From Alicyclobacillus sp. (GTDB lineage Bacteria > Bacillota > Bacilli > Alicyclobacillales > Alicyclobacillaceae): 64,000 bases of DNA. Below are positions 1 through 64,000 of this stretch, in pieces (the first letter of the stretch is position 1; every line of letters starts with the position of its first letter). Location of the stretch: NCBI GenBank assembly GCA_023511725.1, contig JAIMAY010000002.1, forward strand, positions 1-64,000, in the 5' to 3' direction. The notes under the pieces are model-generated. The model made no database searches and was not told the DNA's origin. It saw only the letters and a list, made by a program, of their open reading frames with translations. A program made the translations under genes and the position numbers.

Positions 1-66
1 CGGTCAGGGCTCACGCGCAGACTGTAGTACCCGCAGGTCCAAGATTGATTACTGGAAAGAAAATGC

Positions 67-1596
67 GTGGGCCCTGCCATTGTCGTCGCCATTCTTGACG
101 CTTGGCTGGTGTTTCGGTTCCCACTTGATAAAGCCATCTCGTCCACTCTCTACGGGGCCATCCAGGGCATCTGGCCCATCGGTTGGATTGTGTTCACCGC
201 CGTTTTTCTCTTCAAGATCACGGTGAAAACGGGCCGATTCGAGGTCATTAGGCAATCCATCTCCAATCTCACCGCGGACCGGCGTATTCAGGCACTGCTC
301 ATCGCCTTCTCCTTCGGTGCCTTCCTGGAAGGTACCGCCGGTTTCGGTACACCGGTCGCCGTGGCTGGTGCGATGCTGGCAGGTCTTGGTTTCAATCCGA
401 TGTACGCCGCAGGCATCTGCTTGCTGGCCAACACCGCCCCGGTAGCGTTCGGAGCGGTGGGTATCCCCATCACGGCCATGGCCACCGCCACGCAAACGGA
501 TGCTCTGCCTATCAGCCAGATGGTGGGACGCATCCTCCCCATCATGTCGCTCATTGTACCCTTCTGGCTGATGGTGGTGATGTCTGGCTGGCGCGGCATG
601 CGCGAGGTGTGGCCGGCCACCCTGGTCACGGGTGCATCGTTCGCCATCACGCAACTGCTCGTCTCCAACTTTGTGGGGCCTGAGCTGCCGGACATTCTGG
701 CGGCGCTCGTGTCCATCGTCTGCACGGTCCTCTTTCTGCGCGTGTGGAAGCCTCGCCGTGTGTGGCGCTTCGAGGGGGAGGAGATGACGGGCGCGCATGA
801 AAGCGCCGCCACCGTCGAAGCAGGCGGCCCGCAGCTACGAGCTAGCGAAGTTTTCAAAGCCTGGCTCCCCTATCTGATTCTCACGGTGCTGATCATTCTC
901 TGGGCGCTGCCCGCCGTGAAAAACGTGCTGGGCAACGCCACCGTCAGCTTCCCGTGGCCTGATCTCAACAAGCAGGTGGCCAGCGCGCCGCCCATCTCCT
1001 CCACTGTCAAACCGATGGCGGTCAGCTATAAGTTTGACATTCTCGCAGCGACAGGCACATCGATCCTAATCAGCTGCATCTTGGCGGGGATCGTGTGTCG
1101 TCAGTCGGTGCGGGACTGGTTCGCGACGCTAGGTGAGACCTTCATGGAATTGCGCTACCCACTGCTCACCATCATGTGCGTCGTCGGCTTCGGCCAGTTG
1201 TTCAACTACTCTGGCATGTCCGCGACCATCGCACTGGCCCTGGCCACCACCGGCAGAGTGTTTGCGTTCTTCGCGCCACTGTTGGGCTGGCTTGGGGTAT
1301 TTCTCACCGGTAGCGATACCTCGTCCAATCTCCTGTTCGGCGGCTTGCAGAAACTCACGGCGCAACAGCTTCACATCAGCCCCATCCTGACCATGGGTGC
1401 CAACTCCGCCGGAGGCGTAATGGGCAAGATGATCTCGCCGCAGTCCATCGCCGTGGGCACGTCGGCGACAGGACTTGTCGGCCGCGAGGGCGAACTCTAC
1501 CGATTCACGCTCAAACACAGCGTCGCTTTGGTACTGTGCATCTGCATCGTCACGGCGGTGTACGCCTACGTGTTTCCAGGCGCCATCCCGCACTGA
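67..1596 (+). CDS. lctP: L-lactate permease, 5' end missing or disrupted
   Basis: Member of the LctP/LldP lactate permease family, a polytopic membrane protein that imports lactate (and glycolate) with protons. The segment FLEGTAGFGTPVA near residues 86-98 and the late NSAGGVMGKMISPQSIAVG segment are family hallmarks, and there are about a dozen hydrophobic helices. The only start in this frame is GTG at 67, and a TGA in frame at 46-48 blocks any extension. Compared with full-length family members (about 550 residues) roughly the first 50 residues, including the first membrane helix, are absent, and none of the three upstream frames shows a hydrophobic helix. The gene is therefore broken here or the window begins at a rearranged or contig edge. 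Function of the remaining 509 residues is clear; whether it makes an active carrier is not. Confidence 0.85.
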   Translation: MGPAIVVAILDAWLVFRFPLDKAISSTLYGAIQGIWPIGWIVFTAVFLFKITVKTGRFEVIRQSISNLTADRRIQALLIAFSFGAFLEGTAGFGTPVAVAGAMLAGLGFNPMYAAGICLLANTAPVAFGAVGIPITAMATATQTDALPISQMVGRILPIMSLIVPFWLMVVMSGWRGMREVWPATLVTGASFAITQLLVSNFVGPELPDILAALVSIVCTVLFLRVWKPRRVWRFEGEEMTGAHESAATVEAGGPQLRASEVFKAWLPYLILTVLIILWALPAVKNVLGNATVSFPWPDLNKQVASAPPISSTVKPMAVSYKFDILAATGTSILISCILAGIVCRQSVRDWFATLGETFMELRYPLLTIMCVVGFGQLFNYSGMSATIALALATTGRVFAFFAPLLGWLGVFLTGSDTSSNLLFGGLQKLTAQQLHISPILTMGANSAGGVMGKMISPQSIAVGTSATGLVGREGELYRFTLKHSVALVLCICIVTAVYAYVFPGAIPH

Positions 1597-1682
1597 ACCC
1601 ACGGTCGGGATGACTGCGAGCGACAACGGCTGGCTGAATCGGCCGGCCCTTCTCGCTGTTCTATAATCCAGAACAGTATTTC

Positions 1683-1701
1683 ACATCTCACAACGAGATG
1701 T
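1683..1701. promoter_or_regulatory. Perfect 7-bp inverted repeat upstream of malate synthase
   Basis: ACATCTC-N5-GAGATGT is a perfect dyad about 53 bases before the malate synthase start. A TATAAT lies just before it at 1662-1667, without a clear -35. If that is the -10, the dyad falls near +10 to +28 and would suit a repressor site. The regulator is unknown. Confidence 0.4.
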
Positions 1702-1753
1702 TAATATAGTGCTGAACATACCACCCTGCAGGGGTGGGAGAGGAGGCTTCACT

Positions 1754-3367
1754 GTGAGCGGAACCACGGGTGCGTTTGTCTGTCCGCCGGGTGTCGAGGT
1801 GCGCGGCACCTATCTTCCTGCATACGCCGAGATCCTGACACCTGAAGCGCTCGCGTTTGTGGCGGAACTGGAGCGGCGGTTCGGAGCCCGGCGCCGGGCT
1901 CTGCTCGATGCGCGCAAGGAGCGCCAGGCGCGCATCGACGCCGGAGAACTGCCGGATTTTCTGAAAGAGACGCGGGAGATCCGGGAAAGCGACTGGACCA
2001 TTGGAAGCATTCCGGACGACCTCCGGGATCGGCGTGTGGAGATCACCGGCCCTTCCGGAGACCGCAAGATGGTGATCAACGCCCTCAACTCAGGCGCCAA
2101 GACGTACATGGCCGACTTCGAGGATGCCAATTCTCCGACGTGGGCCAACACCGTGGGCGGTCAGATCAATCTGCGCGACGCCATCCGCCGGACCATCGAG
2201 TACGTCAGCCCGGAAGGCAGGCAGTACCGTCTGAATGAGAAGACGGCAACCCTGATTGTCCGGCCGCGCGGCTGGCACCTGGAGGAAAAACATGTCCTGG
2301 TCGACGGACGTCCGATGTCCGGTGCCCTCTTCGACTTCGGCCTGTACTTCTTCCATAACGCACATGAGCTGATCCGACGTGGATCCGGTCCTTATTTCTA
2401 CCTCCCGAAAATGGAGAGTCATCTCGAGGCGCGGCTGTGGAATGATGTGTTCGTGTTTGCACAGGACAAACTCGGCGTGCCTCACGGTACCATCAAGGCC
2501 ACCGTGCTGATTGAAACCATCCTTGCCACCTTTGAGATGGACGAGATCCTGTACGAGCTTCGGGATCATATCGTCGGGCTCAACTGCGGACGGTGGGACT
2601 ATATCTTCAGCTACATCAAGAAGTTCCGTAACCATCCGCATGTGATCCTGCCGGATAGGGCGCAGGTGACAATGACCGTCCCGTTCATGCGCGCGTACAC
2701 ACTGCTCACCATCCGCACCTGTCACCGCCGCGGCGCCTACGCCATCGGCGGCATGGCGGCACAGATCCCCATCAAGAACGATCCAAGGGCCAACGAGGAA
2801 GCGCTCGCCAAAGTGCGCGCGGACAAGGAACGCGAGGCGCGCGACGGCCACGATGGCACCTGGGTAGCGCATCCCGGCTTGGTGCCGGTGGCGATGGAGG
2901 TGTTCGACGCCATCATGCCGACGCCCCATCAACTGCACGTCAAGCGCGACGACGTCCAAGTGACGGCGGCGGACCTGCTGCAGGTTCCGGAGGGCGCCAT
3001 CACGGAAGCGGGGCTGCGCACCAACGTCAGCGTGGGTCTTCAGTACATCGAGGCATGGCTGCGCGGTTCCGGCGCGGTGCCCATTTTCAATCTGATGGAA
3101 GATGCCGCAACGGCGGAGATCTCGCGCGCACAGGTATGGCAGTGGATCCGCCACCCCAAGGGGGTGCTGGATGACGGCCGGAAGGTGACGGCTGAGTTGT
3201 TCCTCCAGACCGTCGATGAGGAGTTGGAGAAGATTCGTCAGTCGGTGGGTGACGAGGTGTTCCGAAACGGCAAGTTCGACTTGGCGAAGGAGTTGTTTGT
3301 CAAGATCACGACCGATGATGACTTCGTCGAGTTCTTGACCATCCCTGGATATGAATACCTCGATTGA
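1754..3367 (+). CDS. aceB: Malate synthase A
   Basis: Condenses glyoxylate with acetyl-CoA to malate in the cytoplasm (glyoxylate shunt or glycolate use). The 537-residue length fits the A-type enzyme. The family signature [17 protein letters not shown] lies near residue 270, and the catalytic aspartate is expected in [10 protein letters not shown] near residue 450. The GTG at 1754 is chosen because GGGAGAGGAGG (1736-1746) stands 7 bases before it; an in-frame ATG further upstream has no such site. It is a single gene between a possible operator and a terminator. No isocitrate lyase gene accompanies it in this window, so glyoxylate may come from elsewhere, for example from the glycolate/lactate-type oxidase at 46569. 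Confidence 0.96.
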
Positions 3368-3385
3368 CGTAAGCGAGATTGGACG

Positions 3386-3414
3386 AAGCCCCGCCCCTCT
3401 ACGGCGGGGCTTTG
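3386..3414 (+). terminator. Intrinsic terminator after malate synthase
   Basis: AAGCCCCGCC-N7-GGCGGGGCTT hairpin followed by a short T tract, 18 bases after the aceB stop. The arms are symmetric enough to serve the convergent C-S lyase gene as well. Confidence 0.85.
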
Positions 3415-3439
3415 CCCATGCCTGGCTCCGCGCGCTGGC

Positions 3440-4618
3440 TCAACGCGACGCCTGCAGATCCCGCACCGCTGACGCGATACGCTCCAGCGCCTCCTTCAAC
3501 AGTGCGCGCGGCATCCCGATGTTCGCCCGCATGAAGCCTTCCCCGCCCGGGCCGAAGATCCGGCCTTCATTGAACGCAACCTTCGCCTTGCGCAGGAAGA
3601 AATCATCCAACGCCTGATCCGGCAAGCCCAGCGAGCGGCAATCCAGCCACACCAGATAGGTGCCTTCCGGCTCGACCATCCGAATGCCCGTAAGCTCAGC
3701 CAGCCGCTGCCGCATCTCCGCCAGGTTGCCTTCGAGATACTTCAGCAAGGCGTCCAACCATGCCCCACCGTGACGGTACGCCGCCTCCGCGGCGACCGCA
3801 CCGAACGGATTCAGGGAGCCGACGGACCAGCGTCCCATCACCTGTTGATACAGCCTGCGCCGATGCGTATCTGGAATCAGCACCATCGCCGTGTTCAGCC
3901 CGGCGAGGTTGAAGGTCTTGCTCGGCGCAACGCAGGTGGCCGAGTTCTCCGCAAAGCGGGCGTCGAGCGATGCGAATGGGCGATGGCGGTGGCCTGGATA
4001 GACGAGATCACCGTGGATCTCGTCGGCAATCACGAACACCCCTCGCTCCAGGCACAGTTGCCCCAATCGCCGCAGTTCCTCCTCGGTCCAGACGCGACCG
4101 ACGGGGTTGTGCGGACTGCACAGGATCATCAGGCGGACGGTGCCGTCGAGTTTGCGGTCGAGATCGTCAAAATCCATTTCATACCGCCCATCGCGTTCCA
4201 CCAGCGGGTTGTACACGACCTCCCGCCCATTTTGGCGGATCACGCGCTCGAACGGAAAATATACCGGCGGCTGAATCAGCACGCGGTCGCCCGGCTGCGT
4301 GTACGCCTCAATCAGCATGGCGAGCGCCGGCACCACTCCGGGCGCGTGGCAGATCCAATCGGGGTCGGCGGTCCATTGATGCCGCTGCGCCAACCAGTTC
4401 TTCAGCGCCTCGCGGTAACTGTCCGTCATCACCGTGTAACCATACACACCGTGATCCACCCGGCGGCGCAGCGCCTCGACCACCTCCGGCGGCGAGGCGA
4501 AATCCATGTCGGCCACCCACATGGGCAGCACGTCGTCCACGCCGAAACGCTGCTTGAGTCCATCCCACTTGGAGCACGCAGTACCGCGCCGCTCAATGAG
4601 CGTATCAAAGTCGTACAT
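3440..4618 (-). CDS. patB: PLP-dependent C-S lyase / aminotransferase (MalY/PatB family)
   Basis: Fold-type I PLP enzyme of the MalY/PatB group, which cleaves cystathionine or cysteine conjugates (beta-lyase), releasing pyruvate, ammonia and a thiol. The Schiff-base lysine is K234 in APSKTFNLAG. The N-terminal LPMWVADMDFASPP (residues 31-44), SPHNPVGRVW (168-177) and VIADEIHGDL (196-205) are typical. The ATG at 4618 is chosen because AGAGGTG precedes it; the open frame continues 32 codons further upstream without homology-like sequence. Length 392 residues is normal. It converges on aceB and lies downstream of an APC amino acid permease, from which a terminator separates it. Substrate cannot be fixed from sequence; cystathionine beta-lyase is the leading option. 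Confidence 0.92.
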   Translation of the reverse strand: MYDFDTLIERRGTACSKWDGLKQRFGVDDVLPMWVADMDFASPPEVVEALRRRVDHGVYGYTVMTDSYREALKNWLAQRHQWTADPDWICHAPGVVPALAMLIEAYTQPGDRVLIQPPVYFPFERVIRQNGREVVYNPLVERDGRYEMDFDDLDRKLDGTVRLMILCSPHNPVGRVWTEEELRRLGQLCLERGVFVIADEIHGDLVYPGHRHRPFASLDARFAENSATCVAPSKTFNLAGLNTAMVLIPDTHRRRLYQQVMGRWSVGSLNPFGAVAAEAAYRHGGAWLDALLKYLEGNLAEMRQRLAELTGIRMVEPEGTYLVWLDCRSLGLPDQALDDFFLRKAKVAFNEGRIFGPGGEGFMRANIGMPRALLKEALERIASAVRDLQASR

Positions 4619-4705
4619 CGTCACCTCTGCCCCTCCCCATCGTCCAAGCCCATCATACGCCTGCCGACGAGGGGGCTCAAGCTTGCCTGGCGGAAGACGC
4701 CTTTG

Positions 4706-4755
4706 CAACAACAAGAACGGCGGCGATCCCGCCTGTCATGACGAGATCGCCGCCG
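4706..4755 (-). terminator. Terminator after the APC permease
   Basis: CGGCGGCGATC / GATCGCCGCCG, an 11-bp perfect stem (718-728 with 745-755 in the 4 kb range), then TTCTTGTTG on the minus strand. It ends the permease transcript before the C-S lyase gene. Confidence 0.8.
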
Positions 4756-4777
4756 AATCCGACCAGGGCTCACAGGC

Positions 4778-6370
4778 TCACGCGCTCAGCTCTTCCGACG
4801 CGTCACGCAGCACCTTGGCCTCTTTCACGCTCAGCCCGCTGCGCACACCCCAGAAGTAGAACACCAGCGACGACACGGCCACCACGACCATGTCCGGACC
4901 ATACGGCAGCACGTTCGAACCACCGAACTTGCTGCTGCCCAGGTACGACACCAGCGCCATCCACAGCAGATACACAATCAGCCACAGGCCGGACCGCAGA
5001 TGTCGACGGCACACGTACCAGCCCTTGCGCGACTGATAGTAGAAGTAGGTGGGCAGGCCGATGATCATCACCAGGATGACCTCGCCCGTCAGCGGCCACT
5101 TCGCCCAGTACAGGATGAGAGAGGCGAAGACGAACGCGATGGGCGCAATGACGGACATCCCCTTGATCTTCAGCGGCCGCTCGATGCCGTCCCCCATGCG
5201 GCGGAACACCATCACGGCAATCGGACCGGTGACATACGAGATCAGCGTGGCCACCGAGATGACGCCCGAGAGCTCGCCCCAGCCGCGGAACAACAGCATG
5301 AACACGAAGGCCACCGCTAGGTTGAGCCACATCGCCGCACGCGGCACACCAAACACGGGATGAATCCGGCCAAACACCTGCGGGAAGTAGCCGTTGCGCT
5401 CCATCCCGTACAGCATGCGCGCCGTCGTAGCGGTGTAGGTGATGCCCGTCCCCGACGGGGAGACGAACGCATCCAGGAACAGGATGATAGCCAGCCAGTT
5501 CAATCCCCAGGCCAACGCCAGGTCAGCGAACGGCGAGGTCAGGTTGATGCCGCTCCAACCATGCCCCACCATGTCCGGACGAACAGCGCCGATGAACGCC
5601 GTCTGCAGCAACAGGTAGATGACGCCGGCAATCAGCACCGAGCCAATCACCGCCACCGGCACCGCACGCTGCGGATTGCGCGCCTCACCGGCCAGGTTCA
5701 CCGGGCTCTGGAAGCCGTTGAATGCGAAGATGACACCCGACGTGGCGACAGCGGTGAGCACGCTCGCCCAACCGTTCGGAGCAAAGCCGCCGTACTGCGT
5801 GAAGTTCCCAGAATGGAAACCGGCGACAATCAGCCCAATCACGGTCAGCGCCGGAACGACAAATTTGAACACGGTGATCAGGTTGTTCGCCCGGGCGAAC
5901 AGCTTTACGGTCCAGTAGTTCAGCAGGAAGTAGATGATGACCAGCACCGCGGCCAGTGCCAAACCGGGCGGTGTCAGGGTCTTATCCACGTAGAGATGAT
6001 GCGTCCACTGAGCCCATGACCACGGCCACGAGCTCATGTACTGGATGGAAGCCTCGGCCTCAATCGGAATCACGGACACAATCGCAATCCAGTTCGCCCA
6101 ACCGGACAAAAAGCCGACGAACGAACCGTGCGAGTAGTGCGCGTAACGGACCATGCCTCCAGATTGCGGGAACATGGCACCGAGTTCGGCGTAGGTGAGT
6201 CCAATCAGGATAATCACAGCCATACCCAGTACCCACGCCAAGAGCGCAGCCGGGCCGGCCACTTTGGCGGCTTTCCAAGAACCGAACAGCCACCCGGAGC
6301 CGATGATGGAACCCAGGCCGGCCATTGTCAAAGCGAACACGCCTAAATCACGGCGCATCCCCTTCTCCAC
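4778..6370 (-). CDS. APC-family amino acid permease
   Basis: A 530-residue amino acid-polyamine-organocation transporter of the plasma membrane. The N-terminal helix carries the family G-S-G motif (GLGSIIGSGWLFGS, residues 18-31), and TM6 contains FAFNGFQSPVNLAGEARNP. Resemblance is greatest to the aspartate:proton symporter branch (YveA-like), but the substrate is inferred only. The GTG start at 6370 has AAAGGAGGGG seven bases upstream. Twelve to fourteen hydrophobic segments are visible and the C-terminal tail is short and charged. The gene stands alone, divergent from the PfpI gene and closed by a terminator. Confidence 0.88.
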   Translation of the reverse strand: MEKGMRRDLGVFALTMAGLGSIIGSGWLFGSWKAAKVAGPAALLAWVLGMAVIILIGLTYAELGAMFPQSGGMVRYAHYSHGSFVGFLSGWANWIAIVSVIPIEAEASIQYMSSWPWSWAQWTHHLYVDKTLTPPGLALAAVLVIIYFLLNYWTVKLFARANNLITVFKFVVPALTVIGLIVAGFHSGNFTQYGGFAPNGWASVLTAVATSGVIFAFNGFQSPVNLAGEARNPQRAVPVAVIGSVLIAGVIYLLLQTAFIGAVRPDMVGHGWSGINLTSPFADLALAWGLNWLAIILFLDAFVSPSGTGITYTATTARMLYGMERNGYFPQVFGRIHPVFGVPRAAMWLNLAVAFVFMLLFRGWGELSGVISVATLISYVTGPIAVMVFRRMGDGIERPLKIKGMSVIAPIAFVFASLILYWAKWPLTGEVILVMIIGLPTYFYYQSRKGWYVCRRHLRSGLWLIVYLLWMALVSYLGSSKFGGSNVLPYGPDMVVVAVSSLVFYFWGVRSGLSVKEAKVLRDASEELSA

Positions 6371-6674
6371 GCCAACCCCTCCTTTGTAACTTTGTGGATC
6401 TTCAAACCAGTGCGTGGAATGGTGGATGAATTCACAACAAGTCTACAATTTACATGCTCTATGAACGCGTTTACAAGTGACATTATAACTAGGGTGTGAA
6501 CAAATATAGAATGAAAAATATGGGTTATGCACGGTCATCCGTCCCGCCAAGCGCGCCTGTGCGCGAGGGCGCGCGGGCCACACCGGCGGCACACTTGCAA
6601 TTCCCTCGCTACAGGAAGATGATAGAAGAGGGACGCCGCCTCGGATGCGGGCCCATCACGACGGGGGTGAAACA
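6371..6674. promoter_or_regulatory. Divergent intergenic region (permease / PfpI)
   Basis: About 300 bases with no gene. The only clear signal is an AT-rich stretch around 6440-6530 with TATAAT on the minus strand (6482-6487), probably the permease -10; no good -35 is seen. A GCGCGC...GGCGCGC hairpin (about 6550-6575) lies before the PfpI gene. No riboswitch is recognised. Confidence 0.3.
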
Positions 6675-7226
6675 ATGGCGAAGAAGGTACTCATTCTCGG
6701 CGGCGACGCCGTCGAGGCACTCGAGATTTACTATCCTTACTATCGCCTGCTGGAAGCGGGCGTGGACGCCGTGATTGCGGCACCGTCCGTAAAAGCCCTC
6801 AACACCGTGGTGCATGACTTCACGGGCTGGGACACGTACACAGAGAAACCCGGCTATCTGATTCAATCGCACGTGGCCTTCAAGGATGTCCATCCCGAGG
6901 AATTCGACGGCCTCATCATCCCCGGTGGCCGTGCACCAGAGTACATCCGGCTGGATCCTGCGGTGCCGGGCATCGTGCGCCACTTCTTCGTGACCAACAA
7001 ACCAGTGGGTGCCATCTGCCATGCGGTGCAGGTCCTCGAGGTGGTGCGCGACGTGCTGCAGGGCCGGTCGCTGACAGCCTACCAAGCCTGCCGTCCGTCG
7101 GTGGAGGGCATGGGCTGCCGCTACGTCACGGAGACGCTGCATGTGGACGGAAACCTGGTCTCGGGACACGCTTGGCCGGACCTACCGGGATTCATGCGCG
7201 AGTTTCTGCACCTGCTCGGGGTGTGA
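6675..7226 (+). CDS. DJ-1/PfpI family protein
   Basis: Class I glutamine-amidotransferase-like fold, 183 residues. The nucleophile-elbow cysteine is C115 in GAICHAVQVL, followed by H116, and a conserved acidic residue is E14 or E17 near the N-terminus, as in PfpI-type proteases, glyoxalase III and deglycase-like proteins. LIIPGGRAPEY (residues 80-90) is characteristic. ATG at 6675 is preceded by GGGGGTGA. The protein is cytoplasmic and single-domain. The subfamily has mixed biochemistry (protein/nucleotide deglycase, chaperone, peptidase), so no reaction is assigned. Confidence 0.9.
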   Translation: MAKKVLILGGDAVEALEIYYPYYRLLEAGVDAVIAAPSVKALNTVVHDFTGWDTYTEKPGYLIQSHVAFKDVHPEEFDGLIIPGGRAPEYIRLDPAVPGIVRHFFVTNKPVGAICHAVQVLEVVRDVLQGRSLTAYQACRPSVEGMGCRYVTETLHVDGNLVSGHAWPDLPGFMREFLHLLGV

Positions 7227-7236
7227 CGCACGTGAA

Positions 7237-7264
7237 GGGGCGGCTCTCCAGCCGCCCCGTTTTG
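7237..7264 (+). terminator. Intrinsic terminator after the PfpI gene
   Basis: GGGGCGGCT-N4-AGCCGCCCC followed by GTTTTG, 10 bases after the stop, between convergent genes. Confidence 0.85.
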
Positions 7265-7268
7265 CGTA

Positions 7269-8564
7269 TCAGATGGACATGCGGCGAACGTTGAATGCCT
7301 CGCGCAGCAGATGCCAGTTCTGCGGGAATGAGTTACCCAGCACCCAATAGCTTACCCCTCGCAGGCCAAAGTCGTACACGAGCTGGAACTTCGCCGCCAC
7401 GCTCATGGCGTCCTCGAACCACACGATGTGACGTTCGCCGCGTTCCGAATACTCGAAGTAAGGCGAGGCGGCGCGTGCGTCCCACTGGATGGGTACCTGT
7501 TTCTGCAGGGCGAGGTTTTGGGCGCTGTTATTGCTGATGCCTGACGCTCGGCGGCCAGTCGGATACGGCAGCGGCCAGTCATAACCATACAGCGCAATGC
7601 CCATCAGGATTTTTTCCGCCGGTACCTGACTCGTGGCATAGCGGAGCACGGCCCGCACCTGATCCAACGGCGCGATGGCCATGGGGGGACCGCCCACCCA
7701 TCCCCACTCATACGTCATCAGCATCAAAAAATCGACCAGTTGCCCCAGCGTTCGGTAATCGAATGCGCCCATCCACGTTCCCTGCGGCATATCGGAGGTT
7801 TTCGGCCCCATCGCAATGGAGATGGAGTAACCGGCAGGACGGACCCGCTCACCCAGCTCTCGAATGAACTGGTTGTAAAGAAAGCGGTCACCGGGCCGCA
7901 TATGCTCGAAGTCGACGTTGACACCCGCGAAGCCGCGAGCGCGGAGCATGTCGAGGATGTTGCTGATCAGGCGCTCGCGCAGGGATCGGTTGGATAGAAG
8001 CGTGTGCGCCAACTCCGTGTTGAAGCGGTTGCCGTCGAAGTTGGTGACGGTCATAAGCGGCTGGATCCCCTGGCGGCGGGCCTGCTCCCGAGCCATCCGA
8101 TCATCGCGCGGCGGCTGCAGCGACCCGTCGGCCCGGGCCTGGTAGCTGAAGATGCACAGGTAGGTCAGATCGCGCACCGTCTGCACGATGTTGGCATCCT
8201 CGGTCCCACCGGCAGGGATGAGATAGCCGTTGACCTCTATCGTCCGCTTCGAGCTCACCACCGCCGGCAGCAGAATCGTCCGGCCGGGCGTGAGCGCGGC
8301 GGTCGCAGTCTCTCCCAGCCACGATTCCAGCATCCGCCGGCCAAGGCCGAGGCGGGCGCTCAGACTGTCGAGGGTATCCCCGGAGCGGACCGTATAAGAT
8401 TGCGCAAGGTAAGTTTGGCGGGTTTCCACGAGCAGGTGCAGACCGGGCACGAGCACGTTGGGGTTTTCAAGCTCATTGAGTCGAAGCAGTTCGCGCGTGT
8501 CCGTCCCGTACTGCGCTGCGATATCTCTGAGGGTTTCGCCTCGCGACACGGTATGAATCCACAT
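7269..8564 (-). CDS. LysM / GH18 spore cortex-lytic enzyme (SleL/YaaH-like)
   Basis: Two LysM domains (residues about 2-47 and 55-101) precede a glycoside hydrolase 18 domain (about 110-425). The catalytic DxE ending of the GH18 motif is seen in FAGVNVDFEHM, with E220 as the acid. There is no signal peptide, as in SleL/YaaH enzymes that are built into the spore coat by the mother cell and act on muramic-lactam cortex as N-acetylglucosaminidases. ATG at 8564 follows GGGAGGCG; 37 further open codons upstream look non-coding. Length 431 residues matches YaaH. Supports a spore-forming host. It lies at the end of a minus-strand run and may be sporulation-controlled, but I see no clear sigma-E or sigma-K promoter. 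Confidence 0.93.
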   Translation of the reverse strand: MWIHTVSRGETLRDIAAQYGTDTRELLRLNELENPNVLVPGLHLLVETRQTYLAQSYTVRSGDTLDSLSARLGLGRRMLESWLGETATAALTPGRTILLPAVVSSKRTIEVNGYLIPAGGTEDANIVQTVRDLTYLCIFSYQARADGSLQPPRDDRMAREQARRQGIQPLMTVTNFDGNRFNTELAHTLLSNRSLRERLISNILDMLRARGFAGVNVDFEHMRPGDRFLYNQFIRELGERVRPAGYSISIAMGPKTSDMPQGTWMGAFDYRTLGQLVDFLMLMTYEWGWVGGPPMAIAPLDQVRAVLRYATSQVPAEKILMGIALYGYDWPLPYPTGRRASGISNNSAQNLALQKQVPIQWDARAASPYFEYSERGERHIVWFEDAMSVAAKFQLVYDFGLRGVSYWVLGNSFPQNWHLLREAFNVRRMSI

Positions 8565-8679
8565 GGCTGCGCCTCCCGACACACGACGCACGGGCATTCG
8601 CCGTGCTTTCTCATCGCTGTCAGGATATGCGCGGAGGGCAGCAGCCGTCCGGAAGACATTCCCACAGCCACCCACCGCT

Positions 8680-10143
8680 TCACCGGGATGCGGATGACCT
8701 CACAAAGATGACAGCCGTACCGTCTGAATACACCTGCTTCCAGTCGGGGGACGTGGACAGATACGTGGTCAACGGCCGACCAGGGGGATAAAGCACGACC
8801 TGGAAATCATACTGCCGCAGCAGATCCGGCGCATCGTAGTACATGTCCTCTATCGCAAGGTAGTCGCTAAACACTGATCCCTGCAGGAAGATGTCCGTGC
8901 GACCGTCCACGAAGGTCGGAATGCCCTTGTAGATGAGATACCCTCCCCAGCTGTACAGGTTGAACACGCGGTTGGTCAGATGATGGGACTCCATGTACTG
9001 CACAGCAGCCACCGGATACGCACCGGCGGACAGATGCACATCGAAAGGCCGGGGCACGCTCCACATGGACGAGGTGAACCACAGCAGAAAAGCCAACCAA
9101 CCCACGCCGTCCACGGTGCGCAACAAGCGAGAGGGAAAGTTGAGCGTCCAGAACCACCGCGGAATCGCCCACGCCACCAGCGGCACCGCGCTGATGGCGG
9201 CATACGGGACGAAGCGTTGATACACCAGCGACACGACGAGCGTACCACCGAAATAGAGCACCTCTCGCATCGGCAGCGGACCGCGCGCGGCGACGCTGAT
9301 CAAGAGCACCACCGCGATGAAGGGCAGGACCGAATGCTGAAAGTAGGCATTGTGGAAGTCCGGCGAATGCCACTCGACGATGTTATTGACCATGAGCGGA
9401 TTCGTCGAGAGCAGCGCGTACATGATGGCTCGGTACCCGTTCGGGTTGACGAGGGCGGCCAGTGTTCCGGCCACCGCGGCGATGATCAGGCGCACCCGTG
9501 CGCCCCGTGGTAACGGGATCCGCTGCAAGCGGCCGATGGATGGGACGAAACTGAGGACCACCTCCAGTAGTAACATGGCGATCCCGATGCTCACCGACGC
9601 GTGCGCGTTGGACCACAGGCACATCAGCGGCGGCACCCACCACAGGATGCTGAGCCTGCCATCGCGCACGGCCTGCAGAATGTAAAGGAACACGGCGAAC
9701 ATCGCGTAGGAAATGATCTGCGGCCGGATGACCCAAAAGTCCAGGCTGACGACGGCCATGCCGCATGCGAGCAGCGCCGCCAGGACTCGGTTCCCGCGCG
9801 TGATGCGCACCGCGGTGCCATAGAGGGCGAGAATGGCCAGCAACTGGGCCAAGACCGGCATCAACCACGCGCCGAAATAGCCCCATGCACGCACGAGCAG
9901 CGCCAGCACCAATTCGAACAGCCACTCCTGCGTTACCCACAGGTGGCCGTTCATCGTCCACGAAAACGGATCCGTCGTTGGCACTACGTGATGGCTGAGG
10001 ATATACTTGCCCGTGGCCAGGTGCCACGGTGTGTCGGGATCAGTGATCAACTGCTGGCTGAAGAACACGCCGAAGGAGAGGATCCACACGCCGATGATGA
10101 GAACGTCCAGCTGCTGCAAGCGTCTCAGCCTGTCTTTCATCAT
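8680..10143 (-). CDS. Polytopic membrane protein, GT-C glycosyltransferase-like
   Basis: A 487-residue protein with about ten hydrophobic helices. The first extracytoplasmic loop contains DPDTPWHLATGKYIL (residues 35-49), an acidic D-x-D-x-x-W-H-L motif found in a widespread family of predicted GT-C-like membrane proteins of unknown function. The C-terminal 100 residues are soluble, with GIPTFVDGRTDIF. The first ATG overlaps the stop of the upstream gene (ATGA), indicating translational coupling with the 295-residue membrane protein. Transfer of sugar from a lipid-linked donor is an inference from topology and the acidic loop; no donor or acceptor can be named. Confidence 0.7.
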   Translation of the reverse strand: MMKDRLRRLQQLDVLIIGVWILSFGVFFSQQLITDPDTPWHLATGKYILSHHVVPTTDPFSWTMNGHLWVTQEWLFELVLALLVRAWGYFGAWLMPVLAQLLAILALYGTAVRITRGNRVLAALLACGMAVVSLDFWVIRPQIISYAMFAVFLYILQAVRDGRLSILWWVPPLMCLWSNAHASVSIGIAMLLLEVVLSFVPSIGRLQRIPLPRGARVRLIIAAVAGTLAALVNPNGYRAIMYALLSTNPLMVNNIVEWHSPDFHNAYFQHSVLPFIAVVLLISVAARGPLPMREVLYFGGTLVVSLVYQRFVPYAAISAVPLVAWAIPRWFWTLNFPSRLLRTVDGVGWLAFLLWFTSSMWSVPRPFDVHLSAGAYPVAAVQYMESHHLTNRVFNLYSWGGYLIYKGIPTFVDGRTDIFLQGSVFSDYLAIEDMYYDAPDLLRQYDFQVVLYPPGRPLTTYLSTSPDWKQVYSDGTAVIFVRSSASR

Positions 10144-11027
10144 TCACTCACCTCGTCCGACAGGCTGAGATACAGTTGGGCGCGCGCCACGGCGAGGTAC
10201 GGCGCGGACAGCAGCGCGCCCACGGCTGCCAGCAGCGCCGACCACCAACTGTCAGGTGCCACGGATCCCACCGCCGCGCACACCCACTGAATGGCAGCCG
10301 CCGTGACCGTGGACAGGATCAGAAAACCGAGCACGTACAACGCCGCGCCACGCGTGAGACGCCAGGATCTGGCGAGCGCTCGGAAGGGGCCGCCCCGTTC
10401 CATCACGGCGACCATCAGCGTCTGCGACAGGCGCAGGCTCAACCAGCACCATGCCACCGCGCCGACGATGCCGATTACGATGGTCACCGTGATGGTCAAC
10501 GCGGTGGGAGCGCCGATATGCGGAAGCTCGCCCGCGACCAAAGCCATCACGCCGCCCACGATGGCACCCGCAGCGCTGAGCAGAATGATCTGTAACACGA
10601 GCACCAGGATGGCGACGCCTAACCGCCGCAGTGCGCCTGGAAACGCCTCGCCGATGCTCGCAGGCCGACCGTGCCGCCAGACGTTTCGGCAGATGCGGCC
10701 GATGGTGCCCTTGAGCAGCGGGTCCACCAGAAATGCCTGCACCAAAACCCAGATGCCCCAGGCAAGAAACACGTGCCAGGAGGAACGCAGCACGTTCATC
10801 GCCGCATTGGCATCCTGCACCTGCTGGAGCTGTAGCATGACATCTCGCAAAGGCATCACGGAGAACAGCATTTCGGCCAACAGAAACGGGACCAGGACCA
10901 ACCCCGTCGCCGCGGCCAATGAAGGCAGATACAATCGCAGATAGAGAAAGGTGGATCGATATAAAGCAAGAATGCCGGGCCGCGATCCGGACCGGATCGC
11001 AGAGGAACGACCAAACGGACGCTTCAC
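10140..11027 (-). CDS. Integral membrane protein, DUF975/GPDPase-membrane-domain-like
   Basis: A 295-residue protein with six or seven hydrophobic helices and few polar motifs. The pattern of long helices alternating with short amphipathic stretches (GGPFRALARSWRLTRG, near residues 217-232) resembles the membrane domain seen in glycerophosphodiester phosphodiesterases and DUF975/DUF4013 proteins, which carry no catalytic residues. GTG at 11027 follows AAAGGGG. It is coupled by a 4-base overlap to the GT-C-like protein, so the two probably work together in the envelope. Function unknown. Confidence 0.65.
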   Translation of the reverse strand: MKRPFGRSSAIRSGSRPGILALYRSTFLYLRLYLPSLAAATGLVLVPFLLAEMLFSVMPLRDVMLQLQQVQDANAAMNVLRSSWHVFLAWGIWVLVQAFLVDPLLKGTIGRICRNVWRHGRPASIGEAFPGALRRLGVAILVLVLQIILLSAAGAIVGGVMALVAGELPHIGAPTALTITVTIVIGIVGAVAWCWLSLRLSQTLMVAVMERGGPFRALARSWRLTRGAALYVLGFLILSTVTAAAIQWVCAAVGSVAPDSWWSALLAAVGALLSAPYLAVARAQLYLSLSDEVSE

Positions 11028-11103
11028 GTGAGATCCCCTTTGCTCGCAAACTCGGGCGCGCTGGCCCGGCCATGTCCATCATACCACGACCGGGCCGTGA
11101 CGC

Positions 11104-11547
11104 TCATGGCGCGTTGTGATGCGCCCCATTGGCCTTCGCCGGCGGAACCACGACGAGGTACCCTTCCATCGGCCCCTTGTGGGTGGCATCGGCGTGCTCG
11201 CTACAGATGAGCCGGAAGATGCCGGGCTTGTCGGCGCGGAACTGGAGGCGTACCGTCTCGCCCTTGCGAACCACCGTGTGCAGGCCGTAGCCCTCGAGTT
11301 CCACCGGATGATCATGCCCGCGAACGCCGCGGATCACCAGGGTGACGTCATCGCCTTGGTTGACCACATAGACGGCCGGATCAAAGCGGTACACCTCCAC
11401 ATCGGAACCGTCAGGCATGGTCGCCTCCACCTCATCCGTGATCACCTGGTAGGTGACCGGCTGGGCGAAGGCCCGGCCCATCCACGCCAGCGGCATCACC
11501 ATCGGCAGTACGAGCAGCGCCAACCAGCGAATGCGTCCCGTACGCAT
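11104..11547 (-). CDS. Exported cupredoxin with a single-cysteine CuA-like site
   Basis: A 147-residue protein with a signal peptide ending near AFA-QP (residue 28), then one cupredoxin domain. The C-terminal metal loop is ICSEHADATHKGPMEGY. It aligns with the CuA loop of cytochrome oxidase subunit II and N2O reductase (C-x-E-x-C-x3-H-x2-M), but the second cysteine is alanine and one residue is inserted before Met. With the earlier GHDHPVELEG histidine, this leaves His-Cys-His-Met, a mononuclear type-1-like set. ATG at 11547 follows GAGGTGAGG. It lies four bases beyond the ABC exporter pair and reads with it. A role in electron transfer or copper handling outside the membrane is inferred. Confidence 0.8.
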   Translation of the reverse strand: MRTGRIRWLALLVLPMVMPLAWMGRAFAQPVTYQVITDEVEATMPDGSDVEVYRFDPAVYVVNQGDDVTLVIRGVRGHDHPVELEGYGLHTVVRKGETVRLQFRADKPGIFRLICSEHADATHKGPMEGYLVVVPPAKANGAHHNAP

Positions 11548-11551
11548 AGCC

Positions 11552-13372
11552 TCACCTCGGATGCGAGAGTGTCTTTGGTGTAGTTTTCCACTCCGCCTCC
11601 GATTCATACTCGGTGCCGGATTTGGCCCAGAGATCCGCGTACAGCCCATTCAACGCCAGGAGTTCGTCGTGGGTCCCCTGCTCGACAATGTGTCCGTGAT
11701 CCAGCACAAAGATCTGGTCCGCGTCGCGGATGGTGGCCAGCCGATGGGCAATCACCAGCGTCGTCCTTTCCCGGGCCACCGCCCGCAGCCCGCGCTGCAC
11801 CCAGGCCTCCGTGCGGCTGTCCAGATTCGCCGTCGCCTCGTCCAGGATCAGCACGCGCGGATTGAGCGCGACGACGCGCGCAAACGCCAGCAACTGCCGC
11901 TCGCCCATCGACAGATTAGCGCCTTTGCCGTGCAGGAATGTATCGTACCCGTCGGGAAGCCGCTCGATGAACTCCGCCGCACCGACCACCTCTGCCGCCT
12001 TGCGGACCTCGGCATCGGAGATCTCGGATCGAAACATGCGGATGTTGTCCGCAATGGTACCACTGAAAAGGTTCACATCCTGCTGCACCCAGCCAACAAA
12101 ACGGTGCAGATCCGCCTGACGGAGCTGACGGATGTCGACCCCGTCGAGGAGGATGCGGCCGGCATCGGGATCGTAAAACCGCAGGAGAAGACTCATCAGC
12201 GAACTCTTGCCGGCGCCTGTCGCGCCGACAAAGCCGACGAACCAACCCGGCTTCACCTCGAAGGACACGTCGTGCAGCACCGGCTGGCCCGGCCGGTAGC
12301 CGAAGGAGACACGCTCAAACCGGATATGACCGCGCACCTGACCGGCGGTAAGCTCGATGGGTTGTGCCGGATCTGTGATCTCCGGCGCCTGCTGGAACAC
12401 ACGGCTGATCCTGTCCGCCGATACGATGGACGACTGTAAGGTGTTCCACTGCTGTGTCAGCGCGTTGATGGGACCAAAGAACTGGCGGATGTAGCTGATG
12501 AACGCGTACAGCGTACCAAACGCCATGGCGTGGTGCAGCACCGCCAGTCCCCCGGCCCAGGCCACGGCAGCGACGGCGGCGTTGCCGAGCATCTCAAAAC
12601 TGCGGTTGAACAACACCGACACGCCGTACTCAATCACGCTCGCCCCGCGGTGGGTATCCGCCAGTTCTCGAAACGCTTCCGCCTGCCGCGCCTCCTGCTG
12701 GAAGATCTGGATGATGCGCATACCGGCCAGGTTTTCCGCAAGAAAGGCGACGATGTTGGACAACCGTGTGCGCGTGGTCTGGTACGCCCGGCGCAGCGTG
12801 CGGCGGAACAGCACCGCCACCAGCGCAATCACGGGCAGGATCACCATGCACTCCGCGGCCACTCTGACATCGAGCTCGAACATGGCGATGATGATCATCA
12901 CCACCGAGAGCCCGTCGCGGATCATGCTGAGAAAGAACTGGGTGAAGAACTGGTTCACCGTCTCCGTGTCGTTGGCGATATGCGTCACGAGACGGCCCGT
13001 CGCGTTGTGATCAAAATACCGCATCCCCTGGCGCTCGATGTGGGTGAACAAATCAATGCGGATGCGCCGGATGATCTGTTGGCCTGCCGACTGCAGCAGC
13101 ATGATCTGCGAATAGTTGGCCGCGAGCCCCGCCACGACGATACCCACGTAGAGCAGGCTGAGAAACAGAAGATGACCCGGATGACCACCGCCCGCCAGGT
13201 CCCGGTCGATGGCGAGTTTGACCAGATACGGTTGCAGGACGGTGCTGCCATTGAAGATGAGCACCAGCAGCACGACGCCGACAAAGTGCCAGAGGTACGG
13301 CCGCGCATAGGGGATCAGCCGCATCAGGCTTCTGAACTCCCCGCCCTCGGTGCGTCCAGGATCCGCCTTCAT
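11552..13372 (-). CDS. ABC exporter half-transporter, catalytic subunit (YheH-like)
   Basis: Six-helix transmembrane domain (residues about 15-320) fused to an ATPase domain. Walker A GATGAGKSS (near 385), ABC signature LSMGERQ (near 485) and Walker B VLILDEAT (near 508) with the catalytic glutamate are present; the signature departs from LSGGQ. The start overlaps the stop of the 13369 gene by four bases. This and its partner match heterodimeric multidrug or lipid exporters such as YheIH, BmrCD and TM287/288, in which this subunit carries the consensus Walker B. In the dimer, its non-standard signature would complete the partner's degenerate site. Confidence 0.92.
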   Translation of the reverse strand: MKADPGRTEGGEFRSLMRLIPYARPYLWHFVGVVLLVLIFNGSTVLQPYLVKLAIDRDLAGGGHPGHLLFLSLLYVGIVVAGLAANYSQIMLLQSAGQQIIRRIRIDLFTHIERQGMRYFDHNATGRLVTHIANDTETVNQFFTQFFLSMIRDGLSVVMIIIAMFELDVRVAAECMVILPVIALVAVLFRRTLRRAYQTTRTRLSNIVAFLAENLAGMRIIQIFQQEARQAEAFRELADTHRGASVIEYGVSVLFNRSFEMLGNAAVAAVAWAGGLAVLHHAMAFGTLYAFISYIRQFFGPINALTQQWNTLQSSIVSADRISRVFQQAPEITDPAQPIELTAGQVRGHIRFERVSFGYRPGQPVLHDVSFEVKPGWFVGFVGATGAGKSSLMSLLLRFYDPDAGRILLDGVDIRQLRQADLHRFVGWVQQDVNLFSGTIADNIRMFRSEISDAEVRKAAEVVGAAEFIERLPDGYDTFLHGKGANLSMGERQLLAFARVVALNPRVLILDEATANLDSRTEAWVQRGLRAVARERTTLVIAHRLATIRDADQIFVLDHGHIVEQGTHDELLALNGLYADLWAKSGTEYESEAEWKTTPKTLSHPR

Positions 13373-15054
13373 CCGGCCACCTCCCCCTCTCCCGTCTGCT
13401 GCCGTGCATACATCTCCGCGTACAGACCTCCGGCCGCCACCAGCTCCTCGTGCGTGCCGCGTTCCACCACGCGTCCGCGTTCGAGCACGATGATCACATC
13501 GGCATGGCGCACCGCGGAGAGGCGGTGGGCGATGATCAGCGTCGTCTTTCCTTGCCGCAATTCGCGTAGCCGAGCGATGATGCGCTTCTCCGTGTTCATG
13601 TCCACCGCCGACAGGCTGTCGTCGAGCACGAGGATGGGCGCATCCTTCAGCAGTGCCCGGGCGATGGCCAGGCGTTGGCGTTGGCCGCCGGAGAGGGTCA
13701 CACCGCGCTCGCCCACGATGGTGTCCATACCCTCGGGAAACCGCCGGATATCTCCCAGCACCGCAGCGTCCTCCGCCGCACGTTCCAACGCGGGCATCGT
13801 GGCATCCGCTCGACCGAAGCGGAGGTTGTCGGCGATACTCGCCGAAAACAAAAATCCGTCCTGTGGCACGTAGGCGATGGCGCCGCGCAGCGTGGCCAGG
13901 CTCAGGTCGCGAACGTCGATGCCGTCGATGCGGACGGTGCCCGGCGGCGGATCAAACACGCGCGGCAGCAGGCTGACCAGCGTCGTTTTCCCGGCACCCG
14001 TTCGGCCGACGATCCCCACGGTCTGACCCGCCCGCACGTGCAGGTGGATGTCCTCCAGCACCGGCACCGCTCCGTCGGGATACGTGTAGGATGGCAGGTC
14101 GATCTCGATCTCCCCCCGCACCCTCTCCAACACCACGGGATGCGGCGGATCTTGAATCTCCGGCACCTCCGCCAGCAGCGCGGACAGACGCGCGAGCGAG
14201 GCGGACGCACGTTGAAAGTTGTTGATGACGAAGCCAATCTGCTGCAATGGAGTCGTGAGCATGGTGAGATAAAGCGTGAAGGCGACAAACGCCCCCAGCG
14301 GGATCTGGTGCCGCATGGCGAGGGTACCGCCGTACAGCAGGGCAACGAAAAAGCTGAGCGAGGACATCAGCGGAATGGTGGACTGAAAGAGGGCACTGCG
14401 TCGGTACAACCCCACCTGACGCCGGACGATCTCGTTCACACGCTCCGTGAAGCGGCGCTCTTCCACCGGCTCGCTGCCGGACGCCTTCACGAGCCGGATG
14501 GCCGTGAGGCTCTCCTCAGCCAGGTCCGCCATGTCGGACAGCGCCTCCTGCACACGACGGGAAGCCTGGCGCACACGGGGGCCAAGCCACACCACAAACA
14601 CCGGGATGAAGGCGATGGGGATCATGCTCACCAGCGTGAGCTTCACACTCACGGTGCGGAACGTCATCACGAGCGTGGACAGCAGGAGAAACACCGCATT
14701 CGTGAGGATATTCACACCGCCGCCGAGCGCTTCCCGAACCGCCTGCACGTCCGTCATGGCGTGATTGAGAAGATCCCCGATGCTGCGGTGGCGGAAGTAC
14801 GCGGTCGACAGCTGCTCCCAATGAGCAAACAGACGCCGGCGCAACTGATACTCGAAGTCGCGCGACAGCCGCCCATTGCGGTATTGCCCGATGCCGTACA
14901 GCACAACGTTGAGCACGCCGACGGCGAGCAACTCCAGCGCGAAGCGGCCGACGCCGCCCGCCGTCAGCCGCCCCGCCTCAAGCGCATCGGTAAAAGCGCC
15001 AAGCAGATGAGGAAATTGCACCAAGACAATCTCCGAAGCGATGATGCAAAGCAT
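13369..15054 (-). CDS. ABC exporter half-transporter, degenerate subunit (YheI-like)
   Basis: Partner of the downstream exporter. Walker A GRTGAGKTT (near residue 347) and signature LSGGQRQ (near 453) are intact, but the Walker B reads LVLDDSLSAVD: the catalytic glutamate is aspartate, as in the non-hydrolysing site of heterodimeric exporters. The ATG at 15054 cuts into the first helix: the same frame stays open upstream, reading RRLLRQFLWAHRWSYLFS (codons 15108 to 15057), which looks like the normal N-terminus. No ATG, GTG or TTG occurs there; the nearest Shine-Dalgarno (AAGGGGAGAGGGG, about 15124-15136) suggests a non-canonical start or a base error near 15120. The true protein is about 20 residues longer. 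Confidence 0.88.
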   Translation of the reverse strand: MLCIIASEIVLVQFPHLLGAFTDALEAGRLTAGGVGRFALELLAVGVLNVVLYGIGQYRNGRLSRDFEYQLRRRLFAHWEQLSTAYFRHRSIGDLLNHAMTDVQAVREALGGGVNILTNAVFLLLSTLVMTFRTVSVKLTLVSMIPIAFIPVFVVWLGPRVRQASRRVQEALSDMADLAEESLTAIRLVKASGSEPVEERRFTERVNEIVRRQVGLYRRSALFQSTIPLMSSLSFFVALLYGGTLAMRHQIPLGAFVAFTLYLTMLTTPLQQIGFVINNFQRASASLARLSALLAEVPEIQDPPHPVVLERVRGEIEIDLPSYTYPDGAVPVLEDIHLHVRAGQTVGIVGRTGAGKTTLVSLLPRVFDPPPGTVRIDGIDVRDLSLATLRGAIAYVPQDGFLFSASIADNLRFGRADATMPALERAAEDAAVLGDIRRFPEGMDTIVGERGVTLSGGQRQRLAIARALLKDAPILVLDDSLSAVDMNTEKRIIARLRELRQGKTTLIIAHRLSAVRHADVIIVLERGRVVERGTHEELVAAGGLYAEMYARQQTGEGEVAG

Positions 15055-15213
15055 CGAGAACAGGTATGACCAGCGATGTGCCCACAGGAACTGCCGGAGC
15101 AGACGGCGTGGATTGTCCGTAACCCCTCTCCCCTTCGCTTGCCGGAACCGTCCATCCGACGTTTCGTGTCTAGGAATACACGCGTCACCTATAGTTTAGC
15201 AGATGAACGGGCG

Positions 15214-16569
15214 TCACCGCGCCTGGTGGCCCAGGCGTTCCATCATCTTCCGCCGATCCTCCTCATAACCCGGCTTGCCGAGCAGTGCGAACATGTTGCG
15301 CTTGTATGCCTCCACCCCCGGTTGGTCAAACGGGTTGACTCCCGCCAACAGGCCGCTCATGGCCACCGCTCGTTCGAAGAAGTAGAACAGCTCGCCGAGC
15401 GACCGCTCGCTCCTGTCCGCGACGCGCACCAACAGGTTGGGCACGCCGCCATCCGCATGCGCCACGTGGGTGGCCAGTCGCGCCTGATCGTTGATCCACG
15501 CGATGGATCGTCCCGCGAGATATTCCAGCCCGTCGTCCACGCCCGGATCCGACGGCAGGGTCACATCCTCACCCGGATCGTCCACGTGCACCACCGTCTC
15601 AAACAGGTGCCGGTACCCCTCCTGGATGAACTGCCCCAGCGAATGCAGGTCGGTGGTGAACGCCGCGGAGGCTGGGTAGATGCCCTTCCCGTCCTTGCCC
15701 TCGCTTTCACCGAACAACTGCTTCCACCATTCTGCAAACATGCGCAGGGACGGCTCGTAGGTCACCAGGATTTCCACGGTCTTGCCCTTGCGGTACAAGG
15801 CCTGGCGGATGGCCGCGTACCGATACGCCGGGTTCTCCCTGAGCTCCGGGCGCGCCAGCGCCTGCTCCTGGCTGGCGGCGCCTTCAAGCAGGGCTCGGAT
15901 GTCGATCCCGGCCACCGCAAGCGGCAGAAGTCCGACCGGCGTCAGCACCGAGAAACGCCCGCCGACGTCGTCGGGGATGACGAAGCTCAGGTACCCTTCC
16001 TCGTCGGCCAATTTGCGCAGTGCTCCACGCTGCCGGTCGGTGGTGACGATGATCCGACGACGCACCGTCTCGGCGTCCATCTTCTGGGCGAGCCAATGCC
16101 GCAGCACGCGGAAGGCCACCGCCGGTTCCGTGGTGGTGCCGGACTTGGAGACGACATTCAGCGCTACGCGCTGACCCTCCAGGACGCGCATGAGATCCGC
16201 GAGGGCAGGCCCGCTCAAATCGTTGCCTGCGAAATACACCGCCGGACCGCCGCGCTGCTCCCGGCTGCGCAGGTGCCAATACGGGGAGCGACAGAACTCC
16301 AGCGCCGCACGTGCACCGAGGTAGGATCCGCCGATGCCGATGACAATCAGCGCGTCGATCTCGTCCCGCAGCGACGCCGCAGTCTCTAACAACGGATCCA
16401 GCCCTTCAGCGAGGGTCTGACTCGGCAGGTGAATCCAACCGCGAAAGTCGGCGCCGGGGACCCGTCCTTGTTCCAACGCCTCGTGTAGCGCGATGATCTG
16501 GGTCTCCAACTGCTGCCACTCATGGTCAGCCACGGCCTGGGTCACAAAGCGGGTGTCCAAACTGAGCAA
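15214..16569 (-). CDS. pgi: Glucose-6-phosphate isomerase
   Basis: Interconverts glucose-6-phosphate and fructose-6-phosphate. The SIS core is visible in VIGIGGSYLGARAALEF, VVSKSGTTTEPAVAFR and GGRFSVLTPVGLLPLA, and the catalytic glutamate and lysine regions (HLFETVVHVDD, QPGVEAYKRNMF) are present. TTG at 16569 is chosen because AAAGGAGG stands 8 bases upstream; it gives 451 residues, the Bacillus length, while an ATG 31 codons earlier adds unrelated sequence. It is divergent from niaR. Confidence 0.95.
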   Translation of the reverse strand: MLSLDTRFVTQAVADHEWQQLETQIIALHEALEQGRVPGADFRGWIHLPSQTLAEGLDPLLETAASLRDEIDALIVIGIGGSYLGARAALEFCRSPYWHLRSREQRGGPAVYFAGNDLSGPALADLMRVLEGQRVALNVVSKSGTTTEPAVAFRVLRHWLAQKMDAETVRRRIIVTTDRQRGALRKLADEEGYLSFVIPDDVGGRFSVLTPVGLLPLAVAGIDIRALLEGAASQEQALARPELRENPAYRYAAIRQALYRKGKTVEILVTYEPSLRMFAEWWKQLFGESEGKDGKGIYPASAAFTTDLHSLGQFIQEGYRHLFETVVHVDDPGEDVTLPSDPGVDDGLEYLAGRSIAWINDQARLATHVAHADGGVPNLLVRVADRSERSLGELFYFFERAVAMSGLLAGVNPFDQPGVEAYKRNMFALLGKPGYEEDRRKMMERLGHQAR

Positions 16570-16703
16570 GCCACTCTCCTCCTTTGCATCACTCCACCCC
16601 CAGATGCTGTGAGCGGCGGAGTCTCCTGGCGAATGATGGGGATGTTCGGAAGAAAACGCCACTGACTAGCATAGTCTGCGAAAACGTCAAACACAATTCC
16701 GTC

Positions 16704-16709
16704 TATAAT
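16704..16709 (+). promoter_or_regulatory. Candidate -10 box of niaR
   Basis: TATAAT overlaps the first in-frame ATG (16708) of the niaR frame, so translation must start later. No convincing -35 is seen, which is common where an activator or a self-repressor acts. Confidence 0.5.
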
Positions 16710-16734
16710 GAAGGCAGATGCAAGGACGAGGGGG

Positions 16735-17277
16735 TTGGCCATCACGAGCCACGGTATGCGGGACAGGGCGCAGCGTCAGCAGCGGATCGTGGCCCTTCTC
16801 AAGGGTGCGCAAGAGCCTGTGACGGGCAGTGACCTGGCGCGGTGGGTCGGGGTCACGCGGCAGGTCGTGGTGCACGACGTCGCGGTGTTGCGAGCCGCCG
16901 GCGCCCCCATCCTATCCACGCCCCGTGGGTATCTGTGGCAGCCGGCGGAATGGAACGGGTTCACCGCCGTGCTCGCCGTGCGGCACCCGCCCGAACTGAC
17001 CGAGACAGAACTCAACATCCTGGTGGATCATGGGATCCATGTGCAGGACGTGATCGTAGAACACCCTATCTATGGCGAATTGCGAGGAACCCTCCGACTC
17101 GCCTCGCGCCGGGATGTCCAACTGTTCTTGGATCAGGTGCGCTCGTCGGGGGCGGCGCTGCTGTCCAACCTCACCGGCGGCTACCACATGCATACCGTCA
17201 CCGCGCCCGACGACACGCGGCTCGCGGAAGCCGTGCGGGCACTCCAACAGCATGGCATCGAGGTGTTTGACGACTAG
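16735..17277 (+). CDS. niaR: Niacin-responsive repressor (HTH_11 + 3H domain)
   Basis: DNA-binding repressor of NAD biosynthesis or niacin uptake genes. An N-terminal winged helix (TGSDLARWVGVTRQVVVHDV) is followed by a 3H domain whose histidines appear in VEHPIYGEL and GGYHMHTVTAPD. TTG at 16735 is preferred: AAGGA lies 8 bases upstream, the earlier ATG overlaps the -10 box, and the resulting 180 residues equal Bacillus YrxA. ATG 16756 is the alternative. No NAD gene lies in the window, so its targets are elsewhere; it is divergent from pgi. Confidence 0.92.
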   Translation: MAITSHGMRDRAQRQQRIVALLKGAQEPVTGSDLARWVGVTRQVVVHDVAVLRAAGAPILSTPRGYLWQPAEWNGFTAVLAVRHPPELTETELNILVDHGIHVQDVIVEHPIYGELRGTLRLASRRDVQLFLDQVRSSGAALLSNLTGGYHMHTVTAPDDTRLAEAVRALQQHGIEVFDD

Positions 17278-17357
17278 GCCGGATGCCACACCGTCGTCTC
17301 TGAGTATGCTTTGGGTTACTCCCGACAGAACCACACCAGTTCCGGCGGCGCTGACCC

Positions 17358-18956
17358 CTAGGGCAGACGAACCCCGCCGACGACGGCGTACGCCACGATG
17401 CACACCGCGGCCACTGCCAGCGCAGGAACGAGTTTCGCGCGAGCGTAGGCCATGACGGGCAGTCGCATGACCGTCGCCATGGCCACGGTGTTGTCACTGA
17501 GCGGAGATGCGAATCCCCCAAATGTGCCGCTGGCGAACACGGCCCCCGCAATCAGCGCCAGTGACGCACCCGTCGATGCAGCCAGCGAGAACCCCAGCGG
17601 CATCAGCATGCCCCACGTGCCGAACGAGGAGCCGATGACGTAGGAGATCAAGCAGCCAAACAGGAACAACGCCGGCGCGAGCAGAGACGGTGGAATCAGG
17701 TGCCCCAAGACGCGCTGGGTGAACGGGACGAAGCCGAGATCGGCCGAGACGGCGGAAACGGCCCAGACCAGGATGAGTAGAACAATGACGCTCATCATCT
17801 CGTTCCCACCGGCCATGAAGCCGTACAGGGTCCGGGCCAGCGGTTGGCGATGCAAGGCGTACCAGATGAAGCTGAGGCCGATGGTGATCCATACGGCGTT
17901 CAGCATTGCGCGCGCTGCATCCGCACGGACAAACGCCTGCCAAACACTGACCGCGGGGCCACGTCCGTCCCACCAGGTGAGAAACAGTGTCAGCGCGAGC
18001 AGCAGCACCAGAGGAAAGACCAGGTGGCGAAGGCGCGGGCGCACACCTTCCGCCACCAAGTCCAGCGGATCCGGGAAATCCGCGTCGGAATTGGGCTTGC
18101 TCTGGCCATCGCTGGCTGCATCCGACGTCATCCTCGAACCCGCGTCTGGGGACGCGACGCTGCGGCGGTGCTCACGCGCCAACGCAGGAACGAGTTCGCG
18201 AGCGGTCTCCCACTGGGCGAGCTGCGCCGCCATGTGCAGCCGCTGCCGTCGAGACAGGCGCTCGCCCGCTTCCCCTGCCGCACCTTCCGCCGGCAACTCC
18301 GGCTCCGGCTCTGCACGGTGCCGCCAGGTGATCCACAGTCCGAACCCCAGCATGGCGAGGGAAAAGAAGTTCAACGGAAGGCTTCGCAGCAGTAGGTGAT
18401 AGGCGTACGCCGGCTGAGCCTGATGCCGGCCCACACCACCGAGCAGTCCCACCATGTAGCCGACAAACACCGTCCCAGTAGGAATCAGGGCAATCAGGGG
18501 TGTGGATGTGATGTCGATGATCAGAGCCACGGTCTGACGCTTCGCTCGCAGTCGGTCAAACACCTGCTTCATCACGGGCCCCATGGTGACAATGCGGAAA
18601 TCGGGCGCCATGAATGTGAACAGCGAGGATGCCCAGGTCACCCACAGCGCCGCCCGCTGCGACCTCACCCGCTCGGTCATCCACTGCGCGAAGCCAGCCA
18701 CGCCACCGGTCACCCGCACCAAGCCGACAAACGCACCAAATCCGTAGAGGAACAGGATCAACCGAAGATTGTCCGCCTGCGCGGTTTCCTTCAGTACGTA
18801 CTGAACCGCAGCACTGACACTGGACAGCGGCCCAGGATGCAACAGCCACGCACCGACAAGCAGGCCCACCGCCAGCCCCGGCAGCACCTGGCGCGTCCAC
18901 AGGGCAAGGGGAATCACGACGAGAAACGGTACCAACGACCACGCACTTCCGTACAA
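17358..18956 (-). CDS. NhaC-family Na+/H+ antiporter-like protein
   Basis: A polytopic carrier of about 532 residues with eleven to thirteen helices. LLYGFGAFVGL-type early helices, TSTPLIALIPTGTVFVGYM, the late GSSFGTWGMLMPLGF and FGGFASPLSDNTVAMAT segments are typical of NhaC/COG1757 transporters. A hydrophilic insert of about 110 residues (about 220-330) separates the halves. TTG at 18956 is preferred: it gives the family-like start YGSAWSLVPFLVVIPLAL and is preceded by GAAGGGGG. That Shine-Dalgarno is also the 3' arm of a terminator hairpin (see below). An ATG at 19016 would put the hairpin inside the gene. The substrate ion or acid (malate-lactate exchange also occurs in the family) is not certain. 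Confidence 0.85.
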   Translation of the reverse strand: MYGSAWSLVPFLVVIPLALWTRQVLPGLAVGLLVGAWLLHPGPLSSVSAAVQYVLKETAQADNLRLILFLYGFGAFVGLVRVTGGVAGFAQWMTERVRSQRAALWVTWASSLFTFMAPDFRIVTMGPVMKQVFDRLRAKRQTVALIIDITSTPLIALIPTGTVFVGYMVGLLGGVGRHQAQPAYAYHLLLRSLPLNFFSLAMLGFGLWITWRHRAEPEPELPAEGAAGEAGERLSRRQRLHMAAQLAQWETARELVPALAREHRRSVASPDAGSRMTSDAASDGQSKPNSDADFPDPLDLVAEGVRPRLRHLVFPLVLLLALTLFLTWWDGRGPAVSVWQAFVRADAARAMLNAVWITIGLSFIWYALHRQPLARTLYGFMAGGNEMMSVIVLLILVWAVSAVSADLGFVPFTQRVLGHLIPPSLLAPALFLFGCLISYVIGSSFGTWGMLMPLGFSLAASTGASLALIAGAVFASGTFGGFASPLSDNTVAMATVMRLPVMAYARAKLVPALAVAAVCIVAYAVVGGVRLP

Positions 18957-18959
18957 AGC

Positions 18960-19010
18960 AAAAACCCCCTTCGCCAGGCAGCATCTTCTAAGATGCCACC
19001 TGAGAAGGGG
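18960..19010 (-). terminator. Terminator of the yknXYZ operon, overlapping the antiporter Shine-Dalgarno
   Basis: On the minus strand CCCCTTC (19004-19010) pairs with GAAGGGG (18966-18972), and an inner stem GCATCTT-AG-AAGATGC (18981-18996) extends it; GTTTTTG follows. The distal arm GAAGGGGG lies 8 bases before the TTG start of the antiporter, so hairpin formation would both stop transcription and hide the ribosome site. Confidence 0.8.
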
Positions 19011-19037
19011 TATCATACAGCGATGGATCCCGACGGT

Positions 19038-20243
19038 TCACTCGTAGCGCAGTGCGTGGATAGGGGACAACCGTGACGCCCTCACGGCTGGGTAGATGCC
19101 AAACACCAGCCCCACCACGACCGCCACGACAAAAGCTATCCACACAGCATCGACGTTTAGGGTGACGGCCGTCCCCGTCACGCGGCCATAGATGGTGGCA
19201 CCCACCCATCCAAACAGGATGCCTATGACGCCGCCAATCAGACCCACAAGCCCGCTCTCAATCAGGAACTGTCTCAAGATGGCGCCGCGGGTCGCACCAA
19301 GTGCCTTGCGCAACCCAATCTCCCGGGTCCGCTCGGTCACCGATACGAGCATGATGTTCATGATCCCAATGCCACCCACCAGCAGCGAAATCCCGGCAAT
19401 CCCACCCAGGAAGCTCTGCAGTGCCTGCGTCACCCCCTGTAGGGTGCTGAGGATGGTGGCCTGGTTCGTGATCACGAAGTCATCCGACTCCCCGAAGCTC
19501 AGCCCGTGCTGGCGCCGCAGCGTCAACTCGACATCGGTCTGTGCCTGCTGCATCTGGTCCGCACTCACCGCGGACACGTAGATGGTGCTCGGGTTGCTGG
19601 ACCCCGTGAAGCGGCGCTGCAGTGTGGAGAGGGGGACGATGAGCCTATCGTCATTCACCGTCGTCCCACCCTGAGACGCCAATTCACCGATGATCTGGAA
19701 CGAAATCCCGTTGATCCAAACCGTTCTACCGACGGGATTCGCGTTGCCGAAGATATTCTCTGCGGCCGTCGTGCCAATCACGGCCACGTTGGCCGCATTC
19801 TGCTCCTCTACCAGATTGAATGGCCTGCCGGCGCTGAGTTCCAGGTTGCGCACATCGAACAGATCTGGTGTGCTCCCCTCCAACGTCGTCTGATAGTTGG
19901 TGTCGCCGTACACCACCTGCGCCCGCGTCGTCTGATCCGGTGCCACCGCCGACACATCGGATAACTGCTGCAATGCGGTCACATCACTCATGGTGAGCGA
20001 CTGCGCGGAACCTAGCCCCTGACTGATGCCACCTTGCGTTACCTGCCCGGGCGTGACCACCAGAAGGTTTGTGCCCAGCCCCTCAATGCGCTGCGTGACG
20101 CTGGCGGTGGTCGCGTTGCCGACGCTCATCAGAGCGACCACCGCACCCACGCCAATGATCACGCCCAGCAGCGTGAGGAACGTGCGCAGCGGGTTTTGTG
20201 CAAAACTGCGCAACGCTGTCTGTGTCGTCTTCAGCAGATTCAT
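19038..20243 (-). CDS. yknZ: MacB/YknZ-like ABC exporter permease
   Basis: Mechanotransmission-type ABC permease of 401 residues. TM1 (residues about 20-42, TFLTLLGVIIGVGAVVALMS), a periplasm-side MacB_PCD domain (about 45-240), and three C-terminal FtsX helices. TERTREIGLRKALGATRG (near 300-317) is the conserved coupling loop. It overlaps the ATPase gene by four bases and works with the 20240 ATPase and 20965 adaptor to export or repel a peptide or toxic compound. In Bacillus, YknWXYZ protects against the SDP toxin; the substrate here is unknown. Confidence 0.93.
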   Translation of the reverse strand: MNLLKTTQTALRSFAQNPLRTFLTLLGVIIGVGAVVALMSVGNATTASVTQRIEGLGTNLLVVTPGQVTQGGISQGLGSAQSLTMSDVTALQQLSDVSAVAPDQTTRAQVVYGDTNYQTTLEGSTPDLFDVRNLELSAGRPFNLVEEQNAANVAVIGTTAAENIFGNANPVGRTVWINGISFQIIGELASQGGTTVNDDRLIVPLSTLQRRFTGSSNPSTIYVSAVSADQMQQAQTDVELTLRRQHGLSFGESDDFVITNQATILSTLQGVTQALQSFLGGIAGISLLVGGIGIMNIMLVSVTERTREIGLRKALGATRGAILRQFLIESGLVGLIGGVIGILFGWVGATIYGRVTGTAVTLNVDAVWIAFVVAVVVGLVFGIYPAVRASRLSPIHALRYE

Positions 20244-20968
20244 CGCGCCACCTCCGCCAGTTCGGCGCGAAGCGGATGCTCGTTGATCTCCTCGCCCACA
20301 ATCCTGCCGTCCGCGAACCGGATCACGCGCCGGGCGTGTTGCGCCACATAAGGCTCATGCGTCACGATCACGACCGTCACGCCCTCATCATTCAACGATT
20401 GAAACAACGCGAGAATCTCCTCGGTCGAACGGCTGTCGAGATTGCCCGTGGGCTCATCCGCCAACAGCAGGGCGGGCCGGGTGACGATGGCCCGCGCGAT
20501 AGCCACGCGCTGCTGTTGACCACCGGAGAGTTGGTTCGGGTGATGGTATCCCTTCGCCTCTGGATCCAAGCCGACGCGTCGCAGCGCCTCCATCGCTCGC
20601 TGGCGCTGCTCCGCCGCCCGTACACCGGCGTACATCAGGGGCAGCGCCACGTTTTCCCACGCCGCAGTCCGAGGCAGCAGGTGAAAGCTCTGAAACACGA
20701 AGCCAACCTTCTGATTGCGGAGTCGAGCGAGTTCCCGGTCGGAGAGATGACTGGCCTGGACACCGTCGATCCACACCTCGCCGCTCGAGGGCACATCAAG
20801 CAGTCCCATCAGGTGCATCATGGTCGACTTGCCCGAACCCGAGGGTCCGGTGATGGCCACAAATTCGCCCGGCTCCACCGTCAGCGATACATCCCGGACG
20901 GCATAGAACGGTTCACCCGCGGTCTCATACCATTTGCTGACGCGCTCCAGGCGCAGGATGGCCATCAC
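20240..20968 (-). CDS. yknY: MacB/YknY-like ABC exporter ATPase
   Basis: LolD-type ATPase of 242 residues. Walker [10 protein letters not shown] (near 40), Q-loop [16 protein letters not shown], signature [14 protein letters not shown] (near 150) and Walker [14 protein letters not shown] (near 170) are intact. ATG at 20968 overlaps the stop of the adaptor gene. It energises the 19038 permease. Confidence 0.95.
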
Positions 20969-22413
20969 TGTCCACCTCCGCGCGATCCGCTGTATCCCCC
21001 GGTGCCGGTACCGCGATAGCCGCCCGTACCAGTACCACCAAAGGCGCCCCCGAACCCGGCGCCACCGAAACCGCCGACACCGCCAAAGGCACCAAAGCCC
21101 TGGCGCGTCGTGCTCCCGGACGTTGACGTTGTCGACGACACCGTCTGGGTCACGACGGCCACCTGCTCACCCTCGGTCAAGCCGGATTTGATTTCCACCG
21201 TGTTGTTGCCGTACACGCCGACGGTGACCGGTTGGAAACGCAGTCCGGCCGGGATGTTCATGCGGCGGAAGCGCGCCGCGTAAGCGCTCGAAGAACCACC
21301 GTACGCGTCGCTGCCCGATGAGCTTCCCGTTCCGTTGCCAGATCCCGTGCCGCTGGACGACACGAACACGCCCGTCTGGCCGCCGAACTGCGTGATGGCC
21401 GCGACGGGAAGGGTCAGGACGTTATCCGCCTCCGCCACGGTGGCCGTGACCGACACGCTGGCGCCCGGCAAGAGCTTCACGCTGCTGTCCGATGGCGGAT
21501 TTACGTCCACCACCACCGGATAGGTGGTGACACCGCTCTGCGTTTGCGGCAGGTAGCCCACCGATTCAATCTTGCCCGTGAGCGTCGGACCGCCCGTCGA
21601 CAGGGAGATCACGCAGGACTGGCCGGTCTTCAGCGATGTCACATCTGCCTGAGCAACACTGGCCTGGACCTCAAAATCGTCGGGATTCAGATTGGCGATG
21701 ATGGCGATCTCGGACCCACCGCCGGACCCACTGGATACACTGCTGCGCGTCGAACTTCCCGAGGATGTGGTTTCCGATGAGCTCGACGCAGTGCTGTATG
21801 GCTGTACCACATCCAGCACAGTGCCGGAGATGGGGCTTGTCACGGTGCAGGCGGCAATCTCTTGCTCAATCTGGTCCACCTGTGCCTGCGCTTGCTCCAC
21901 ACCCGCCTGCGCCTGGGCGACCACGTTAGGATCAGGCGCCTGCGTGCTGCTCCTCCCCGATCCCGACTGGACCGTGACCGGTTCCTCCGCCTGCGCCAGC
22001 TTTGCCTGAGCCTGCGCTAACTGCGCCTTTGCGGCTTCAAGCTGCGTCTCCAGCGATGAAGTATCCAACTGCGCGATGGTCTGACCAGCCTTCACATTGT
22101 CTCCAACCTTGACGTCGACGGACGTCACTGTACCATTCGCCGTCAAAGTTACCTCCTGCTTCGGTTGCAGCGTGCCAGAAAAGCTGACGGTTTGCGCGAC
22201 CGTGCCTCGCTGCACCGTCACCCATCGAATCTGCAACTGCGCTGTGGAAGCATGATTGGTTTGACGCGCCAGCACGGCATAGGCAGCCGCACCACCTATC
22301 ACGACGACCACCGCCGCGATGGCCACCGGTTTCACCCAACGCCGCCGCCTGCGGAGCGCTGGGGTCGCTTGCACTGGTTCCGTATTCATCGGTTCCGTGT
22401 TCATGGGCTCCAT
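20965..22413 (-). CDS. yknX: YknX/HlyD-like membrane fusion adaptor with Gly-rich tail
   Basis: An N-terminal anchor helix (residues about 28-50) is followed by a biotinyl-lipoyl-like barrel, a coiled hairpin rich in Gln and Ala (LEAAKAQLAQAQAKLAQAEE, about 125-145), a beta-barrel and a membrane-proximal domain. The last 45 residues are almost only Gly, Phe, Thr and Ser. Ser-rich linkers also appear in the hairpin and before the tail. ATG at 22413 follows GGGAGGG. The N-terminus contains a 15-bp direct repeat that encodes MNTEP twice. First gene of the exporter operon. Confidence 0.9.
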   Translation of the reverse strand: MEPMNTEPMNTEPVQATPALRRRRRWVKPVAIAAVVVVIGGAAAYAVLARQTNHASTAQLQIRWVTVQRGTVAQTVSFSGTLQPKQEVTLTANGTVTSVDVKVGDNVKAGQTIAQLDTSSLETQLEAAKAQLAQAQAKLAQAEEPVTVQSGSGRSSTQAPDPNVVAQAQAGVEQAQAQVDQIEQEIAACTVTSPISGTVLDVVQPYSTASSSSETTSSGSSTRSSVSSGSGGGSEIAIIANLNPDDFEVQASVAQADVTSLKTGQSCVISLSTGGPTLTGKIESVGYLPQTQSGVTTYPVVVDVNPPSDSSVKLLPGASVSVTATVAEADNVLTLPVAAITQFGGQTGVFVSSSGTGSGNGTGSSSGSDAYGGSSSAYAARFRRMNIPAGLRFQPVTVGVYGNNTVEIKSGLTEGEQVAVVTQTVSSTTSTSGSTTRQGFGAFGGVGGFGGAGFGGAFGGTGTGGYRGTGTGGYSGSRGGGQ

Positions 22414-22487
22414 GTTCACCCTCCCATTGGCTGCACCGTCTCTGTCTAACATCGCCGAGTCTACCCCGGCTCCTTTGAAATCGGATT

Positions 22488-22528
22488 GAAAAAGAAAGAC
22501 AGGCCGCCGCCTGAGCGGCCAGCCTGTC
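22488..22528 (-). terminator. Terminator region between the adaptor and HAD genes
   Basis: GACAGGC...GCCTGTC outer stem with CCGC-TCAG-GCGG inner stem, then TTTCTTTTTC on the minus strand. It follows the HAD stop by about 30 bases and closes that two-gene unit. Confidence 0.85.
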
Positions 22529-22560
22529 CAGCACTTGAGCGCGATTACAGGTGCAAAGAT

Positions 22561-23274
22561 TCACTGGCGTTCCAGCGTGCGCACCGCGTGTACCACTTCT
22601 GCGGGCGTTCGCAGCGGTGTCTCCCCGACCTCCGGGACCACGGCGGCCCTATCCGGCACATACCACAACGCTGTCATCCCCACACCGCGCGCGCCACAAA
22701 TATCTGCATCCCAGTTATCACCAATCATCACCGCAGCTGCCGGTTGCACCCGCAAAGCCTCGCAGGCAGCGAGAAACACCTCTGCATGCGGTTTGGCACG
22801 ACCCACGCGTTCGCTGACGATCACGGCCTCCTCCGCAAAAAACGCATCCAATCCGGCGGCCCTCAACTTGCGCCATTGCAGGTCCGGTGCTCCGTTCGTG
22901 ATGATGCCGAAGCTCCATTCATCCCGCAACGTCTCTAGCATGAAGGCGGTACCCGGAAATGCGTGCACGGTCTCGTCAAAGACGGCGTCGTACGCCGCCT
23001 GAAAGGCGTCCGCCTCTGCCGTGCTCCGCTCGACGCCGTAATCCCGCCAGGCCCTCAGAAAGCGTTCCCGGCGGAGTTCATCCATGGTGAGTACGCGGTC
23101 ATCGTAGAGTGGCCAGAGCGCCTCATGATGATGGAGGAAGCGCTCGATGAAGTCACCCGGCACTCCGTCACCATACAACCGGCTGACGGTCAACGCCAGC
23201 GCCTCCTGGTACTGGCGACGCGTATCGACAAGGGTATGGTCAAGGTCAAAGAACAGGACACGGTGCTGTCTCAC
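22561..23274 (-). CDS. HAD-superfamily hydrolase (YjjG-like phosphatase)
   Basis: Haloacid dehalogenase fold of 237 residues with a C1 cap. Motif I FFDLDHTLVDT carries the nucleophile and acid Asp pair, motif II is IITNGAP, motif III lysine is in GRAKPHAEVF, and motif IV is MIGDNWDADICGA. This resembles YjjG/YfnB-type nucleotidases. GTG at 23274 overlaps the upstream stop (GTGA) and follows GGGGGA; the ATG 13 codons earlier has no ribosome site. Substrate is not determined. Confidence 0.88.
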   Translation of the reverse strand: MRQHRVLFFDLDHTLVDTRRQYQEALALTVSRLYGDGVPGDFIERFLHHHEALWPLYDDRVLTMDELRRERFLRAWRDYGVERSTAEADAFQAAYDAVFDETVHAFPGTAFMLETLRDEWSFGIITNGAPDLQWRKLRAAGLDAFFAEEAVIVSERVGRAKPHAEVFLAACEALRVQPAAAVMIGDNWDADICGARGVGMTALWYVPDRAAVVPEVGETPLRTPAEVVHAVRTLERQ

Positions 23275-23780
23275 GATGCGTCCCCCTGTGTTCCGCTCGA
23301 GATCCCCGTCCAATCCACGTGCACCTGGCGCTGCACGATGCTCCCACCTTGATGCAGGTCCAACGTCACCGTGTTCGACGACGGATCATAGGTGGCGTCC
23401 GCCAATGTCAGCTCGCGGCCCGTCGATGGATCACGCCAATGAACCGACAGCATGGTGCCGCCATCCAGTGCGTGATACATTTTGAGCCATGTCAGCACAT
23501 CCGACGCCAACGCGCTATCGGCGGGCCGCTGCCGGACAAGAAGGACGCAGAAGTCCGCCTCAAACCCAGAGGCGTCCGACGTGATCTCGACCTGGCCGAT
23601 ATGCTCCTGGGTCACGTAGGCACTGAACTCTGAGCTGCCGGTGGCGCGAATGGTGAGCGCCTGCCGGACCATCCACGAGGCACCGGCACCGATGGCGAGG
23701 ACCAGACAGAGCGCTGCCAGGAAGAGGAGGCGATGTCGTCGCAGGCGTGTTGGATCCTGACGCGGAGGTGTGATCTCCAT
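23271..23780 (-). CDS. Membrane-anchored protein of unknown function
   Basis: A 169-residue protein with a basic N-terminus (RLRRHR), one helix (residues about 19-40) and an exported domain of about 130 residues rich in beta strands. It has one Cys (FCVLLVRQRP) and no known motif. ATG at 23780 follows AGAGGAGGAG. It is translationally coupled to the HAD hydrolase. Not recognised. Confidence 0.7.
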   Translation of the reverse strand: MEITPPRQDPTRLRRHRLLFLAALCLVLAIGAGASWMVRQALTIRATGSSEFSAYVTQEHIGQVEITSDASGFEADFCVLLVRQRPADSALASDVLTWLKMYHALDGGTMLSVHWRDPSTGRELTLADATYDPSSNTVTLDLHQGGSIVQRQVHVDWTGISSGTQGDAS

Positions 23781-23838
23781 GAACGGCTCTCCTCCTCTGT
23801 CCGTTGTCCATCGTGACAGTCGCACGCATGGCACATTG

Positions 23839-23869
23839 CAAAAGGCGGTACAGCAATGGCTGTACCGCC
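23839..23869 (-). terminator. Terminator of the oligopeptide ABC operon
   Basis: Perfect 11-bp stem GGCGGTACAGC-CATT-GCTGTACCGCC then TTTTGC, 14 bases after the oppC stop. Confidence 0.92.
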
Positions 23870-23882
23870 CGGTGGATCAGGT

Positions 23883-24809
23883 TCACCGTTCGAAGCTCGG
23901 GTCAAACGCATCGCGCAGACCGTCGCCGATGAAGTTGATGCAGAGAATGGTCAGTGAGATCAGACCCGCCGGCGGAATCCAAGCCCACGGCTTGAACTGA
24001 AGCGTAAAGATGTCCTGCGCACCGTTGAGGATGTTACCCCAGGACGGTTGCGGCGGCTGCACGCCAAACCCGATGACCGCCAATGCAGCCTCCAGCGCAA
24101 TCAGATTCGCCATCGTCAGCGTGGCGTTCACCACCAGCGGTCCCATGATGTTCGGCACCATGTGCTTGAAGATGATGCGCCACGTGCTAGCGCCCACCAT
24201 CTTGGCGCTCAATACATAGTCAGCTTCGCGTAGGTTGAGAAACAGACCGCGTATAAAGCGGGTCATACCCGGCCACGCTGTCAGCGCAATCACGAGGATC
24301 AACAGCCACAGCGATGACGTGTTCAGAATCGCCATGAGCACGATGATCAGCAGCAGCGTTGGGAAGTTCATCATGAAGTCGACAAGCCGCATGACCACAG
24401 CGTCGACCCACTTCCCGTAATACCCCGCGAGGCCGCCAAGAACCAAGCTGATGATCAGCAGGCTCGCCGTCCCGAGGAAGCCGACCAACAGGTCCGCTCG
24501 GCCGCCCCATAGGTCACGCGCAAAGTAATCCGTGCCGTTGGAATCCGTGCCGAGCGGATGGAGAGCCGACGGCGGCGAATCCGTATTGGCCAAGTCCTGA
24601 AGCGTCGGACTGGCGTGCGTGATGAACGGCGCGAATACAGCCGATAGGATAATCAGCAGTAGGATGATCAGGCTTGCCACGGCGGCGCGGTTGTGCAGAA
24701 AGCGTTCCAGCGCGAGCCGAGTGGGGCTCTTGCTTACCCGCCCCTTGTTCGCCTGCTCAGCCTCGGGTGCGACCGGCGACGGTTGTTGCATCGCTGGAGC
24801 CATCGACAT
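23883..24809 (-). CDS. oppC: Oligopeptide ABC transporter permease OppC
   Basis: BPD_transp_1 permease of 308 residues with the OppC N-terminal extension (first 35 residues hydrophilic), six helices, and the cytoplasmic EAA loop near READYVLSAKMVGASTWRII. HPLGTDSNGTDYFARDLWGG (residues about 84-103) is the OppC/DppC hallmark. ATG at 24809 follows GAGGAGGTGA. Last gene of the D-F-A-B-C operon. Confidence 0.95.
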   Translation of the reverse strand: MSMAPAMQQPSPVAPEAEQANKGRVSKSPTRLALERFLHNRAAVASLIILLLIILSAVFAPFITHASPTLQDLANTDSPPSALHPLGTDSNGTDYFARDLWGGRADLLVGFLGTASLLIISLVLGGLAGYYGKWVDAVVMRLVDFMMNFPTLLLIIVLMAILNTSSLWLLILVIALTAWPGMTRFIRGLFLNLREADYVLSAKMVGASTWRIIFKHMVPNIMGPLVVNATLTMANLIALEAALAVIGFGVQPPQPSWGNILNGAQDIFTLQFKPWAWIPPAGLISLTILCINFIGDGLRDAFDPSFER

Positions 24810-24827
24810 CAGGGTTCACCTCCTCGC

Positions 24828-25787
24828 TCAGTTGTACCGGATCCGAGGATCCACGACAGCGTATAGAATGTCCGCAATCAGATTGCCCAACAGCACGCAT
24901 ACCGCAAACAACACCGTGGTCGCCATGATCACCGTGTAGTCGCGGTTGTTCACCGAGGTGATGGTGAGATAACCCATCCCCTGGTACTGGAACAACCCTT
25001 CCAGAATGATGGCACCGCCCGCAAACGAACCGATGTCGAAGCCGAACTGGGTCACCAGCGGAATCATGGCGTTTCGAAATACGTGCTTCGTGAACACCCG
25101 GCCTTCCGACAGACCCTTCGCATAGGCCGTGCGCGTGAAGTCCTTGCGGATCACTTCCAGCATGGCGCCGCGCGTGTAGCGGGTGTACACCGCCATGTTG
25201 GCGATGGCAATGGACAATGCCGGAAGCAACGCGTGATACAAGTGATCTATGAACGTCCCGGCCAGTGGACCTGTGCCCGTCGCACCCTGAGCCGGGAAAA
25301 TTTGCAGATTGATGGCGAACACGTATATCAGCAGCAACGCGAGAATGTAGTAGGGCACCGAGTACAGCACAAACGAGATGGTCGATGCCGTGTAGTCAAA
25401 CTTAGAGTATGGATGCCGCGCTTGATACAGACCAATCGGAATACCGAACAGCAGAGTCAGGACCTCGGCCACCACCGCCAACAGCAGCGTGTTGGCCAAA
25501 GCAGGGCCAATCAGGTCAATCACAGGCTCGTGGAAGTTGAAGCTGAATCCCCAGTTTCCAACGACGAAATGTTCAAGCCAATGCACGTACTGCAACCACA
25601 GTGGATCATTGAGACCGTTGATTTCACGCAGGTGTTCTTTCAGTTGCTCGATGTCCCGAATGCTCGGGTTGATCATCGCGTCGATGGCATTCCCGGGCGC
25701 TGCATGCATCATCAGGAACGTGAACACCGTGATAGCAAACAGCATCGGGATCATGCCGAGCAACCGGCGTACGATGTAGGTGCCCAC
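24828..25787 (-). CDS. oppB: Oligopeptide ABC transporter permease OppB
   Basis: BPD_transp_1 permease of 319 residues, six helices, beginning with the typical GTYIVRRLLGMIPMLFAI. The EAA loop appears as IRKDFTRTAYAKGLSEGRVF. GTG at 25787 is preferred: GAGGAGGA sits just before it, while the ATG 5 codons earlier overlaps that ribosome site. Confidence 0.94.
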   Translation of the reverse strand: MGTYIVRRLLGMIPMLFAITVFTFLMMHAAPGNAIDAMINPSIRDIEQLKEHLREINGLNDPLWLQYVHWLEHFVVGNWGFSFNFHEPVIDLIGPALANTLLLAVVAEVLTLLFGIPIGLYQARHPYSKFDYTASTISFVLYSVPYYILALLLIYVFAINLQIFPAQGATGTGPLAGTFIDHLYHALLPALSIAIANMAVYTRYTRGAMLEVIRKDFTRTAYAKGLSEGRVFTKHVFRNAMIPLVTQFGFDIGSFAGGAIILEGLFQYQGMGYLTITSVNNRDYTVIMATTVLFAVCVLLGNLIADILYAVVDPRIRYN

Positions 25788-25883
25788 ATGACTCCTCCTC
25801 ATCCAGCCCCGGGACGGATCACCTGTCGGCGATCCGTCCGGTGCCGAGTATGCGCCGCTCTTAAGCGGTCGCGCGCTGCCGCA

Positions 25884-27650
25884 TCACTGCGGGGAAACCC
25901 ACCACTGGAACATATTGATGTACGGACCAAACTGCTGCATCGATGTCAGAACATCGTCCTGCGGGATATGAACCCGCTTGTTGACCGCCACGATGTCTGG
26001 ACGCGAGTACAGGATCATGGCCGGCCACTGCTGATTGAAGTACTTCTGCCATTCGATCAGCGCCTGCTTACGCACGTTCTGATCAAACGCGGCGACGTCA
26101 TACGTCTTCTTGATCAACTGTTCGTTGGTCGGATCGTTCCAGTCCTGCAGGTTGTTGGCGTTCGGGTACGTCCACCCGTTGCCGCGCGGATCTGGATCGG
26201 TACTCAGACCCCAAGCCATGATCCACAGGTAAATCTGATGCGACTGGTTCATCTGTTGCTGTAGCTGCTGATCATTCGTGGTCAGCACCTTCTTCAGCAA
26301 CGCGTTGAAATCCATCGGCGGATCCAACTTCACCTTCAGGCCGACCGCCTGCAGATCCTGCGCGATGGCCTCCGCCTCAGAAGCACGGTCTGGATTGTTA
26401 GACGGATAATCCAGGACGAACTGCGCCTCCTGATGCGTGACTGGATCGATGCGCCAGCCATTGGCATCCTTCTTCCAGCCCGCCTCATCCAGCAACTGGT
26501 TGGCTTTGTTCGGATCGTAGTTGTAGTTAATCAACTCGGAATCCGGCGCGGCCGCCCAGCTGCCCTTGGGAATCGGGCTGTTCAGGATCTGGCCCAGGCC
26601 CTTGTAGATACCCTGCAGCATCTGCTGTCGATTGATGGCATACGCGATGGCCTGACGCACGCGCACATCCTGCAATTCCTTCTGCCACAACTTCCAACCC
26701 AGGTACTCGTATCCGAACTCCGGCTCGGCCACGGCGTTGACGTTGTTGAGCGCTTTGAGATTCTGGAAGTCACGGGCCTTCAACCCGTTCAGATACATGT
26801 CCAGTTGGCCGCTGGACAGAAGACCCGGCGCCACATCCGGTGTCACTGTCTTCCAGATGACGGTCTGAATGTGTGGCTTGCCCGCCCAGTAATTCGGATT
26901 GGCCTGCATCTCGACGGAGTCCGTCGTGACCTTCGTGAACTTGTAGGGACCGGACACCACCGTGGGCATCTTGTCATAATCGGAGGTCAGCCAGTCCTTC
27001 ATCGGGATGTTCTGCAGCACGTGCTTGGGAATCGGCTGCAGGGTGGCGATGCTGTACCACAGCGCCGCCGCGTCCGCCGTCTTAAAGGTGATGCTGAATT
27101 TCTTGTCGCTGATCTTGTGGAAGCCACCCGTATCAGCGAACGACTTCGCTTTACCCGCGAGGATTTCGTCCGAACCCTTCACCGGATCGACCAGCGATTC
27201 GTATTGACCCTGGAGGTCGTTCGTGTACGTCGGAGACGCCAGGTAGTCCATGGTGAACAGGACGTCATCCGAGGTGATGGGCTGGCCGTCCGACCAGTTG
27301 GCGTCGCTGCGCAACGTGATGGTCACCGTCTTCTTATCGGGCGACCACTGATAGGACTGCGCCAACCAAGGCACGAAGTTCAGGTTTTTGTCGATGTTGA
27401 ACAGGGAGTCGAAGGCCTCCATGGTAATGTTCGCCGTATAGAGGCTCGAATCCATGAACGGGATGAACTGCTGATTGAACTTCTGCCACTGGCCGATGGT
27501 GAGCGTGCCCCCGTCCACCGGCTTGGTGTTGTCGGCCGTGCCAGCGGCAGTGTTGTTTGCTCCACCCGCGGCACCGCATCCAGCCGCGAGCGCCGTCAGC
27601 GACGCGGCGAGTGCCATGGCAGCCAGATTGCGCTTGCGAAACTTCGTCAC
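25884..27650 (-). CDS. oppA: Oligopeptide-binding lipoprotein OppA-like
   Basis: SBP family 5 protein, 588 residues. Signal peptide with lipobox LAAGC (lipid Cys 25) then a Gly/Asn/Ala linker. YQWSPDKKTVTITLRSDANWSDGQ-type core (near 95-117; residues of this run given only in part) and the C-terminal WGLSTDPDP segment are typical. GTG at 27650 follows AGAGGGGGT. It sits between the ATPase and permease genes. The size and family imply oligopeptides or nickel/sugar oligomers; peptides are most likely given the OppDF ATPases. Confidence 0.93.
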   Translation of the reverse strand: MTKFRKRNLAAMALAASLTALAAGCGAAGGANNTAAGTADNTKPVDGGTLTIGQWQKFNQQFIPFMDSSLYTANITMEAFDSLFNIDKNLNFVPWLAQSYQWSPDKKTVTITLRSDANWSDGQPITSDDVLFTMDYLASPTYTNDLQGQYESLVDPVKGSDEILAGKAKSFADTGGFHKISDKKFSITFKTADAAALWYSIATLQPIPKHVLQNIPMKDWLTSDYDKMPTVVSGPYKFTKVTTDSVEMQANPNYWAGKPHIQTVIWKTVTPDVAPGLLSSGQLDMYLNGLKARDFQNLKALNNVNAVAEPEFGYEYLGWKLWQKELQDVRVRQAIAYAINRQQMLQGIYKGLGQILNSPIPKGSWAAAPDSELINYNYDPNKANQLLDEAGWKKDANGWRIDPVTHQEAQFVLDYPSNNPDRASEAEAIAQDLQAVGLKVKLDPPMDFNALLKKVLTTNDQQLQQQMNQSHQIYLWIMAWGLSTDPDPRGNGWTYPNANNLQDWNDPTNEQLIKKTYDVAAFDQNVRKQALIEWQKYFNQQWPAMILYSRPDIVAVNKRVHIPQDDVLTSMQQFGPYINMFQWWVSPQ

Positions 27651-27673
27651 GAAAAGACCCCCTCTGTCTGATT

Positions 27674-27687
27674 GAGACTCTCGTCTC
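27674..27687. other. Small stem-loop between oppF and oppA
   Basis: GAGAC-N4-GTCTC within the 79-base gap between the ATPase and binding-protein genes. Such hairpins can raise binding-protein mRNA stability; here this is only a suggestion. Confidence 0.3.
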
Positions 27688-27729
27688 TATCCTTCAACAT
27701 CCCGGTGCGCGGCATTCATGACGCGCGGA

Positions 27730-28695
27730 TCAGTACAGATGGCAGGCCACCAAATGACCCGGCGCCACCTCCCGCATGACGGGACGCTGAACGCGACACT
27801 CATCCATCGCCTTCGGGCAGCGGGTGTGGAACGGACACCCCTTGGGCGGATTGGCTGGGCTTGGCACATCGCCCTGCAGGATGATTCGTTCACGGCGGCC
27901 TTGCCGTTTCGGCTCGGGTGCCGCCGACAGGAGCGCCTCAGTGTATGGGTGGCGCGGGTTCGCATAGAGAGATTTCTTATCCGCGAGCTCCACCATGTGA
28001 CCGAGGTACATCACGCCCACCCGGTCGCTGATGTGGCGAACCACCGCCAGATTATGCGAGATGAACATGTAGGACAGGTTGAACTGCTTCTTCAGGTCCA
28101 TCAGCAGATTCAGGATCTGCGACTGGATGGACACGTCCAACGCCGACACCGCTTCGTCCGCCACAATCAGTTTCGGATGCAGCGCCAAGGCGCGCGCGAT
28201 TCCGATGCGCTGACGCTGACCGCCCGAGAATTCGTGCGGATAGCGCAGCCTGTCGTCGGGACGTAGCCCCACCGTCTTCAGCAGCTCAACCACGCGCTCG
28301 ACCGCTTCCTTCTTCGAGCACACCTTGTTGACGATGAGCGGCTCGGCGATGATGTCCTGAACCGCCATCTTCGGGTTGAGGGACGCATACGGGTCCTGGA
28401 ATACCATTTGGAACTTGGGCCGAATGGCGCGTAGAGCGCGTCCCTGCAGATGGGTGATATCCTGCCCATCAAAGATAATCTGACCCTCCGTCGGGTCCAG
28501 CACGCGCATGATCATGCGGCCCGTGGTCGACTTACCGCAACCCGACTCACCCACAATGCCGAGCGTTTCACCCTCGCGCACTGTGAAGGACACACCATCC
28601 ACCGCTTTGACGTACCCGACAGTGCGCCGGAGCAGGCCGGCCGTGATGGGAAAGTACTTCTTGAGATCTCTTACTTCAAGCAGGTTCTCACTCAT
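27730..28695 (-). CDS. oppF: Oligopeptide ABC transporter ATPase OppF
   Basis: ATPase of 321 residues: Walker [11 protein letters not shown]-loop [13 protein letters not shown], signature [15 protein letters not shown], Walker [13 protein letters not shown]. The C-terminal oligo_HPY segment ([14 protein letters not shown]) carries cysteines that bind a 4Fe-4S cluster in OppF/OppD homologues. ATG at 28695 follows GAGGGG and lies 10 bases after the oppD stop. Confidence 0.95.
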
Positions 28696-28705
28696 TCAGG
28701 ACCCC

Positions 28706-29671
28706 TCACACGACGTCGCAACGGACGAAGTGACCGGGTTTCACCTCCCGCAGCTCCGGCATCTTCTCAAAGCAGCTCGGCTGGGCCAGCGGACAACGGC
28801 TCGCGAACCGGCACCCCTCCGGGAAGGCGGCCGCATCCGGCACCGTGCCGGGAATGGAGTAAAGGACCTCCTTCTCCTCGTCCAGCGTCGGGATGGACGC
28901 CATCAACCCCTGCGTATACGGATGCAGCGGCTCCGCGAACAATTCATCCGCATTGACGCTCTCGACAACCTGCCCCGCGTACATCACCACGACGTGGTCC
29001 GCCATTTCCGCGACCACACCCAGGTCGTGGGTGATCAGGATGATGGCCGTATTGAAATCCTCCCGCAGCTGCCGCATCAACTCCAGCACCTGCGCCTGAA
29101 TCGTCACGTCCAGCGCCGTGGTGGGCTCGTCCGCAATCAGCAGTTTCGGCTCGCACACCATGGCCATGGCAATCATCACGCGCTGCCGCAGGCCGCCGGA
29201 GAGTTGGTGAGGATATTCATGCACAATCTGCTCGGCGCGCGGCACACCAACGCGCTTCAGCATCTCGATGGCCTTCGCAAGCGCTTGGCGCTTGTTCATG
29301 TTGCGATGGCGGACCAGAACCTCGGTGATCTGGTCACCGATGGTGAGCACCGGGTTCAGCGCCGTCATCGGCTCCTGGAAGATCATCGAGATCTCGTTGC
29401 CGCGCACATCCGTCATGGCCTTTTCGCTCAACTTCAGGAGATCCCGGCCCTGGAACACAATCTGACCGTCCACAATCTTGCCCTTGGGCTTGGGGACAAG
29501 GCGCATGATGGACAGTGAGGTCATGCTTTTCCCGCAGCCCGATTCACCCACGATACAAACGACCTGCCGAGGGTAAACCTCGAGGTCGATGCCGTCCACG
29601 GCTCGAACCGTCGAATCCCTGCTGATGAAGTACGTTTTCAGATTCTGGATGGCCAACAGCGGCTCTGCCAC
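28706..29671 (-). CDS. oppD: Oligopeptide ABC transporter ATPase OppD
   Basis: ATPase of 321 residues: Walker [11 protein letters not shown]-loop [13 protein letters not shown], signature [15 protein letters not shown] (LSGGL, the usual OppD variant), Walker [13 protein letters not shown], and the C-terminal Cys motif [17 protein letters not shown] at 29671 follows GAGGGGGTT. First gene of the operon; the order ATPases-binding protein-permeases is inverted relative to classic opp (A-B-C-D-F). Confidence 0.95.
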
Positions 29672-29820
29672 AGTACAACCCCCTCATCCCTGCCGGCCAT
29701 GGGCGCCGACCGTCGATCCGGCCGCATCCCACAACGCATCGGGCAGCACCCTTCCTTATTTTTCCGAAAAAGTGCTTACATTTCGAAAGATGTTATAATA
29801 TACGAGCATGTCCGCCGTCC

Positions 29821-29850
29821 ATTGTATCGTCAGCGGATCGGCCTTGTAAA
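29821..29850 (-). promoter_or_regulatory. Candidate proximal promoter of the opp operon
   Basis: Minus-strand TTTACA (29845-29850), 18-base spacer, TACAAT (29821-29826), about 150 bases upstream of the oppD start. The leader that follows contains an AT-rich stretch at 29760-29805 and no recognised riboswitch. Confidence 0.5.
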
Positions 29851-29972
29851 GTCCCTAAAACATTTTTCAATAGATCAGCCAGACTGTCCTGGCACCTGTC
29901 GAACAGCGGCTGCGCCATATTTATCCGACGAGATTCGACACCGCGGATCCATCACCGCTCGTGTCGTCTATG

Positions 29973-30001
29973 ATTGTAAGAAACTTCTTGACAACAAACA
30001 A
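29973..30001 (-). promoter_or_regulatory. Candidate distal promoter of the opp operon
   Basis: Minus-strand TTGTTT (29996-30001), 17-base spacer, TACAAT (29973-29978). The 347-base gap 29672-30018 holds this, the proximal promoter and no gene that I can support. Confidence 0.45.
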
Positions 30002-30018
30002 TCGGGAATGTGTGGATC

Positions 30019-31269
30019 TTATGTCGCCTCGTTCGTCTCGGCCCAGCGGCTGTACATCAGAAACAGAAGGATGGGCACAATCATAAACACGCTGCACGCA
30101 GTCCAGAGCAGGTGCACATCTCCGCGGTCATACAACCAGCCGCCCAGCACCGGGCCGACCATTCTGCCAAACGTGGCACCGGCGCCGGTGAGCCCCTGCA
30201 CCAGACCTCGGCGCTCCGACGGGCTCACGCGGGCCATGGCGGCCGGCACCGCAGGCCACGCCCACACCTCGCCGATGGTGAGCAGCACCATCCCGCTGAT
30301 GAACGCGATGTACCGATGAGACAGACTCACCACGATATAAGCGGCCCCAATCAGCACCGCACCCAGGGTCATGTGCACCGACAACCGCGGCAAACGCCTG
30401 GCGCCCAAGGCGACCAAGGGTTGCAAGGCAAAGATCAGGAGGCCATTGAGGGTCCACAGCCAGCTGTACGCCCGCAGCGGATAACCCAGACTCTGCATGA
30501 ACACAGACACATTGGCCTGCCACTGCACATACACCATCCAGCAACCGACAAAGCCCAACCACACCGCCAGAATGGTTCCCCACGGGAGCCTGATGTCGTG
30601 TGCCGCAGTGTGATGCCTCGCCGACGCGCGCACATGACCACGCCAGCCCGACGTGCGGCTCAGCGCCGCATAGGCCAACACCATGCACACCACGGTGCTC
30701 AGCCCCACGCCGAGAAACACTGCGCGATACGACCATGCGGCGACGATGCCCCCCAGCGCGGTCCCGACGGCCACACCGAGATTGTTGGCGACGTAGATAA
30801 AGTTAAAGGCACGCCGACCACCTTCGGGCCAGATCACGGAGACCAGCGCATTGAAGACAGGAAACGGCATCGACGACGCCAAGCCGAATACCCCCATGAC
30901 CGCAATGTACACGGCAGGTTTCATCCACGCCGCGGCGGCCAGCATCGCCCCCGCAGCAATCAGGGTGCTCAACGCGAGCGTGCGCAGGGGGCCGAGGTGA
31001 TCAAACATCCATCCCGCGACAAGGCTGCCCACGAAACCCGCACCCGAATACAGCATGAGGATAAGGCCTGCGGTGGTCATGGGCAGCCCCAACTGAGTGT
31101 GCACGTAGATGGCATTGATGGGCCACAGCAGGGACAACCCCGCCAGATTTACCACGCCCGCCGCTGCAATGCCCCACATGGCGTGCGGGATGGCCGCCCT
31201 GCTCGCGTCAAGGTGGTACGAAGCCGGCTCGGAAATACGTATCCCTCCTCGCGCGAGGGCGGCGATCAC
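30019..31269 (-). CDS. MFS transporter
   Basis: Twelve-helix major facilitator of about 400-416 residues, with the MFS motif A region between TM2 and TM3 (AGWMFDHLGPLRTLAL). It resembles YdgF/YfcJ-like drug or metabolite efflux carriers; substrate unknown. The start is unclear. GTG 31269 lies inside a 12-bp perfect hairpin and has no ribosome site. A perfect AGGAGGG (31243-31249) stands 6 bases before an in-frame ATT at 31236, with no ATG/GTG/TTG nearby until ATG 31179. An AUU start is therefore possible. It follows selD by 18 bases and is probably co-transcribed. Confidence 0.82.
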   Translation of the reverse strand: MIAALARGGIRISEPASYHLDASRAAIPHAMWGIAAAGVVNLAGLSLLWPINAIYVHTQLGLPMTTAGLILMLYSGAGFVGSLVAGWMFDHLGPLRTLALSTLIAAGAMLAAAAWMKPAVYIAVMGVFGLASSMPFPVFNALVSVIWPEGGRRAFNFIYVANNLGVAVGTALGGIVAAWSYRAVFLGVGLSTVVCMVLAYAALSRTSGWRGHVRASARHHTAAHDIRLPWGTILAVWLGFVGCWMVYVQWQANVSVFMQSLGYPLRAYSWLWTLNGLLIFALQPLVALGARRLPRLSVHMTLGAVLIGAAYIVVSLSHRYIAFISGMVLLTIGEVWAWPAVPAAMARVSPSERRGLVQGLTGAGATFGRMVGPVLGGWLYDRGDVHLLWTACSVFMIVPILLFLMYSRWAETNEAT

Positions 31270-31286
31270 GGTGGCGTGATCGCCGC
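31259..31286. other. Perfect 12-bp inverted repeat at the selD / MFS junction
   Basis: GCGGCGATCACG-GTGG-CGTGATCGCCGC ends 1 base from the selD stop. No U tract follows, so it is a poor terminator. It may attenuate, protect selD mRNA 3' ends, or gate MFS translation. Confidence 0.6.
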
Positions 31287-31287
31287 G

Positions 31288-32343
31288 TCACGGCATCACG
31301 TGCAGACGTACGGGGCCTGGGCCCACCTCACCAATGACGGTCGCCTCCCGCTCACCCGCATCCCGCAGCGCCCGCACCAATACCTCCGCCTCCACCGCCG
31401 GCACCGCCAACAAGAGTCCACCGGAGGTGATGCTGTCGGCCAGCAGGGTGCGGACCGTTTCCGCCACCGCGTCGTCGTACGTCGTCCATGGCGCCACGTG
31501 CTGCGTGTTGCGCCTCGTACCGCCTGGGATGGCGCCCAGCTCCACCATCCGCCGAGCGGCGGCGAGCATGGGCACGGCATGCGCCTCTATCGTCAGCGAA
31601 ACCCCGGAACCGCGCGCCATCTCCAGCGCGTGCCCCAGCAGCCCAAAACCTGTGACGTCCGTGCAGGCGTGCACCGTGAAGCGCCTGGCGGTTTCCGCCG
31701 CGGTGCGGTTCAGATGCGCCATCACGCGCGTCACCTCGCTGATCTCGTCCTCCGTCGCCAGCCCACGCTTGATGCCGGTTGTGATCACCCCGGCGCCTAG
31801 CGGCTTCGTGAGGATCAGCGCGTCCCCCGGCTGCGCCCCGGTGTTGCGCCACACCTCGTCAGGATGCGCGACACCCGTGATCGCCAGCCCGTACTTGGGA
31901 TCCCCGTCATCGATGGAATGCCCCCCGACGAGAACGGCGCCCGCCTCGCGCACCTTGTCCGCGCCACCCTCGAGGATGGCGGCGAGCCACGCCTTGGGGA
32001 GCTTGCTGATGGGGAACCCCACGATGTTCAGGGCCGTGACCGGCGTGGCCCCCATCGCGTAGATGTCGCTCAGCGCATTGGCCGCGGCAATCTGCCCAAA
32101 GGCGTAGGGGTCATCCACCACCGGTGTGAAGTAGTCCACGGTTTGGACGATGGCAAGGTCGTCCCGCAGCACGTACACACCCGCATCATCCATCGTCTCC
32201 ATGCTCACGCGCAACTGCGGGTGCGAGAAGGTGAGATGAACCGACGCCAACACATCCGATAGGTCTCCCGGACCTATCTTGCACCCTCACCCCGCCTTAT
32301 CGGTCCACTGCGTCAAACGCGGCAGCGTCTCCAACCATATCAC
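31288..32343 (-). CDS. selD: Selenophosphate synthetase, itself a selenoprotein (in-frame UGA)
   Basis: Makes selenophosphate from selenide and ATP for selenocysteine and selenouridine synthesis. The open frame that gene callers see begins at GTG 32253, but homology runs on upstream through a TGA at 32287-32289: ...RLTQWTDKAG-U-GCKIGPGDL, where other SelD proteins have GCGCK or GUGCK. TGA thus falls exactly at the active-site Cys/Sec (codon 19), and the lysine needed for catalysis follows at codon 22. A SECIS-like hairpin lies just downstream. GTG at 32343 is the start: AGGAGG stands 5 bases upstream. The 351-residue product then matches the family. Later motifs DDAGVY, DYFTPVVDDPYAFG, GGHSIDDGDPKYGLA and DVTGFGLLGH are intact. 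Confidence 0.93.
32258..32278 (-). promoter_or_regulatory. SECIS-like hairpin for selD selenocysteine insertion
   Basis: Transcript reads a perfect 8-bp stem GAUAGGUC / GACCUAUC around the loop CGGGA, which contains the G-rich apical loop expected of bacterial SECIS elements. Sixteen bases separate the UGA from the loop, within the known spacing range. It lies in coding sequence, as bacterial SECIS must. Confidence 0.85.
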
Positions 32344-32380
32344 CCCCGCCTCCTGAGCGACCCGCTCATGTTCCCTTTCC

Positions 32381-32409
32381 ACTGTACCGCCCGTTCAATT
32401 GTGTTTCAA
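32381..32409 (-). promoter_or_regulatory. Promoter of selD
   Basis: Minus-strand TTGAAA (32404-32409), 17-base spacer, TACAGT (32381-32386); about 38 bases before the selD start. Shares its -35 bases with the divergent promoter. Confidence 0.6.
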
Positions 32410-32432
32410 TGTGCCCACGCTACCGTTACAAT
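32404..32432 (+). promoter_or_regulatory. Promoter of the two-component system
   Basis: TTTCAA (32404-32409), 17-base spacer, TACAAT (32427-32432). About 47 bases before the response-regulator start. Confidence 0.55.
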
Positions 32433-32479
32433 GGGTGATGACCATGGACGACCGGGACGCCTCGCAAAGGGGTGAAAAC

Positions 32480-33175
32480 GTGCGGATATTGATTGTGGAG
32501 GACGAGGTGCGGCTCGCCTCCGCATTGAAGCAACTGCTCACAGAACACCTATACGCCGTCGATGTCGCGCACGACGGGGAGACGGGATTAGATCTGGCGT
32601 TGACGGGCAGCTACGATGCCCTTGTGCTCGATATCATGCTGCCACGGCTCGACGGCCTTGCCATCGTCAAAGAGGTTCGTCGCGCCGGCATCGACGTGCC
32701 GATTCTGCTGCTCACCGCGAAGGATACGGTGGATGACCGGGTGACCGGCCTCGATGCGGGGGCGGACGACTATCTGGTCAAGCCGTTCGCGAACAAGGAG
32801 TTGCTGGCGCGGCTTCGGGCGCTCACGCGTCGAACCGGAAGCCTGGCGGGCACCGAGGTGATGGAGGTGGGCCCGTTTTCTCTCGATCTTGCGCAGCGCA
32901 CGGTGAGCAAACGGGGCGAGCCGCTCACGCTTACCATGAAGGAGTTTCAGCTCCTGGAGTTGCTGCTTCGCAATCACGGTAAGGTGTTGTCCAAAGAGGT
33001 GATCTTGGACCGCGTGTGGGGGCCGGACGCCGCGGTGGTCGGTAATGCGGTGGAGAACTACGTCCACTTTCTGCGCAGGAAGATTGACGATCCCGGCCGG
33101 CCGTCCTTCATCGAGACGGTGCGCGGTGTCGGCTATGTCCTGCGCGTACCGGACGAAACGCAGGCGAAGCCATGA
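32480..33175 (+). CDS. OmpR-family response regulator
   Basis: Receiver domain (residues 2-115) with phospho-acceptor D51 in LVLDIMLPRLDG, acidic pair E7/D8, T79-region LLLTAKD and K101-region LVKPF; then a winged-helix DNA-binding domain (about 130-225) with RRKIDDPGRPSFIETVRGVGYV-type end. GTG at 32480 is preferred over the upstream ATGs because AAGGGGTG precedes it and the receiver fold begins at once. It overlaps the kinase gene by four bases (ATGA). Its targets are unknown; its position opposite selD suggests possible local control. Confidence 0.95.
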   Translation: MRILIVEDEVRLASALKQLLTEHLYAVDVAHDGETGLDLALTGSYDALVLDIMLPRLDGLAIVKEVRRAGIDVPILLLTAKDTVDDRVTGLDAGADDYLVKPFANKELLARLRALTRRTGSLAGTEVMEVGPFSLDLAQRTVSKRGEPLTLTMKEFQLLELLLRNHGKVLSKEVILDRVWGPDAAVVGNAVENYVHFLRRKIDDPGRPSFIETVRGVGYVLRVPDETQAKP

Positions 33176-34470
33176 CCGTGGGGCGTCCCCAACTCAGCAT
33201 GTTTCAGCGGGTTCGCCTGCGGCTCACGGGTTTGACCGTGGCCATCTTCCTCATCCTCTACGCAGCGTCGTCCATCGCGGTGTATGCCATCGTGCGGCAT
33301 GTGGTGATGGGCGGGATTGACGCACGGCTCGAGCCGGTGGCCCGGTACATCGTGCAGCATCCGACGGATGAGGCCGGCATCATCGCCCACATCCCTCGTC
33401 AGCCCGCCGGCCATGGCGCGGGTATGGTGTACATCCTGGTGCACACACCCACGGCCGAACTCACGAACGCGCCCGCTGACCTCCTGCCCATCCTGCGCAG
33501 CTGGGCACCTCCGGCAGGCGCGGACATGGCGCACAGCGTCCATGCCATCCCGGCGGGAGATCTCTACCGTGTCCTGGCGATGTCGATCCCGGGCGCCGCC
33601 CCACAGACGGACACCACGGGCGCGTGGGTGATTGCGGCCACCGACGCGGATAGGGAACTGCATGTGCTGGAGGGTTTGCGCCACGTGCTCTGGATGGTCG
33701 GGGTGGGCGGTGGACTGCTGGCCGCCGTCGCCGGCTTCTACCTTGCCGAACGCGCCCTGCGGCCGATTCGCAAGGCGTGGCAGCAGCAGTTGGAATTCGT
33801 CGCCAACGCATCGCACGAGTTACGAACACCACTGGCCGTGATCCGCTCCAACCTGGATATTGTGTTGGAACATCCCGAGCAGACGGTTCTCGCCAACCTC
33901 GAATGGATCAACAACGCCCACAGTGAAACGCGGCGCTTGACCAAACTGGTCAGTGATTTGCTCACGCTAGCGCGCACCGATTCCGAGCAGATGCCTGTCG
34001 CGCGTGAACCGGTGGACCTTACGGGGCTGCTGCAGCACATCGAGGAACTCTTTGAGGTGATTGCCGCCGACCGCAACCTCACGTTGATCAGCCAGATTGA
34101 ACCGGACCTGCACGTACAGGGTGACCGGGACAGGTTGCATCAACTCTTCGTCATCCTGCTCGACAACGCGTGTAAGTTCACGCCGGCCGGAGGACGGATA
34201 GAAATCCGGGCGCAAGGTCGCAAGCCCGGTGTACTCGTGGAGGTCAGCGACACAGGCATCGGTATTGCGGAGCAGGACCTGCCGCGCGTGTTTGAACGCT
34301 TTTACCGGGCGGACAAGGCGCGCGCTCGGGACACCGAGGGCGGTGCCGGGTTGGGTTTGTCTATCGCGCGCTGGATTGTCGACGCCCATCACGGGCGGAT
34401 CTGGATCACGAGCCGCCCTGGCGAAGGCACGACGGTGCATGTTCAACTGCCACCCACCACCGTAAGGTGA
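33172..34470 (+). CDS. Sensor histidine kinase
   Basis: Two-helix sensor of 432 residues. TM1 about 18-40, an extracytoplasmic domain about 41-170, TM2 about 174-196, a very short linker rather than a full HAMP, HisKA with phospho-acceptor H215 in FVANASHELRTPLAVI, and a HATPase_c domain with N box DNACKFTPAGG, G1 box DTGIGIAEQDLP and G2 box GGAGLGLSIAR. The missing HAMP means TM2 feeds almost directly into the dimerisation helix. Cognate partner of the preceding regulator. It meets lipL tail to tail with 1 base between the stops. Confidence 0.95.
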   Translation: MTVGRPQLSMFQRVRLRLTGLTVAIFLILYAASSIAVYAIVRHVVMGGIDARLEPVARYIVQHPTDEAGIIAHIPRQPAGHGAGMVYILVHTPTAELTNAPADLLPILRSWAPPAGADMAHSVHAIPAGDLYRVLAMSIPGAAPQTDTTGAWVIAATDADRELHVLEGLRHVLWMVGVGGGLLAAVAGFYLAERALRPIRKAWQQQLEFVANASHELRTPLAVIRSNLDIVLEHPEQTVLANLEWINNAHSETRRLTKLVSDLLTLARTDSEQMPVAREPVDLTGLLQHIEELFEVIAADRNLTLISQIEPDLHVQGDRDRLHQLFVILLDNACKFTPAGGRIEIRAQGRKPGVLVEVSDTGIGIAEQDLPRVFERFYRADKARARDTEGGAGLGLSIARWIVDAHHGRIWITSRPGEGTTVHVQLPPTTVR

Positions 34471-34471
34471 G

Positions 34472-35272
34472 TTACGCACGGACGACCCGGACGCCTTGCG
34501 ATGTCAACCATGCCGTCAGATGCTCCGCGTACCTCTCGCCGGCCATACGAGCAGCTTCCGCCGCGTCGGTGCCACGCCATGGGCCCGCGGACAGTTCGTC
34601 AAGCGTCACGGCCAGGGCCGGATCCACGCGGTACGACTGACCGGACAACATGTAAAACCGGTTGATCCACCCGCTCATGGTGGCCATGTCGGCAGTGACC
34701 GTGATACACGCGTGAACCAGGACATAGCCGGGATGACGTGAAGACAGGCCAGCCAAGCCCCCGCGCCAAGCCTGCGCCGTGCCGACCAACTTGCGCCCAG
34801 ACACAAGAACGTTGTACGTACCATCGCAATAGCTGCCGGGAAGCGCACCGGTACCGGCCATCAACCCGAGCGTCTGCAGCCAGTCGACCATCGGACCGCA
34901 AAGCAGACGATAGAATGTGTCGGTGGTTGCCCTTGCTCTCGGGCGTGGAAAGATGTAGGAGACATGCAGAACGCCATCGCCTTGCGGGACGGCCGTGCCT
35001 CCGGTGTCGCGAACGACCACGCTCAGGCCTTCCTCCATCAGCTGGCGGCGCGCCGCTTCACCGGCCGGGTGAGCCACGTCCTTGCGGCTGACACCGATGC
35101 CCGGCGCATGCGCGGCGCGCCACAAACGGATCAGGGGTGGGCACGTTCCTGCCCCCACCATCCTGCCCCATTCCGCATCCCAATCCACATTGCGCTGCGG
35201 CTCGTCCAGGGCTTCGAGCCAGCGAATCTCCAGGGCGTCCGGCAACCACCGGACATCCTCCATCGTGACCAT
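34472..35272 (-). CDS. LipL-like octanoyl/lipoyl transferase (BPL_LplA_LipB domain)
   Basis: A 266-residue protein of the lipoate-protein ligase fold. RDTGGTAVPQGDGVLHVSYI (residues 88-107) replaces the R-R-x-x-G-G-G-x-V motif, and GSYCDGTYNVLVSGRKLVG (146-164) provides C149 and K161. A Cys in this position is the acyl-thioester nucleophile of LipL (octanoyl-GcvH:E2 amidotransferase) and distinguishes it from LplA ligases. ATG at 35272 follows GGAGGGG. It would transfer octanoate from GcvH to lipoyl domains of 2-oxoacid dehydrogenases. LipM is the less likely alternative. Confidence 0.82.
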   Translation of the reverse strand: MVTMEDVRWLPDALEIRWLEALDEPQRNVDWDAEWGRMVGAGTCPPLIRLWRAAHAPGIGVSRKDVAHPAGEAARRQLMEEGLSVVVRDTGGTAVPQGDGVLHVSYIFPRPRARATTDTFYRLLCGPMVDWLQTLGLMAGTGALPGSYCDGTYNVLVSGRKLVGTAQAWRGGLAGLSSRHPGYVLVHACITVTADMATMSGWINRFYMLSGQSYRVDPALAVTLDELSAGPWRGTDAAEAARMAGERYAEHLTAWLTSQGVRVVRA

Positions 35273-35322
35273 CGTATCCCCTCCGGCGTGCCCGCTGGGC
35301 ACGGACTGCCGGAGTCATTGTA

Positions 35323-35949
35323 TCACTCCGCGAGTGGATCCGTCGCGGAGGTGAAACGCGGCCCCCAATAGTAGGGGTCCGACAGATTGCTGATGGTGAC
35401 CCCTTTCGAGGACGTTGCCGAAATAAACTGGCCGTTGCCGATGTAGATGCCGACGTGCGAATACGGCTGGCCCGTGGTGTTGAAGAAAACCAGGTCCGCC
35501 GGCTGCAGTTGTGACGCCGACACCGTCTGGCCCACGCTGTGCTGCTGTGCCGCCGTGCGCGGCAGGGAAATACCGAAATGCTGGTACACCGTCATCACAA
35601 ATCCTGAGCAGTCAAAACCCGTGCTGGCAGACGTACCGCCATAGTGGTATGGTACACCCTGGAACTGCTTCGCGTAGGAGATGATCTGTTCACGAAGCAC
35701 CGTCTGCGGCGGTACCAGGGTGAGCACCTCACCCGGATAGATGAGGTTTGGATTGGTGATGTGGTTCCAAGAGATCAGGTCATTGAGGGAGACATGATAG
35801 GCTTGCGAGATCTTCCAGAGCGTATCCCCTGACCTCACCGTGTAGGATGACGGCGCAGCCGATGCAGACACAGCACTGCACATGAGCGCGCCCGACACCC
35901 CCAGGCCGGCGATGAATCCTGCAAGACGACGGATAGGCTGATGCGACAA
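35323..35949 (-). CDS. Secreted LysM - NlpC/P60 cell-wall endopeptidase
   Basis: Signal peptide (residues about 1-31, ending SASA-AP), a LysM domain (about 34-80) and an NlpC/P60 domain (about 85-205) with catalytic Cys in FDCSGFV and His in YSHVGIYIG. It hydrolyses D-Glu-diaminopimelate bonds of peptidoglycan. TTG at 35949 has AGAAGGGAT nine bases upstream. It is directly preceded by a c-di-AMP riboswitch, a common pairing for hydrolases controlled by cell-wall and osmotic stress. Confidence 0.94.
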   Translation of the reverse strand: MSHQPIRRLAGFIAGLGVSGALMCSAVSASAAPSSYTVRSGDTLWKISQAYHVSLNDLISWNHITNPNLIYPGEVLTLVPPQTVLREQIISYAKQFQGVPYHYGGTSASTGFDCSGFVMTVYQHFGISLPRTAAQQHSVGQTVSASQLQPADLVFFNTTGQPYSHVGIYIGNGQFISATSSKGVTISNLSDPYYWGPRFTSATDPLAE

Positions 35950-35967
35950 AGGCTACCATCCCTTCTG

Positions 35968-36071
35968 CGTCCTACGGGGTTAGCTGACGGGTTCGGGACG
36001 AAGGGCATCCCTACGCGCACGGTGCGCGATTCACCCCAAGGCGTGGTTCCCCCGCTCTCGCGATTCGGACG
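35968..36071 (-). promoter_or_regulatory. c-di-AMP riboswitch (ydaO-yuaA)
   Basis: The transcript contains the conserved blocks CGGGGGAACC, TTGGGGTGAATC, GTAGGGAT, then CCCGAACCCGTCAGCTAACC and CGTAGG in the right order, closed by a CGTCC/GGACG P1 helix. The Shine-Dalgarno AGAAGGGAT follows P1 directly. CCCTTC inside the aptamer can pair with GAAGGG of the Shine-Dalgarno, so control of translation is plausible. No U-tract terminator intervenes. Confidence 0.95.
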
Positions 36072-36147
36072 TCGTAGTAGTTTGAGCGTGGATGGAAATG
36101 GAGGGCGCAGGCGCAGCAGGAACGAAACATGCACCCCTGTAGGGTCC

Positions 36148-36176
36148 AGTCTATGAGGCGAAATGATAGGTTACAA
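36148..36176 (-). promoter_or_regulatory. Promoter of the riboswitch-controlled hydrolase
   Basis: Minus-strand TTGTAA (36171-36176), 17-base spacer, TAGACT (36148-36153), about 75 bases upstream of the aptamer. The remaining gap up to 36247 shows nothing else. Confidence 0.5.
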
Positions 36177-36247
36177 GGCGAGATAGATGGAAGGGTTGCC
36201 AGCGCCCAAACATAGATGGAAATCCGTGTGTGAAGCCTGAGAGGGGC

Positions 36248-36276
36248 CGCGTGCGCATGGACGTCATGCGCACGCG
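36248..36276 (-). terminator. 12-bp stem-loop after the dehydratase gene
   Basis: Perfect CGCGTGCGCATG-N5-CATGCGCACGCG six bases after the stop. It has no U tract, so termination may be Rho-aided or the element may be a barrier to the next promoter. Confidence 0.5.
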
Positions 36277-36281
36277 AAGGA

Positions 36282-37286
36282 TCACCGCTCGACCATCACC
36301 AACTCCGCGAGGAGCCCTGGATCCACGTTTCCGCCGCTCAGCACGCACACCAGCGGACCCGTGCCGGGCGCGCGATGATTCCAGGCCGCAGCCGCGGCCA
36401 CCGCACCACTGGGTTCCACCACCAGTTTGGCCAGGACCGCGAGATGTCGCACGGCCACGCGAATCTCCGCCTCGGACACCGTCAGCACACCGCTGACGTG
36501 GCGACGCACGATGGGAAACGTGAACTCGCCCGGATGGCTGGTGCGGAGGCCGTCCGCGATGGTGGTCGTCTCGCCGATGTCGACCACGTGGCCCGCGGCC
36601 AATGAGCGGCGCGTATCATCCGCAATCTCCGGCTCCACCGCATACACATCCGCCTGCGGCCGCAGCGACTTGACGGCGAGGGCAATCCCGCTGGTGAGCC
36701 CGCCCCCGCCGATGGGCACCAACACCGTCTCCACCTCCGGCAGTTGGCGAATGATCTCCAGCCCGACCGTACCCTGGCCGGCGACAATGTCGGGATCGTC
36801 ATAAGGTGGTACATACAGCCATCCCCGCTCTTCGGCCACCTGGCGCGCTCGTTCGATCCGCTCCGCCGAGGTGGTACCGCAGCGCATCACCTCCGCACCG
36901 AGGCCGCGAATGGCCGCCTCTTTCACCGCCACCACCGTCTCCGGCACCACGACAAGGCACGGCACGCCATGATGACGCGCAGCGTACGCCACCGCCTGCC
37001 CGTGATTGCCCGATGAGGCCGTCACGACCCCGCGCAGTTCACCGCGTTCCGCCGCAGCCCGCAGTTTGTTGAACGCACCTCGCAGCTTGAACGCGCCGGT
37101 GCGTTGCAGGTTTTCGCACTTGAAATAGACCGGGCGGCCGATCCGCTCTGACCACGCCGGTGCCGGCAGCAACGGGGTCACCTCTGCCGCCTCGCGGATG
37201 CGCCGATCAGCGCGGCGGATGTCATCCAGCGCTACGGCGTCTGCCTCGGTCGCTGCCGATGGGCCCCCCTGCACTGGGTCTCCCAT
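36282..37286 (-). CDS. Threonine dehydratase / serine racemase-like PLP enzyme
   Basis: Fold-type II PLP enzyme of 334 residues. The Schiff-base lysine is in GAFKLRGAFNK, the phosphate loop is GGGGLTSG, and SSGNHGQAVA binds the substrate carboxylate. There is no C-terminal ACT domain, so it is the catabolic type (TdcB) or a serine racemase/threo-3-hydroxyaspartate dehydratase. ATG at 37286 follows GGGGAGG. Followed by a 12-bp stem-loop; LysR gene lies just upstream in the same direction. Confidence 0.9.
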   Translation of the reverse strand: MGDPVQGGPSAATEADAVALDDIRRADRRIREAAEVTPLLPAPAWSERIGRPVYFKCENLQRTGAFKLRGAFNKLRAAAERGELRGVVTASSGNHGQAVAYAARHHGVPCLVVVPETVVAVKEAAIRGLGAEVMRCGTTSAERIERARQVAEERGWLYVPPYDDPDIVAGQGTVGLEIIRQLPEVETVLVPIGGGGLTSGIALAVKSLRPQADVYAVEPEIADDTRRSLAAGHVVDIGETTTIADGLRTSHPGEFTFPIVRRHVSGVLTVSEAEIRVAVRHLAVLAKLVVEPSGAVAAAAAWNHRAPGTGPLVCVLSGGNVDPGLLAELVMVER

Positions 37287-37355
37287 AGGACTCGCCTCCC
37301 CTACCTCTTTGCCTCCCAGATACACCTTGACACCACCGCTGACCTCGGATCAAGT

Positions 37356-38264
37356 TCACCCGGCGGGCGCTTGGTTGCTCGGCTCGGCGATCCGCGGCAG
37401 AAACGCCGCGAACCGCTCGGCGCTGGCGGGCATGGGACCCTCACGGCGCACAACCAGCGTGATCACCCGGGACCCCAGGTCATCTCGCGCCGCGATGCGT
37501 GCCAGCCGGTGGGCGGCCACATCATCCTGCACGCAGGAGCGGGGCAGGATGGACAGACCCACGCCTGTCTGGACGAGGCGGCTGGCACTCTCCAGGCTAT
37601 CGGTTTCCGCCGCCACCGCGTGATCCAGGCCGCCCAGCCAACGGTCGACGATGGTCCGGAGCCCAGAGCCCCGCTGCATCAGCACCAGCGGGTGGCGCAC
37701 CACCTCCTCCACCGACACGGGCGGCCCGTCCGCGAGCGGGTGATCCGGCGGCGCCACCAACCACAGGTCGTCGCGAAACAGCGGATGCGCCTCCACCGCC
37801 TCAGCCCACGTGGGATCCACCGTGGTGACGATGCCGAGGTCCACCTCGCGCTGCACCAGCGCATGCAGGACCTGCAAGGAGGATCCGGTGCGCAGCCGGA
37901 ACTGCACGCGGGGGTGCAGCGTCCGGTAGGCCGCCACCAGCGGCGGCAGCAGGTAGATGGACGGGGTCAGGCCGGCGCCAACGTAGATGGTGCCGGCCTC
38001 TGGATCACGCAGGCTGTCGAGTTCGTCGGCCATCTTACGCTCGAGATCCAGCACCCGCCGCGCGTATTGATACACCAGTTCCCCAGCCCGGTTGAGCACC
38101 AACCGACGGCCGGTGCGCTCGAACAGGCGCATGCCCACCTGCTGCTCGAGCTGCTGAATGCGCCTGGTCAGCGTCGGTTGCGTCACATGAAGCGTCTCCG
38201 CAGCGTGCACCAGCGTCTCACTCTCGACGACCTGGACAAAGGTGCTCAGCAACGACTCGTTCAT
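37356..38264 (-). CDS. LysR-family transcriptional regulator
   Basis: Winged HTH (residues about 4-62, TLVHAAETLHVTQPTLTRRI) and a periplasmic-binding-like effector domain (about 90-300), 302 residues. ATG at 38264 follows GGAGG. It is divergent from purA and 69 bases upstream of the dehydratase gene on the same strand, so the dehydratase is a likely target. Confidence 0.93.
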   Translation of the reverse strand: MNESLLSTFVQVVESETLVHAAETLHVTQPTLTRRIQQLEQQVGMRLFERTGRRLVLNRAGELVYQYARRVLDLERKMADELDSLRDPEAGTIYVGAGLTPSIYLLPPLVAAYRTLHPRVQFRLRTGSSLQVLHALVQREVDLGIVTTVDPTWAEAVEAHPLFRDDLWLVAPPDHPLADGPPVSVEEVVRHPLVLMQRGSGLRTIVDRWLGGLDHAVAAETDSLESASRLVQTGVGLSILPRSCVQDDVAAHRLARIAARDDLGSRVITLVVRREGPMPASAERFAAFLPRIAEPSNQAPAG

Positions 38265-38291
38265 CCGTCCGCCCTCCGTCTCGTTTTGCTC

Positions 38292-38310
38292 GATATGCAG
38301 ACGGCGTATC
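38292..38310. promoter_or_regulatory. Candidate LysR binding site
   Basis: GATA-N11-TATC, a dyad of T-N11-A type, between the divergent LysR and purA genes, 28 bases before the LysR start. It fits autoregulation by LysR proteins. Confidence 0.35.
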
Positions 38311-38396
38311 ACAGGTATTCAACAAACCAATTTTACTCATATAGAGGAGTCGCGTACACTGGAACCGTCAGCATCAAGCGAGGAGGCGCTGCGCGA

Positions 38397-39659
38397 GTGA
38401 TTCACGCGGTGGTCGGAGCCCAGTACGGTGACGAAGGCAAGGGCAAGATGGTCGACTATTTCGCAGGTCAGGCGGACATGGTCATCCGCTACCAGGGTGG
38501 CGGCAACGCCGGACACACGATAGTGAATGAGTACGGGAAATTTGCATTGCACCTGGTGCCCTCGGGGATCTTTCACGAAGGGACGATGTGCGTCATTGGC
38601 ACGGGGGTGGTCGTGCATCCGATGAATCTGGTGCGCGAGCTGAAGATGCTCCGGGACGCGGGGATTCCCGCGCAGAACCTGGTGATCTCCGAGCGCGCGC
38701 ACCTTGTGCTGCCCTACCACATCTGGCAGGATGAGTACGAGGAGCAGATCCGGTCGCGCAAGGTGGGCACCACGAAGCAGGGCATTGGGCCGGCGTACCA
38801 GGACAAGGCCGGCCGGTTCGGCTTGCAGATTGGCGAGATGCGCGACGTTCAGCATTTTCGCGAACGGCTGACGGCAGCGTGGGAGCTGAAGCTGCGCAAG
38901 ATGCCCGGCCTGGCAGAGGTGGCCGGCTCCTTCGACGAGATGTGGGACGAGTTGATGGCCGCCCGCGAGGTGTTGCTCCCCCTCGTGCAGGACACATTGC
39001 CGCTCATCCGCGACGCCGTGCGCGGCGGCAAGCACGTGCTGCTCGAGGGCCAGTTGGGCGTCATGCGCGATCTCGACTGGGGCGTGTACCCGTTCGTCAC
39101 CTCGTCCAATCCCATCGCCGGCGCGGTGGCGGTGGGGGCCGGCGTACCGCCGACGGCCATCGGGCGGATCACCGGCATCACCAAAGCTTACACGACGGCC
39201 GTCGGCGAAGGGCCGTTTCCCACGCAGCTGGAGGACGAGATCGGCCGCTGGTTGCAGGAGAAAGGCGGCGAGTACGGTGCCACCACCGGACGTCCGCGCG
39301 CCTGCGGCTGGCTGGATGCGGCAGCGCTCCGGTACGGCGCATGGTTGAACGGCTACACCGAACTGGCGCTGATGAAGCTCGATGTGCTCAGCGGCCTGTC
39401 GGAAGTGCGGATCTGCACCGGCTACGAGTTGAACGGACAGCAGCACGCATGGCCGCTACCCGCCTGGCAGTACGAGCATGTGACGCCCATCTACGAGACG
39501 CTGCCCGGTTGGCGTGAGGACATCTCCGATTGCCGCCACTTTGACGACCTGCCCGAAAACGCCCGGCGGTTCGTGGAGCGCGTGGAGGCGCTGACCGAGG
39601 TGAAAATCCGCTACATTTCGGTCGGCCCACGCCGCGAGCAGACCATCGAGAGGACGTGA
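38397..39659 (+). CDS. purA: Adenylosuccinate synthetase
   Basis: Joins IMP and aspartate with GTP in AMP synthesis. The start GTG-Ile-His-Ala-Val-Val-GAQYGDEGKGK gives the P-loop, with catalytic Asp and His in GDEGKGK and NAGHTI. GTTKQGIGPAYQDKAGR and VTSSNPIAG, TTGRPRACGWLD follow as expected. GTG at 38397 follows AGGAGG (spacing 10) and gives 420 residues, the family length. The open frame extends 342 codons upstream over the antisense of LysR, which is an artefact of GC bias. Confidence 0.97.
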   Translation: MIHAVVGAQYGDEGKGKMVDYFAGQADMVIRYQGGGNAGHTIVNEYGKFALHLVPSGIFHEGTMCVIGTGVVVHPMNLVRELKMLRDAGIPAQNLVISERAHLVLPYHIWQDEYEEQIRSRKVGTTKQGIGPAYQDKAGRFGLQIGEMRDVQHFRERLTAAWELKLRKMPGLAEVAGSFDEMWDELMAAREVLLPLVQDTLPLIRDAVRGGKHVLLEGQLGVMRDLDWGVYPFVTSSNPIAGAVAVGAGVPPTAIGRITGITKAYTTAVGEGPFPTQLEDEIGRWLQEKGGEYGATTGRPRACGWLDAAALRYGAWLNGYTELALMKLDVLSGLSEVRICTGYELNGQQHAWPLPAWQYEHVTPIYETLPGWREDISDCRHFDDLPENARRFVERVEALTEVKIRYISVGPRREQTIERT

Positions 39660-39666
39660 CGAGGCT

Positions 39667-40332
39667 ATGACGACGTTCTGCGAGACACTCCGGCTCGACG
39701 CCGATCATTTGTGGCGACAGAGCTTTGAGCACCCGTTCGTTCGCGGTATCGCCGATGGCAGCCTGCCAGTCCAGCGGTTCGCACACTACGTGCTGAATGA
39801 TTCCTACTACCTCAGCGTGTTCGCCAAAGTGCAGTCGCTGGCGGCGGCCAAAGCGCCAGATCTGGCGACGGCGGGTCGTCTCGCCCACCATGCGGCGATG
39901 ACGGCTGAGGCCGAGCACCAGTTGCATGAGACATTTTTTGGGATGCTGGGCGTCCAGCGGGGGCCCGATTTCGTACCAGCGCCGGCTGCCTACCGCTACG
40001 CCACGCACCTGCTGGCCGTCGCGGCGGAAGGTGATTTCGGCGAGATTCTGGCCGCCATCCTGCCCTGCTACTGGCTCTACTGGGAAATCGGCGAGCGCCT
40101 GAAGGATGCACAGCCGAACCATCCCATCTACGACAAGTGGATCCGGACGTACGGCGACGAGTGGTACGGGGAACTGGTGAGGGAGCAAATCGAACGTCTG
40201 AACGCGTGCGCCGACACCTCCGACGACGCGGCGCGCACTCGCATGCGCCGCCATTTCCTGATCTCGAGCCAGTACGAGTTGGAGTTTTGGAATATCGGCT
40301 GGACACTGGAAGGATGGCCGTTCGATGCCTGA
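39667..40332 (+). CDS. tenA: TenA family aminopyrimidine aminohydrolase (thiaminase II)
   Basis: Salvages the pyrimidine half of degraded thiamin. The catalytic cysteine is C134 in ILPCYWLYWEIG, with active-site Tyr and Glu in YYLSVF and YELEFWNIGW. Length 221 residues is standard. It starts 7 bases after purA and overlaps the EamA gene by 8, so it sits in a purA-tenA-EamA operon. No TPP riboswitch precedes it, which is unusual for thiamin salvage genes. Confidence 0.95.
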   Translation: MTTFCETLRLDADHLWRQSFEHPFVRGIADGSLPVQRFAHYVLNDSYYLSVFAKVQSLAAAKAPDLATAGRLAHHAAMTAEAEHQLHETFFGMLGVQRGPDFVPAPAAYRYATHLLAVAAEGDFGEILAAILPCYWLYWEIGERLKDAQPNHPIYDKWIRTYGDEWYGELVREQIERLNACADTSDDAARTRMRRHFLISSQYELEFWNIGWTLEGWPFDA

Positions 40333-41269
40333 ACCGATGGCGGTGCGTTCCGGGATCGACATGCGCCAACTGGGTTTGGTGAGCGTGATCTGCGCCGCCA
40401 TTCTGTGGGGCGTCTCCGGGACCGTGGCACAGCGCTTGTTTCAAGCCGGTTGGTTCACCCCCAGCGCCCTAGTGGGCTTGCGCATGACGGTGGCCGGACT
40501 CCTGTTGCTCGCCGGTGCTGGCGTTGGCCGGCGCGGTCAGGTCTGGGCCGTGTGGGCATCGCGGGATGACGCCCTGCGCCTGCTGCTGTTTGCCGTGGCC
40601 GGGCTGTTCGGAGTGCAGTACACCTATTTCGCCGCCATTCACGCTGGCAACGCCGCCGCAGCCACCTTTCTGCAGTATGTGGGACCTGTGCTGATTGCCC
40701 TGTGGTCAGCGCTTAGCGCACGCCGCTGGCCCGGGCGCCGCATCGGCGCCGCGGTGGCGCTGGCCATTGCGGGAAGCTTCCTTCTCACTACGGGCGGCCG
40801 GCCTGGCCACCTGGACATTCCCCTTGCCGGTGTGCTCTGGGGGCTGGCCTCCGCCGTCACGATGGCCTTCTACACCGTCTATCCGGCGCCACTGCTCCGG
40901 CGCTACGACTCGGCCGTGATCACAGGTTGGGCGATGCTGATGGGCGGGCTGTGCGCCGGATGCCTGCGGCCGTGGCGCGGCGTTCACACGGCACTCCCGC
41001 AGGCATGGCTGTGGGCCCTGTTCGTCGTTGTGCTCGGTACACTGGTCCCGTTCTGGTTGTACCTGATGAGTCTGCGTTGGATCACGCCCACTGAAACGGG
41101 ACTCACCGCATGCCTGGAACCTCTCTCGGCCGCACTGGCGTCGGTCCTTTGGCTGCATCTGCCCGTGACGGCCGGTCTCGTTGCCGGCGGGGCCTGCATC
41201 CTCGCCACCTTGGTGCTGCTGGCACGGCCGAGCACGGATGGGAGTGGGCCGGGCGGCGCCGCCCCGTGA
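40325..41269 (+). CDS. EamA/DMT-family transporter
   Basis: Ten predicted helices in two EamA repeats, 314 residues (ILWGVSGTVAQRLF in TM1, LWGLASAVTMAFYTVYPAPL at the start of repeat two). ATG at 40325 follows GGAAGG inside the tenA end. Coupling to tenA suggests import of a thiamin pyrimidine or export of a by-product; that is inference. Confidence 0.88.
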   Translation: MPEPMAVRSGIDMRQLGLVSVICAAILWGVSGTVAQRLFQAGWFTPSALVGLRMTVAGLLLLAGAGVGRRGQVWAVWASRDDALRLLLFAVAGLFGVQYTYFAAIHAGNAAAATFLQYVGPVLIALWSALSARRWPGRRIGAAVALAIAGSFLLTTGGRPGHLDIPLAGVLWGLASAVTMAFYTVYPAPLLRRYDSAVITGWAMLMGGLCAGCLRPWRGVHTALPQAWLWALFVVVLGTLVPFWLYLMSLRWITPTETGLTACLEPLSAALASVLWLHLPVTAGLVAGGACILATLVLLARPSTDGSGPGGAAP

Positions 41270-41315
41270 CGGGATGGCGCCCCCCATCAGCGGCCGAAAC
41301 CGATGCAGCGGCGCC

Positions 41316-42386
41316 TCACGCCAGGTCGCGCAATCGAGCGATGATGGCGTCGGTCACCTCCGCGGTGGTCGCGCGTCCACCCAGATCAGGCGTCTTGATG
41401 CCTGCCAGCAGCGTCTCCTCGATGGCGATCAGCAATCGCTCGCCCAGCTCCGCCTCACCGATGAAGTCGAGCATCATCTTCCCCGTCCAAATCTGACCAA
41501 TCGGGTTGGCGATGCCCTTGCCGGCAATGTCCGGCGCGGACCCGTGCACGGGTTCAAACATGGAGGGGTAGCGCCGCTCCGGATTGATGTTGGCCGCCGG
41601 CGCCATGCCGATGCTGCCCATCACCGCAGCGCCCAGGTCGGTCAAGATGTCGCCGAACAGGTTGGAGCCCACCACCACGTCGAACTCCCACGGCTTGAGC
41701 ACAAACTGCGCGGCCAGCGCATCCACGTGCATGATCTGTAGGGCCACGTCGGGATACGATGCGGCCATCTCGCGGCAGATCTGGTCCCAGAACGGCATCG
41801 AATGAATGATGCCATTGGACTTGGTGGCCGCCGTCAGGCGACGCCGGGGCCAGGTGCGAGCGAGATCGAACGCGTAGCGCAGGATACGTTCGACCGCCAT
41901 GCGCGAGAAGTAATTCACCTGCACGGCCGTCTCGAACGCCGTACCGTCGTGGATGCGGCCGCCCATGTTGGAGTACTCGCCTTCGCTGTTCTCGCGGACC
42001 ACCACGAAGTTGATGTCCCGCGCCCGCTCATCGCGCAGCGGCGAGTCGACACCGCGCAGCGTACGCACGGGACGCAGATTCACGTACTGTTGAAAGCCGC
42101 GCCGGATGGGAATGAGCATGCCCCACAGGGACACGTGGTCCGGCACGGTTGGAAAGCCACACGCACCAAGAAAGATCAGTTCAAACGCGGACAGCGTGTC
42201 GAGCGCGTCCTTGGGCATCATCTCACCGTGCTCCAGGTAATACTCGCAGCTCCACGGAAACGATTGGTATTCAAACTTCAGGCCGCCGTGTACCTCGGCG
42301 ACGGCGTCCAGCACCCGTACCGCCGCGGGCACGACCTCTTTGCCAATCCCGTCCCCCGGGACCAGCGCGACAGACACCTTGCGCAT
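41316..42386 (-). CDS. Tartrate / D-malate dehydrogenase (decarboxylating)
   Basis: Beta-decarboxylating dehydrogenase of 356 residues, of the isopropylmalate dehydrogenase family but TtuC/DmlA-like (GFPTVPDHVSLWGMLIPIRRGF). Catalytic Tyr in GEYSNMGG, Lys in ATKSNGI, metal Asp pair in GSNLFGDILTDLGAA. ATG at 42386 follows AGGAGGG; the open frame upstream runs antisense to the DUF2520 gene and is not real. Uses NAD with Mn2+ to make pyruvate or oxaloglycolate; tartrate versus D-malate cannot be separated by sequence. Confidence 0.9.
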   Translation of the reverse strand: MRKVSVALVPGDGIGKEVVPAAVRVLDAVAEVHGGLKFEYQSFPWSCEYYLEHGEMMPKDALDTLSAFELIFLGACGFPTVPDHVSLWGMLIPIRRGFQQYVNLRPVRTLRGVDSPLRDERARDINFVVVRENSEGEYSNMGGRIHDGTAFETAVQVNYFSRMAVERILRYAFDLARTWPRRRLTAATKSNGIIHSMPFWDQICREMAASYPDVALQIMHVDALAAQFVLKPWEFDVVVGSNLFGDILTDLGAAVMGSIGMAPAANINPERRYPSMFEPVHGSAPDIAGKGIANPIGQIWTGKMMLDFIGEAELGERLLIAIEETLLAGIKTPDLGGRATTAEVTDAIIARLRDLA

Positions 42387-42508
42387 TCCAGCCACCCTCC
42401 TGCCGGCGCCTGTGCACCGTGTTTTCCTCGCCCGATGATACCACTGTGCTACAATAGGGCCAAGTTGGAAGCGCTTCGCCAATTCGTGGCGGCCAAGGGG
42501 GCGAGCAC

Positions 42509-43441
42509 ATGCAGGTGGCTTTGGTGGGATGCGGACGCGTGGCCACCAGCCTCGCCTTGGCGCTGCTGCGCCGGAAGGATGAGACCTGGCGGCCCACCGC
42601 ATTTTTTGTGCGCGATCCCGCCTCTCCCCGCGCGCATGAGGCCGCCGCGGCCACGGGGCTGCAAGTTCAGCCGCTGGCGCGTGCAGCCGCGCGCGTGGAC
42701 AGCGAAACGCTGCTGCTGATTGCCGTCGCCGACCGGGCGATTGCCGATGTGGCGGCAGCGCTGGCTGCACAGGGCGTACACCCCGCCGGCGCCGCCCACA
42801 CCGCCGGCAGTATGGGAAAAGAGGCGCTGGCCGCACTGGCCGCCAGCGGCGTGCCCACGGGTTCCATCCATCCCCTGCAGACCGTAGCGCAGCCGGACCC
42901 CGACGTGTTCACCGGCGCGTGGTGCTGCGTGGACGGCGATGCGGCGCTGCGCCTTGTGCTCGAGGCGCTGGCCTCGGCGTTGGGGATGCAGCCGTTCAGC
43001 GTCCCGGCCGATGCGAGACCTCGTTACCACGCCGCTGCGGTGCTGGCCTCCAACGCCCTCGTCGCGCTGGCGGCCGCTGCGGCCGAGGCGATGCCGCTGT
43101 CCGACGGCCTTTCACCGCTTCTACCGCTGATGCGGCGCACGCTGGCCAACCTGGAACATATGGGCTTGCCCAACGCCCTCACAGGACCTGTCGAGCGCGG
43201 CGACCTGACCACCATCCGTCGCCATCTCGAAGCCTTGAGGGATCTTCGCAGTGCAGCCCGGGCGTACCGCGCGCTCGCGGACGTCACGGTCAATGTCGCG
43301 CTGCGAAAGGGCACGCTCGACGCGGACCAGGCCACTGCGCTGCGCACACTACTGGGAGCCCATGCTCCCGGAGACGGAGGAGACCCAGATGGCAAAGCGG
43401 ATCACGACACGCAAACTCGTGCAGATGAAACAGGCCGGTGA
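42509..43441 (+). CDS. Rossmann / DUF2520 protein (COG5495), pantothenate-linked
   Basis: A 310-residue protein with an N-terminal Rossmann motif (VALVGCGRVATSLALAL) and a C-terminal helical DUF2520 domain, similar in layout to ketopantoate reductase. It overlaps panB by 53 bases. DUF2520 genes often precede panB/panC in Firmicutes; a role in pantothenate supply is inferred from this, and a reductase activity from fold only. ATG at 42509 follows AAGGGGG; TACAAT at 42450-42455 is a possible -10. Confidence 0.85.
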   Translation: MQVALVGCGRVATSLALALLRRKDETWRPTAFFVRDPASPRAHEAAAATGLQVQPLARAAARVDSETLLLIAVADRAIADVAAALAAQGVHPAGAAHTAGSMGKEALAALAASGVPTGSIHPLQTVAQPDPDVFTGAWCCVDGDAALRLVLEALASALGMQPFSVPADARPRYHAAAVLASNALVALAAAAAEAMPLSDGLSPLLPLMRRTLANLEHMGLPNALTGPVERGDLTTIRRHLEALRDLRSAARAYRALADVTVNVALRKGTLDADQATALRTLLGAHAPGDGGDPDGKADHDTQTRADETGR

Positions 43442-44258
43442 ACGCATTGCGATGATCACGGCGTACGACTACCCGATAGCGCGTCTGCTGGATGAGGCCG
43501 GGGTGCACATGCTGCTGGTCGGCGACTCGCTGGGGATGGTGGTGCAGGGTCATGACAGCACCATTCCGGTCACGCTGGATCACATGGTGTATCATGCCAG
43601 CCTCGTCAGCCGGGCCGCCGAACGGGCGCTGGTCGTCGCAGATCTGCCGTTTTTGACGTATCAGGTGTCGGCGGAGCAGGCGCTCCAGAGCGCCGCACGC
43701 CTGATGCAAGAGGGGGGCGCGCACGCGGTGAAGCTGGAGGGCGGGGGTGAGATGGCCCACACCGTGCGCCGCTTGGTGGATAGCGGGATCCCGGTGATGG
43801 GCCACCTGGGCCTCACACCGCAGTCCGTTCACGCCCTCGGCGGTTTCACGGTGCAGGGCCGCACACGGAACGCCGCGGAGCGCCTGCTCGCCGATGCCAT
43901 GGCGCTGGAAGAGGCGGGCGCGTTCAGCCTGGTGCTGGAGATGGTGCCGGCCGAAGTGGCGGGACTCATCCGGCGCAAGCTGACCATCCCCGTCATCGGC
44001 ATTGGCGCGGGACCCGACTGTGACGGTCAGGTGCTGGTGTTCCACGACATGATGGGTCTCACCAGCGGCTACATCCCACGCCACAACAAGGTGTATGCGC
44101 AACTCGCGGACGTGATCCGTCAGGCCGCAGCCGCATACTGCACGGAGGTGGCCGAAGGCACGTTCCCCGGCGACGGGCAGACCATCCGGCTCAAACCCGA
44201 AGAGCGCGAGGCACTGCGCGACCTGCTCGAGGAGGCGCCGGCGACACCCGCGCGCTGA
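43389..44258 (+). CDS. panB: Ketopantoate hydroxymethyltransferase
   Basis: Adds a hydroxymethyl group from methylene-THF to 2-oxoisovalerate. ITAYDYPIARLLDEAG, LLVGDSLGMVVQGH (Mg2+ ligand Asp), VKLEGGGE, GHLGLTPQS and IGIGAGPDCDGQVLVFHD are canonical. Length 289 residues is normal. ATG at 43389 follows GGAGGAG inside the end of the DUF2520 gene. panC and panD are not adjacent, so the pathway is split in this genome. The supply of methylene-THF ties it to folD at 62745. Confidence 0.96.
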   Translation: MAKRITTRKLVQMKQAGERIAMITAYDYPIARLLDEAGVHMLLVGDSLGMVVQGHDSTIPVTLDHMVYHASLVSRAAERALVVADLPFLTYQVSAEQALQSAARLMQEGGAHAVKLEGGGEMAHTVRRLVDSGIPVMGHLGLTPQSVHALGGFTVQGRTRNAAERLLADAMALEEAGAFSLVLEMVPAEVAGLIRRKLTIPVIGIGAGPDCDGQVLVFHDMMGLTSGYIPRHNKVYAQLADVIRQAAAAYCTEVAEGTFPGDGQTIRLKPEEREALRDLLEEAPATPAR

Positions 44259-44361
44259 AGCACTGCGAACGATCCGGGATGCCGTGCGCGCATGCACATC
44301 CGGTTTACTGAACCATCACCCGTGCCCAGCCCCGGCCCTGCGGATCACTCTCCCCCAGCTT

Positions 44362-44376
44362 CGGCCCGAGGGGCCG
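44362..44376. other. Short GC stem-loop between panB and the OPT gene
   Basis: CGGCCC-GAG-GGGCCG with longer imperfect outer arms; no U tract on either strand. It may mark the ends of the two convergent transcripts. Confidence 0.3.
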
Positions 44377-44425
44377 GGACTGGCGTCGCGCCGGTTCGGC
44401 CAGATGCCCGCGCGCAGGCGGGTTG

Positions 44426-46318
44426 TCAGGTGTCGAGATCGCGCGGATGCACGCGCTGCGCCCAACTGGCCAACCACAATGCCAACAGCAGATAGGCGAT
44501 GAGCGACACCCACGGCGGCGCAATGGCCGTCTGCGGCAGCGGCACCTTGGCGCTGACCAGAATGGCAATCAGGATGCCGATCAACGACTCGCCGGCAATC
44601 AGACCGGAGGCGATGAGCACGCCGCGCTCGCCGATGGCACGCCGACGCGCCGGCTCTCCGCGGCTGCCAAGGCGCTGCACCAGCCAGCGCACGATGCCGC
44701 CGAGAAAGATGGCCAGGCTGATGTGCACGGGCAGGTACACGCCGACGGCGAACGGAAGCGCCTCCATCCCGAGCAATTCCACCACCACCGCCAGCGCCGC
44801 ACCGATGAAGATCAGGTCCCAGGGCATGCTGGCGTTCATAATCCCCTCCACAATCATCTTCATCAGCACAGCCTTCGGCGCCGGCAACGCCTCCGAACCA
44901 AAGCCGTATGCATGGTTGAGCAACAACAGCACCCAGCCGATGGTCAGCGCCGAGGCAAACGTGCCAATGAGCATCGCTGTCTGCTGGCGACGCGGCGTCG
45001 CCCCGACCAGAAAACCTGTCTTCAGATCCTGCGAAATGTCGCCCGCAACCGCAAGCATGGTACAGACGATGGCGCCCACAATCAGGGACGCCGTCATGCC
45101 CGGCATGCCCGTGTAACCGGCGGCCCGGTAAGCGAAGGCGACCAACAACAGGGTGGCGATGGTCATCCCGGAGACCGGGTCCGACGAGGAACCCACGATG
45201 CCGACAATGCGTGATGACACCGTCACGAACAAGAAACCGACGATGGCGACGCCGAGAGCACCGATGATCCCCACGTGGAGCTGCGGCAAAAAGGCGATCA
45301 ACAGCAGGATCATGATGGCCAGCGGGATGGTCAGCGTCCGCGGCAGGTCGCGATCCGTGCGCAGCCCGAGGCCTCCACCCAGCCCGCCGCGAACACCGCT
45401 GGCCGTGGCCGCCAGTGTGCGATACAGCATGGGCAGGGCGCGGGCCAGACTGATCAGCCCTCCCATCGCCACCGCACCAGCGCCGATGTAGCGCACGTAC
45501 TGGTCCCAGATGTCGGAGGCGTCCATGCCGGAGATGGGTGACGAGGCAGGCGGAACCACGCCATGGCCGAAATAGGCAATCATTGGGATCAGCACCAGCC
45601 ACGCCAAGACACCACCGGCCGCCATCCACCCGGCAATGCGCGGCCCAATCACAAACCCGACGCCGAGCAGCGACGGAAGCGTGTCGATGCCGATGAGACC
45701 CTGGCGAAAACCGGCCACGCGCGTGGAGATCTCCGACGGGAACCACTGCAGGCCGTCCTCGAGAAACTTGAACAACGCGCCGATCCCGAGTCCCCCAAAG
45801 ACCAGTCGCGCCTTGCGGCCCCCCTCCTCACCGGCCATCAGCACGCGAGCGCAGGCCGTGCCCTCCGGGTACGGCAGAACGCCGTGCTCGCGGACAATCA
45901 GCAGGCGGCGGAGCGGGATCATGAACAGCACACCCAGGAACCCGCCCGTCAGCACCATCAGCGTGATGGTGTACATGCGCGGATCCTGATGCCACAGGAA
46001 CAGCGCCGGAATCGTGAAGATGGCCCCCGATGCCAGCGCCTCTCCCGCCGTCGTCATGGTCTGCACGATGTTGTTTTCGAGAATGGAGTTCCTCCGGAGC
46101 AGCCCCCGGATGATGGCCATCGAGATCACCGAGGCCGGGATGGACGCGCTGATGGTCATGCCAATCAGCAGGCCCAGATAGGCGTTGGCCGCGCCGAACA
46201 CCACGGCCAGAAGGATGCCGATCACGACCGCCAACACCGTCAACTCACGCGGCGACTCCTCCGGCGGAACAAACGGCCGAAAGCTTTCCTCCTCTTGCTG
46301 CGGACGCGTATCCGCCAC
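44426..46318 (-). CDS. OPT-family oligopeptide/metal transporter
   Basis: About fifteen hydrophobic helices and 630 residues, with the OPT segments GAANAYLGLLIGMTISASIP, PYPEGTACARVL and SPISGMDASDIWD. GTG at 46318 is preferred: GGGAGGG is 6 bases upstream, while the ATG 2 codons before it abuts that site. Prokaryotic OPT proteins take up peptides or metal-chelates; substrate unknown. A dyad (46340-46363) lies just upstream. Confidence 0.9.
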   Translation of the reverse strand: MADTRPQQEEESFRPFVPPEESPRELTVLAVVIGILLAVVFGAANAYLGLLIGMTISASIPASVISMAIIRGLLRRNSILENNIVQTMTTAGEALASGAIFTIPALFLWHQDPRMYTITLMVLTGGFLGVLFMIPLRRLLIVREHGVLPYPEGTACARVLMAGEEGGRKARLVFGGLGIGALFKFLEDGLQWFPSEISTRVAGFRQGLIGIDTLPSLLGVGFVIGPRIAGWMAAGGVLAWLVLIPMIAYFGHGVVPPASSPISGMDASDIWDQYVRYIGAGAVAMGGLISLARALPMLYRTLAATASGVRGGLGGGLGLRTDRDLPRTLTIPLAIMILLLIAFLPQLHVGIIGALGVAIVGFLFVTVSSRIVGIVGSSSDPVSGMTIATLLLVAFAYRAAGYTGMPGMTASLIVGAIVCTMLAVAGDISQDLKTGFLVGATPRRQQTAMLIGTFASALTIGWVLLLLNHAYGFGSEALPAPKAVLMKMIVEGIMNASMPWDLIFIGAALAVVVELLGMEALPFAVGVYLPVHISLAIFLGGIVRWLVQRLGSRGEPARRRAIGERGVLIASGLIAGESLIGILIAILVSAKVPLPQTAIAPPWVSLIAYLLLALWLASWAQRVHPRDLDT

Positions 46319-46339
46319 AAACATCCCTCCCGTTCCAAA

Positions 46340-46363
46340 ACACACCGTGCATGCGTAGTGTGT
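46340..46363. promoter_or_regulatory. 24-bp dyad upstream of the OPT gene
   Basis: ACACAC-N3-GCATGC-N3-GTGTGT: outer and inner hexamers are both symmetric. It sits 22 bases before the OPT start and is a candidate operator; the regulator is unknown. Confidence 0.4.
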
Positions 46364-46509
46364 ACCAAGGACCAGCCGTGCAACCGCCCGCAGGCCGAAC
46401 CGGCGCGAGGGACGCCCTGAGACATCTTACCAAACCATGTGGTCGGAATTTTCTCATTCATGAAGCTCTATCGTGGCTGTCCTCGGGTTCGCTAGCTTCA
46501 CAAGTTCGA

Positions 46510-46515
46510 TATAAT
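46510..46515 (+). promoter_or_regulatory. Candidate -10 box of the FAD oxidase operon
   Basis: TATAAT, 53 bases before the start of the FAD-linked oxidase; the -35 region (TTCGCT with 16-base spacing) is poor. The 250-base gap 46319-46568 holds this and the OPT dyad. Confidence 0.45.
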
Positions 46516-46568
46516 GAATACAAAGAGGATGGGCGCCGCTGTGCGGTTGGCCGGAAGGAGGCCGACGG

Positions 46569-47945
46569 ATGTCCGTCGTGATAGCAGAAGACCTCAAACG
46601 CATCCTGTCGCCGCAGCAAGTTTCCACCAGTCCGTCGGTGCTGGAACAGCATAGCCACGATGAGTCGTATCACACGCCCGTGCTACCGGACGTCGTGGTG
46701 TTTCCGGAGTCGACAGAGGACGTTGTGCGCGTCGTGCGGTACGCGGCGGAGCACAACATCGCCATCGTCCCGTTCGGCATGGGAAGTGCGCTGGAAGGCC
46801 ATGTGGTGCCGCTGCGCCGTGGCATCAGCCTGGATATGACGAGGATGAACCGGATCCTCGAGATCCGCCCTGACGATTTTTTGGTGCGCGTGCAGCCGGG
46901 CGTCACGCGCGTTCAACTGAACGAGGCGCTGGGCCGGTACGGACTCATGTTCCCGGTGGATCCCGGCGCCGACGCCAGCCTGGGCGGCATGGCCGCAACC
47001 AACGCCAGCGGGACGCGCGCGGTGCGGTATGGCGCCATGCGCGACAACGTCCGGGCACTGGAGGTCGTGCTGCCGAGCGGTGAGGTGATCCGGACCGGAT
47101 CGCTCGCCGTCAAGTCGTCCTCCGGCTACAACCTCACCGGCCTGTTCGTGGGGTCTGAAGGGACACTCGGCGTGATCACCGAACTGTGGCTACGCGTGTA
47201 CGGCATCCCGGAGCACAGCGTGGCCATCCGCGCCCAGTTCCCGGACATCCAGGCATGCGTGAACACGTCCACGCAGATCATCGCGGCGGGGATTCCTGTC
47301 ACGCGCGTGGAGTTGGTGGAAGCGCCCTACATCGAGGCCGTCAACCGCTACAAGGGGACTGATTTCCCCGTGGTGCCGACGCTGTTCATCGAGTTGTCGG
47401 GCACGCGCGACAGTGTCGAGGCGGAGCTGCGGTGGGTGCGCGAAATCGCAGAGGACAACGGCTGCACCGGCCTCGTCGCCACGAGCGATGAGGCGGAGCG
47501 AAACCGCCTGTGGGAGGCGCGCCACCATGCGGCATATGCGATGATGCACCAGCACCGCGGGGCGGGTCATATGTCGACGGACGTGTGCGTGCCGCTGTCG
47601 AAGCTGCCGGAGGCGGTGCTCCATGCCCGCCGGACGATGGACGAGGAAGGCGCACTGGGTGCCATCATCGGCCATGTCGGTGACGGCAACTTTCACGCGA
47701 CACTCGTCATTCGCCCTGACGTACCAGGGGACATGGAGCGTGCGGAGAGAGTGAACGAACAGATTGTTCGTCATGCCCTCGCCCTCGGCGGCACCTGTAC
47801 GGGTGAGCATGGGGTCGGGATCGGCAAGCGCAAGTATCAGGCGCTGGAGCACGGCGCAGCGCTGGGGCTGATGCAGGCCATCAAGCGCCTGGTGGACCCA
47901 AGGGGGATCATGAACCCCGGCAAGTTGGTGGATCCGGATGCATAA
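46569..47945 (+). CDS. FAD-linked D-lactate / glycolate oxidase (GlcD/Dld-like)
   Basis: FAD_binding_4 domain (residues about 38-215, with VPFGMGSALEGHVVP and PGADASLGGMAATNASGT) and a FAD-oxidase C domain (about 220-455, with HVGDGNFHATLVI and CTGEHGVGIGKRKY). These histidines bind the metal and substrate in D-2-hydroxyacid dehydrogenases. Length 458 is right. GGAAGGAGG precedes the ATG. There is no GlcE/GlcF partner, which favours D-lactate:quinone or ferricytochrome oxidoreductase; with the lactate permease at 67 and malate synthase it could feed lactate or glycolate carbon. Confidence 0.9.
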   Translation: MSVVIAEDLKRILSPQQVSTSPSVLEQHSHDESYHTPVLPDVVVFPESTEDVVRVVRYAAEHNIAIVPFGMGSALEGHVVPLRRGISLDMTRMNRILEIRPDDFLVRVQPGVTRVQLNEALGRYGLMFPVDPGADASLGGMAATNASGTRAVRYGAMRDNVRALEVVLPSGEVIRTGSLAVKSSSGYNLTGLFVGSEGTLGVITELWLRVYGIPEHSVAIRAQFPDIQACVNTSTQIIAAGIPVTRVELVEAPYIEAVNRYKGTDFPVVPTLFIELSGTRDSVEAELRWVREIAEDNGCTGLVATSDEAERNRLWEARHHAAYAMMHQHRGAGHMSTDVCVPLSKLPEAVLHARRTMDEEGALGAIIGHVGDGNFHATLVIRPDVPGDMERAERVNEQIVRHALALGGTCTGEHGVGIGKRKYQALEHGAALGLMQAIKRLVDPRGIMNPGKLVDPDA

Positions 47946-47983
47946 GTTTGCGAGTGCATACTCTGCACGAGGAAGGACCGCCT

Positions 47984-48289
47984 ATGACAAGAGTTGTCAT
48001 CCCGAAGATCGGCGACTGGGTATCCTTCTATTCAGGGGCTGACGGACGCATTGTCACAGGCTACATCACGGATGTGTCGATGGTCACCCGCACCTGTTTG
48101 GTGACCGTCCCGGCGACCGAGAAGCAGCACACGGTGCTGCTCGAAGAGGTGGTGGTGGAAACGCCGGAGCTGCAGGGCGACGACCTGCGCGCGCTGATTG
48201 ACCTGGCGCTTGACCTCCACGATGAGGGTTGGTTCCGGGAACTCACCGAAACCATGAAGTCCAGTTGCGAAAAAGGAGCCATGCCATGA
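47984..48289 (+). CDS. Small IDEAL-domain protein
   Basis: A 101-residue protein. The N-terminal 60 residues form a beta-rich module (GDWVSFYSGADGRIVTGYI), and the C-terminus LRALIDLALDLHDEGWFREL matches the Firmicutes IDEAL domain (I/L-D-x-A-L-D). ATG at 47984 follows AGGAAGGA; the upstream ATG lacks a ribosome site. It overlaps the epimerase gene (ATGA). Function unknown; IDEAL proteins are protein-interaction adaptors. Confidence 0.82.
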   Translation: MTRVVIPKIGDWVSFYSGADGRIVTGYITDVSMVTRTCLVTVPATEKQHTVLLEEVVVETPELQGDDLRALIDLALDLHDEGWFRELTETMKSSCEKGAMP

Positions 48290-49299
48290 GCCGTGATCCT
48301 GTGGCCTCCCCGTCTGAACGCAACGTCGCGGATAGCCGTCCCCGCGTCCAGCATGACGCATGGGACGGCGAAGCCGTGATCATCCTGCGCGCGGGCGGCG
48401 ATGAGGCTTACCTTGCGCCGCGCCTGGGCGGGCAGCTGTACGCACTGCGCCACGCCCAAACCGTGGATCTGCTGTATTCACCTGCCTCTCCCCAGGAGCT
48501 CCGCATCCGACCGTTCCATGTGGGCACGCCGGTGCTGTTCCCGCCCGGACGCGTGGCGGGGGGCGAGTTTGTCTGGGGTGGACGTACGTACCGCTGGCCG
48601 CGCAATGACGGTGGCACCCACCACCTGCACGGTTTTGTCTACGACGCGGCGTGGGACGTGTCCTACACGGACACCGAGGATGCCGCGCGCGTCGAATTGG
48701 TGCTGGACGCTGCGCCGGAACATCCCGCCGCCAAGGCATTCGGTCACCCGTTCCGGCTGACTCTGGACTATGAACTTCGGGCGGGGAGTCTTCGCTGCCG
48801 ACTGATGGTGCATAACCCGGGCCAAGATCCGTTCCCCCTCGCTGCAGGCTTTCATCCCTACTTTTGCGCGGGGCCGGACACCGTGGTGACCGTCCCTGCC
48901 GCGGCACAGTGGCAACTGGATCAACTCATCCCCACCGGCGGACGGGAGGCGACGCCGCGCTGTGCGCAGCTCAGATCAGGCGTTCAGGCGCAAACCTTGG
49001 CACTCGACGATGTGTTCAGTGCGCTGCCGGATGAGGACGGTATGGTGCGGTGCCACATCGCGCACCCGGACATCGGGCTGACCCTAGAGATGTCTTGGGC
49101 TGCCGCCGATTTCCCGTTTCTCGTGTTGTTTTCCGGCGAGACGGGATCCCCTTTTTTCAGTATCGAGCCTTACAGTTGGGTGCCCAATGCCCCAAACCTT
49201 TCACTGCCACCTACAGAAACTGGGATGGCGGCGCTTGCTCCTGGCGAGCAGCGGACCTACGCGTGGCAACTCCACTGGACAGCGTTGGAACGCACCTGA
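48286..49299 (+). CDS. Aldose 1-epimerase
   Basis: Galactose mutarotase fold, 337 residues. The catalytic His pair is seen in THHLHGFVYDA and AAGFHPYF, and the general base Glu in FFSIEPYSWVPNA. ATG at 48286 follows AAAGGAG and overlaps the stop of the IDEAL gene. Converts alpha and beta hexopyranose; the branch is closer to YihR-like proteins than to GalM, so the sugar is uncertain. Confidence 0.9.
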   Translation: MSRDPVASPSERNVADSRPRVQHDAWDGEAVIILRAGGDEAYLAPRLGGQLYALRHAQTVDLLYSPASPQELRIRPFHVGTPVLFPPGRVAGGEFVWGGRTYRWPRNDGGTHHLHGFVYDAAWDVSYTDTEDAARVELVLDAAPEHPAAKAFGHPFRLTLDYELRAGSLRCRLMVHNPGQDPFPLAAGFHPYFCAGPDTVVTVPAAAQWQLDQLIPTGGREATPRCAQLRSGVQAQTLALDDVFSALPDEDGMVRCHIAHPDIGLTLEMSWAAADFPFLVLFSGETGSPFFSIEPYSWVPNAPNLSLPPTETGMAALAPGEQRTYAWQLHWTALERT

Positions 49300-49305
49300 T
49301 GATAC

Positions 49306-49334
49306 GGCCGCCGGGCACCCGGCGGCCGCTTTCT
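49306..49334 (+). terminator. Intrinsic terminator after the epimerase
   Basis: GGCCGCCGGG-CA-CCCGGCGGCC then GCTTTCT, 7 bases after the stop. Confidence 0.85.
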
Positions 49335-49474
49335 ATCAGCTCTCCAGTTCGAAATCTCCCGCCGACAACGTGTGCGTCGTATAATCCAGGGTGAATGGTT
49401 CCCGATGGACAAGCGGATTTCCTGCCCACGAATGGGCCAATCCCCCTCTCGACGGAGACAGGAGGCGTGATGCC

Positions 49475-51208
49475 ATGCCAGCTTCCCCTGAGGCGCGCCG
49501 TGCCGCCCTTGAAGCGCGGTTTCCCGAATGGCCCCGACGCACACTTGCAGCGCATTTCTCCGCGGCAGCGGAGACGTTCGCCGAACGTCCGCTGCTCGTG
49601 AGCCCGACCGGGAGCTTCACCTATCGCCAGGTTGTCCACGAGGCCCGGCGGTGCGCCAAAGCCTTGCTCGCGCTGGGCGTTCGGCGGCGAGATCATGTCG
49701 CCGTGCTTATCGCCAACGAACCGGAGTACGTGTTTGTCAAACTCGCCATCGCGATGATAGGCGCGGTGGCCGTTCCGCTCAACACGTTGCTGCGAGAGGA
49801 CGAGCTGGACTACATGCTGCGCCAGTCCGACAGCCGCTGGCTGATCATGGTACAAACGGCAGGCGGCAATGATCATCAGCTCGCGGTGGAACGGATCCGC
49901 GCCGTGCCCACGCGCGACGGACTGGACCTGCAACTGCGCGACGTGGTATGCATCCCGAACGCGGATCGGCCTGTGCCATCCCACATGACGCGATGGGATG
50001 TGTTCCTCGCTAAGGCTGCCGACATCACGGACGATGCCTTGGATGCCGCCATCCGCGCCAGCGAGTATCCGGATGAGGTGTCCGACATCATCTACACGTC
50101 CGGCACCACCGGCAAGCCCAAGGGTGTGATGCTCACCCACGATATGCTGTTGCGCTGCGCGTACAGTTCCGCGCTGAGCCGGGCGTTTGAGGATGGACGC
50201 CGGATCTTCACGGCACTCCCCATGTACCACGTGTTCGCCTACGTGGAGGGTCTGCTGGCCGGGTCGTTCGTGGGCGGCTGCGTGATCACGCAACCCTCGT
50301 TCGCGCCTCGACAGGCGCTGGAATTGATCAGCACACACCGAGCGCATGATGTGCTGTGCGTGCCGTCCATGCTGGTGGCGCTGCTCAATCACCCCGAACT
50401 CAGCAGCTTTGATCTCTCCAGCCTGTACGCGCTGATGTGCGCCGCCGCGCCGGCGCCGGTGCCGGTGTGGGAGCGCGCGGTGCGCGAGTTGGGGGTGACC
50501 GAGATCTGCACCGGATACGGCGGTACGGAAGCCACAGCCGCCACCGTGCATACTGAAATTGGGGATCCCATCGAGATCGTCGCGACCAAGGTGGGCCGCA
50601 TCAAGCCAGGGGGTGCCAGCGGCCTGCCCGAGTTCGGCGGAGCCAATACGCAGTACAAAGTGGTCGATCCCGACACCGGTGAGGAGCTTCCCCCCGGCAG
50701 CGTGGGCGAGCTGGTGGTACGCGGCAACTTCGTCACGCGCGGTTATTACAAGAAACCGCTGGAGACCGCAGCCGTCATGGATATGGATGGCTGGCTGCGC
50801 ACGGGGGACATCGGAAGGATCGACGAGCATGGTTATCTGGAGTTCCTCGGACGCAGCAAGGAAATGTACAAGGTGTCCGGGGAAAACGTCTCGCCGAAAG
50901 AGGTCGAGGATGTGCTCACGCGCCACCCCGCCGTAGGCCAGGCGTACGTGGTGGGCGTGGAGGACCCGGTGACGACCGAGATTGGCGCAGCGTTCGTGGA
51001 ACTCAAGGCCGGCGCCAGCACCTCGCGGCGCGAGTTGATCCGGTGGTGCGCGGAACGTTTGGCGAAGTTCAAGGTGCCGCGCTACGTGTGGTTTGTGGAG
51101 CCAGGGCAGTGGCCCATGACCGGAACCGGCAAGATCCAGAAGTTCGTGTTGCAGCAAATGGCGCGTGAACGACTGCAAAACGCGGAGACGGCCGCAGCCG
51201 ACGAATAA
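49475..51208 (+). CDS. fadD: Long-chain acyl-CoA synthetase (AMP-binding)
   Basis: ANL-superfamily adenylate-forming enzyme, 577 residues. P-loop YTSGTTGKPKGVMLTH, GYGGTEATAATV, DGWLRTGDIGRID and GRSKEMYKVSGENVSPKEVE are motifs A3 to A8, and the C-terminal lysine is in TGTGKIQKFVL. Probably fatty acid or aryl/short-chain acid activation. ATG at 49475 follows AGGAGG (spacing 10). A 698-residue open frame on the opposite strand is a shadow. Confidence 0.93.
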   Translation: MPASPEARRAALEARFPEWPRRTLAAHFSAAAETFAERPLLVSPTGSFTYRQVVHEARRCAKALLALGVRRRDHVAVLIANEPEYVFVKLAIAMIGAVAVPLNTLLREDELDYMLRQSDSRWLIMVQTAGGNDHQLAVERIRAVPTRDGLDLQLRDVVCIPNADRPVPSHMTRWDVFLAKAADITDDALDAAIRASEYPDEVSDIIYTSGTTGKPKGVMLTHDMLLRCAYSSALSRAFEDGRRIFTALPMYHVFAYVEGLLAGSFVGGCVITQPSFAPRQALELISTHRAHDVLCVPSMLVALLNHPELSSFDLSSLYALMCAAAPAPVPVWERAVRELGVTEICTGYGGTEATAATVHTEIGDPIEIVATKVGRIKPGGASGLPEFGGANTQYKVVDPDTGEELPPGSVGELVVRGNFVTRGYYKKPLETAAVMDMDGWLRTGDIGRIDEHGYLEFLGRSKEMYKVSGENVSPKEVEDVLTRHPAVGQAYVVGVEDPVTTEIGAAFVELKAGASTSRRELIRWCAERLAKFKVPRYVWFVEPGQWPMTGTGKIQKFVLQQMARERLQNAETAAADE

Positions 51209-51258
51209 CCGGCAGGCTCGACCGGCACCGCCCGTGTGACAACCTCGCCACCCCACCA

Positions 51259-51292
51259 CAGCCCCCGCGCTCCCCTCCGGAGCAGGGGGCTG
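51259..51292. terminator. Stem-loop between convergent acyl-CoA synthetase and aldehyde dehydrogenase
   Basis: CAGCCCCC-N2-GCTCC-N5-GGAGC-A-GGGGGCTG, a long GC stem without U tract in either direction. Confidence 0.5.
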
Positions 51293-51346
51293 CAGCATGA
51301 ATCCCAAGACCTCGCTACCGCCGTGCGGAAGACCCTTCCGCGTGAA

Positions 51347-52786
51347 TCACGGCAGCAGGCCGATGGAGACGTACTTGACCTCAAGGAACTCCTCCATGCC
51401 GTACCGGCCACCCTCGCGTCCCAGGCCGCTCTCCTTGAAGCCGCCGAACGGCGCCTGCGCCACCGAGGGCAGCCCATCGTTGACGCCCACGATACCGTAC
51501 TCGAGCCGCTCCATCACGCGCGTGGCGCGCGACAGGTCGCGCGTGAACATGTAGGCCGCCAGGCCGTAGCGCGTACGGTTGGCCAGCTCGATGGCCTCCT
51601 CCTCCGTGTCAAACACCCGCACCGGCGCCACGGGTCCAAACGTCTCCTCCCGCATGACGAGCATATCATCGCGTACGTCGGCCAGCACCGTTGGCGCATA
51701 GAACCGCGCCCCCTGCTGCGTCAGCCGCGTGCCGCCGGTGACGATGCGCGCACCCTTGCTGACCGCGTCCGACACATGCCGCTCCACCTTGGCGACGGCC
51801 TGCTCATCGATGAGGGGCCCAATCTGCACGCCCTCCTCCGTACCTCGGCCGACGCGCAGTGCCTGCACCCGCTCGGCGAGCACCCGCGTGAACTCGTCGG
51901 CAATGCCGCGCTGGACGTACAGTCGGTTGGCGCACACGCATGTCTGCCCCGCATTGCGGAACTTGCTGGCCATCACCTCGCGCACCGCCGCGTCGACGTC
52001 AGCGTCGTCAAAGATCAGAAATGGCGCCTGTCCGCCGAGTTCCAAACTCACGCGCTTGACGGTGTCCGCAGCTTGCCGCATCAGGAGTTTACCTACCTCG
52101 GTCGAACCGGTGAACGTGATCTTGCGCACCCGTTCGTCCTCCAGCCAGACCTTGGCGATGGCGGCGGGGTCGCTACTCGTCACCAGGTTCATCACACCTG
52201 GGGGCATGCCCGCCTCCAGCGCCAGCTCCGCCAGCAGCCCGGCCGTCAGAGGCGTCTGCTCGGCCGGCTTGATCACCACCGTGCAGCCGGCGGCGATGGC
52301 CGGAGCGACCTTGCGCGTGATCATGGCCGCCGGAAAGTTCCACGGCGTGATGGCCGCCACCACGCCGACGGGTTGCTTCAGCACCAGCAGCCGCTTGTGC
52401 GGATGCGATGCCGGGATGGTCTCGCCGTACACCCGCTTCGCTTCCTCGCCGAACCACTGCACGAAGTCAGCCGCATACTCCACTTCCCCGCGGGCCTCGG
52501 CGAGCGGTTTCCCCTGTTCCCGCGTCATGCATTCGGCGATCTCGTCCGCATGCGCCATCATCAGGTCGTACCAGCGGAACAGGATGCGCGCGCGCTCCTT
52601 CGCCGTCTTCGCCGCCCATACCGGAAACGCCTCGGTCGCCGCGGCCACCGCCGCCGCCGCATCCGCCGGTGATGCGTCCGCCACCTCGCCCACCGTCTCG
52701 CCGGTGGCAGGATCATCCACCGTGAACGTACGGCCGCCTTCCGCCTGACGCCACTCGCCGCCAATCAGCAGGTCATACCTTCGCAT
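51347..52786 (-). CDS. gabD: Succinate-semialdehyde-type aldehyde dehydrogenase
   Basis: NAD(P)-dependent ALDH, 479 residues. Catalytic Cys in FRNAGQTCVCANRLYV (the paired Cys-Val-Cys is typical of GabD), general base Glu in LELGGQAP, and cofactor motif TPWNFPAAMITRKVAPA and FTGSTEVGK. ATG at 52786 follows AGGGGGG. The most likely substrate is succinate semialdehyde; other aliphatic aldehydes are possible. Transcribed with the FMN reductase and YceI upstream. Confidence 0.92.
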   Translation of the reverse strand: MRRYDLLIGGEWRQAEGGRTFTVDDPATGETVGEVADASPADAAAAVAAATEAFPVWAAKTAKERARILFRWYDLMMAHADEIAECMTREQGKPLAEARGEVEYAADFVQWFGEEAKRVYGETIPASHPHKRLLVLKQPVGVVAAITPWNFPAAMITRKVAPAIAAGCTVVIKPAEQTPLTAGLLAELALEAGMPPGVMNLVTSSDPAAIAKVWLEDERVRKITFTGSTEVGKLLMRQAADTVKRVSLELGGQAPFLIFDDADVDAAVREVMASKFRNAGQTCVCANRLYVQRGIADEFTRVLAERVQALRVGRGTEEGVQIGPLIDEQAVAKVERHVSDAVSKGARIVTGGTRLTQQGARFYAPTVLADVRDDMLVMREETFGPVAPVRVFDTEEEAIELANRTRYGLAAYMFTRDLSRATRVMERLEYGIVGVNDGLPSVAQAPFGGFKESGLGREGGRYGMEEFLEVKYVSIGLLP

Positions 52787-52910
52787 GCGCAGTTCCCCCC
52801 TGCACCCGGCACCCACTGCCGGGACGACTCCACACCTTCAATCTAGCACAACGACGGCCTGCCCGCGTCATGGCGAACAGGCCGCCTGCGTCTGGTCATC
52901 CAGCGTCTCC

Positions 52911-53459
52911 TCAAGCTCGGCACCAGTCGATGAACTTGTCGATCACGCCATCGATGAACGCCACCGTAGCCTCATCATTCAACTGTCCAGCCGCATCGAA
53001 CTTCTGATCCCCGAACGTGATCAGGATCTCATTGCCGCCCGGCGGGAACAGCCGCGCGCCCACGCCGGGGCTGGCGAGTACCTCGCGCAGATGAAGCTGC
53101 GCGCGGATGGTGCCCATCATGCCGTTGGACACCCCCGCGATGAGCGCCGGTTTGCCGTTCATCACCTTTTCCACGCGGGACAGCCAGTCGATGGCATTCT
53201 TCAGCACGCCAGGGATAGACCAGTTGTATTCCGGCGTGACGATGAGCACCGCGTCCGCATCCTTTACCTTGCGCTTGAACTCGCGCACCACAGGCGGCGG
53301 ATCCAGTTCCTGGTCCGTGTTGTAGAAAGGCAAATCGCCGATGGGCAGGATCTCCATCTCGAGCTTGTCGTGGTAGCGGGCCTGCATCCAGCGCGCCAGC
53401 TTCATGTTGAGCGAGTCGCGGCGCAGGCTGCCCACCAGGGTGGCCAAGCGCAAGGTCAC
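52911..53459 (-). CDS. NAD(P)H-dependent FMN reductase (flavodoxin-like)
   Basis: FMN_red fold, 182 residues: GSLRRDSLNMKLARWM phosphate loop, LIVTPEYNWSIPGVLKNAID (residues 71-90), and GVSNGMMGT. Reduces FMN, quinones or azo compounds. GTG at 53459 follows AGGAGG (spacing 9). It reads from the YceI promoter, in a group that suggests quinone or electrophile response. Confidence 0.92.
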   Translation of the reverse strand: MTLRLATLVGSLRRDSLNMKLARWMQARYHDKLEMEILPIGDLPFYNTDQELDPPPVVREFKRKVKDADAVLIVTPEYNWSIPGVLKNAIDWLSRVEKVMNGKPALIAGVSNGMMGTIRAQLHLREVLASPGVGARLFPPGGNEILITFGDQKFDAAGQLNDEATVAFIDGVIDKFIDWCRA

Positions 53460-53499
53460 CTCACCATGCCTCCTCTGCTCGGGTTTCTCGCGTCGGCCT

Positions 53500-54033
53500 T
53501 CAGGCCGCTTTCACGGCCTGCAGATCAATGTGGATCTGGACCTCGTCACTGACCAAGACGCCGCCGGTCTCCAGCGCAACGTTCCAGGTCAGACCGAAGT
53601 CCTTGCGGTTCACCTTGCCCGTCACCGTGAATCCGACGCGCTGGTTGCCCCACGGATCCTTGCCACCACCGCCGTACACCACGTGGAGCGTGACGGGCTT
53701 AGTCACGCCGCGGATGGTGAGATCTCCCGTCATGTCGTATTCCCCATCCCCGGTGCGCACAATCCGGGTCGCCTTGAATGTCATCTGCGGATAGTGCTCC
53801 GCGTCAAAGAAATCGGCGGAACGCAGGTGATTGTCCCGGTCCTCGTTGCGCGTGTCCACGCTCGCCACATCCACCGTGAACTCAATCTCCGCTGTCGTCA
53901 GGTCCTCTGGGTCGGCCACAATGTTGGCGTCGAACTTATGAAACGCCCCCCGCACGGTCGCAATCATCATGTGACGCACCGTGAAGTCGACGTTGCTGTG
54001 CGTCGCGTCCAGCACCCATTTCTCCTTGGCCAT
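53500..54033 (-). CDS. YceI-family lipid/polyisoprenoid-binding protein
   Basis: Lipocalin-like YceI domain over almost all 177 residues (WVLDATHSNVDFTVRHMMIA, DLTIRGVTKPVTLHVVYGG, NRKDFGLTWN). No signal peptide, so cytoplasmic. Binds isoprenoid or amphiphilic ligands in homologues. ATG at 54033 follows GGAGG. First gene behind a good promoter. Confidence 0.9.
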   Translation of the reverse strand: MAKEKWVLDATHSNVDFTVRHMMIATVRGAFHKFDANIVADPEDLTTAEIEFTVDVASVDTRNEDRDNHLRSADFFDAEHYPQMTFKATRIVRTGDGEYDMTGDLTIRGVTKPVTLHVVYGGGGKDPWGNQRVGFTVTGKVNRKDFGLTWNVALETGGVLVSDEVQIHIDLQAVKAA

Positions 54034-54063
54034 ACCGGCGCCTCCATCCTTTCGTAACATCAC

Positions 54064-54073
54064 TTACTAGTAA
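54064..54073. promoter_or_regulatory. 10-bp perfect palindrome TTACTAGTAA, candidate operator
   Basis: Lies about 13-22 bases downstream of the expected transcription start of the YceI operon, a classic repressor position. The half site TTACT resembles sites of HxlR/DUF24 (YodB-type) quinone- and electrophile-sensing repressors, which would suit a FMN reductase operon. Confidence 0.5.
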
Positions 54074-54092
54074 AATTAAAGTCGATACCGCA

Positions 54093-54121
54093 AGTATAGA
54101 GAAGGTGACGGGCATTGTCAA
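54093..54121 (-). promoter_or_regulatory. Sigma-A promoter of the YceI-FMN reductase-gabD operon
   Basis: Minus-strand TTGACA (54116-54121), 17-base spacer, TATACT (54093-54098). Near consensus. The -35 box overlaps the stop codon of the sigma-54 activator gene. Confidence 0.9.
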
Positions 54122-55200
54122 CGGGTTGAACCCGCGTCCGGCTTCAGGCCGGCGCGCTCCAGTTTTCTCAGCAGCGTCGAATGACTCAAGCCGAGGGCGC
54201 GAGCAGCAGCACGCACGCTCGGATGCACGGCCAGCGCCCGCGTCAGCAGCGACCGCTCGGCCTCGGCCATCGCCTCTGCGTAGGTGGGGAGGGTGGCGGG
54301 ATCGGCCGTTACAGCGACCCCAGCATCCTGGCGGCCTGCCCGCGCGTGAGTGGCTTCGGCGTTGTTTCCGGCCATCGCGTGGCGATGCAGAACCCTCTCC
54401 ACATCCCGCGCCGTGATCACCCCGGCTTCAGCCATGACGCACAGCGCCTCCGTCGCGTTGCGCAACTCGCGCACGTTGCCGGGCCAAGGGTGGCTTACCA
54501 GGAGCGGTGCCGCATCAGCCGCCAGGCGCACGTTCAAGCCCATGCTTTCCGAGAACTCCTCGACGAAAGTGTGGCAGAGCGGCAGGATATCTTCACGCCG
54601 CTCACGCAGCGGAGGTACGCGCAGATGAACCACGCTGAGCCGATAATACAGGTCCTCGCGAAACCTGCCGGTGCGCACCATCTCCCACAGGTCACGGTTG
54701 GTGCTGGCGAGAATGCGCACATCCACCGACTTGGACCAACTGCCCCCGATGCGGCGGATTTCCCGATCCTGCAGCACGCGCAGCAGCTTGGCCTGCAGCG
54801 ACGGCGACAACTCCCCCACCTCGTCGAGCAGCAGCGTGCCGCCATTGGCCAGTTCAAACAGACCGGGATGGCCTTCGCGTTTGGCGCCGGTGAAGGCGCC
54901 TCGCTCATATCCGAAGAGTTCGGATTCAAACAGCGTCTCTGGAATAGAGGCGCAGTTGACCTTGATGAACGGCAGTGTCCGCCGCGGACTGTGGTGATGG
55001 ATGTGGTCCGCCACCACCTCCTTGCCCACGCCGGTCTCGCCCTCTATCAGCACGGTGGTCGGAAACGCGGCCACCCGCTCCGCCAACAACAAGACCTCTC
55101 GCATCGCGGCGCTGACCGCCACTGGTTCCACAGCGCACCACCCCATCGGTTCACTTGTGAACCATCGGTCCAAGTATCCCATGAATCCGTGGATTTGCAT
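54118..55200 (-). CDS. Sigma-54-dependent activator without sensory domain (PspF-like)
   Basis: AAA+ enhancer-binding protein of 360 residues. Walker A GETGVGKE (residues 54-61), the sigma-54 contact loop GAFTGAK (101-107), Walker B LLLDEVGEL (123-131) and arginine fingers (FREDLYYRLSVVHLRVPPLR) are intact. The C-terminus (about 315-355) is a TyrR/Fis-type HTH (RAAARALGLSHSTLLRKL). Only about 30 residues precede the AAA+ domain, so control must come from elsewhere. It is divergent from the 55353 operon. ATG 55200 has no good ribosome site; ATG 55146 is an alternative. The gene ends at the YceI promoter. Confidence 0.92.
   Translation of the reverse strand: MQIHGFMGYLDRWFTSEPMGWCAVEPVAVSAAMREVLLLAERVAAFPTTVLIEGETGVGKEVVADHIHHHSPRRTLPFIKVNCASIPETLFESELFGYERGAFTGAKREGHPGLFELANGGTLLLDEVGELSPSLQAKLLRVLQDREIRRIGGSWSKSVDVRILASTNRDLWEMVRTGRFREDLYYRLSVVHLRVPPLRERREDILPLCHTFVEEFSESMGLNVRLAADAAPLLVSHPWPGNVRELRNATEALCVMAEAGVITARDVERVLHRHAMAGNNAEATHARAGRQDAGVAVTADPATLPTYAEAMAEAERSLLTRALAVHPSVRAAARALGLSHSTLLRKLERAGLKPDAGSTR
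55148..55163. promoter_or_regulatory. 16-bp palindrome, candidate upstream activator site
   Basis: GGTTCAC-TT-GTGAACC, perfect, about 120 bases upstream of the sigma-54 -24 box, the usual enhancer distance. It lies within codons 13-18 if the activator starts at 55200. Lesser dyads at 55184-55195 (AATCC-N2-GGATT) and 55206-55223 (CAGGA-N8-TCCTG) lie closer. Confidence 0.55.
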
Positions 55201-55280
55201 AGACCCAGGAGTTCAAAATCCTGTGTCCACCGAAGGGCGCCGTGCCGTAGCGACGGGCCGGAGCCGCGATGAGCGGACCC

Positions 55281-55296
55281 TGGCACGATTTTTGCG
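55281..55296 (+). promoter_or_regulatory. Sigma-54 (-24/-12) promoter
   Basis: TGGCACG-N4-TTGC, exact to consensus; the conserved GG (55282-55283) and GC (55294-55295) are ten bases apart. Transcription should begin near 55307, about 46 bases before the glutamine-synthetase-like gene. Confidence 0.95.
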
Positions 55297-55352
55297 TAAG
55301 CGACGTGGATGGGCCCCAGCGCCCCATCGAACTTGCAAAAGGGGGTGACGCC

Positions 55353-56711
55353 ATGACATCGACCACCACGGCCGCCGATGCTCGCGCGTGGCTGGAGCAC
55401 GTGCACGCGATGATCCGGGAACACCAGATTCGCACCGTTCGCGTCTGCGCGCAGGACCTCACAAATGTCGCTCGCGCCCGTTATGTGTCCACCCGCCACT
55501 TCCTCGAGCAGTTGGAGGGCGGACACCTGACCTTTCCCTCGGCGCTGTTCGGGTTCACCACGTCGGCCGACGTGCTGCCCGGGCCGGATGGCGTGTCGTT
55601 CGACGGGGGGTTTCCCAGCTGGCAGCTGGTGCCCGACCTTCGCACGTTTTCTGTGCTGCCGTACGCGCCGGGGGTTGCACGCGTGATCGCCGACGTGTAC
55701 GCGGGCGACGACGCGCCCCTCGCCTACGCGCCGCGCGAAGTGTTGCGGCGAGTCTTGGCCCGCCTGGCACATCACGGCCTGCGCGTGCAGGGATCCTTCG
55801 AGTACGAGTTCTATCTGTTTCGCGCGGAGGACGGATCGCCAGCCTGGATGGGCCGTCAGTGCTTCGCCGAGACGCGGCAGGCGGAGGTCGAACCGGTGCT
55901 GCTCGCCATCCTGCAGGCGCTGCAGGAGCTGGGTGCCGGCCCGGAGGTGGCGAACACGGAATACGGGCCCGGTCAATTCGAGGTGTCCAACGCGCCGTTC
56001 TGGGACATCGAGATTGCGGATATGGCGTTCTACTACCGCACCAGCATCCGCGAGGTGGCCGCGCAGCACGGTTATCGGGCGACGTTCATGAGCAAGCCGC
56101 TGGCGAATGGCAGCGGAAGCGGTGCACATCTGCACCACAGCCTGTTTGACGAGGAGGGCCGCAACGTCTTCTTTGACCCGGCGGCTCCCGATGGACTTTC
56201 CGCTCTGTGCCGCAGTTTTATCGCCGGGCAACTGGCGCATGCGGGAGCCATTACCGCGGTCTGCTGCGGCACGGTCAATGCGTACAAACGCCTGGTTCCG
56301 CACGCCTTTGCGCCAACGCGTGCCGTGTGGGGCCATGAACATCGCAGCGCGATGGTCCGGGTACCCCATGCGCGGGGCGTACACACGCGGCTGGAAAACC
56401 GCATTCCCGGGGCCGATGCGGACCCCTACCTCAGCCTCGCCGTGATCCTCGCGGCCGGATTGGACGGCGTGGAGCGAGGTCTGGTCCCCCCGCCACCTGT
56501 CGCGCGCGATCCGGAAGCGGACGACGAGGCGCCCGCCCTGCCCCGGACGATGGAGCAGGGGCTGCGCGTACTCGAGGAGGACCATTGGCTGCGCGAGACG
56601 CTCGGCGATACCACCATCGAGCGCCTGTACGCTCTGCGGCAGGCGGAGTACGCGCAGTTCCTTCAGCACATCACGGACTGGGAGAAGCAAACCTACGCAC
56701 AGCTCTGGTGA
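55353..56711 (+). CDS. Glutamine synthetase-like gamma-glutamyl-amine ligase
   Basis: GS-family ligase of 452 residues, nearer to PuuA/GlnA3-type gamma-glutamylpolyamine synthetases than to biosynthetic GS. Metal and substrate glutamates in GSFEYEFYLF and NTEYGPGQFEVS, HxH in GSGSGAHLHHSLFD, and NAYKRLVP, HRSAMVRVP and TRLENRIPGADADPYL are in order. The Tyr adenylylation site is not seen. ATG at 55353 follows AAGGGGG. First gene of the sigma-54 operon. It likely glutamylates an amine imported by the next gene product; ammonia-dependent glutamine synthesis is less likely. Confidence 0.9.
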   Translation: MTSTTTAADARAWLEHVHAMIREHQIRTVRVCAQDLTNVARARYVSTRHFLEQLEGGHLTFPSALFGFTTSADVLPGPDGVSFDGGFPSWQLVPDLRTFSVLPYAPGVARVIADVYAGDDAPLAYAPREVLRRVLARLAHHGLRVQGSFEYEFYLFRAEDGSPAWMGRQCFAETRQAEVEPVLLAILQALQELGAGPEVANTEYGPGQFEVSNAPFWDIEIADMAFYYRTSIREVAAQHGYRATFMSKPLANGSGSGAHLHHSLFDEEGRNVFFDPAAPDGLSALCRSFIAGQLAHAGAITAVCCGTVNAYKRLVPHAFAPTRAVWGHEHRSAMVRVPHARGVHTRLENRIPGADADPYLSLAVILAAGLDGVERGLVPPPPVARDPEADDEAPALPRTMEQGLRVLEEDHWLRETLGDTTIERLYALRQAEYAQFLQHITDWEKQTYAQLW

Positions 56712-56732
56712 GCACAGAAAGGAGGCGAAACC

Positions 56733-58109
56733 ATGGCACAGCCGACATGGGTGAACGGCGATACGTCGTCGCTCGAGCAGTACGGTTACAAGCAGGAACT
56801 CAAGCGCTCCTTGTCGTTCTGGGACCTTGTCGTGTACGGCCTGATCTTCATGGTGCCGATTGCTCCGATGGGCATCTACGGGCAGGTCGTACAGACGGCC
56901 AACGGTATGGTGGTCTTCGCGTATTTCATCGGCCTGGTTGGCATGATCTTCACCGCCTACAGCTACGCGCGAATGTCCGAGGCATTCCCCATCGCCGGGT
57001 CCGCATACGCCTATGTGCAGCGCGGTTGGAACCCGTACATCGGCTTTTTCGCGGGATGGATGATCCTGCTCGACTACATCCTCGTCCCGGCGCTGTTGTA
57101 CCTGGTCTCCGCGTCATGGTTGACCCAGCTCATCCCCAGCGTCCCCGTGTGGGGGTGGATCATCGTGTTTGTGGCCATCAACACCGTGATCAATGTGCTC
57201 GGTATCCAGCTCACCAACCGCGCCAACTGGGTGATCCTGGTGTTGGAACTGATCACGTTCGTCCTGTTCTGCATCATGGCCATCGCCTACGTCGCCCGGG
57301 GCGCGGATCACACCGCGTTCACGACGGCGCCCATCTACAACCCGCAGGGTTTCAGCTGGAGCATGGTCGGTGCGGCGACCTCCATCGCCGTGCTCAGTTT
57401 CCTTGGATTTGACGGCATCAGCACGCTGGCCGAGGAGGCTCGGGGCGGCCGTCGCGTCGTCGGCCGCGCTACGGTGACGGCGCTGATTGTGGTGGCGGTG
57501 CTGTTCATGCTGCTCACCTATCTGGCGGCGTGTGCCTATCCCGACTTTCAACACTTCCCCGACGCCGACGTCGCGTTCTACTTCGTGGCGGAGCGTGTCG
57601 GTGGCACGTGGCTGAAGGTGCTCTGTCTGGTGGCGACCGTGATCGCGTGGGGTATTGCCAACGCGCTCGCCGCGCAGGCGGCCATTTCGCGCCTGTTGTT
57701 CAGCATGGGCCGCGACAAGGTGCTGCCGGGTTTCCTGGCCAAGGTGCACCCGCGCTACCGCACACCGTACACCTCCACTTTGATTGTGGCCGTCATCTCC
57801 ATCCTCGTCAGCGTCGCCTCGTCCATCGGGACGCTCAGTTCGCTGGTCAACTTCGGTGCGCTGACCACATTCCTGCTGCTCAACCTGACAGTGGTGATCT
57901 ACCATTATTTCAAACGCCGGAGCGGCCGCTGGTGGGCACACCTGGTGATGCCGCTGCTGGGGTTCGCGGTGCTGCTGTATGTGTGGTTGAATTTCGACAA
58001 GCTGACCATGCGGCTGGGGCTGGCCTGGGCGATTGTCGGACTGATTGTGCTCGCCATCGCCACCCGCGGCTTCAGAAGACCGCCGCAGCCGCTTCAATTT
58101 GAACCGTAA
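56733..58109 (+). CDS. APC permease (PuuP-like amine/amino acid importer)
   Basis: Twelve-helix APC carrier, 458 residues. It begins LKRSLSFWDLVVYGLIFMV (residues 23-41), has FLGFDGISTLAEEARGG (217-233) in TM6-loop and is close to the PuuP putrescine and ethanolamine-type permeases. AAAGGAGG precedes ATG 56733. Its stop overlaps the ribosome site of the amidase gene. Likely imports the substrate of the GS-like ligase. Confidence 0.9.
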   Translation: MAQPTWVNGDTSSLEQYGYKQELKRSLSFWDLVVYGLIFMVPIAPMGIYGQVVQTANGMVVFAYFIGLVGMIFTAYSYARMSEAFPIAGSAYAYVQRGWNPYIGFFAGWMILLDYILVPALLYLVSASWLTQLIPSVPVWGWIIVFVAINTVINVLGIQLTNRANWVILVLELITFVLFCIMAIAYVARGADHTAFTTAPIYNPQGFSWSMVGAATSIAVLSFLGFDGISTLAEEARGGRRVVGRATVTALIVVAVLFMLLTYLAACAYPDFQHFPDADVAFYFVAERVGGTWLKVLCLVATVIAWGIANALAAQAAISRLLFSMGRDKVLPGFLAKVHPRYRTPYTSTLIVAVISILVSVASSIGTLSSLVNFGALTTFLLLNLTVVIYHYFKRRSGRWWAHLVMPLLGFAVLLYVWLNFDKLTMRLGLAWAIVGLIVLAIATRGFRRPPQPLQFEP

Positions 58110-58122
58110 GGAGGAGATGCGG

Positions 58123-59028
58123 ATGTCCGTGCAGCTGGAAAACCGGCATCTGATCTACGCCATGGCGCCCGACAATCCGCCGGCACTTCGCGTGCAGGCG
58201 GGAAGCACCATCGAGGTCCACACCTGCGATTGCTTTGAGGATCAGATTCAGAGCGAAACCCAGGACTTTGGCACGCTCGACTGGGAGCGGATCAACCCGG
58301 CCACGGGCCCCATCTACGTGGAAGGCGCCGAACCAGGTGACCTGCTGGTGGTGCACATCCGGGAGATCCGGCTGCGCGACCGAGGTGTGATGACCACAGG
58401 CCCGGGGCTCGGGGTGTTCGGCGATGAGCTGGTGCAGAACGTTATCCGCATCGTGCCCGTGGTGGATGGCCATGCGGTGCTGAACGACCGCGTGCGCGTG
58501 CCGCTGCGGCCGATGATTGGGGTCATTGGCACCGCACCGGCCGAGGGCCGTGTACCATGCGGAACCCCAGGGGATCACGGCGGCAACATGGACTGCACCC
58601 GCATCACGACGGGCGCCCGGTTGATCCTGCCCGTCAACGTACCCGGCGCTCTGTTCGCGCTGGGCGATCTTCACGCGGCCATGGGAGACGGGGAGGTGGC
58701 CGTATGTGGGGTCGAGATCGGCGGTACGGTCACCGTCAGCCTCCATGTGCTGAAGGGGCGCGATTGGCCGGCGCCCATGCTCGTCAACGACGAGGCGGTG
58801 ATGACCATCGCCTCCGCACCTCTGCTCGACGACGCCGCGACACTGGCGGCGAAGCGCATGGTATCGTGGTTGGAACGCGAATGCGGTCTCGGCAAAGCGG
58901 ACGCGGCTTTCCTGCTCTCTGCAGCGGGACAACTTCGCATCTGCCAAGTGGTGGATCCGCTCAAGACCGCTCGCATGGAGGTTCCGCGCGGCATCGTCGA
59001 GGCTCTCGGCTTTTCGTTCCCCTATTAA
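58123..59028 (+). CDS. Formamidase/acetamidase (FmdA/AmdA family)
   Basis: Acetamidase_Formamidase family, 301 residues. Core motifs include VHTCDCFEDQI, VEGAEPGDLLVVHI, CGTPGDHGGNMDC, PVNVPGALFALGDLHAAMGDGEV. Hydrolyses small amides to acid and ammonia. ATG at 58123 is used: AGGAGG is 8 bases upstream. Third gene of the sigma-54 operon and consistent with nitrogen acquisition. Confidence 0.94.
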   Translation: MSVQLENRHLIYAMAPDNPPALRVQAGSTIEVHTCDCFEDQIQSETQDFGTLDWERINPATGPIYVEGAEPGDLLVVHIREIRLRDRGVMTTGPGLGVFGDELVQNVIRIVPVVDGHAVLNDRVRVPLRPMIGVIGTAPAEGRVPCGTPGDHGGNMDCTRITTGARLILPVNVPGALFALGDLHAAMGDGEVAVCGVEIGGTVTVSLHVLKGRDWPAPMLVNDEAVMTIASAPLLDDAATLAAKRMVSWLERECGLGKADAAFLLSAAGQLRICQVVDPLKTARMEVPRGIVEALGFSFPY

Positions 59029-59075
59029 CCTGCGGCGGCCGATCCGGCCGGTCGGCCGCGAGAGGAGGATCCCAG

Positions 59076-59831
59076 TTGGCCGTTCAGCGTCTGTATCTGC
59101 TTCCCGCCGGGCATTGTCTGGTCGACCAAAGCGCGCTCGACACGCGCCGGGCGCCCGGTCGGTTGGTGGACCTCCCCATTTGGGCGTATCTGATAGAAAC
59201 CACGGACGGACCGGTGTTGGTGGACACGGGCATGCCCAAGGTGTGCGCCACCGACCCGGAGGGATACTTCCGGGGCACGGACGATGAAAACCTCATCGTG
59301 CCGCGCATGCGTGAGGACGACGCCATCACTGCGGTGCTCGCCCGCTGCGGATATACGCCGGCGGATCTGGTATGCGTCATCAGCTCCCATTGGCATTTCG
59401 ATCACGCCGGTGGAAACGCAGAGTTCCCCGACACACCCATCCTGGTGCAACGCGCGGAACACGATGCCGCCATGGCGGGCAACGGGTACCCGGCGGAGTG
59501 CCGTATTCCGGGCCTCCGTTACAAGCTGCTCGACGGTGATGCGGAACCGCTGCCCGGTATTCAGTTGCTGTACACGCCGGGCCATTCCCCGGGGCACCAG
59601 AGCCTTCTGATCCGTCTTCCGGAAGGGCCGCCGGTGTTGCTCACGGTGGATGCCAGCTACACCCGCGAGAACTTCGAGAACGGTGTTCCGTTCGCCGGGG
59701 TGGATGAGAATCTCATGCGCGCAAGCGTCGAGCGCCTGCGCGGAATCGCGCAGGAGACGGGCGCACGCATCTTTTTCGGGCATGACCCAGCTCAGGGTAC
59801 CACATGGCCCGTGTTCCCAACGCCCGTTTGA
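59076..59831 (+). CDS. aiiA: AiiA-type N-acyl-homoserine-lactone lactonase
   Basis: Metallo-beta-lactamase fold, 251 residues, strongly similar throughout to Bacillus AiiA (YLLPAGHCLVDQSALDTR, YTPGHSPGHQSLLIR, TVDASYTRENFENGVPFAG). Dinuclear zinc ligands: H105, H107, D109, H110 in SSHWHFDH, H170, D192, and a late H in FFGHD; the AiiA tyrosine is Y195. It opens the lactone of acyl-homoserine lactones. TTG at 59076 is chosen because AGAGGAGG stands 8 bases upstream and the family N-terminus begins there. Last gene of the sigma-54 operon, followed by a terminator. AHLs are signals of Gram-negative bacteria; in a Firmicute this is quorum quenching or catabolism. Confidence 0.94.
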   Translation: MAVQRLYLLPAGHCLVDQSALDTRRAPGRLVDLPIWAYLIETTDGPVLVDTGMPKVCATDPEGYFRGTDDENLIVPRMREDDAITAVLARCGYTPADLVCVISSHWHFDHAGGNAEFPDTPILVQRAEHDAAMAGNGYPAECRIPGLRYKLLDGDAEPLPGIQLLYTPGHSPGHQSLLIRLPEGPPVLLTVDASYTRENFENGVPFAGVDENLMRASVERLRGIAQETGARIFFGHDPAQGTTWPVFPTPV

Positions 59832-59878
59832 TGGTACAATGACTATCAACGTTCCCGCATCTTCGACGAGATCTGTCA

Positions 59879-59908
59879 GAAAGGCGGGCCGTGGGGCCCG
59901 CCTTTCTT
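59879..59908 (+). terminator. Terminator of the sigma-54 operon
   Basis: AAGGCGGGCC-N4-GGCCCGCCTT then TCTTGG, 47 bases after the lactonase stop. Confidence 0.88.
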
Positions 59909-59964
59909 GGGTATGTCGAAGCTGGGGAGCGTTTACACATTCCGCGTGGGAAAGGTGGGTTTTC

Positions 59965-60474
59965 ATGTTCTGTCCGCAATGCGGAGCAGCGAATCCTGAC
60001 ACCGCACAGTATTGCCAGTCTTGTGGAACTGCCCTCGACACCGCAGCAGGACTGGCCACCGCCGGGTTGCACGACGCACCGATTGGCGACGTCCGAGTCC
60101 GATACGGGGGATTCTGGATCCGATTCGCAGCCTATTTCATCGACGGCATCCTTCTGGGCGTCGTATCCTGGATTCTTGTCCTGCTGCTTGGGAAAACGGC
60201 GGCGGACCTGGTGGGTGTTGTCCTTGGCTGGCTTTATTTTGCGGGCATGGAGAGTTCATCGAAGCAAGCCACGCTTGGTAAGATGGCCTGCGGGCTCCGC
60301 GTCACCACCGAGGAGGGCCGGCGCATCAGCTTTGGTCGAGCCACGGGGCGTTACTTCGCCAAGATCATCTCCAGCCTGATTCTGTGCATTGGCTACATGA
60401 TGGCCGGGTGGACCAAGCGGAAGCAGGCATTGCACGACATGATTGCTTCCACACTCGTCATCCGTGCCCGGTGA
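59965..60474 (+). CDS. Zinc-ribbon RDD-family membrane protein 1
   Basis: A 169-residue protein: N-terminal zinc ribbon CPQCGAANPDTAQYCQSCG (Cys4), then an RDD domain (about 50-165) with two helices and the R-D-D-like signature (GFWIRFAAYFIDGI). ATG at 59965 follows AAAGGTGGG. It is a tandem paralogue of the next gene. Function unknown; RDD proteins may act in sodium-proton transport. Confidence 0.85.
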   Translation: MFCPQCGAANPDTAQYCQSCGTALDTAAGLATAGLHDAPIGDVRVRYGGFWIRFAAYFIDGILLGVVSWILVLLLGKTAADLVGVVLGWLYFAGMESSSKQATLGKMACGLRVTTEEGRRISFGRATGRYFAKIISSLILCIGYMMAGWTKRKQALHDMIASTLVIRAR

Positions 60475-60496
60475 TGGCTTGATCAGGTGATGGTGG

Positions 60497-61186
60497 ATGT
60501 GTCCGGTGGGATCGATGGATGAATTTCGTTGTCCGGCGTGTCACCGCCCTGTTACGGCGTCGATGAGCTTCTGCGTACACTGCGGGCAGAAGCTGCGCGC
60601 CACTTCGGAACCCCACGTGGGTCCCACTCAGCCACCGCTGATGGTGATAGCAGGACACGGCGCAACGCACCCGCGCGGGACGCTTCGGTACGCGGGCTTT
60701 TGGCGAAGATTCGCAGCGTACCTCATCGATACCGTGATCCTTGGCATTCTTCAATTCATTTTCGAAATGGGTACCTTTGCCGCCGTCGTCGCGGCCTTTG
60801 CCCGCCAGAACCCAAATTTCTGGAGCAGTTTCTCCGGTGCGCTTGCATCCGACACGGAGCTGCAGGATGCGACGGCACTGGCGGCGTTCATCACCCTTTC
60901 GGTGGCATGGACGGCCGTGGGCATCATCGGCCCGTGGATCTATTACGCGGTGTTCGAAAGCTCACCATGGCAAGCGACGCTCGGAAAGCGGGCGCTCGGC
61001 ATCCGCGTGTGCGATATGGAAGGCCGACGCCTTAGTTTCGGCCGGGCCACGGGCCGTTATTTCGCGAAGATCATCTCGGCGCTGGTGCTCTGGATCGGCT
61101 ATCTGATGGCGGGCTGGACGAAGCGCAAGCAGGCATTGCACGACATGATTGCCGAGTGTCTCGTCGTGGTCGATGACAAGCGATGA
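60497..61186 (+). CDS. Zinc-ribbon RDD-family membrane protein 2
   Basis: A 229-residue paralogue: zinc ribbon CPACHRPVTASMSFCVHCG and an RDD domain with a longer loop between its helices (about 75-150). Its last 70 residues repeat the first copy almost exactly (SFGRATGRYFAKIIS and GWTKRKQALHDMIA). ATG at 60497 is preceded by AGGTGA; ATG 60515 is possible. The pair arose by duplication. Confidence 0.85.
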   Translation: MCPVGSMDEFRCPACHRPVTASMSFCVHCGQKLRATSEPHVGPTQPPLMVIAGHGATHPRGTLRYAGFWRRFAAYLIDTVILGILQFIFEMGTFAAVVAAFARQNPNFWSSFSGALASDTELQDATALAAFITLSVAWTAVGIIGPWIYYAVFESSPWQATLGKRALGIRVCDMEGRRLSFGRATGRYFAKIISALVLWIGYLMAGWTKRKQALHDMIAECLVVVDDKR

Positions 61187-61234
61187 AAGGGTGGATGCGC
61201 GCCACGGTCGTGGCAATCGGTGATTTGCGTAAGG

Positions 61235-61267
61235 CACGGGCGGCGGCCACGACGGCCGCCGCCCGTG
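61235..61267. terminator. Perfect 14-bp stem-loop between convergent RDD and cobB/cbiA genes
   Basis: CACGGGCGGCGGCC-N5-GGCCGCCGCCCGTG, a very stable hairpin with no U tract, likely to separate the opposing transcripts. Confidence 0.65.
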
Positions 61268-61302
61268 TATCTGATACACTGGGTTGACACCCTTCATATA
61301 GC

Positions 61303-62718
61303 TCAGGTGTCCGTTCCGTCGTCCCGTCGCATACGCCAGCGTCGGGCCGCCTCCACAAATCGCCGCGCCACCTCCGGTTGCGACGGGAAGTAAAGGTGCG
61401 TGTAACCCGCCACGGTGTTGCCTATCACCGCACCTTCCTGCCATGCCCCGTGTAAACCGCGCACCTCGTAAGCGGGCGTCTGCGATTCGAGCCACTCCAC
61501 CGTCGAATAATGGAACTCGTGTCCACGCAGACGCATCCCAGCCGGACCTATCACGTTGTCCACGTGCAGCGCGATGTCCCGATAACCCAGGGCCGCCAGC
61601 CTCTCCTGCATCCGCACGCGTGCGGGGAGCACGCCCGCCATGGCGTGCTCCACACCCGACCTGTCCGTGATGGATTGCGTCAGCACCATGAAACCACCAC
61701 ATTCCGCCAGCACTGGATGCCCTTCTGCACAGATGCGGTGAAGGTCCTTCAGGAATCGGGTATTCCTTGTGAGGTCCACAGCAAATTCCTCGGGAAATCC
61801 ACCCCCGATGTACAATGCATCCGCCTCATCCGGAATGGTCTCGCCCGCCAGCGGGCTGAAGAACACCAGTTGTGCGCCATAGGCCTCCAGAAGATCTAAG
61901 TTCTCCTGGTAATAGAAATGAAAAGCTGCGTCGCGCGCCACTGCGATGGTGCAATGTAGCTGCCCGGTCCTACGTGGAAAGATGCGTACGGCCGGTGACG
62001 GCGGCGGAGACGCCATGGCCATTCTTATGAACAGGTCGAGATCCAACCTCTCTTCCGCAAGACAGGCCAACCGTTCAAACAAGGGACCGAGTTCTCCGCG
62101 CTCGAGCGACGGGACGAGACCGAGATGGCGTTCCGGAAGACGGACCTCCGGGTCCCTGGGCACGCCGCCCAAGACAGGGACACCACAAGCGGATTCCACC
62201 GCCTCCCGCACGAGCGCCAGGTGCCCGCTGCTGGCAATGCCATTGGCGATGACACCCTCCACCCGCACATCCGGCGCCATTCTCAGGTATCCGAGCACCA
62301 GCGCTGCTGCGCTGCGCGCTAAACCGGACACGTCCGCCACCAGCACCACCGGCGCATCCAACAGACGCGCGATGTCGACCGTGCTACCTTCGTCGGACGC
62401 CGCCGAGCGGCCGTCGTACATGCCCATCACGCCTTCGATGACGGAGATGTCGGCATCGCGGCTGGCCCGCTCAAACACCTCGCGGACGATGTCGGGCGAA
62501 CCCATCCAACTGTCAAGGTTGCGGGATGGACGGCCGGTGACCGCCCTGTGATAGGTCGGATCGATATAATCCGGCCCCACTTTAAAGCCCTGCACGCGCA
62601 GGCCGCGTCTCCGCAGGGCCGCCATCACGGCAAGCGTCACTGTGGTCTTGCCGACGCCGCTGTGCGTCCCGGCGATGACGATACGCGGCCGACACGCACG
62701 CCATGTACCTCCGTCCAC
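61303..62718 (-). CDS. cbiA: Cobyrinic acid a,c-diamide synthase
   Basis: ATP-dependent amidation of cobyrinate (or hydrogenobyrinate) side chains with glutamine. P-loop GTHSGVGKTTVTLAV (about 11-25), then DISVIEGVMGMYDG, and a C-terminal class I glutaminase-like domain with the nucleophile Cys in AECGGFMVL and His in GYTHLYFPS. GTG at 62718 is preferred because GGGGTGA lies 4 bases upstream; the ATG at 62736, 8 bases after folD, has no ribosome site. It reads with folD. No other cobalamin gene is in the window, so corrinoid salvage or a split pathway is implied. Confidence 0.9.
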   Translation of the reverse strand: MDGGTWRACRPRIVIAGTHSGVGKTTVTLAVMAALRRRGLRVQGFKVGPDYIDPTYHRAVTGRPSRNLDSWMGSPDIVREVFERASRDADISVIEGVMGMYDGRSAASDEGSTVDIARLLDAPVVLVADVSGLARSAAALVLGYLRMAPDVRVEGVIANGIASSGHLALVREAVESACGVPVLGGVPRDPEVRLPERHLGLVPSLERGELGPLFERLACLAEERLDLDLFIRMAMASPPPSPAVRIFPRRTGQLHCTIAVARDAAFHFYYQENLDLLEAYGAQLVFFSPLAGETIPDEADALYIGGGFPEEFAVDLTRNTRFLKDLHRICAEGHPVLAECGGFMVLTQSITDRSGVEHAMAGVLPARVRMQERLAALGYRDIALHVDNVIGPAGMRLRGHEFHYSTVEWLESQTPAYEVRGLHGAWQEGAVIGNTVAGYTHLYFPSQPEVARRFVEAARRWRMRRDDGTDT

Positions 62719-62744
62719 AGGCTCACCCCGTTCCATCGGCCGAG

Positions 62745-63656
62745 TCAGGTACCGGTACCCATCCGCACCACCGAGCGCCGTCCATCGGTCGCGGAGGCTT
62801 CCCGGTCCTTGCTGCCCGCGAACCGCTGCGCTTGCACCGCGTCCATCAGGTTCGCAAACAGTTGCGCGGTAGTCACCACGCCCACCCCACCGGGCACCGG
62901 CGTCGCAGCGCGCACCCGCTGCGCGGCCTCCGGCGTCACGTCGCCAGCAATCCCGCCGCCCGGCAACGGGTGGATGCCCACGTCGACGAGGGCGAGATGG
63001 CGATGCACCATGTCCGGCGTGATAAGCCCACGACAACCTGCAGCGATGATGCCGATCTCGCCCCGCCGCAAATGCTGCCCGACATCACGGGTGGCCGCGT
63101 GGCACACATGCACCGTAGCCTCCGCCTGGAGCAGCAGGTCCAGCAGCGGACGACCCACGGTACGCCCACAGCCGACCAGTACCACCTCGCGGCCGCGCAG
63201 GAGCTCGCCGTAATACTCGAGTAACCGCATCACCGCCAGGGGTGTCGCCGGAATGTGAGGACCCGTCTCGGCCCACGGCACCACCGTTCGGCGCAACCCG
63301 TCCACGTCTTTCACAGGTGGGATGGCCTGAATCACCGCGGCGACATCGACGCTCGGCGGCAGAGGCAGTTCCACCAGGATGCCATGCACCCGCGGGTCTT
63401 CGCCCAGCGCCCGAACCCTGCGCAGCCAGGTCTCGGTACCGGCGGTTTCAGGGAGGGTGTGAACCTCCACACGAATCCCCAGCTCGATACCACGCTTCTG
63501 CTTCGCCTTGGCGTACGTCCGAGCAGCACCCCGGCCCTCCGCCAGCACCACGGCCAGCGTCGGCATGACACCCTCGGCATGGTAACACGAAGCCTGGCGC
63601 CGCACATCCTCCAACAGCGACTCCGCCACCGGTTTGCCCGCCCACCAAACGGTCAT
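62745..63656 (-). CDS. folD: Methylene-THF dehydrogenase/cyclohydrolase, divergent
   Basis: Rossmann-type FolD, 303 residues. Y48 and K52 (TYAKAKQKRG) and PVKDVDG (113-119) are conserved, but the usual GILVQLPLP reads GILVELPLP (E96), the NADP loop is VGCGRTVGRPL, and the late GVGPMT motif is GVGVVT. The ATG at 63656 follows AGAGGTGA; an in-frame GTG lies 4 codons earlier. It is controlled by a ZTP riboswitch and followed by cbiA. Confidence 0.92.
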   Translation of the reverse strand: MTVWWAGKPVAESLLEDVRRQASCYHAEGVMPTLAVVLAEGRGAARTYAKAKQKRGIELGIRVEVHTLPETAGTETWLRRVRALGEDPRVHGILVELPLPPSVDVAAVIQAIPPVKDVDGLRRTVVPWAETGPHIPATPLAVMRLLEYYGELLRGREVVLVGCGRTVGRPLLDLLLQAEATVHVCHAATRDVGQHLRRGEIGIIAAGCRGLITPDMVHRHLALVDVGIHPLPGGGIAGDVTPEAAQRVRAATPVPGGVGVVTTAQLFANLMDAVQAQRFAGSKDREASATDGRRSVVRMGTGT

Positions 63657-63719
63657 CTCGTGGGTCACCTCTTGTCGGATTCCGCAGCGACGACCCGGTG
63701 GCTTGTGCCAGAAACGACA

Positions 63720-63758
63720 CGGCCGCCTGGGTCAACGTCTGCGATGCCCAGGCGGCCG
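63720..63758 (-). terminator. Hairpin competing with the ZTP aptamer
   Basis: CGGCCGCCTGGG-N15-CCCAGGCGGCCG, a perfect 12-bp stem. Its 5' arm is the conserved 3' block of the aptamer, so ZTP binding and the hairpin exclude each other. The tail TGTCGTTTCT is a weak U tract. Confidence 0.7.
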
Positions 63759-63823
63759 GCAATTTTCCTTACGACCGCACTCCCCTGTGGTGCTCCACTT
63801 TGTCCGCCAGTCATGCGGTCGCT
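63745..63823 (-). promoter_or_regulatory. ZTP riboswitch (pfl motif)
   Basis: GACCGCA/TGCGGTC closing helix, GACTGGCGGAC, GTGGA...ACCACAGGGGAG and the 3' GCCGCCTGGGCA block match the pfl/ZTP consensus in order. It senses Z nucleotides, which accumulate when 10-formyl-THF is short, and would then raise folD. Confidence 0.95.
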
Positions 63824-63844
63824 ATCCGATTGTGTCCAGAAAGC

Positions 63845-63873
63845 AGGATAACACCCGTGCTTCCCAGCGTCAA
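63845..63873 (-). promoter_or_regulatory. Promoter of the folD-cbiA transcript
   Basis: Minus-strand TTGACG (63868-63873), 17-base spacer, TATCCT (63845-63850). Start near 63838, about 15 bases before the aptamer. Confidence 0.8.
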
Positions 63874-63893
63874 GGGGATCCCTTGCCAACACG

Positions 63894-64000
63894 TCACACC
63901 TGCACGGTCACTGCCTCTTCCCCTCTCGACCACTCGCGCCAGTGGCCGCTTACCGGATCAATACTTGCCAGGCGCAACCACCCGCCGGCCACCTTGCGGC
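63894..64000 (-). CDS. 3' end of an unidentified gene (partial)
   Basis: The minus-strand frame ending with TGA at 63894 stays open to the window edge (about 35 codons, ending EEAVTVQV) and has high G/C in third positions. The other minus-strand frames stop within 50 bases. It is probably a C-terminus, but too short to identify. Confidence 0.35.
   Translation of the reverse strand, partial: RKVAGGWLRLASIDPVSGHWREWSRGEEAVTVQV

Follow-up and report, generated by a model that had tools for sequence, protein, structure and literature searches.

A selenophosphate synthetase (SelD) that itself contains selenocysteine (Sec) is a well-known, textbook selenoprotein, and the Aquifex aeolicus enzyme (PDB 2yye/2zod) carries Sec in nature. 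Since Sec-SelD ranks among the top two bacterial selenoproteins in frequency (PMC1794560, PMC9312934), the selD gene described here belongs to a known kind. It lies on the minus strand of the window (i.e., the whole stretch of 64,000 nucleotides of Alicyclobacillus sp. contig JAIMAY010000002.1 that was analyzed), with an MFS transporter and a divergent two-component system as its neighbors, and comprises the following features:

31288..32343, minus strand: selD, selenophosphate synthetase (selenide, water dikinase), 351 aa, with Sec as residue 19, a GTG start and a TGA stop
32287..32289, minus strand: in-frame TGA, codon 19 (the U of the UGCK motif), predicted to be read as selenocysteine
32349..32354, minus strand: Shine-Dalgarno sequence AGGAGG, 5 nt upstream of GTG 32343
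32258..32278, minus strand: SECIS hairpin with an 8-bp stem and loop CGGGA, starting 8 nt 3′ of the UGA

Reading through the in-frame TGA, from GTG 32343 to 31288, yields a product of 351 residues (VIWLETLPRLTQWTDKAGUGCKIGPGDLSDVL...), in which the context of codon 19 on the minus strand is RLTQWTDKAG-U-GCKIGPGDL. The conventional selD ORF (31288..32253) encodes only 321 aa, so that, as had been claimed for the start at 32253, 30 of the 351 residues are lost, the nucleophile among them. An ordinary stop at this TGA would leave precisely such a shortened SelD from GTG 32253, devoid of the nucleophile and the glycine-rich N-terminus (i.e., a pseudogene or a protein of altered function), and conventional gene calling indeed yields exactly this ORF. 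Moreover, TGA is the main stop of the window, ending 65 of the 84 long frames. The strong Shine-Dalgarno sequence in front of GTG 32343 argues against such a stop. Use of TGA as an amino acid codon throughout the genome was ruled out, TGA being the commonest stop in the window.

The read-through protein scored 406 bits against the SelD model TIGR00476 (cut-off of 125), spanning profile positions 1–308 of 311, and its best solved relative was PDB 3u0o (Selenide, water dikinase; E=2e-83). In the alignment with 3u0o, U19-G-C21-K22 falls on CGCK, in keeping with the UxxK form, and the segments DDAgVY, ALSDIYAMG, and TDVTGFGLLGHA are conserved between both proteins; we take these segments to carry the catalytic Lys and the metal-binding Asp residues. 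The residues preceding the TGA (R-L-T-Q-x-T-x-K-A/S-G) agree with those of independent relatives and likewise speak against an ordinary stop. Identity to the nearest named relative reaches only 66%. Because of the 406 bits obtained for the read-through protein and the match of the pre-TGA residues to independent relatives, the combination of TGA and homology at selD is far beyond chance. The original prediction had placed the UGA at the Cys/Sec position of SelD and proposed an alignment to SelD proteins; TGA 32289-32287 was indeed found to align with the Cys or TGA codon of homologues, and the protein matches both TIGR00476 and 3u0o, motif included.

The remainder of the same assembly (2.66 Mb in 76 contigs, 97.7% complete) was searched for the Sec machinery, which yielded the following genes:

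C46:83281-83373: selC (tRNA-Sec, UCA anticodon), 64.6 bits vs. a cut-off of 47
C50:22320-24206: selB, full length, 362 bits vs. a cut-off of 242
C46:135819-137201: selA, full length, 566 bits vs. a cut-off of 268

The expectation that selA, selB, and selC would be present elsewhere was thus borne out, all three exceeding their curated cut-offs in this very assembly. The absence of selC or selB had been named as the observation that would speak against the selD reading; the genome search found both, and the reading is not refuted. The Sec genes are dispersed over three contigs (selA and selC on C46, selB on C50, and selD on C63), with about 52 kb between selA and selC and none of them clustered with selD.

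The comparison of selD covered 59 genomes from the same order, in which a match of >200 bits was regarded as a strong SelD match. All 39 strong matches contained exactly one TGA, situated at the same codon as in the selD of the window in those of the 39 places that were read. SelB was present in 27 of the 30 genomes with SelD vs. 1 of the 29 without it, i.e., SelD and SelB together in 27 genomes, SelD only in three (G033, G049, and G054), SelB only in one (G045), and neither in 28 (Fisher p=2e-12, a value in which independence is overstated by shared ancestry). Three of these exceptions (G045, G049, and G054) are assemblies that are 65–88% complete. Among named genomes, TGA occupies this codon in Alicyclobacillus, Ferroacidibacillus, Tumebacillus, Kroppenstedtia, Melghirimyces, Marinithermofilum, Gracilibacillus, and Desulfosporosinus and relatives; TGC or TGT occupies it in Paenibacillus, Cohnella, Lentibacillus, Heyndrickxia, and most Bacillaceae. 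In a SelD tree the Sec and Cys forms separate with one change, the direction of which is not given by this tree with its long branches and arbitrary root; the simplest reading would be that the Paenibacillaceae/Bacillaceae group lost Sec.

Since a TGA is only one base removed from TGC or TGT, and Paenibacillaceae homologues carry Cys at this codon, a sequencing error or a strain-specific mutation of a Cys codon might produce the same picture. However, the TGA recurs at the same codon in dozens of independent assemblies from the same order and from Desulfosporosinus, and an error or mutation would leave no reason for the co-occurrence with selA, selB, and selC, so that we regard this explanation as having a negligible chance of being correct.

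The comparison also brought up SelD genes of other types. Six of these (L129–L134, from G057, G039, G033, G055, G038, and G056, respectively) are 39–48% identical to the SelD of the window and contain one TGA each, with the motif UACK or UAAK in place of UGCK and a similar GGTCC/GACC-like stretch following the motif. Several genomes of the order carry two TGA-containing SelD genes. In G033 (5.1 Mb in 2 contigs, 100% complete), the UACK-type SelD (L131) has its in-frame TGA, and the genome search revealed no selB over threshold and no selC; this gene is possibly a stranded selenoprotein gene, or its machinery possibly escaped detection. G024 contains a tRNA-Sec gene (L155, 62 bits, UCA anticodon), and neither SelD nor SelB was detectable in a search of that genome, so that its selC looks like a relic after loss of the trait.

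Downstream of the UGA, the hairpin GATAGGTC-CGGGA-GACCTATC (32278-32258) has a folding energy of -10 to -11.5 kcal/mol and a UGA-to-loop spacing of 16 nt. Bacterial SECIS (bSECIS) elements are constrained to a loop of 3–9 nt, an upper stem of 4–16 bp, a UGA-to-loop spacing of 16–37 nt, a G within the first two loop positions, and a minimum free energy (MFE) of at most -7.5 (PMC13188914). With its loop of 5 nt, stem of 8 bp, G at loop position 2, spacing of 16 nt, and MFE below -7.5, the selD hairpin falls within all of these bounds. The 8-bp hairpin with loop CGGGA that had been reported 8 bases past the UGA was found as described, in both its sequence and its spacing. An 8-bp stem of the same class is found after 4.8% of all window TGAs, and shuffling the codons of the peptide synonymously gave such a hairpin in 1.4% of cases; taken alone, the hairpin is weakly non-random and not decisive. 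When the hairpin region was scanned against Rfam, no family matched.

For a comparison at the RNA level, pairs were numbered from the T of the TGA. Of 41 distinct Sec-type sequences, 38 had Watson-Crick bases at every one of pairs 16-28, 17-27, 18-26, and 19-25, vs. 4 of 51 Cys-type sequences, figures that are given as a contrast and not as a probability because the sequences share ancestry and relatedness inflates significance. The peptide encoded at the SECIS core is nearly the same in both types. Position 27, where the Asp codon ends, was C in 32 of 32 Sec-type sequences (first count) and mostly T in the Cys-type. Selection on a SECIS leaves just this kind of pattern, and the core is kept at the RNA level. 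The apical C20-G24 pair of most relatives is replaced by C-A in the hairpin of the window, which has four additional pairs at the base of the stem compared to its relatives. The lost apical pair and the missing Rfam match both weigh against the selenoprotein reading.

With the TGA and the hairpin both kept across the order, and a complete Sec machinery in the genome, an ordinary stop at codon 19 becomes very improbable, even though the TGA-bearing SelD of G033, with neither selB nor selC detectable, indicates that stranded TGA-SelD genes may exist. Computation thus established the reading frame, the homology, the conservation of both TGA and SECIS, and the presence of selA, selB, and selC, and the earlier observation on selD was confirmed as correct in all its details. 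We conclude that selD of this Alicyclobacillaceae-like bacterium almost certainly encodes a selenophosphate synthetase with Sec, its UGA being recoded via SelB and the hairpin and its product feeding SelA. From established SelD and SelB biology we infer both the decoding of the UGA and the catalytic role of U19. SelB carrying Sec-tRNA(Sec) would bind the hairpin immediately 3′ of UGA 32289-32287, which would then be recoded as selenocysteine by the hairpin-bound SelB. U19, followed by G-C21-K22, would act as the N-terminal nucleophile handling selenide, while the kinase body would use ATP to form selenophosphate. The latter would in turn supply SelA, providing Sec-tRNA for translation of SelD itself and of any other selenoproteins.

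As an addition to this reading, SelD might be the sole selenoprotein of the genome, with no selenouridine or Se-cofactor trait and with selA, selB, selC, and selD forming a closed loop kept solely for Sec-SelD (or for some further use of selenophosphate). In support of such a loop, no SelU match over threshold was found in the genome, YqeB was not detected, none of the nine AhpC/TSA (peroxiredoxin) matches contained an in-frame TGA, and no AhpD/CMD domain was found. SelU over the curated cut-off was found in no genome of the same family, and is present in the sister family. Both FdhA paralogues (C52:49232-50506 and C15:10798-12069, with open frames of 1011 and 1024 aa) lack an in-frame stop and have an apparent Cys in the motif NCSRYCQ[AT]P, which we take to include the Sec position. 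These formate-dehydrogenase-like proteins thus apparently use Cys for Sec although the genome decodes Sec.

Moreover, about 0.5 Mb of the genome was scanned with a SECIS model combined with a redox motif, hits being ranked by GC3; SelD came second of 137 and was the only candidate to hold up, no second selenoprotein being put forward. Pfam was run on five other top-ranking hits, in a GerAC gene, at a LepA/HemN gene junction, in a peroxiredoxin, in an aldehyde dehydrogenase, and in a serine dehydratase region. None of the five resembled a selenoprotein: the known domains fell on one side of the TGA, or the TGA marked the meeting of two separate genes, so that it was apparently a regular stop ahead of a gene or separating two genes. 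A codon-usage scan for further read-through ORFs did not discriminate, with the known SelD itself near zero. The GerAC spore-germination gene (L179:1678-2685, at C52 near 42.7–43.7 kb) lacks the first 43 profile positions and has an in-frame TGA just upstream of the matched part; it is possibly a truncated gene, and it supports a spore-forming host.

Against a sole selenoprotein stand the coverage of the scan (about one fifth of the genome, with only a few families searched genome-wide), the 97.7% completeness of the assembly, and the existence of >110 prokaryotic selenoprotein families (PMC13188914), and we consider a closed loop unlikely. According to PMC1794560, Sec-SelD is universal among Sec organisms that lack FdhA, and most of these have the selenouridine trait; unless other selenoproteins exist, this genome would belong to the minority without that trait, and a closed SelD loop, if true, would be an unusual case against this pattern.

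Correction of selD restores a catalytic residue that a standard gene call would lose, and reveals an Alicyclobacillus-group spore-former equipped with the complete selenocysteine system. In a full-text search of a set of open-access papers for selenocysteine and Alicyclobacillus, only five papers matched, and neither word occurred in any of their titles or abstracts. Because the customary clients and co-users of such a system (Sec-FdhA, selenouridine synthase, and Se-cofactor proteins) were not found in this genome, the question arises which selenocysteine-containing proteins the lineage produces.

Finally, the locus can be set beside known systems. As in the bacterial Sec-decoding trait (SelA, SelB, and tRNA-Sec), all components are present in the genome, but here the genes are dispersed and no Sec-FdhA, SelU, or YqeB was found. 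With Cys-SelD (PDB 3u0o; Paenibacillus/Cohnella/Bacillaceae) the SelD of the window shares its family and the motif (CGCK in the Cys form), whereas Cys-SelD has a Cys codon for the TGA and does not maintain the RNA hairpin. Compared to its Sec-SelD relatives (COG0709, UxxK; Aquifex aeolicus, Alicyclobacillus, and Desulfosporosinus), the SECIS stem of the window lacks the usual apical C-G pair and is longer at its base; family, Sec position, adjoining downstream SECIS, and co-occurrence with selA, selB, and selC are common to both.
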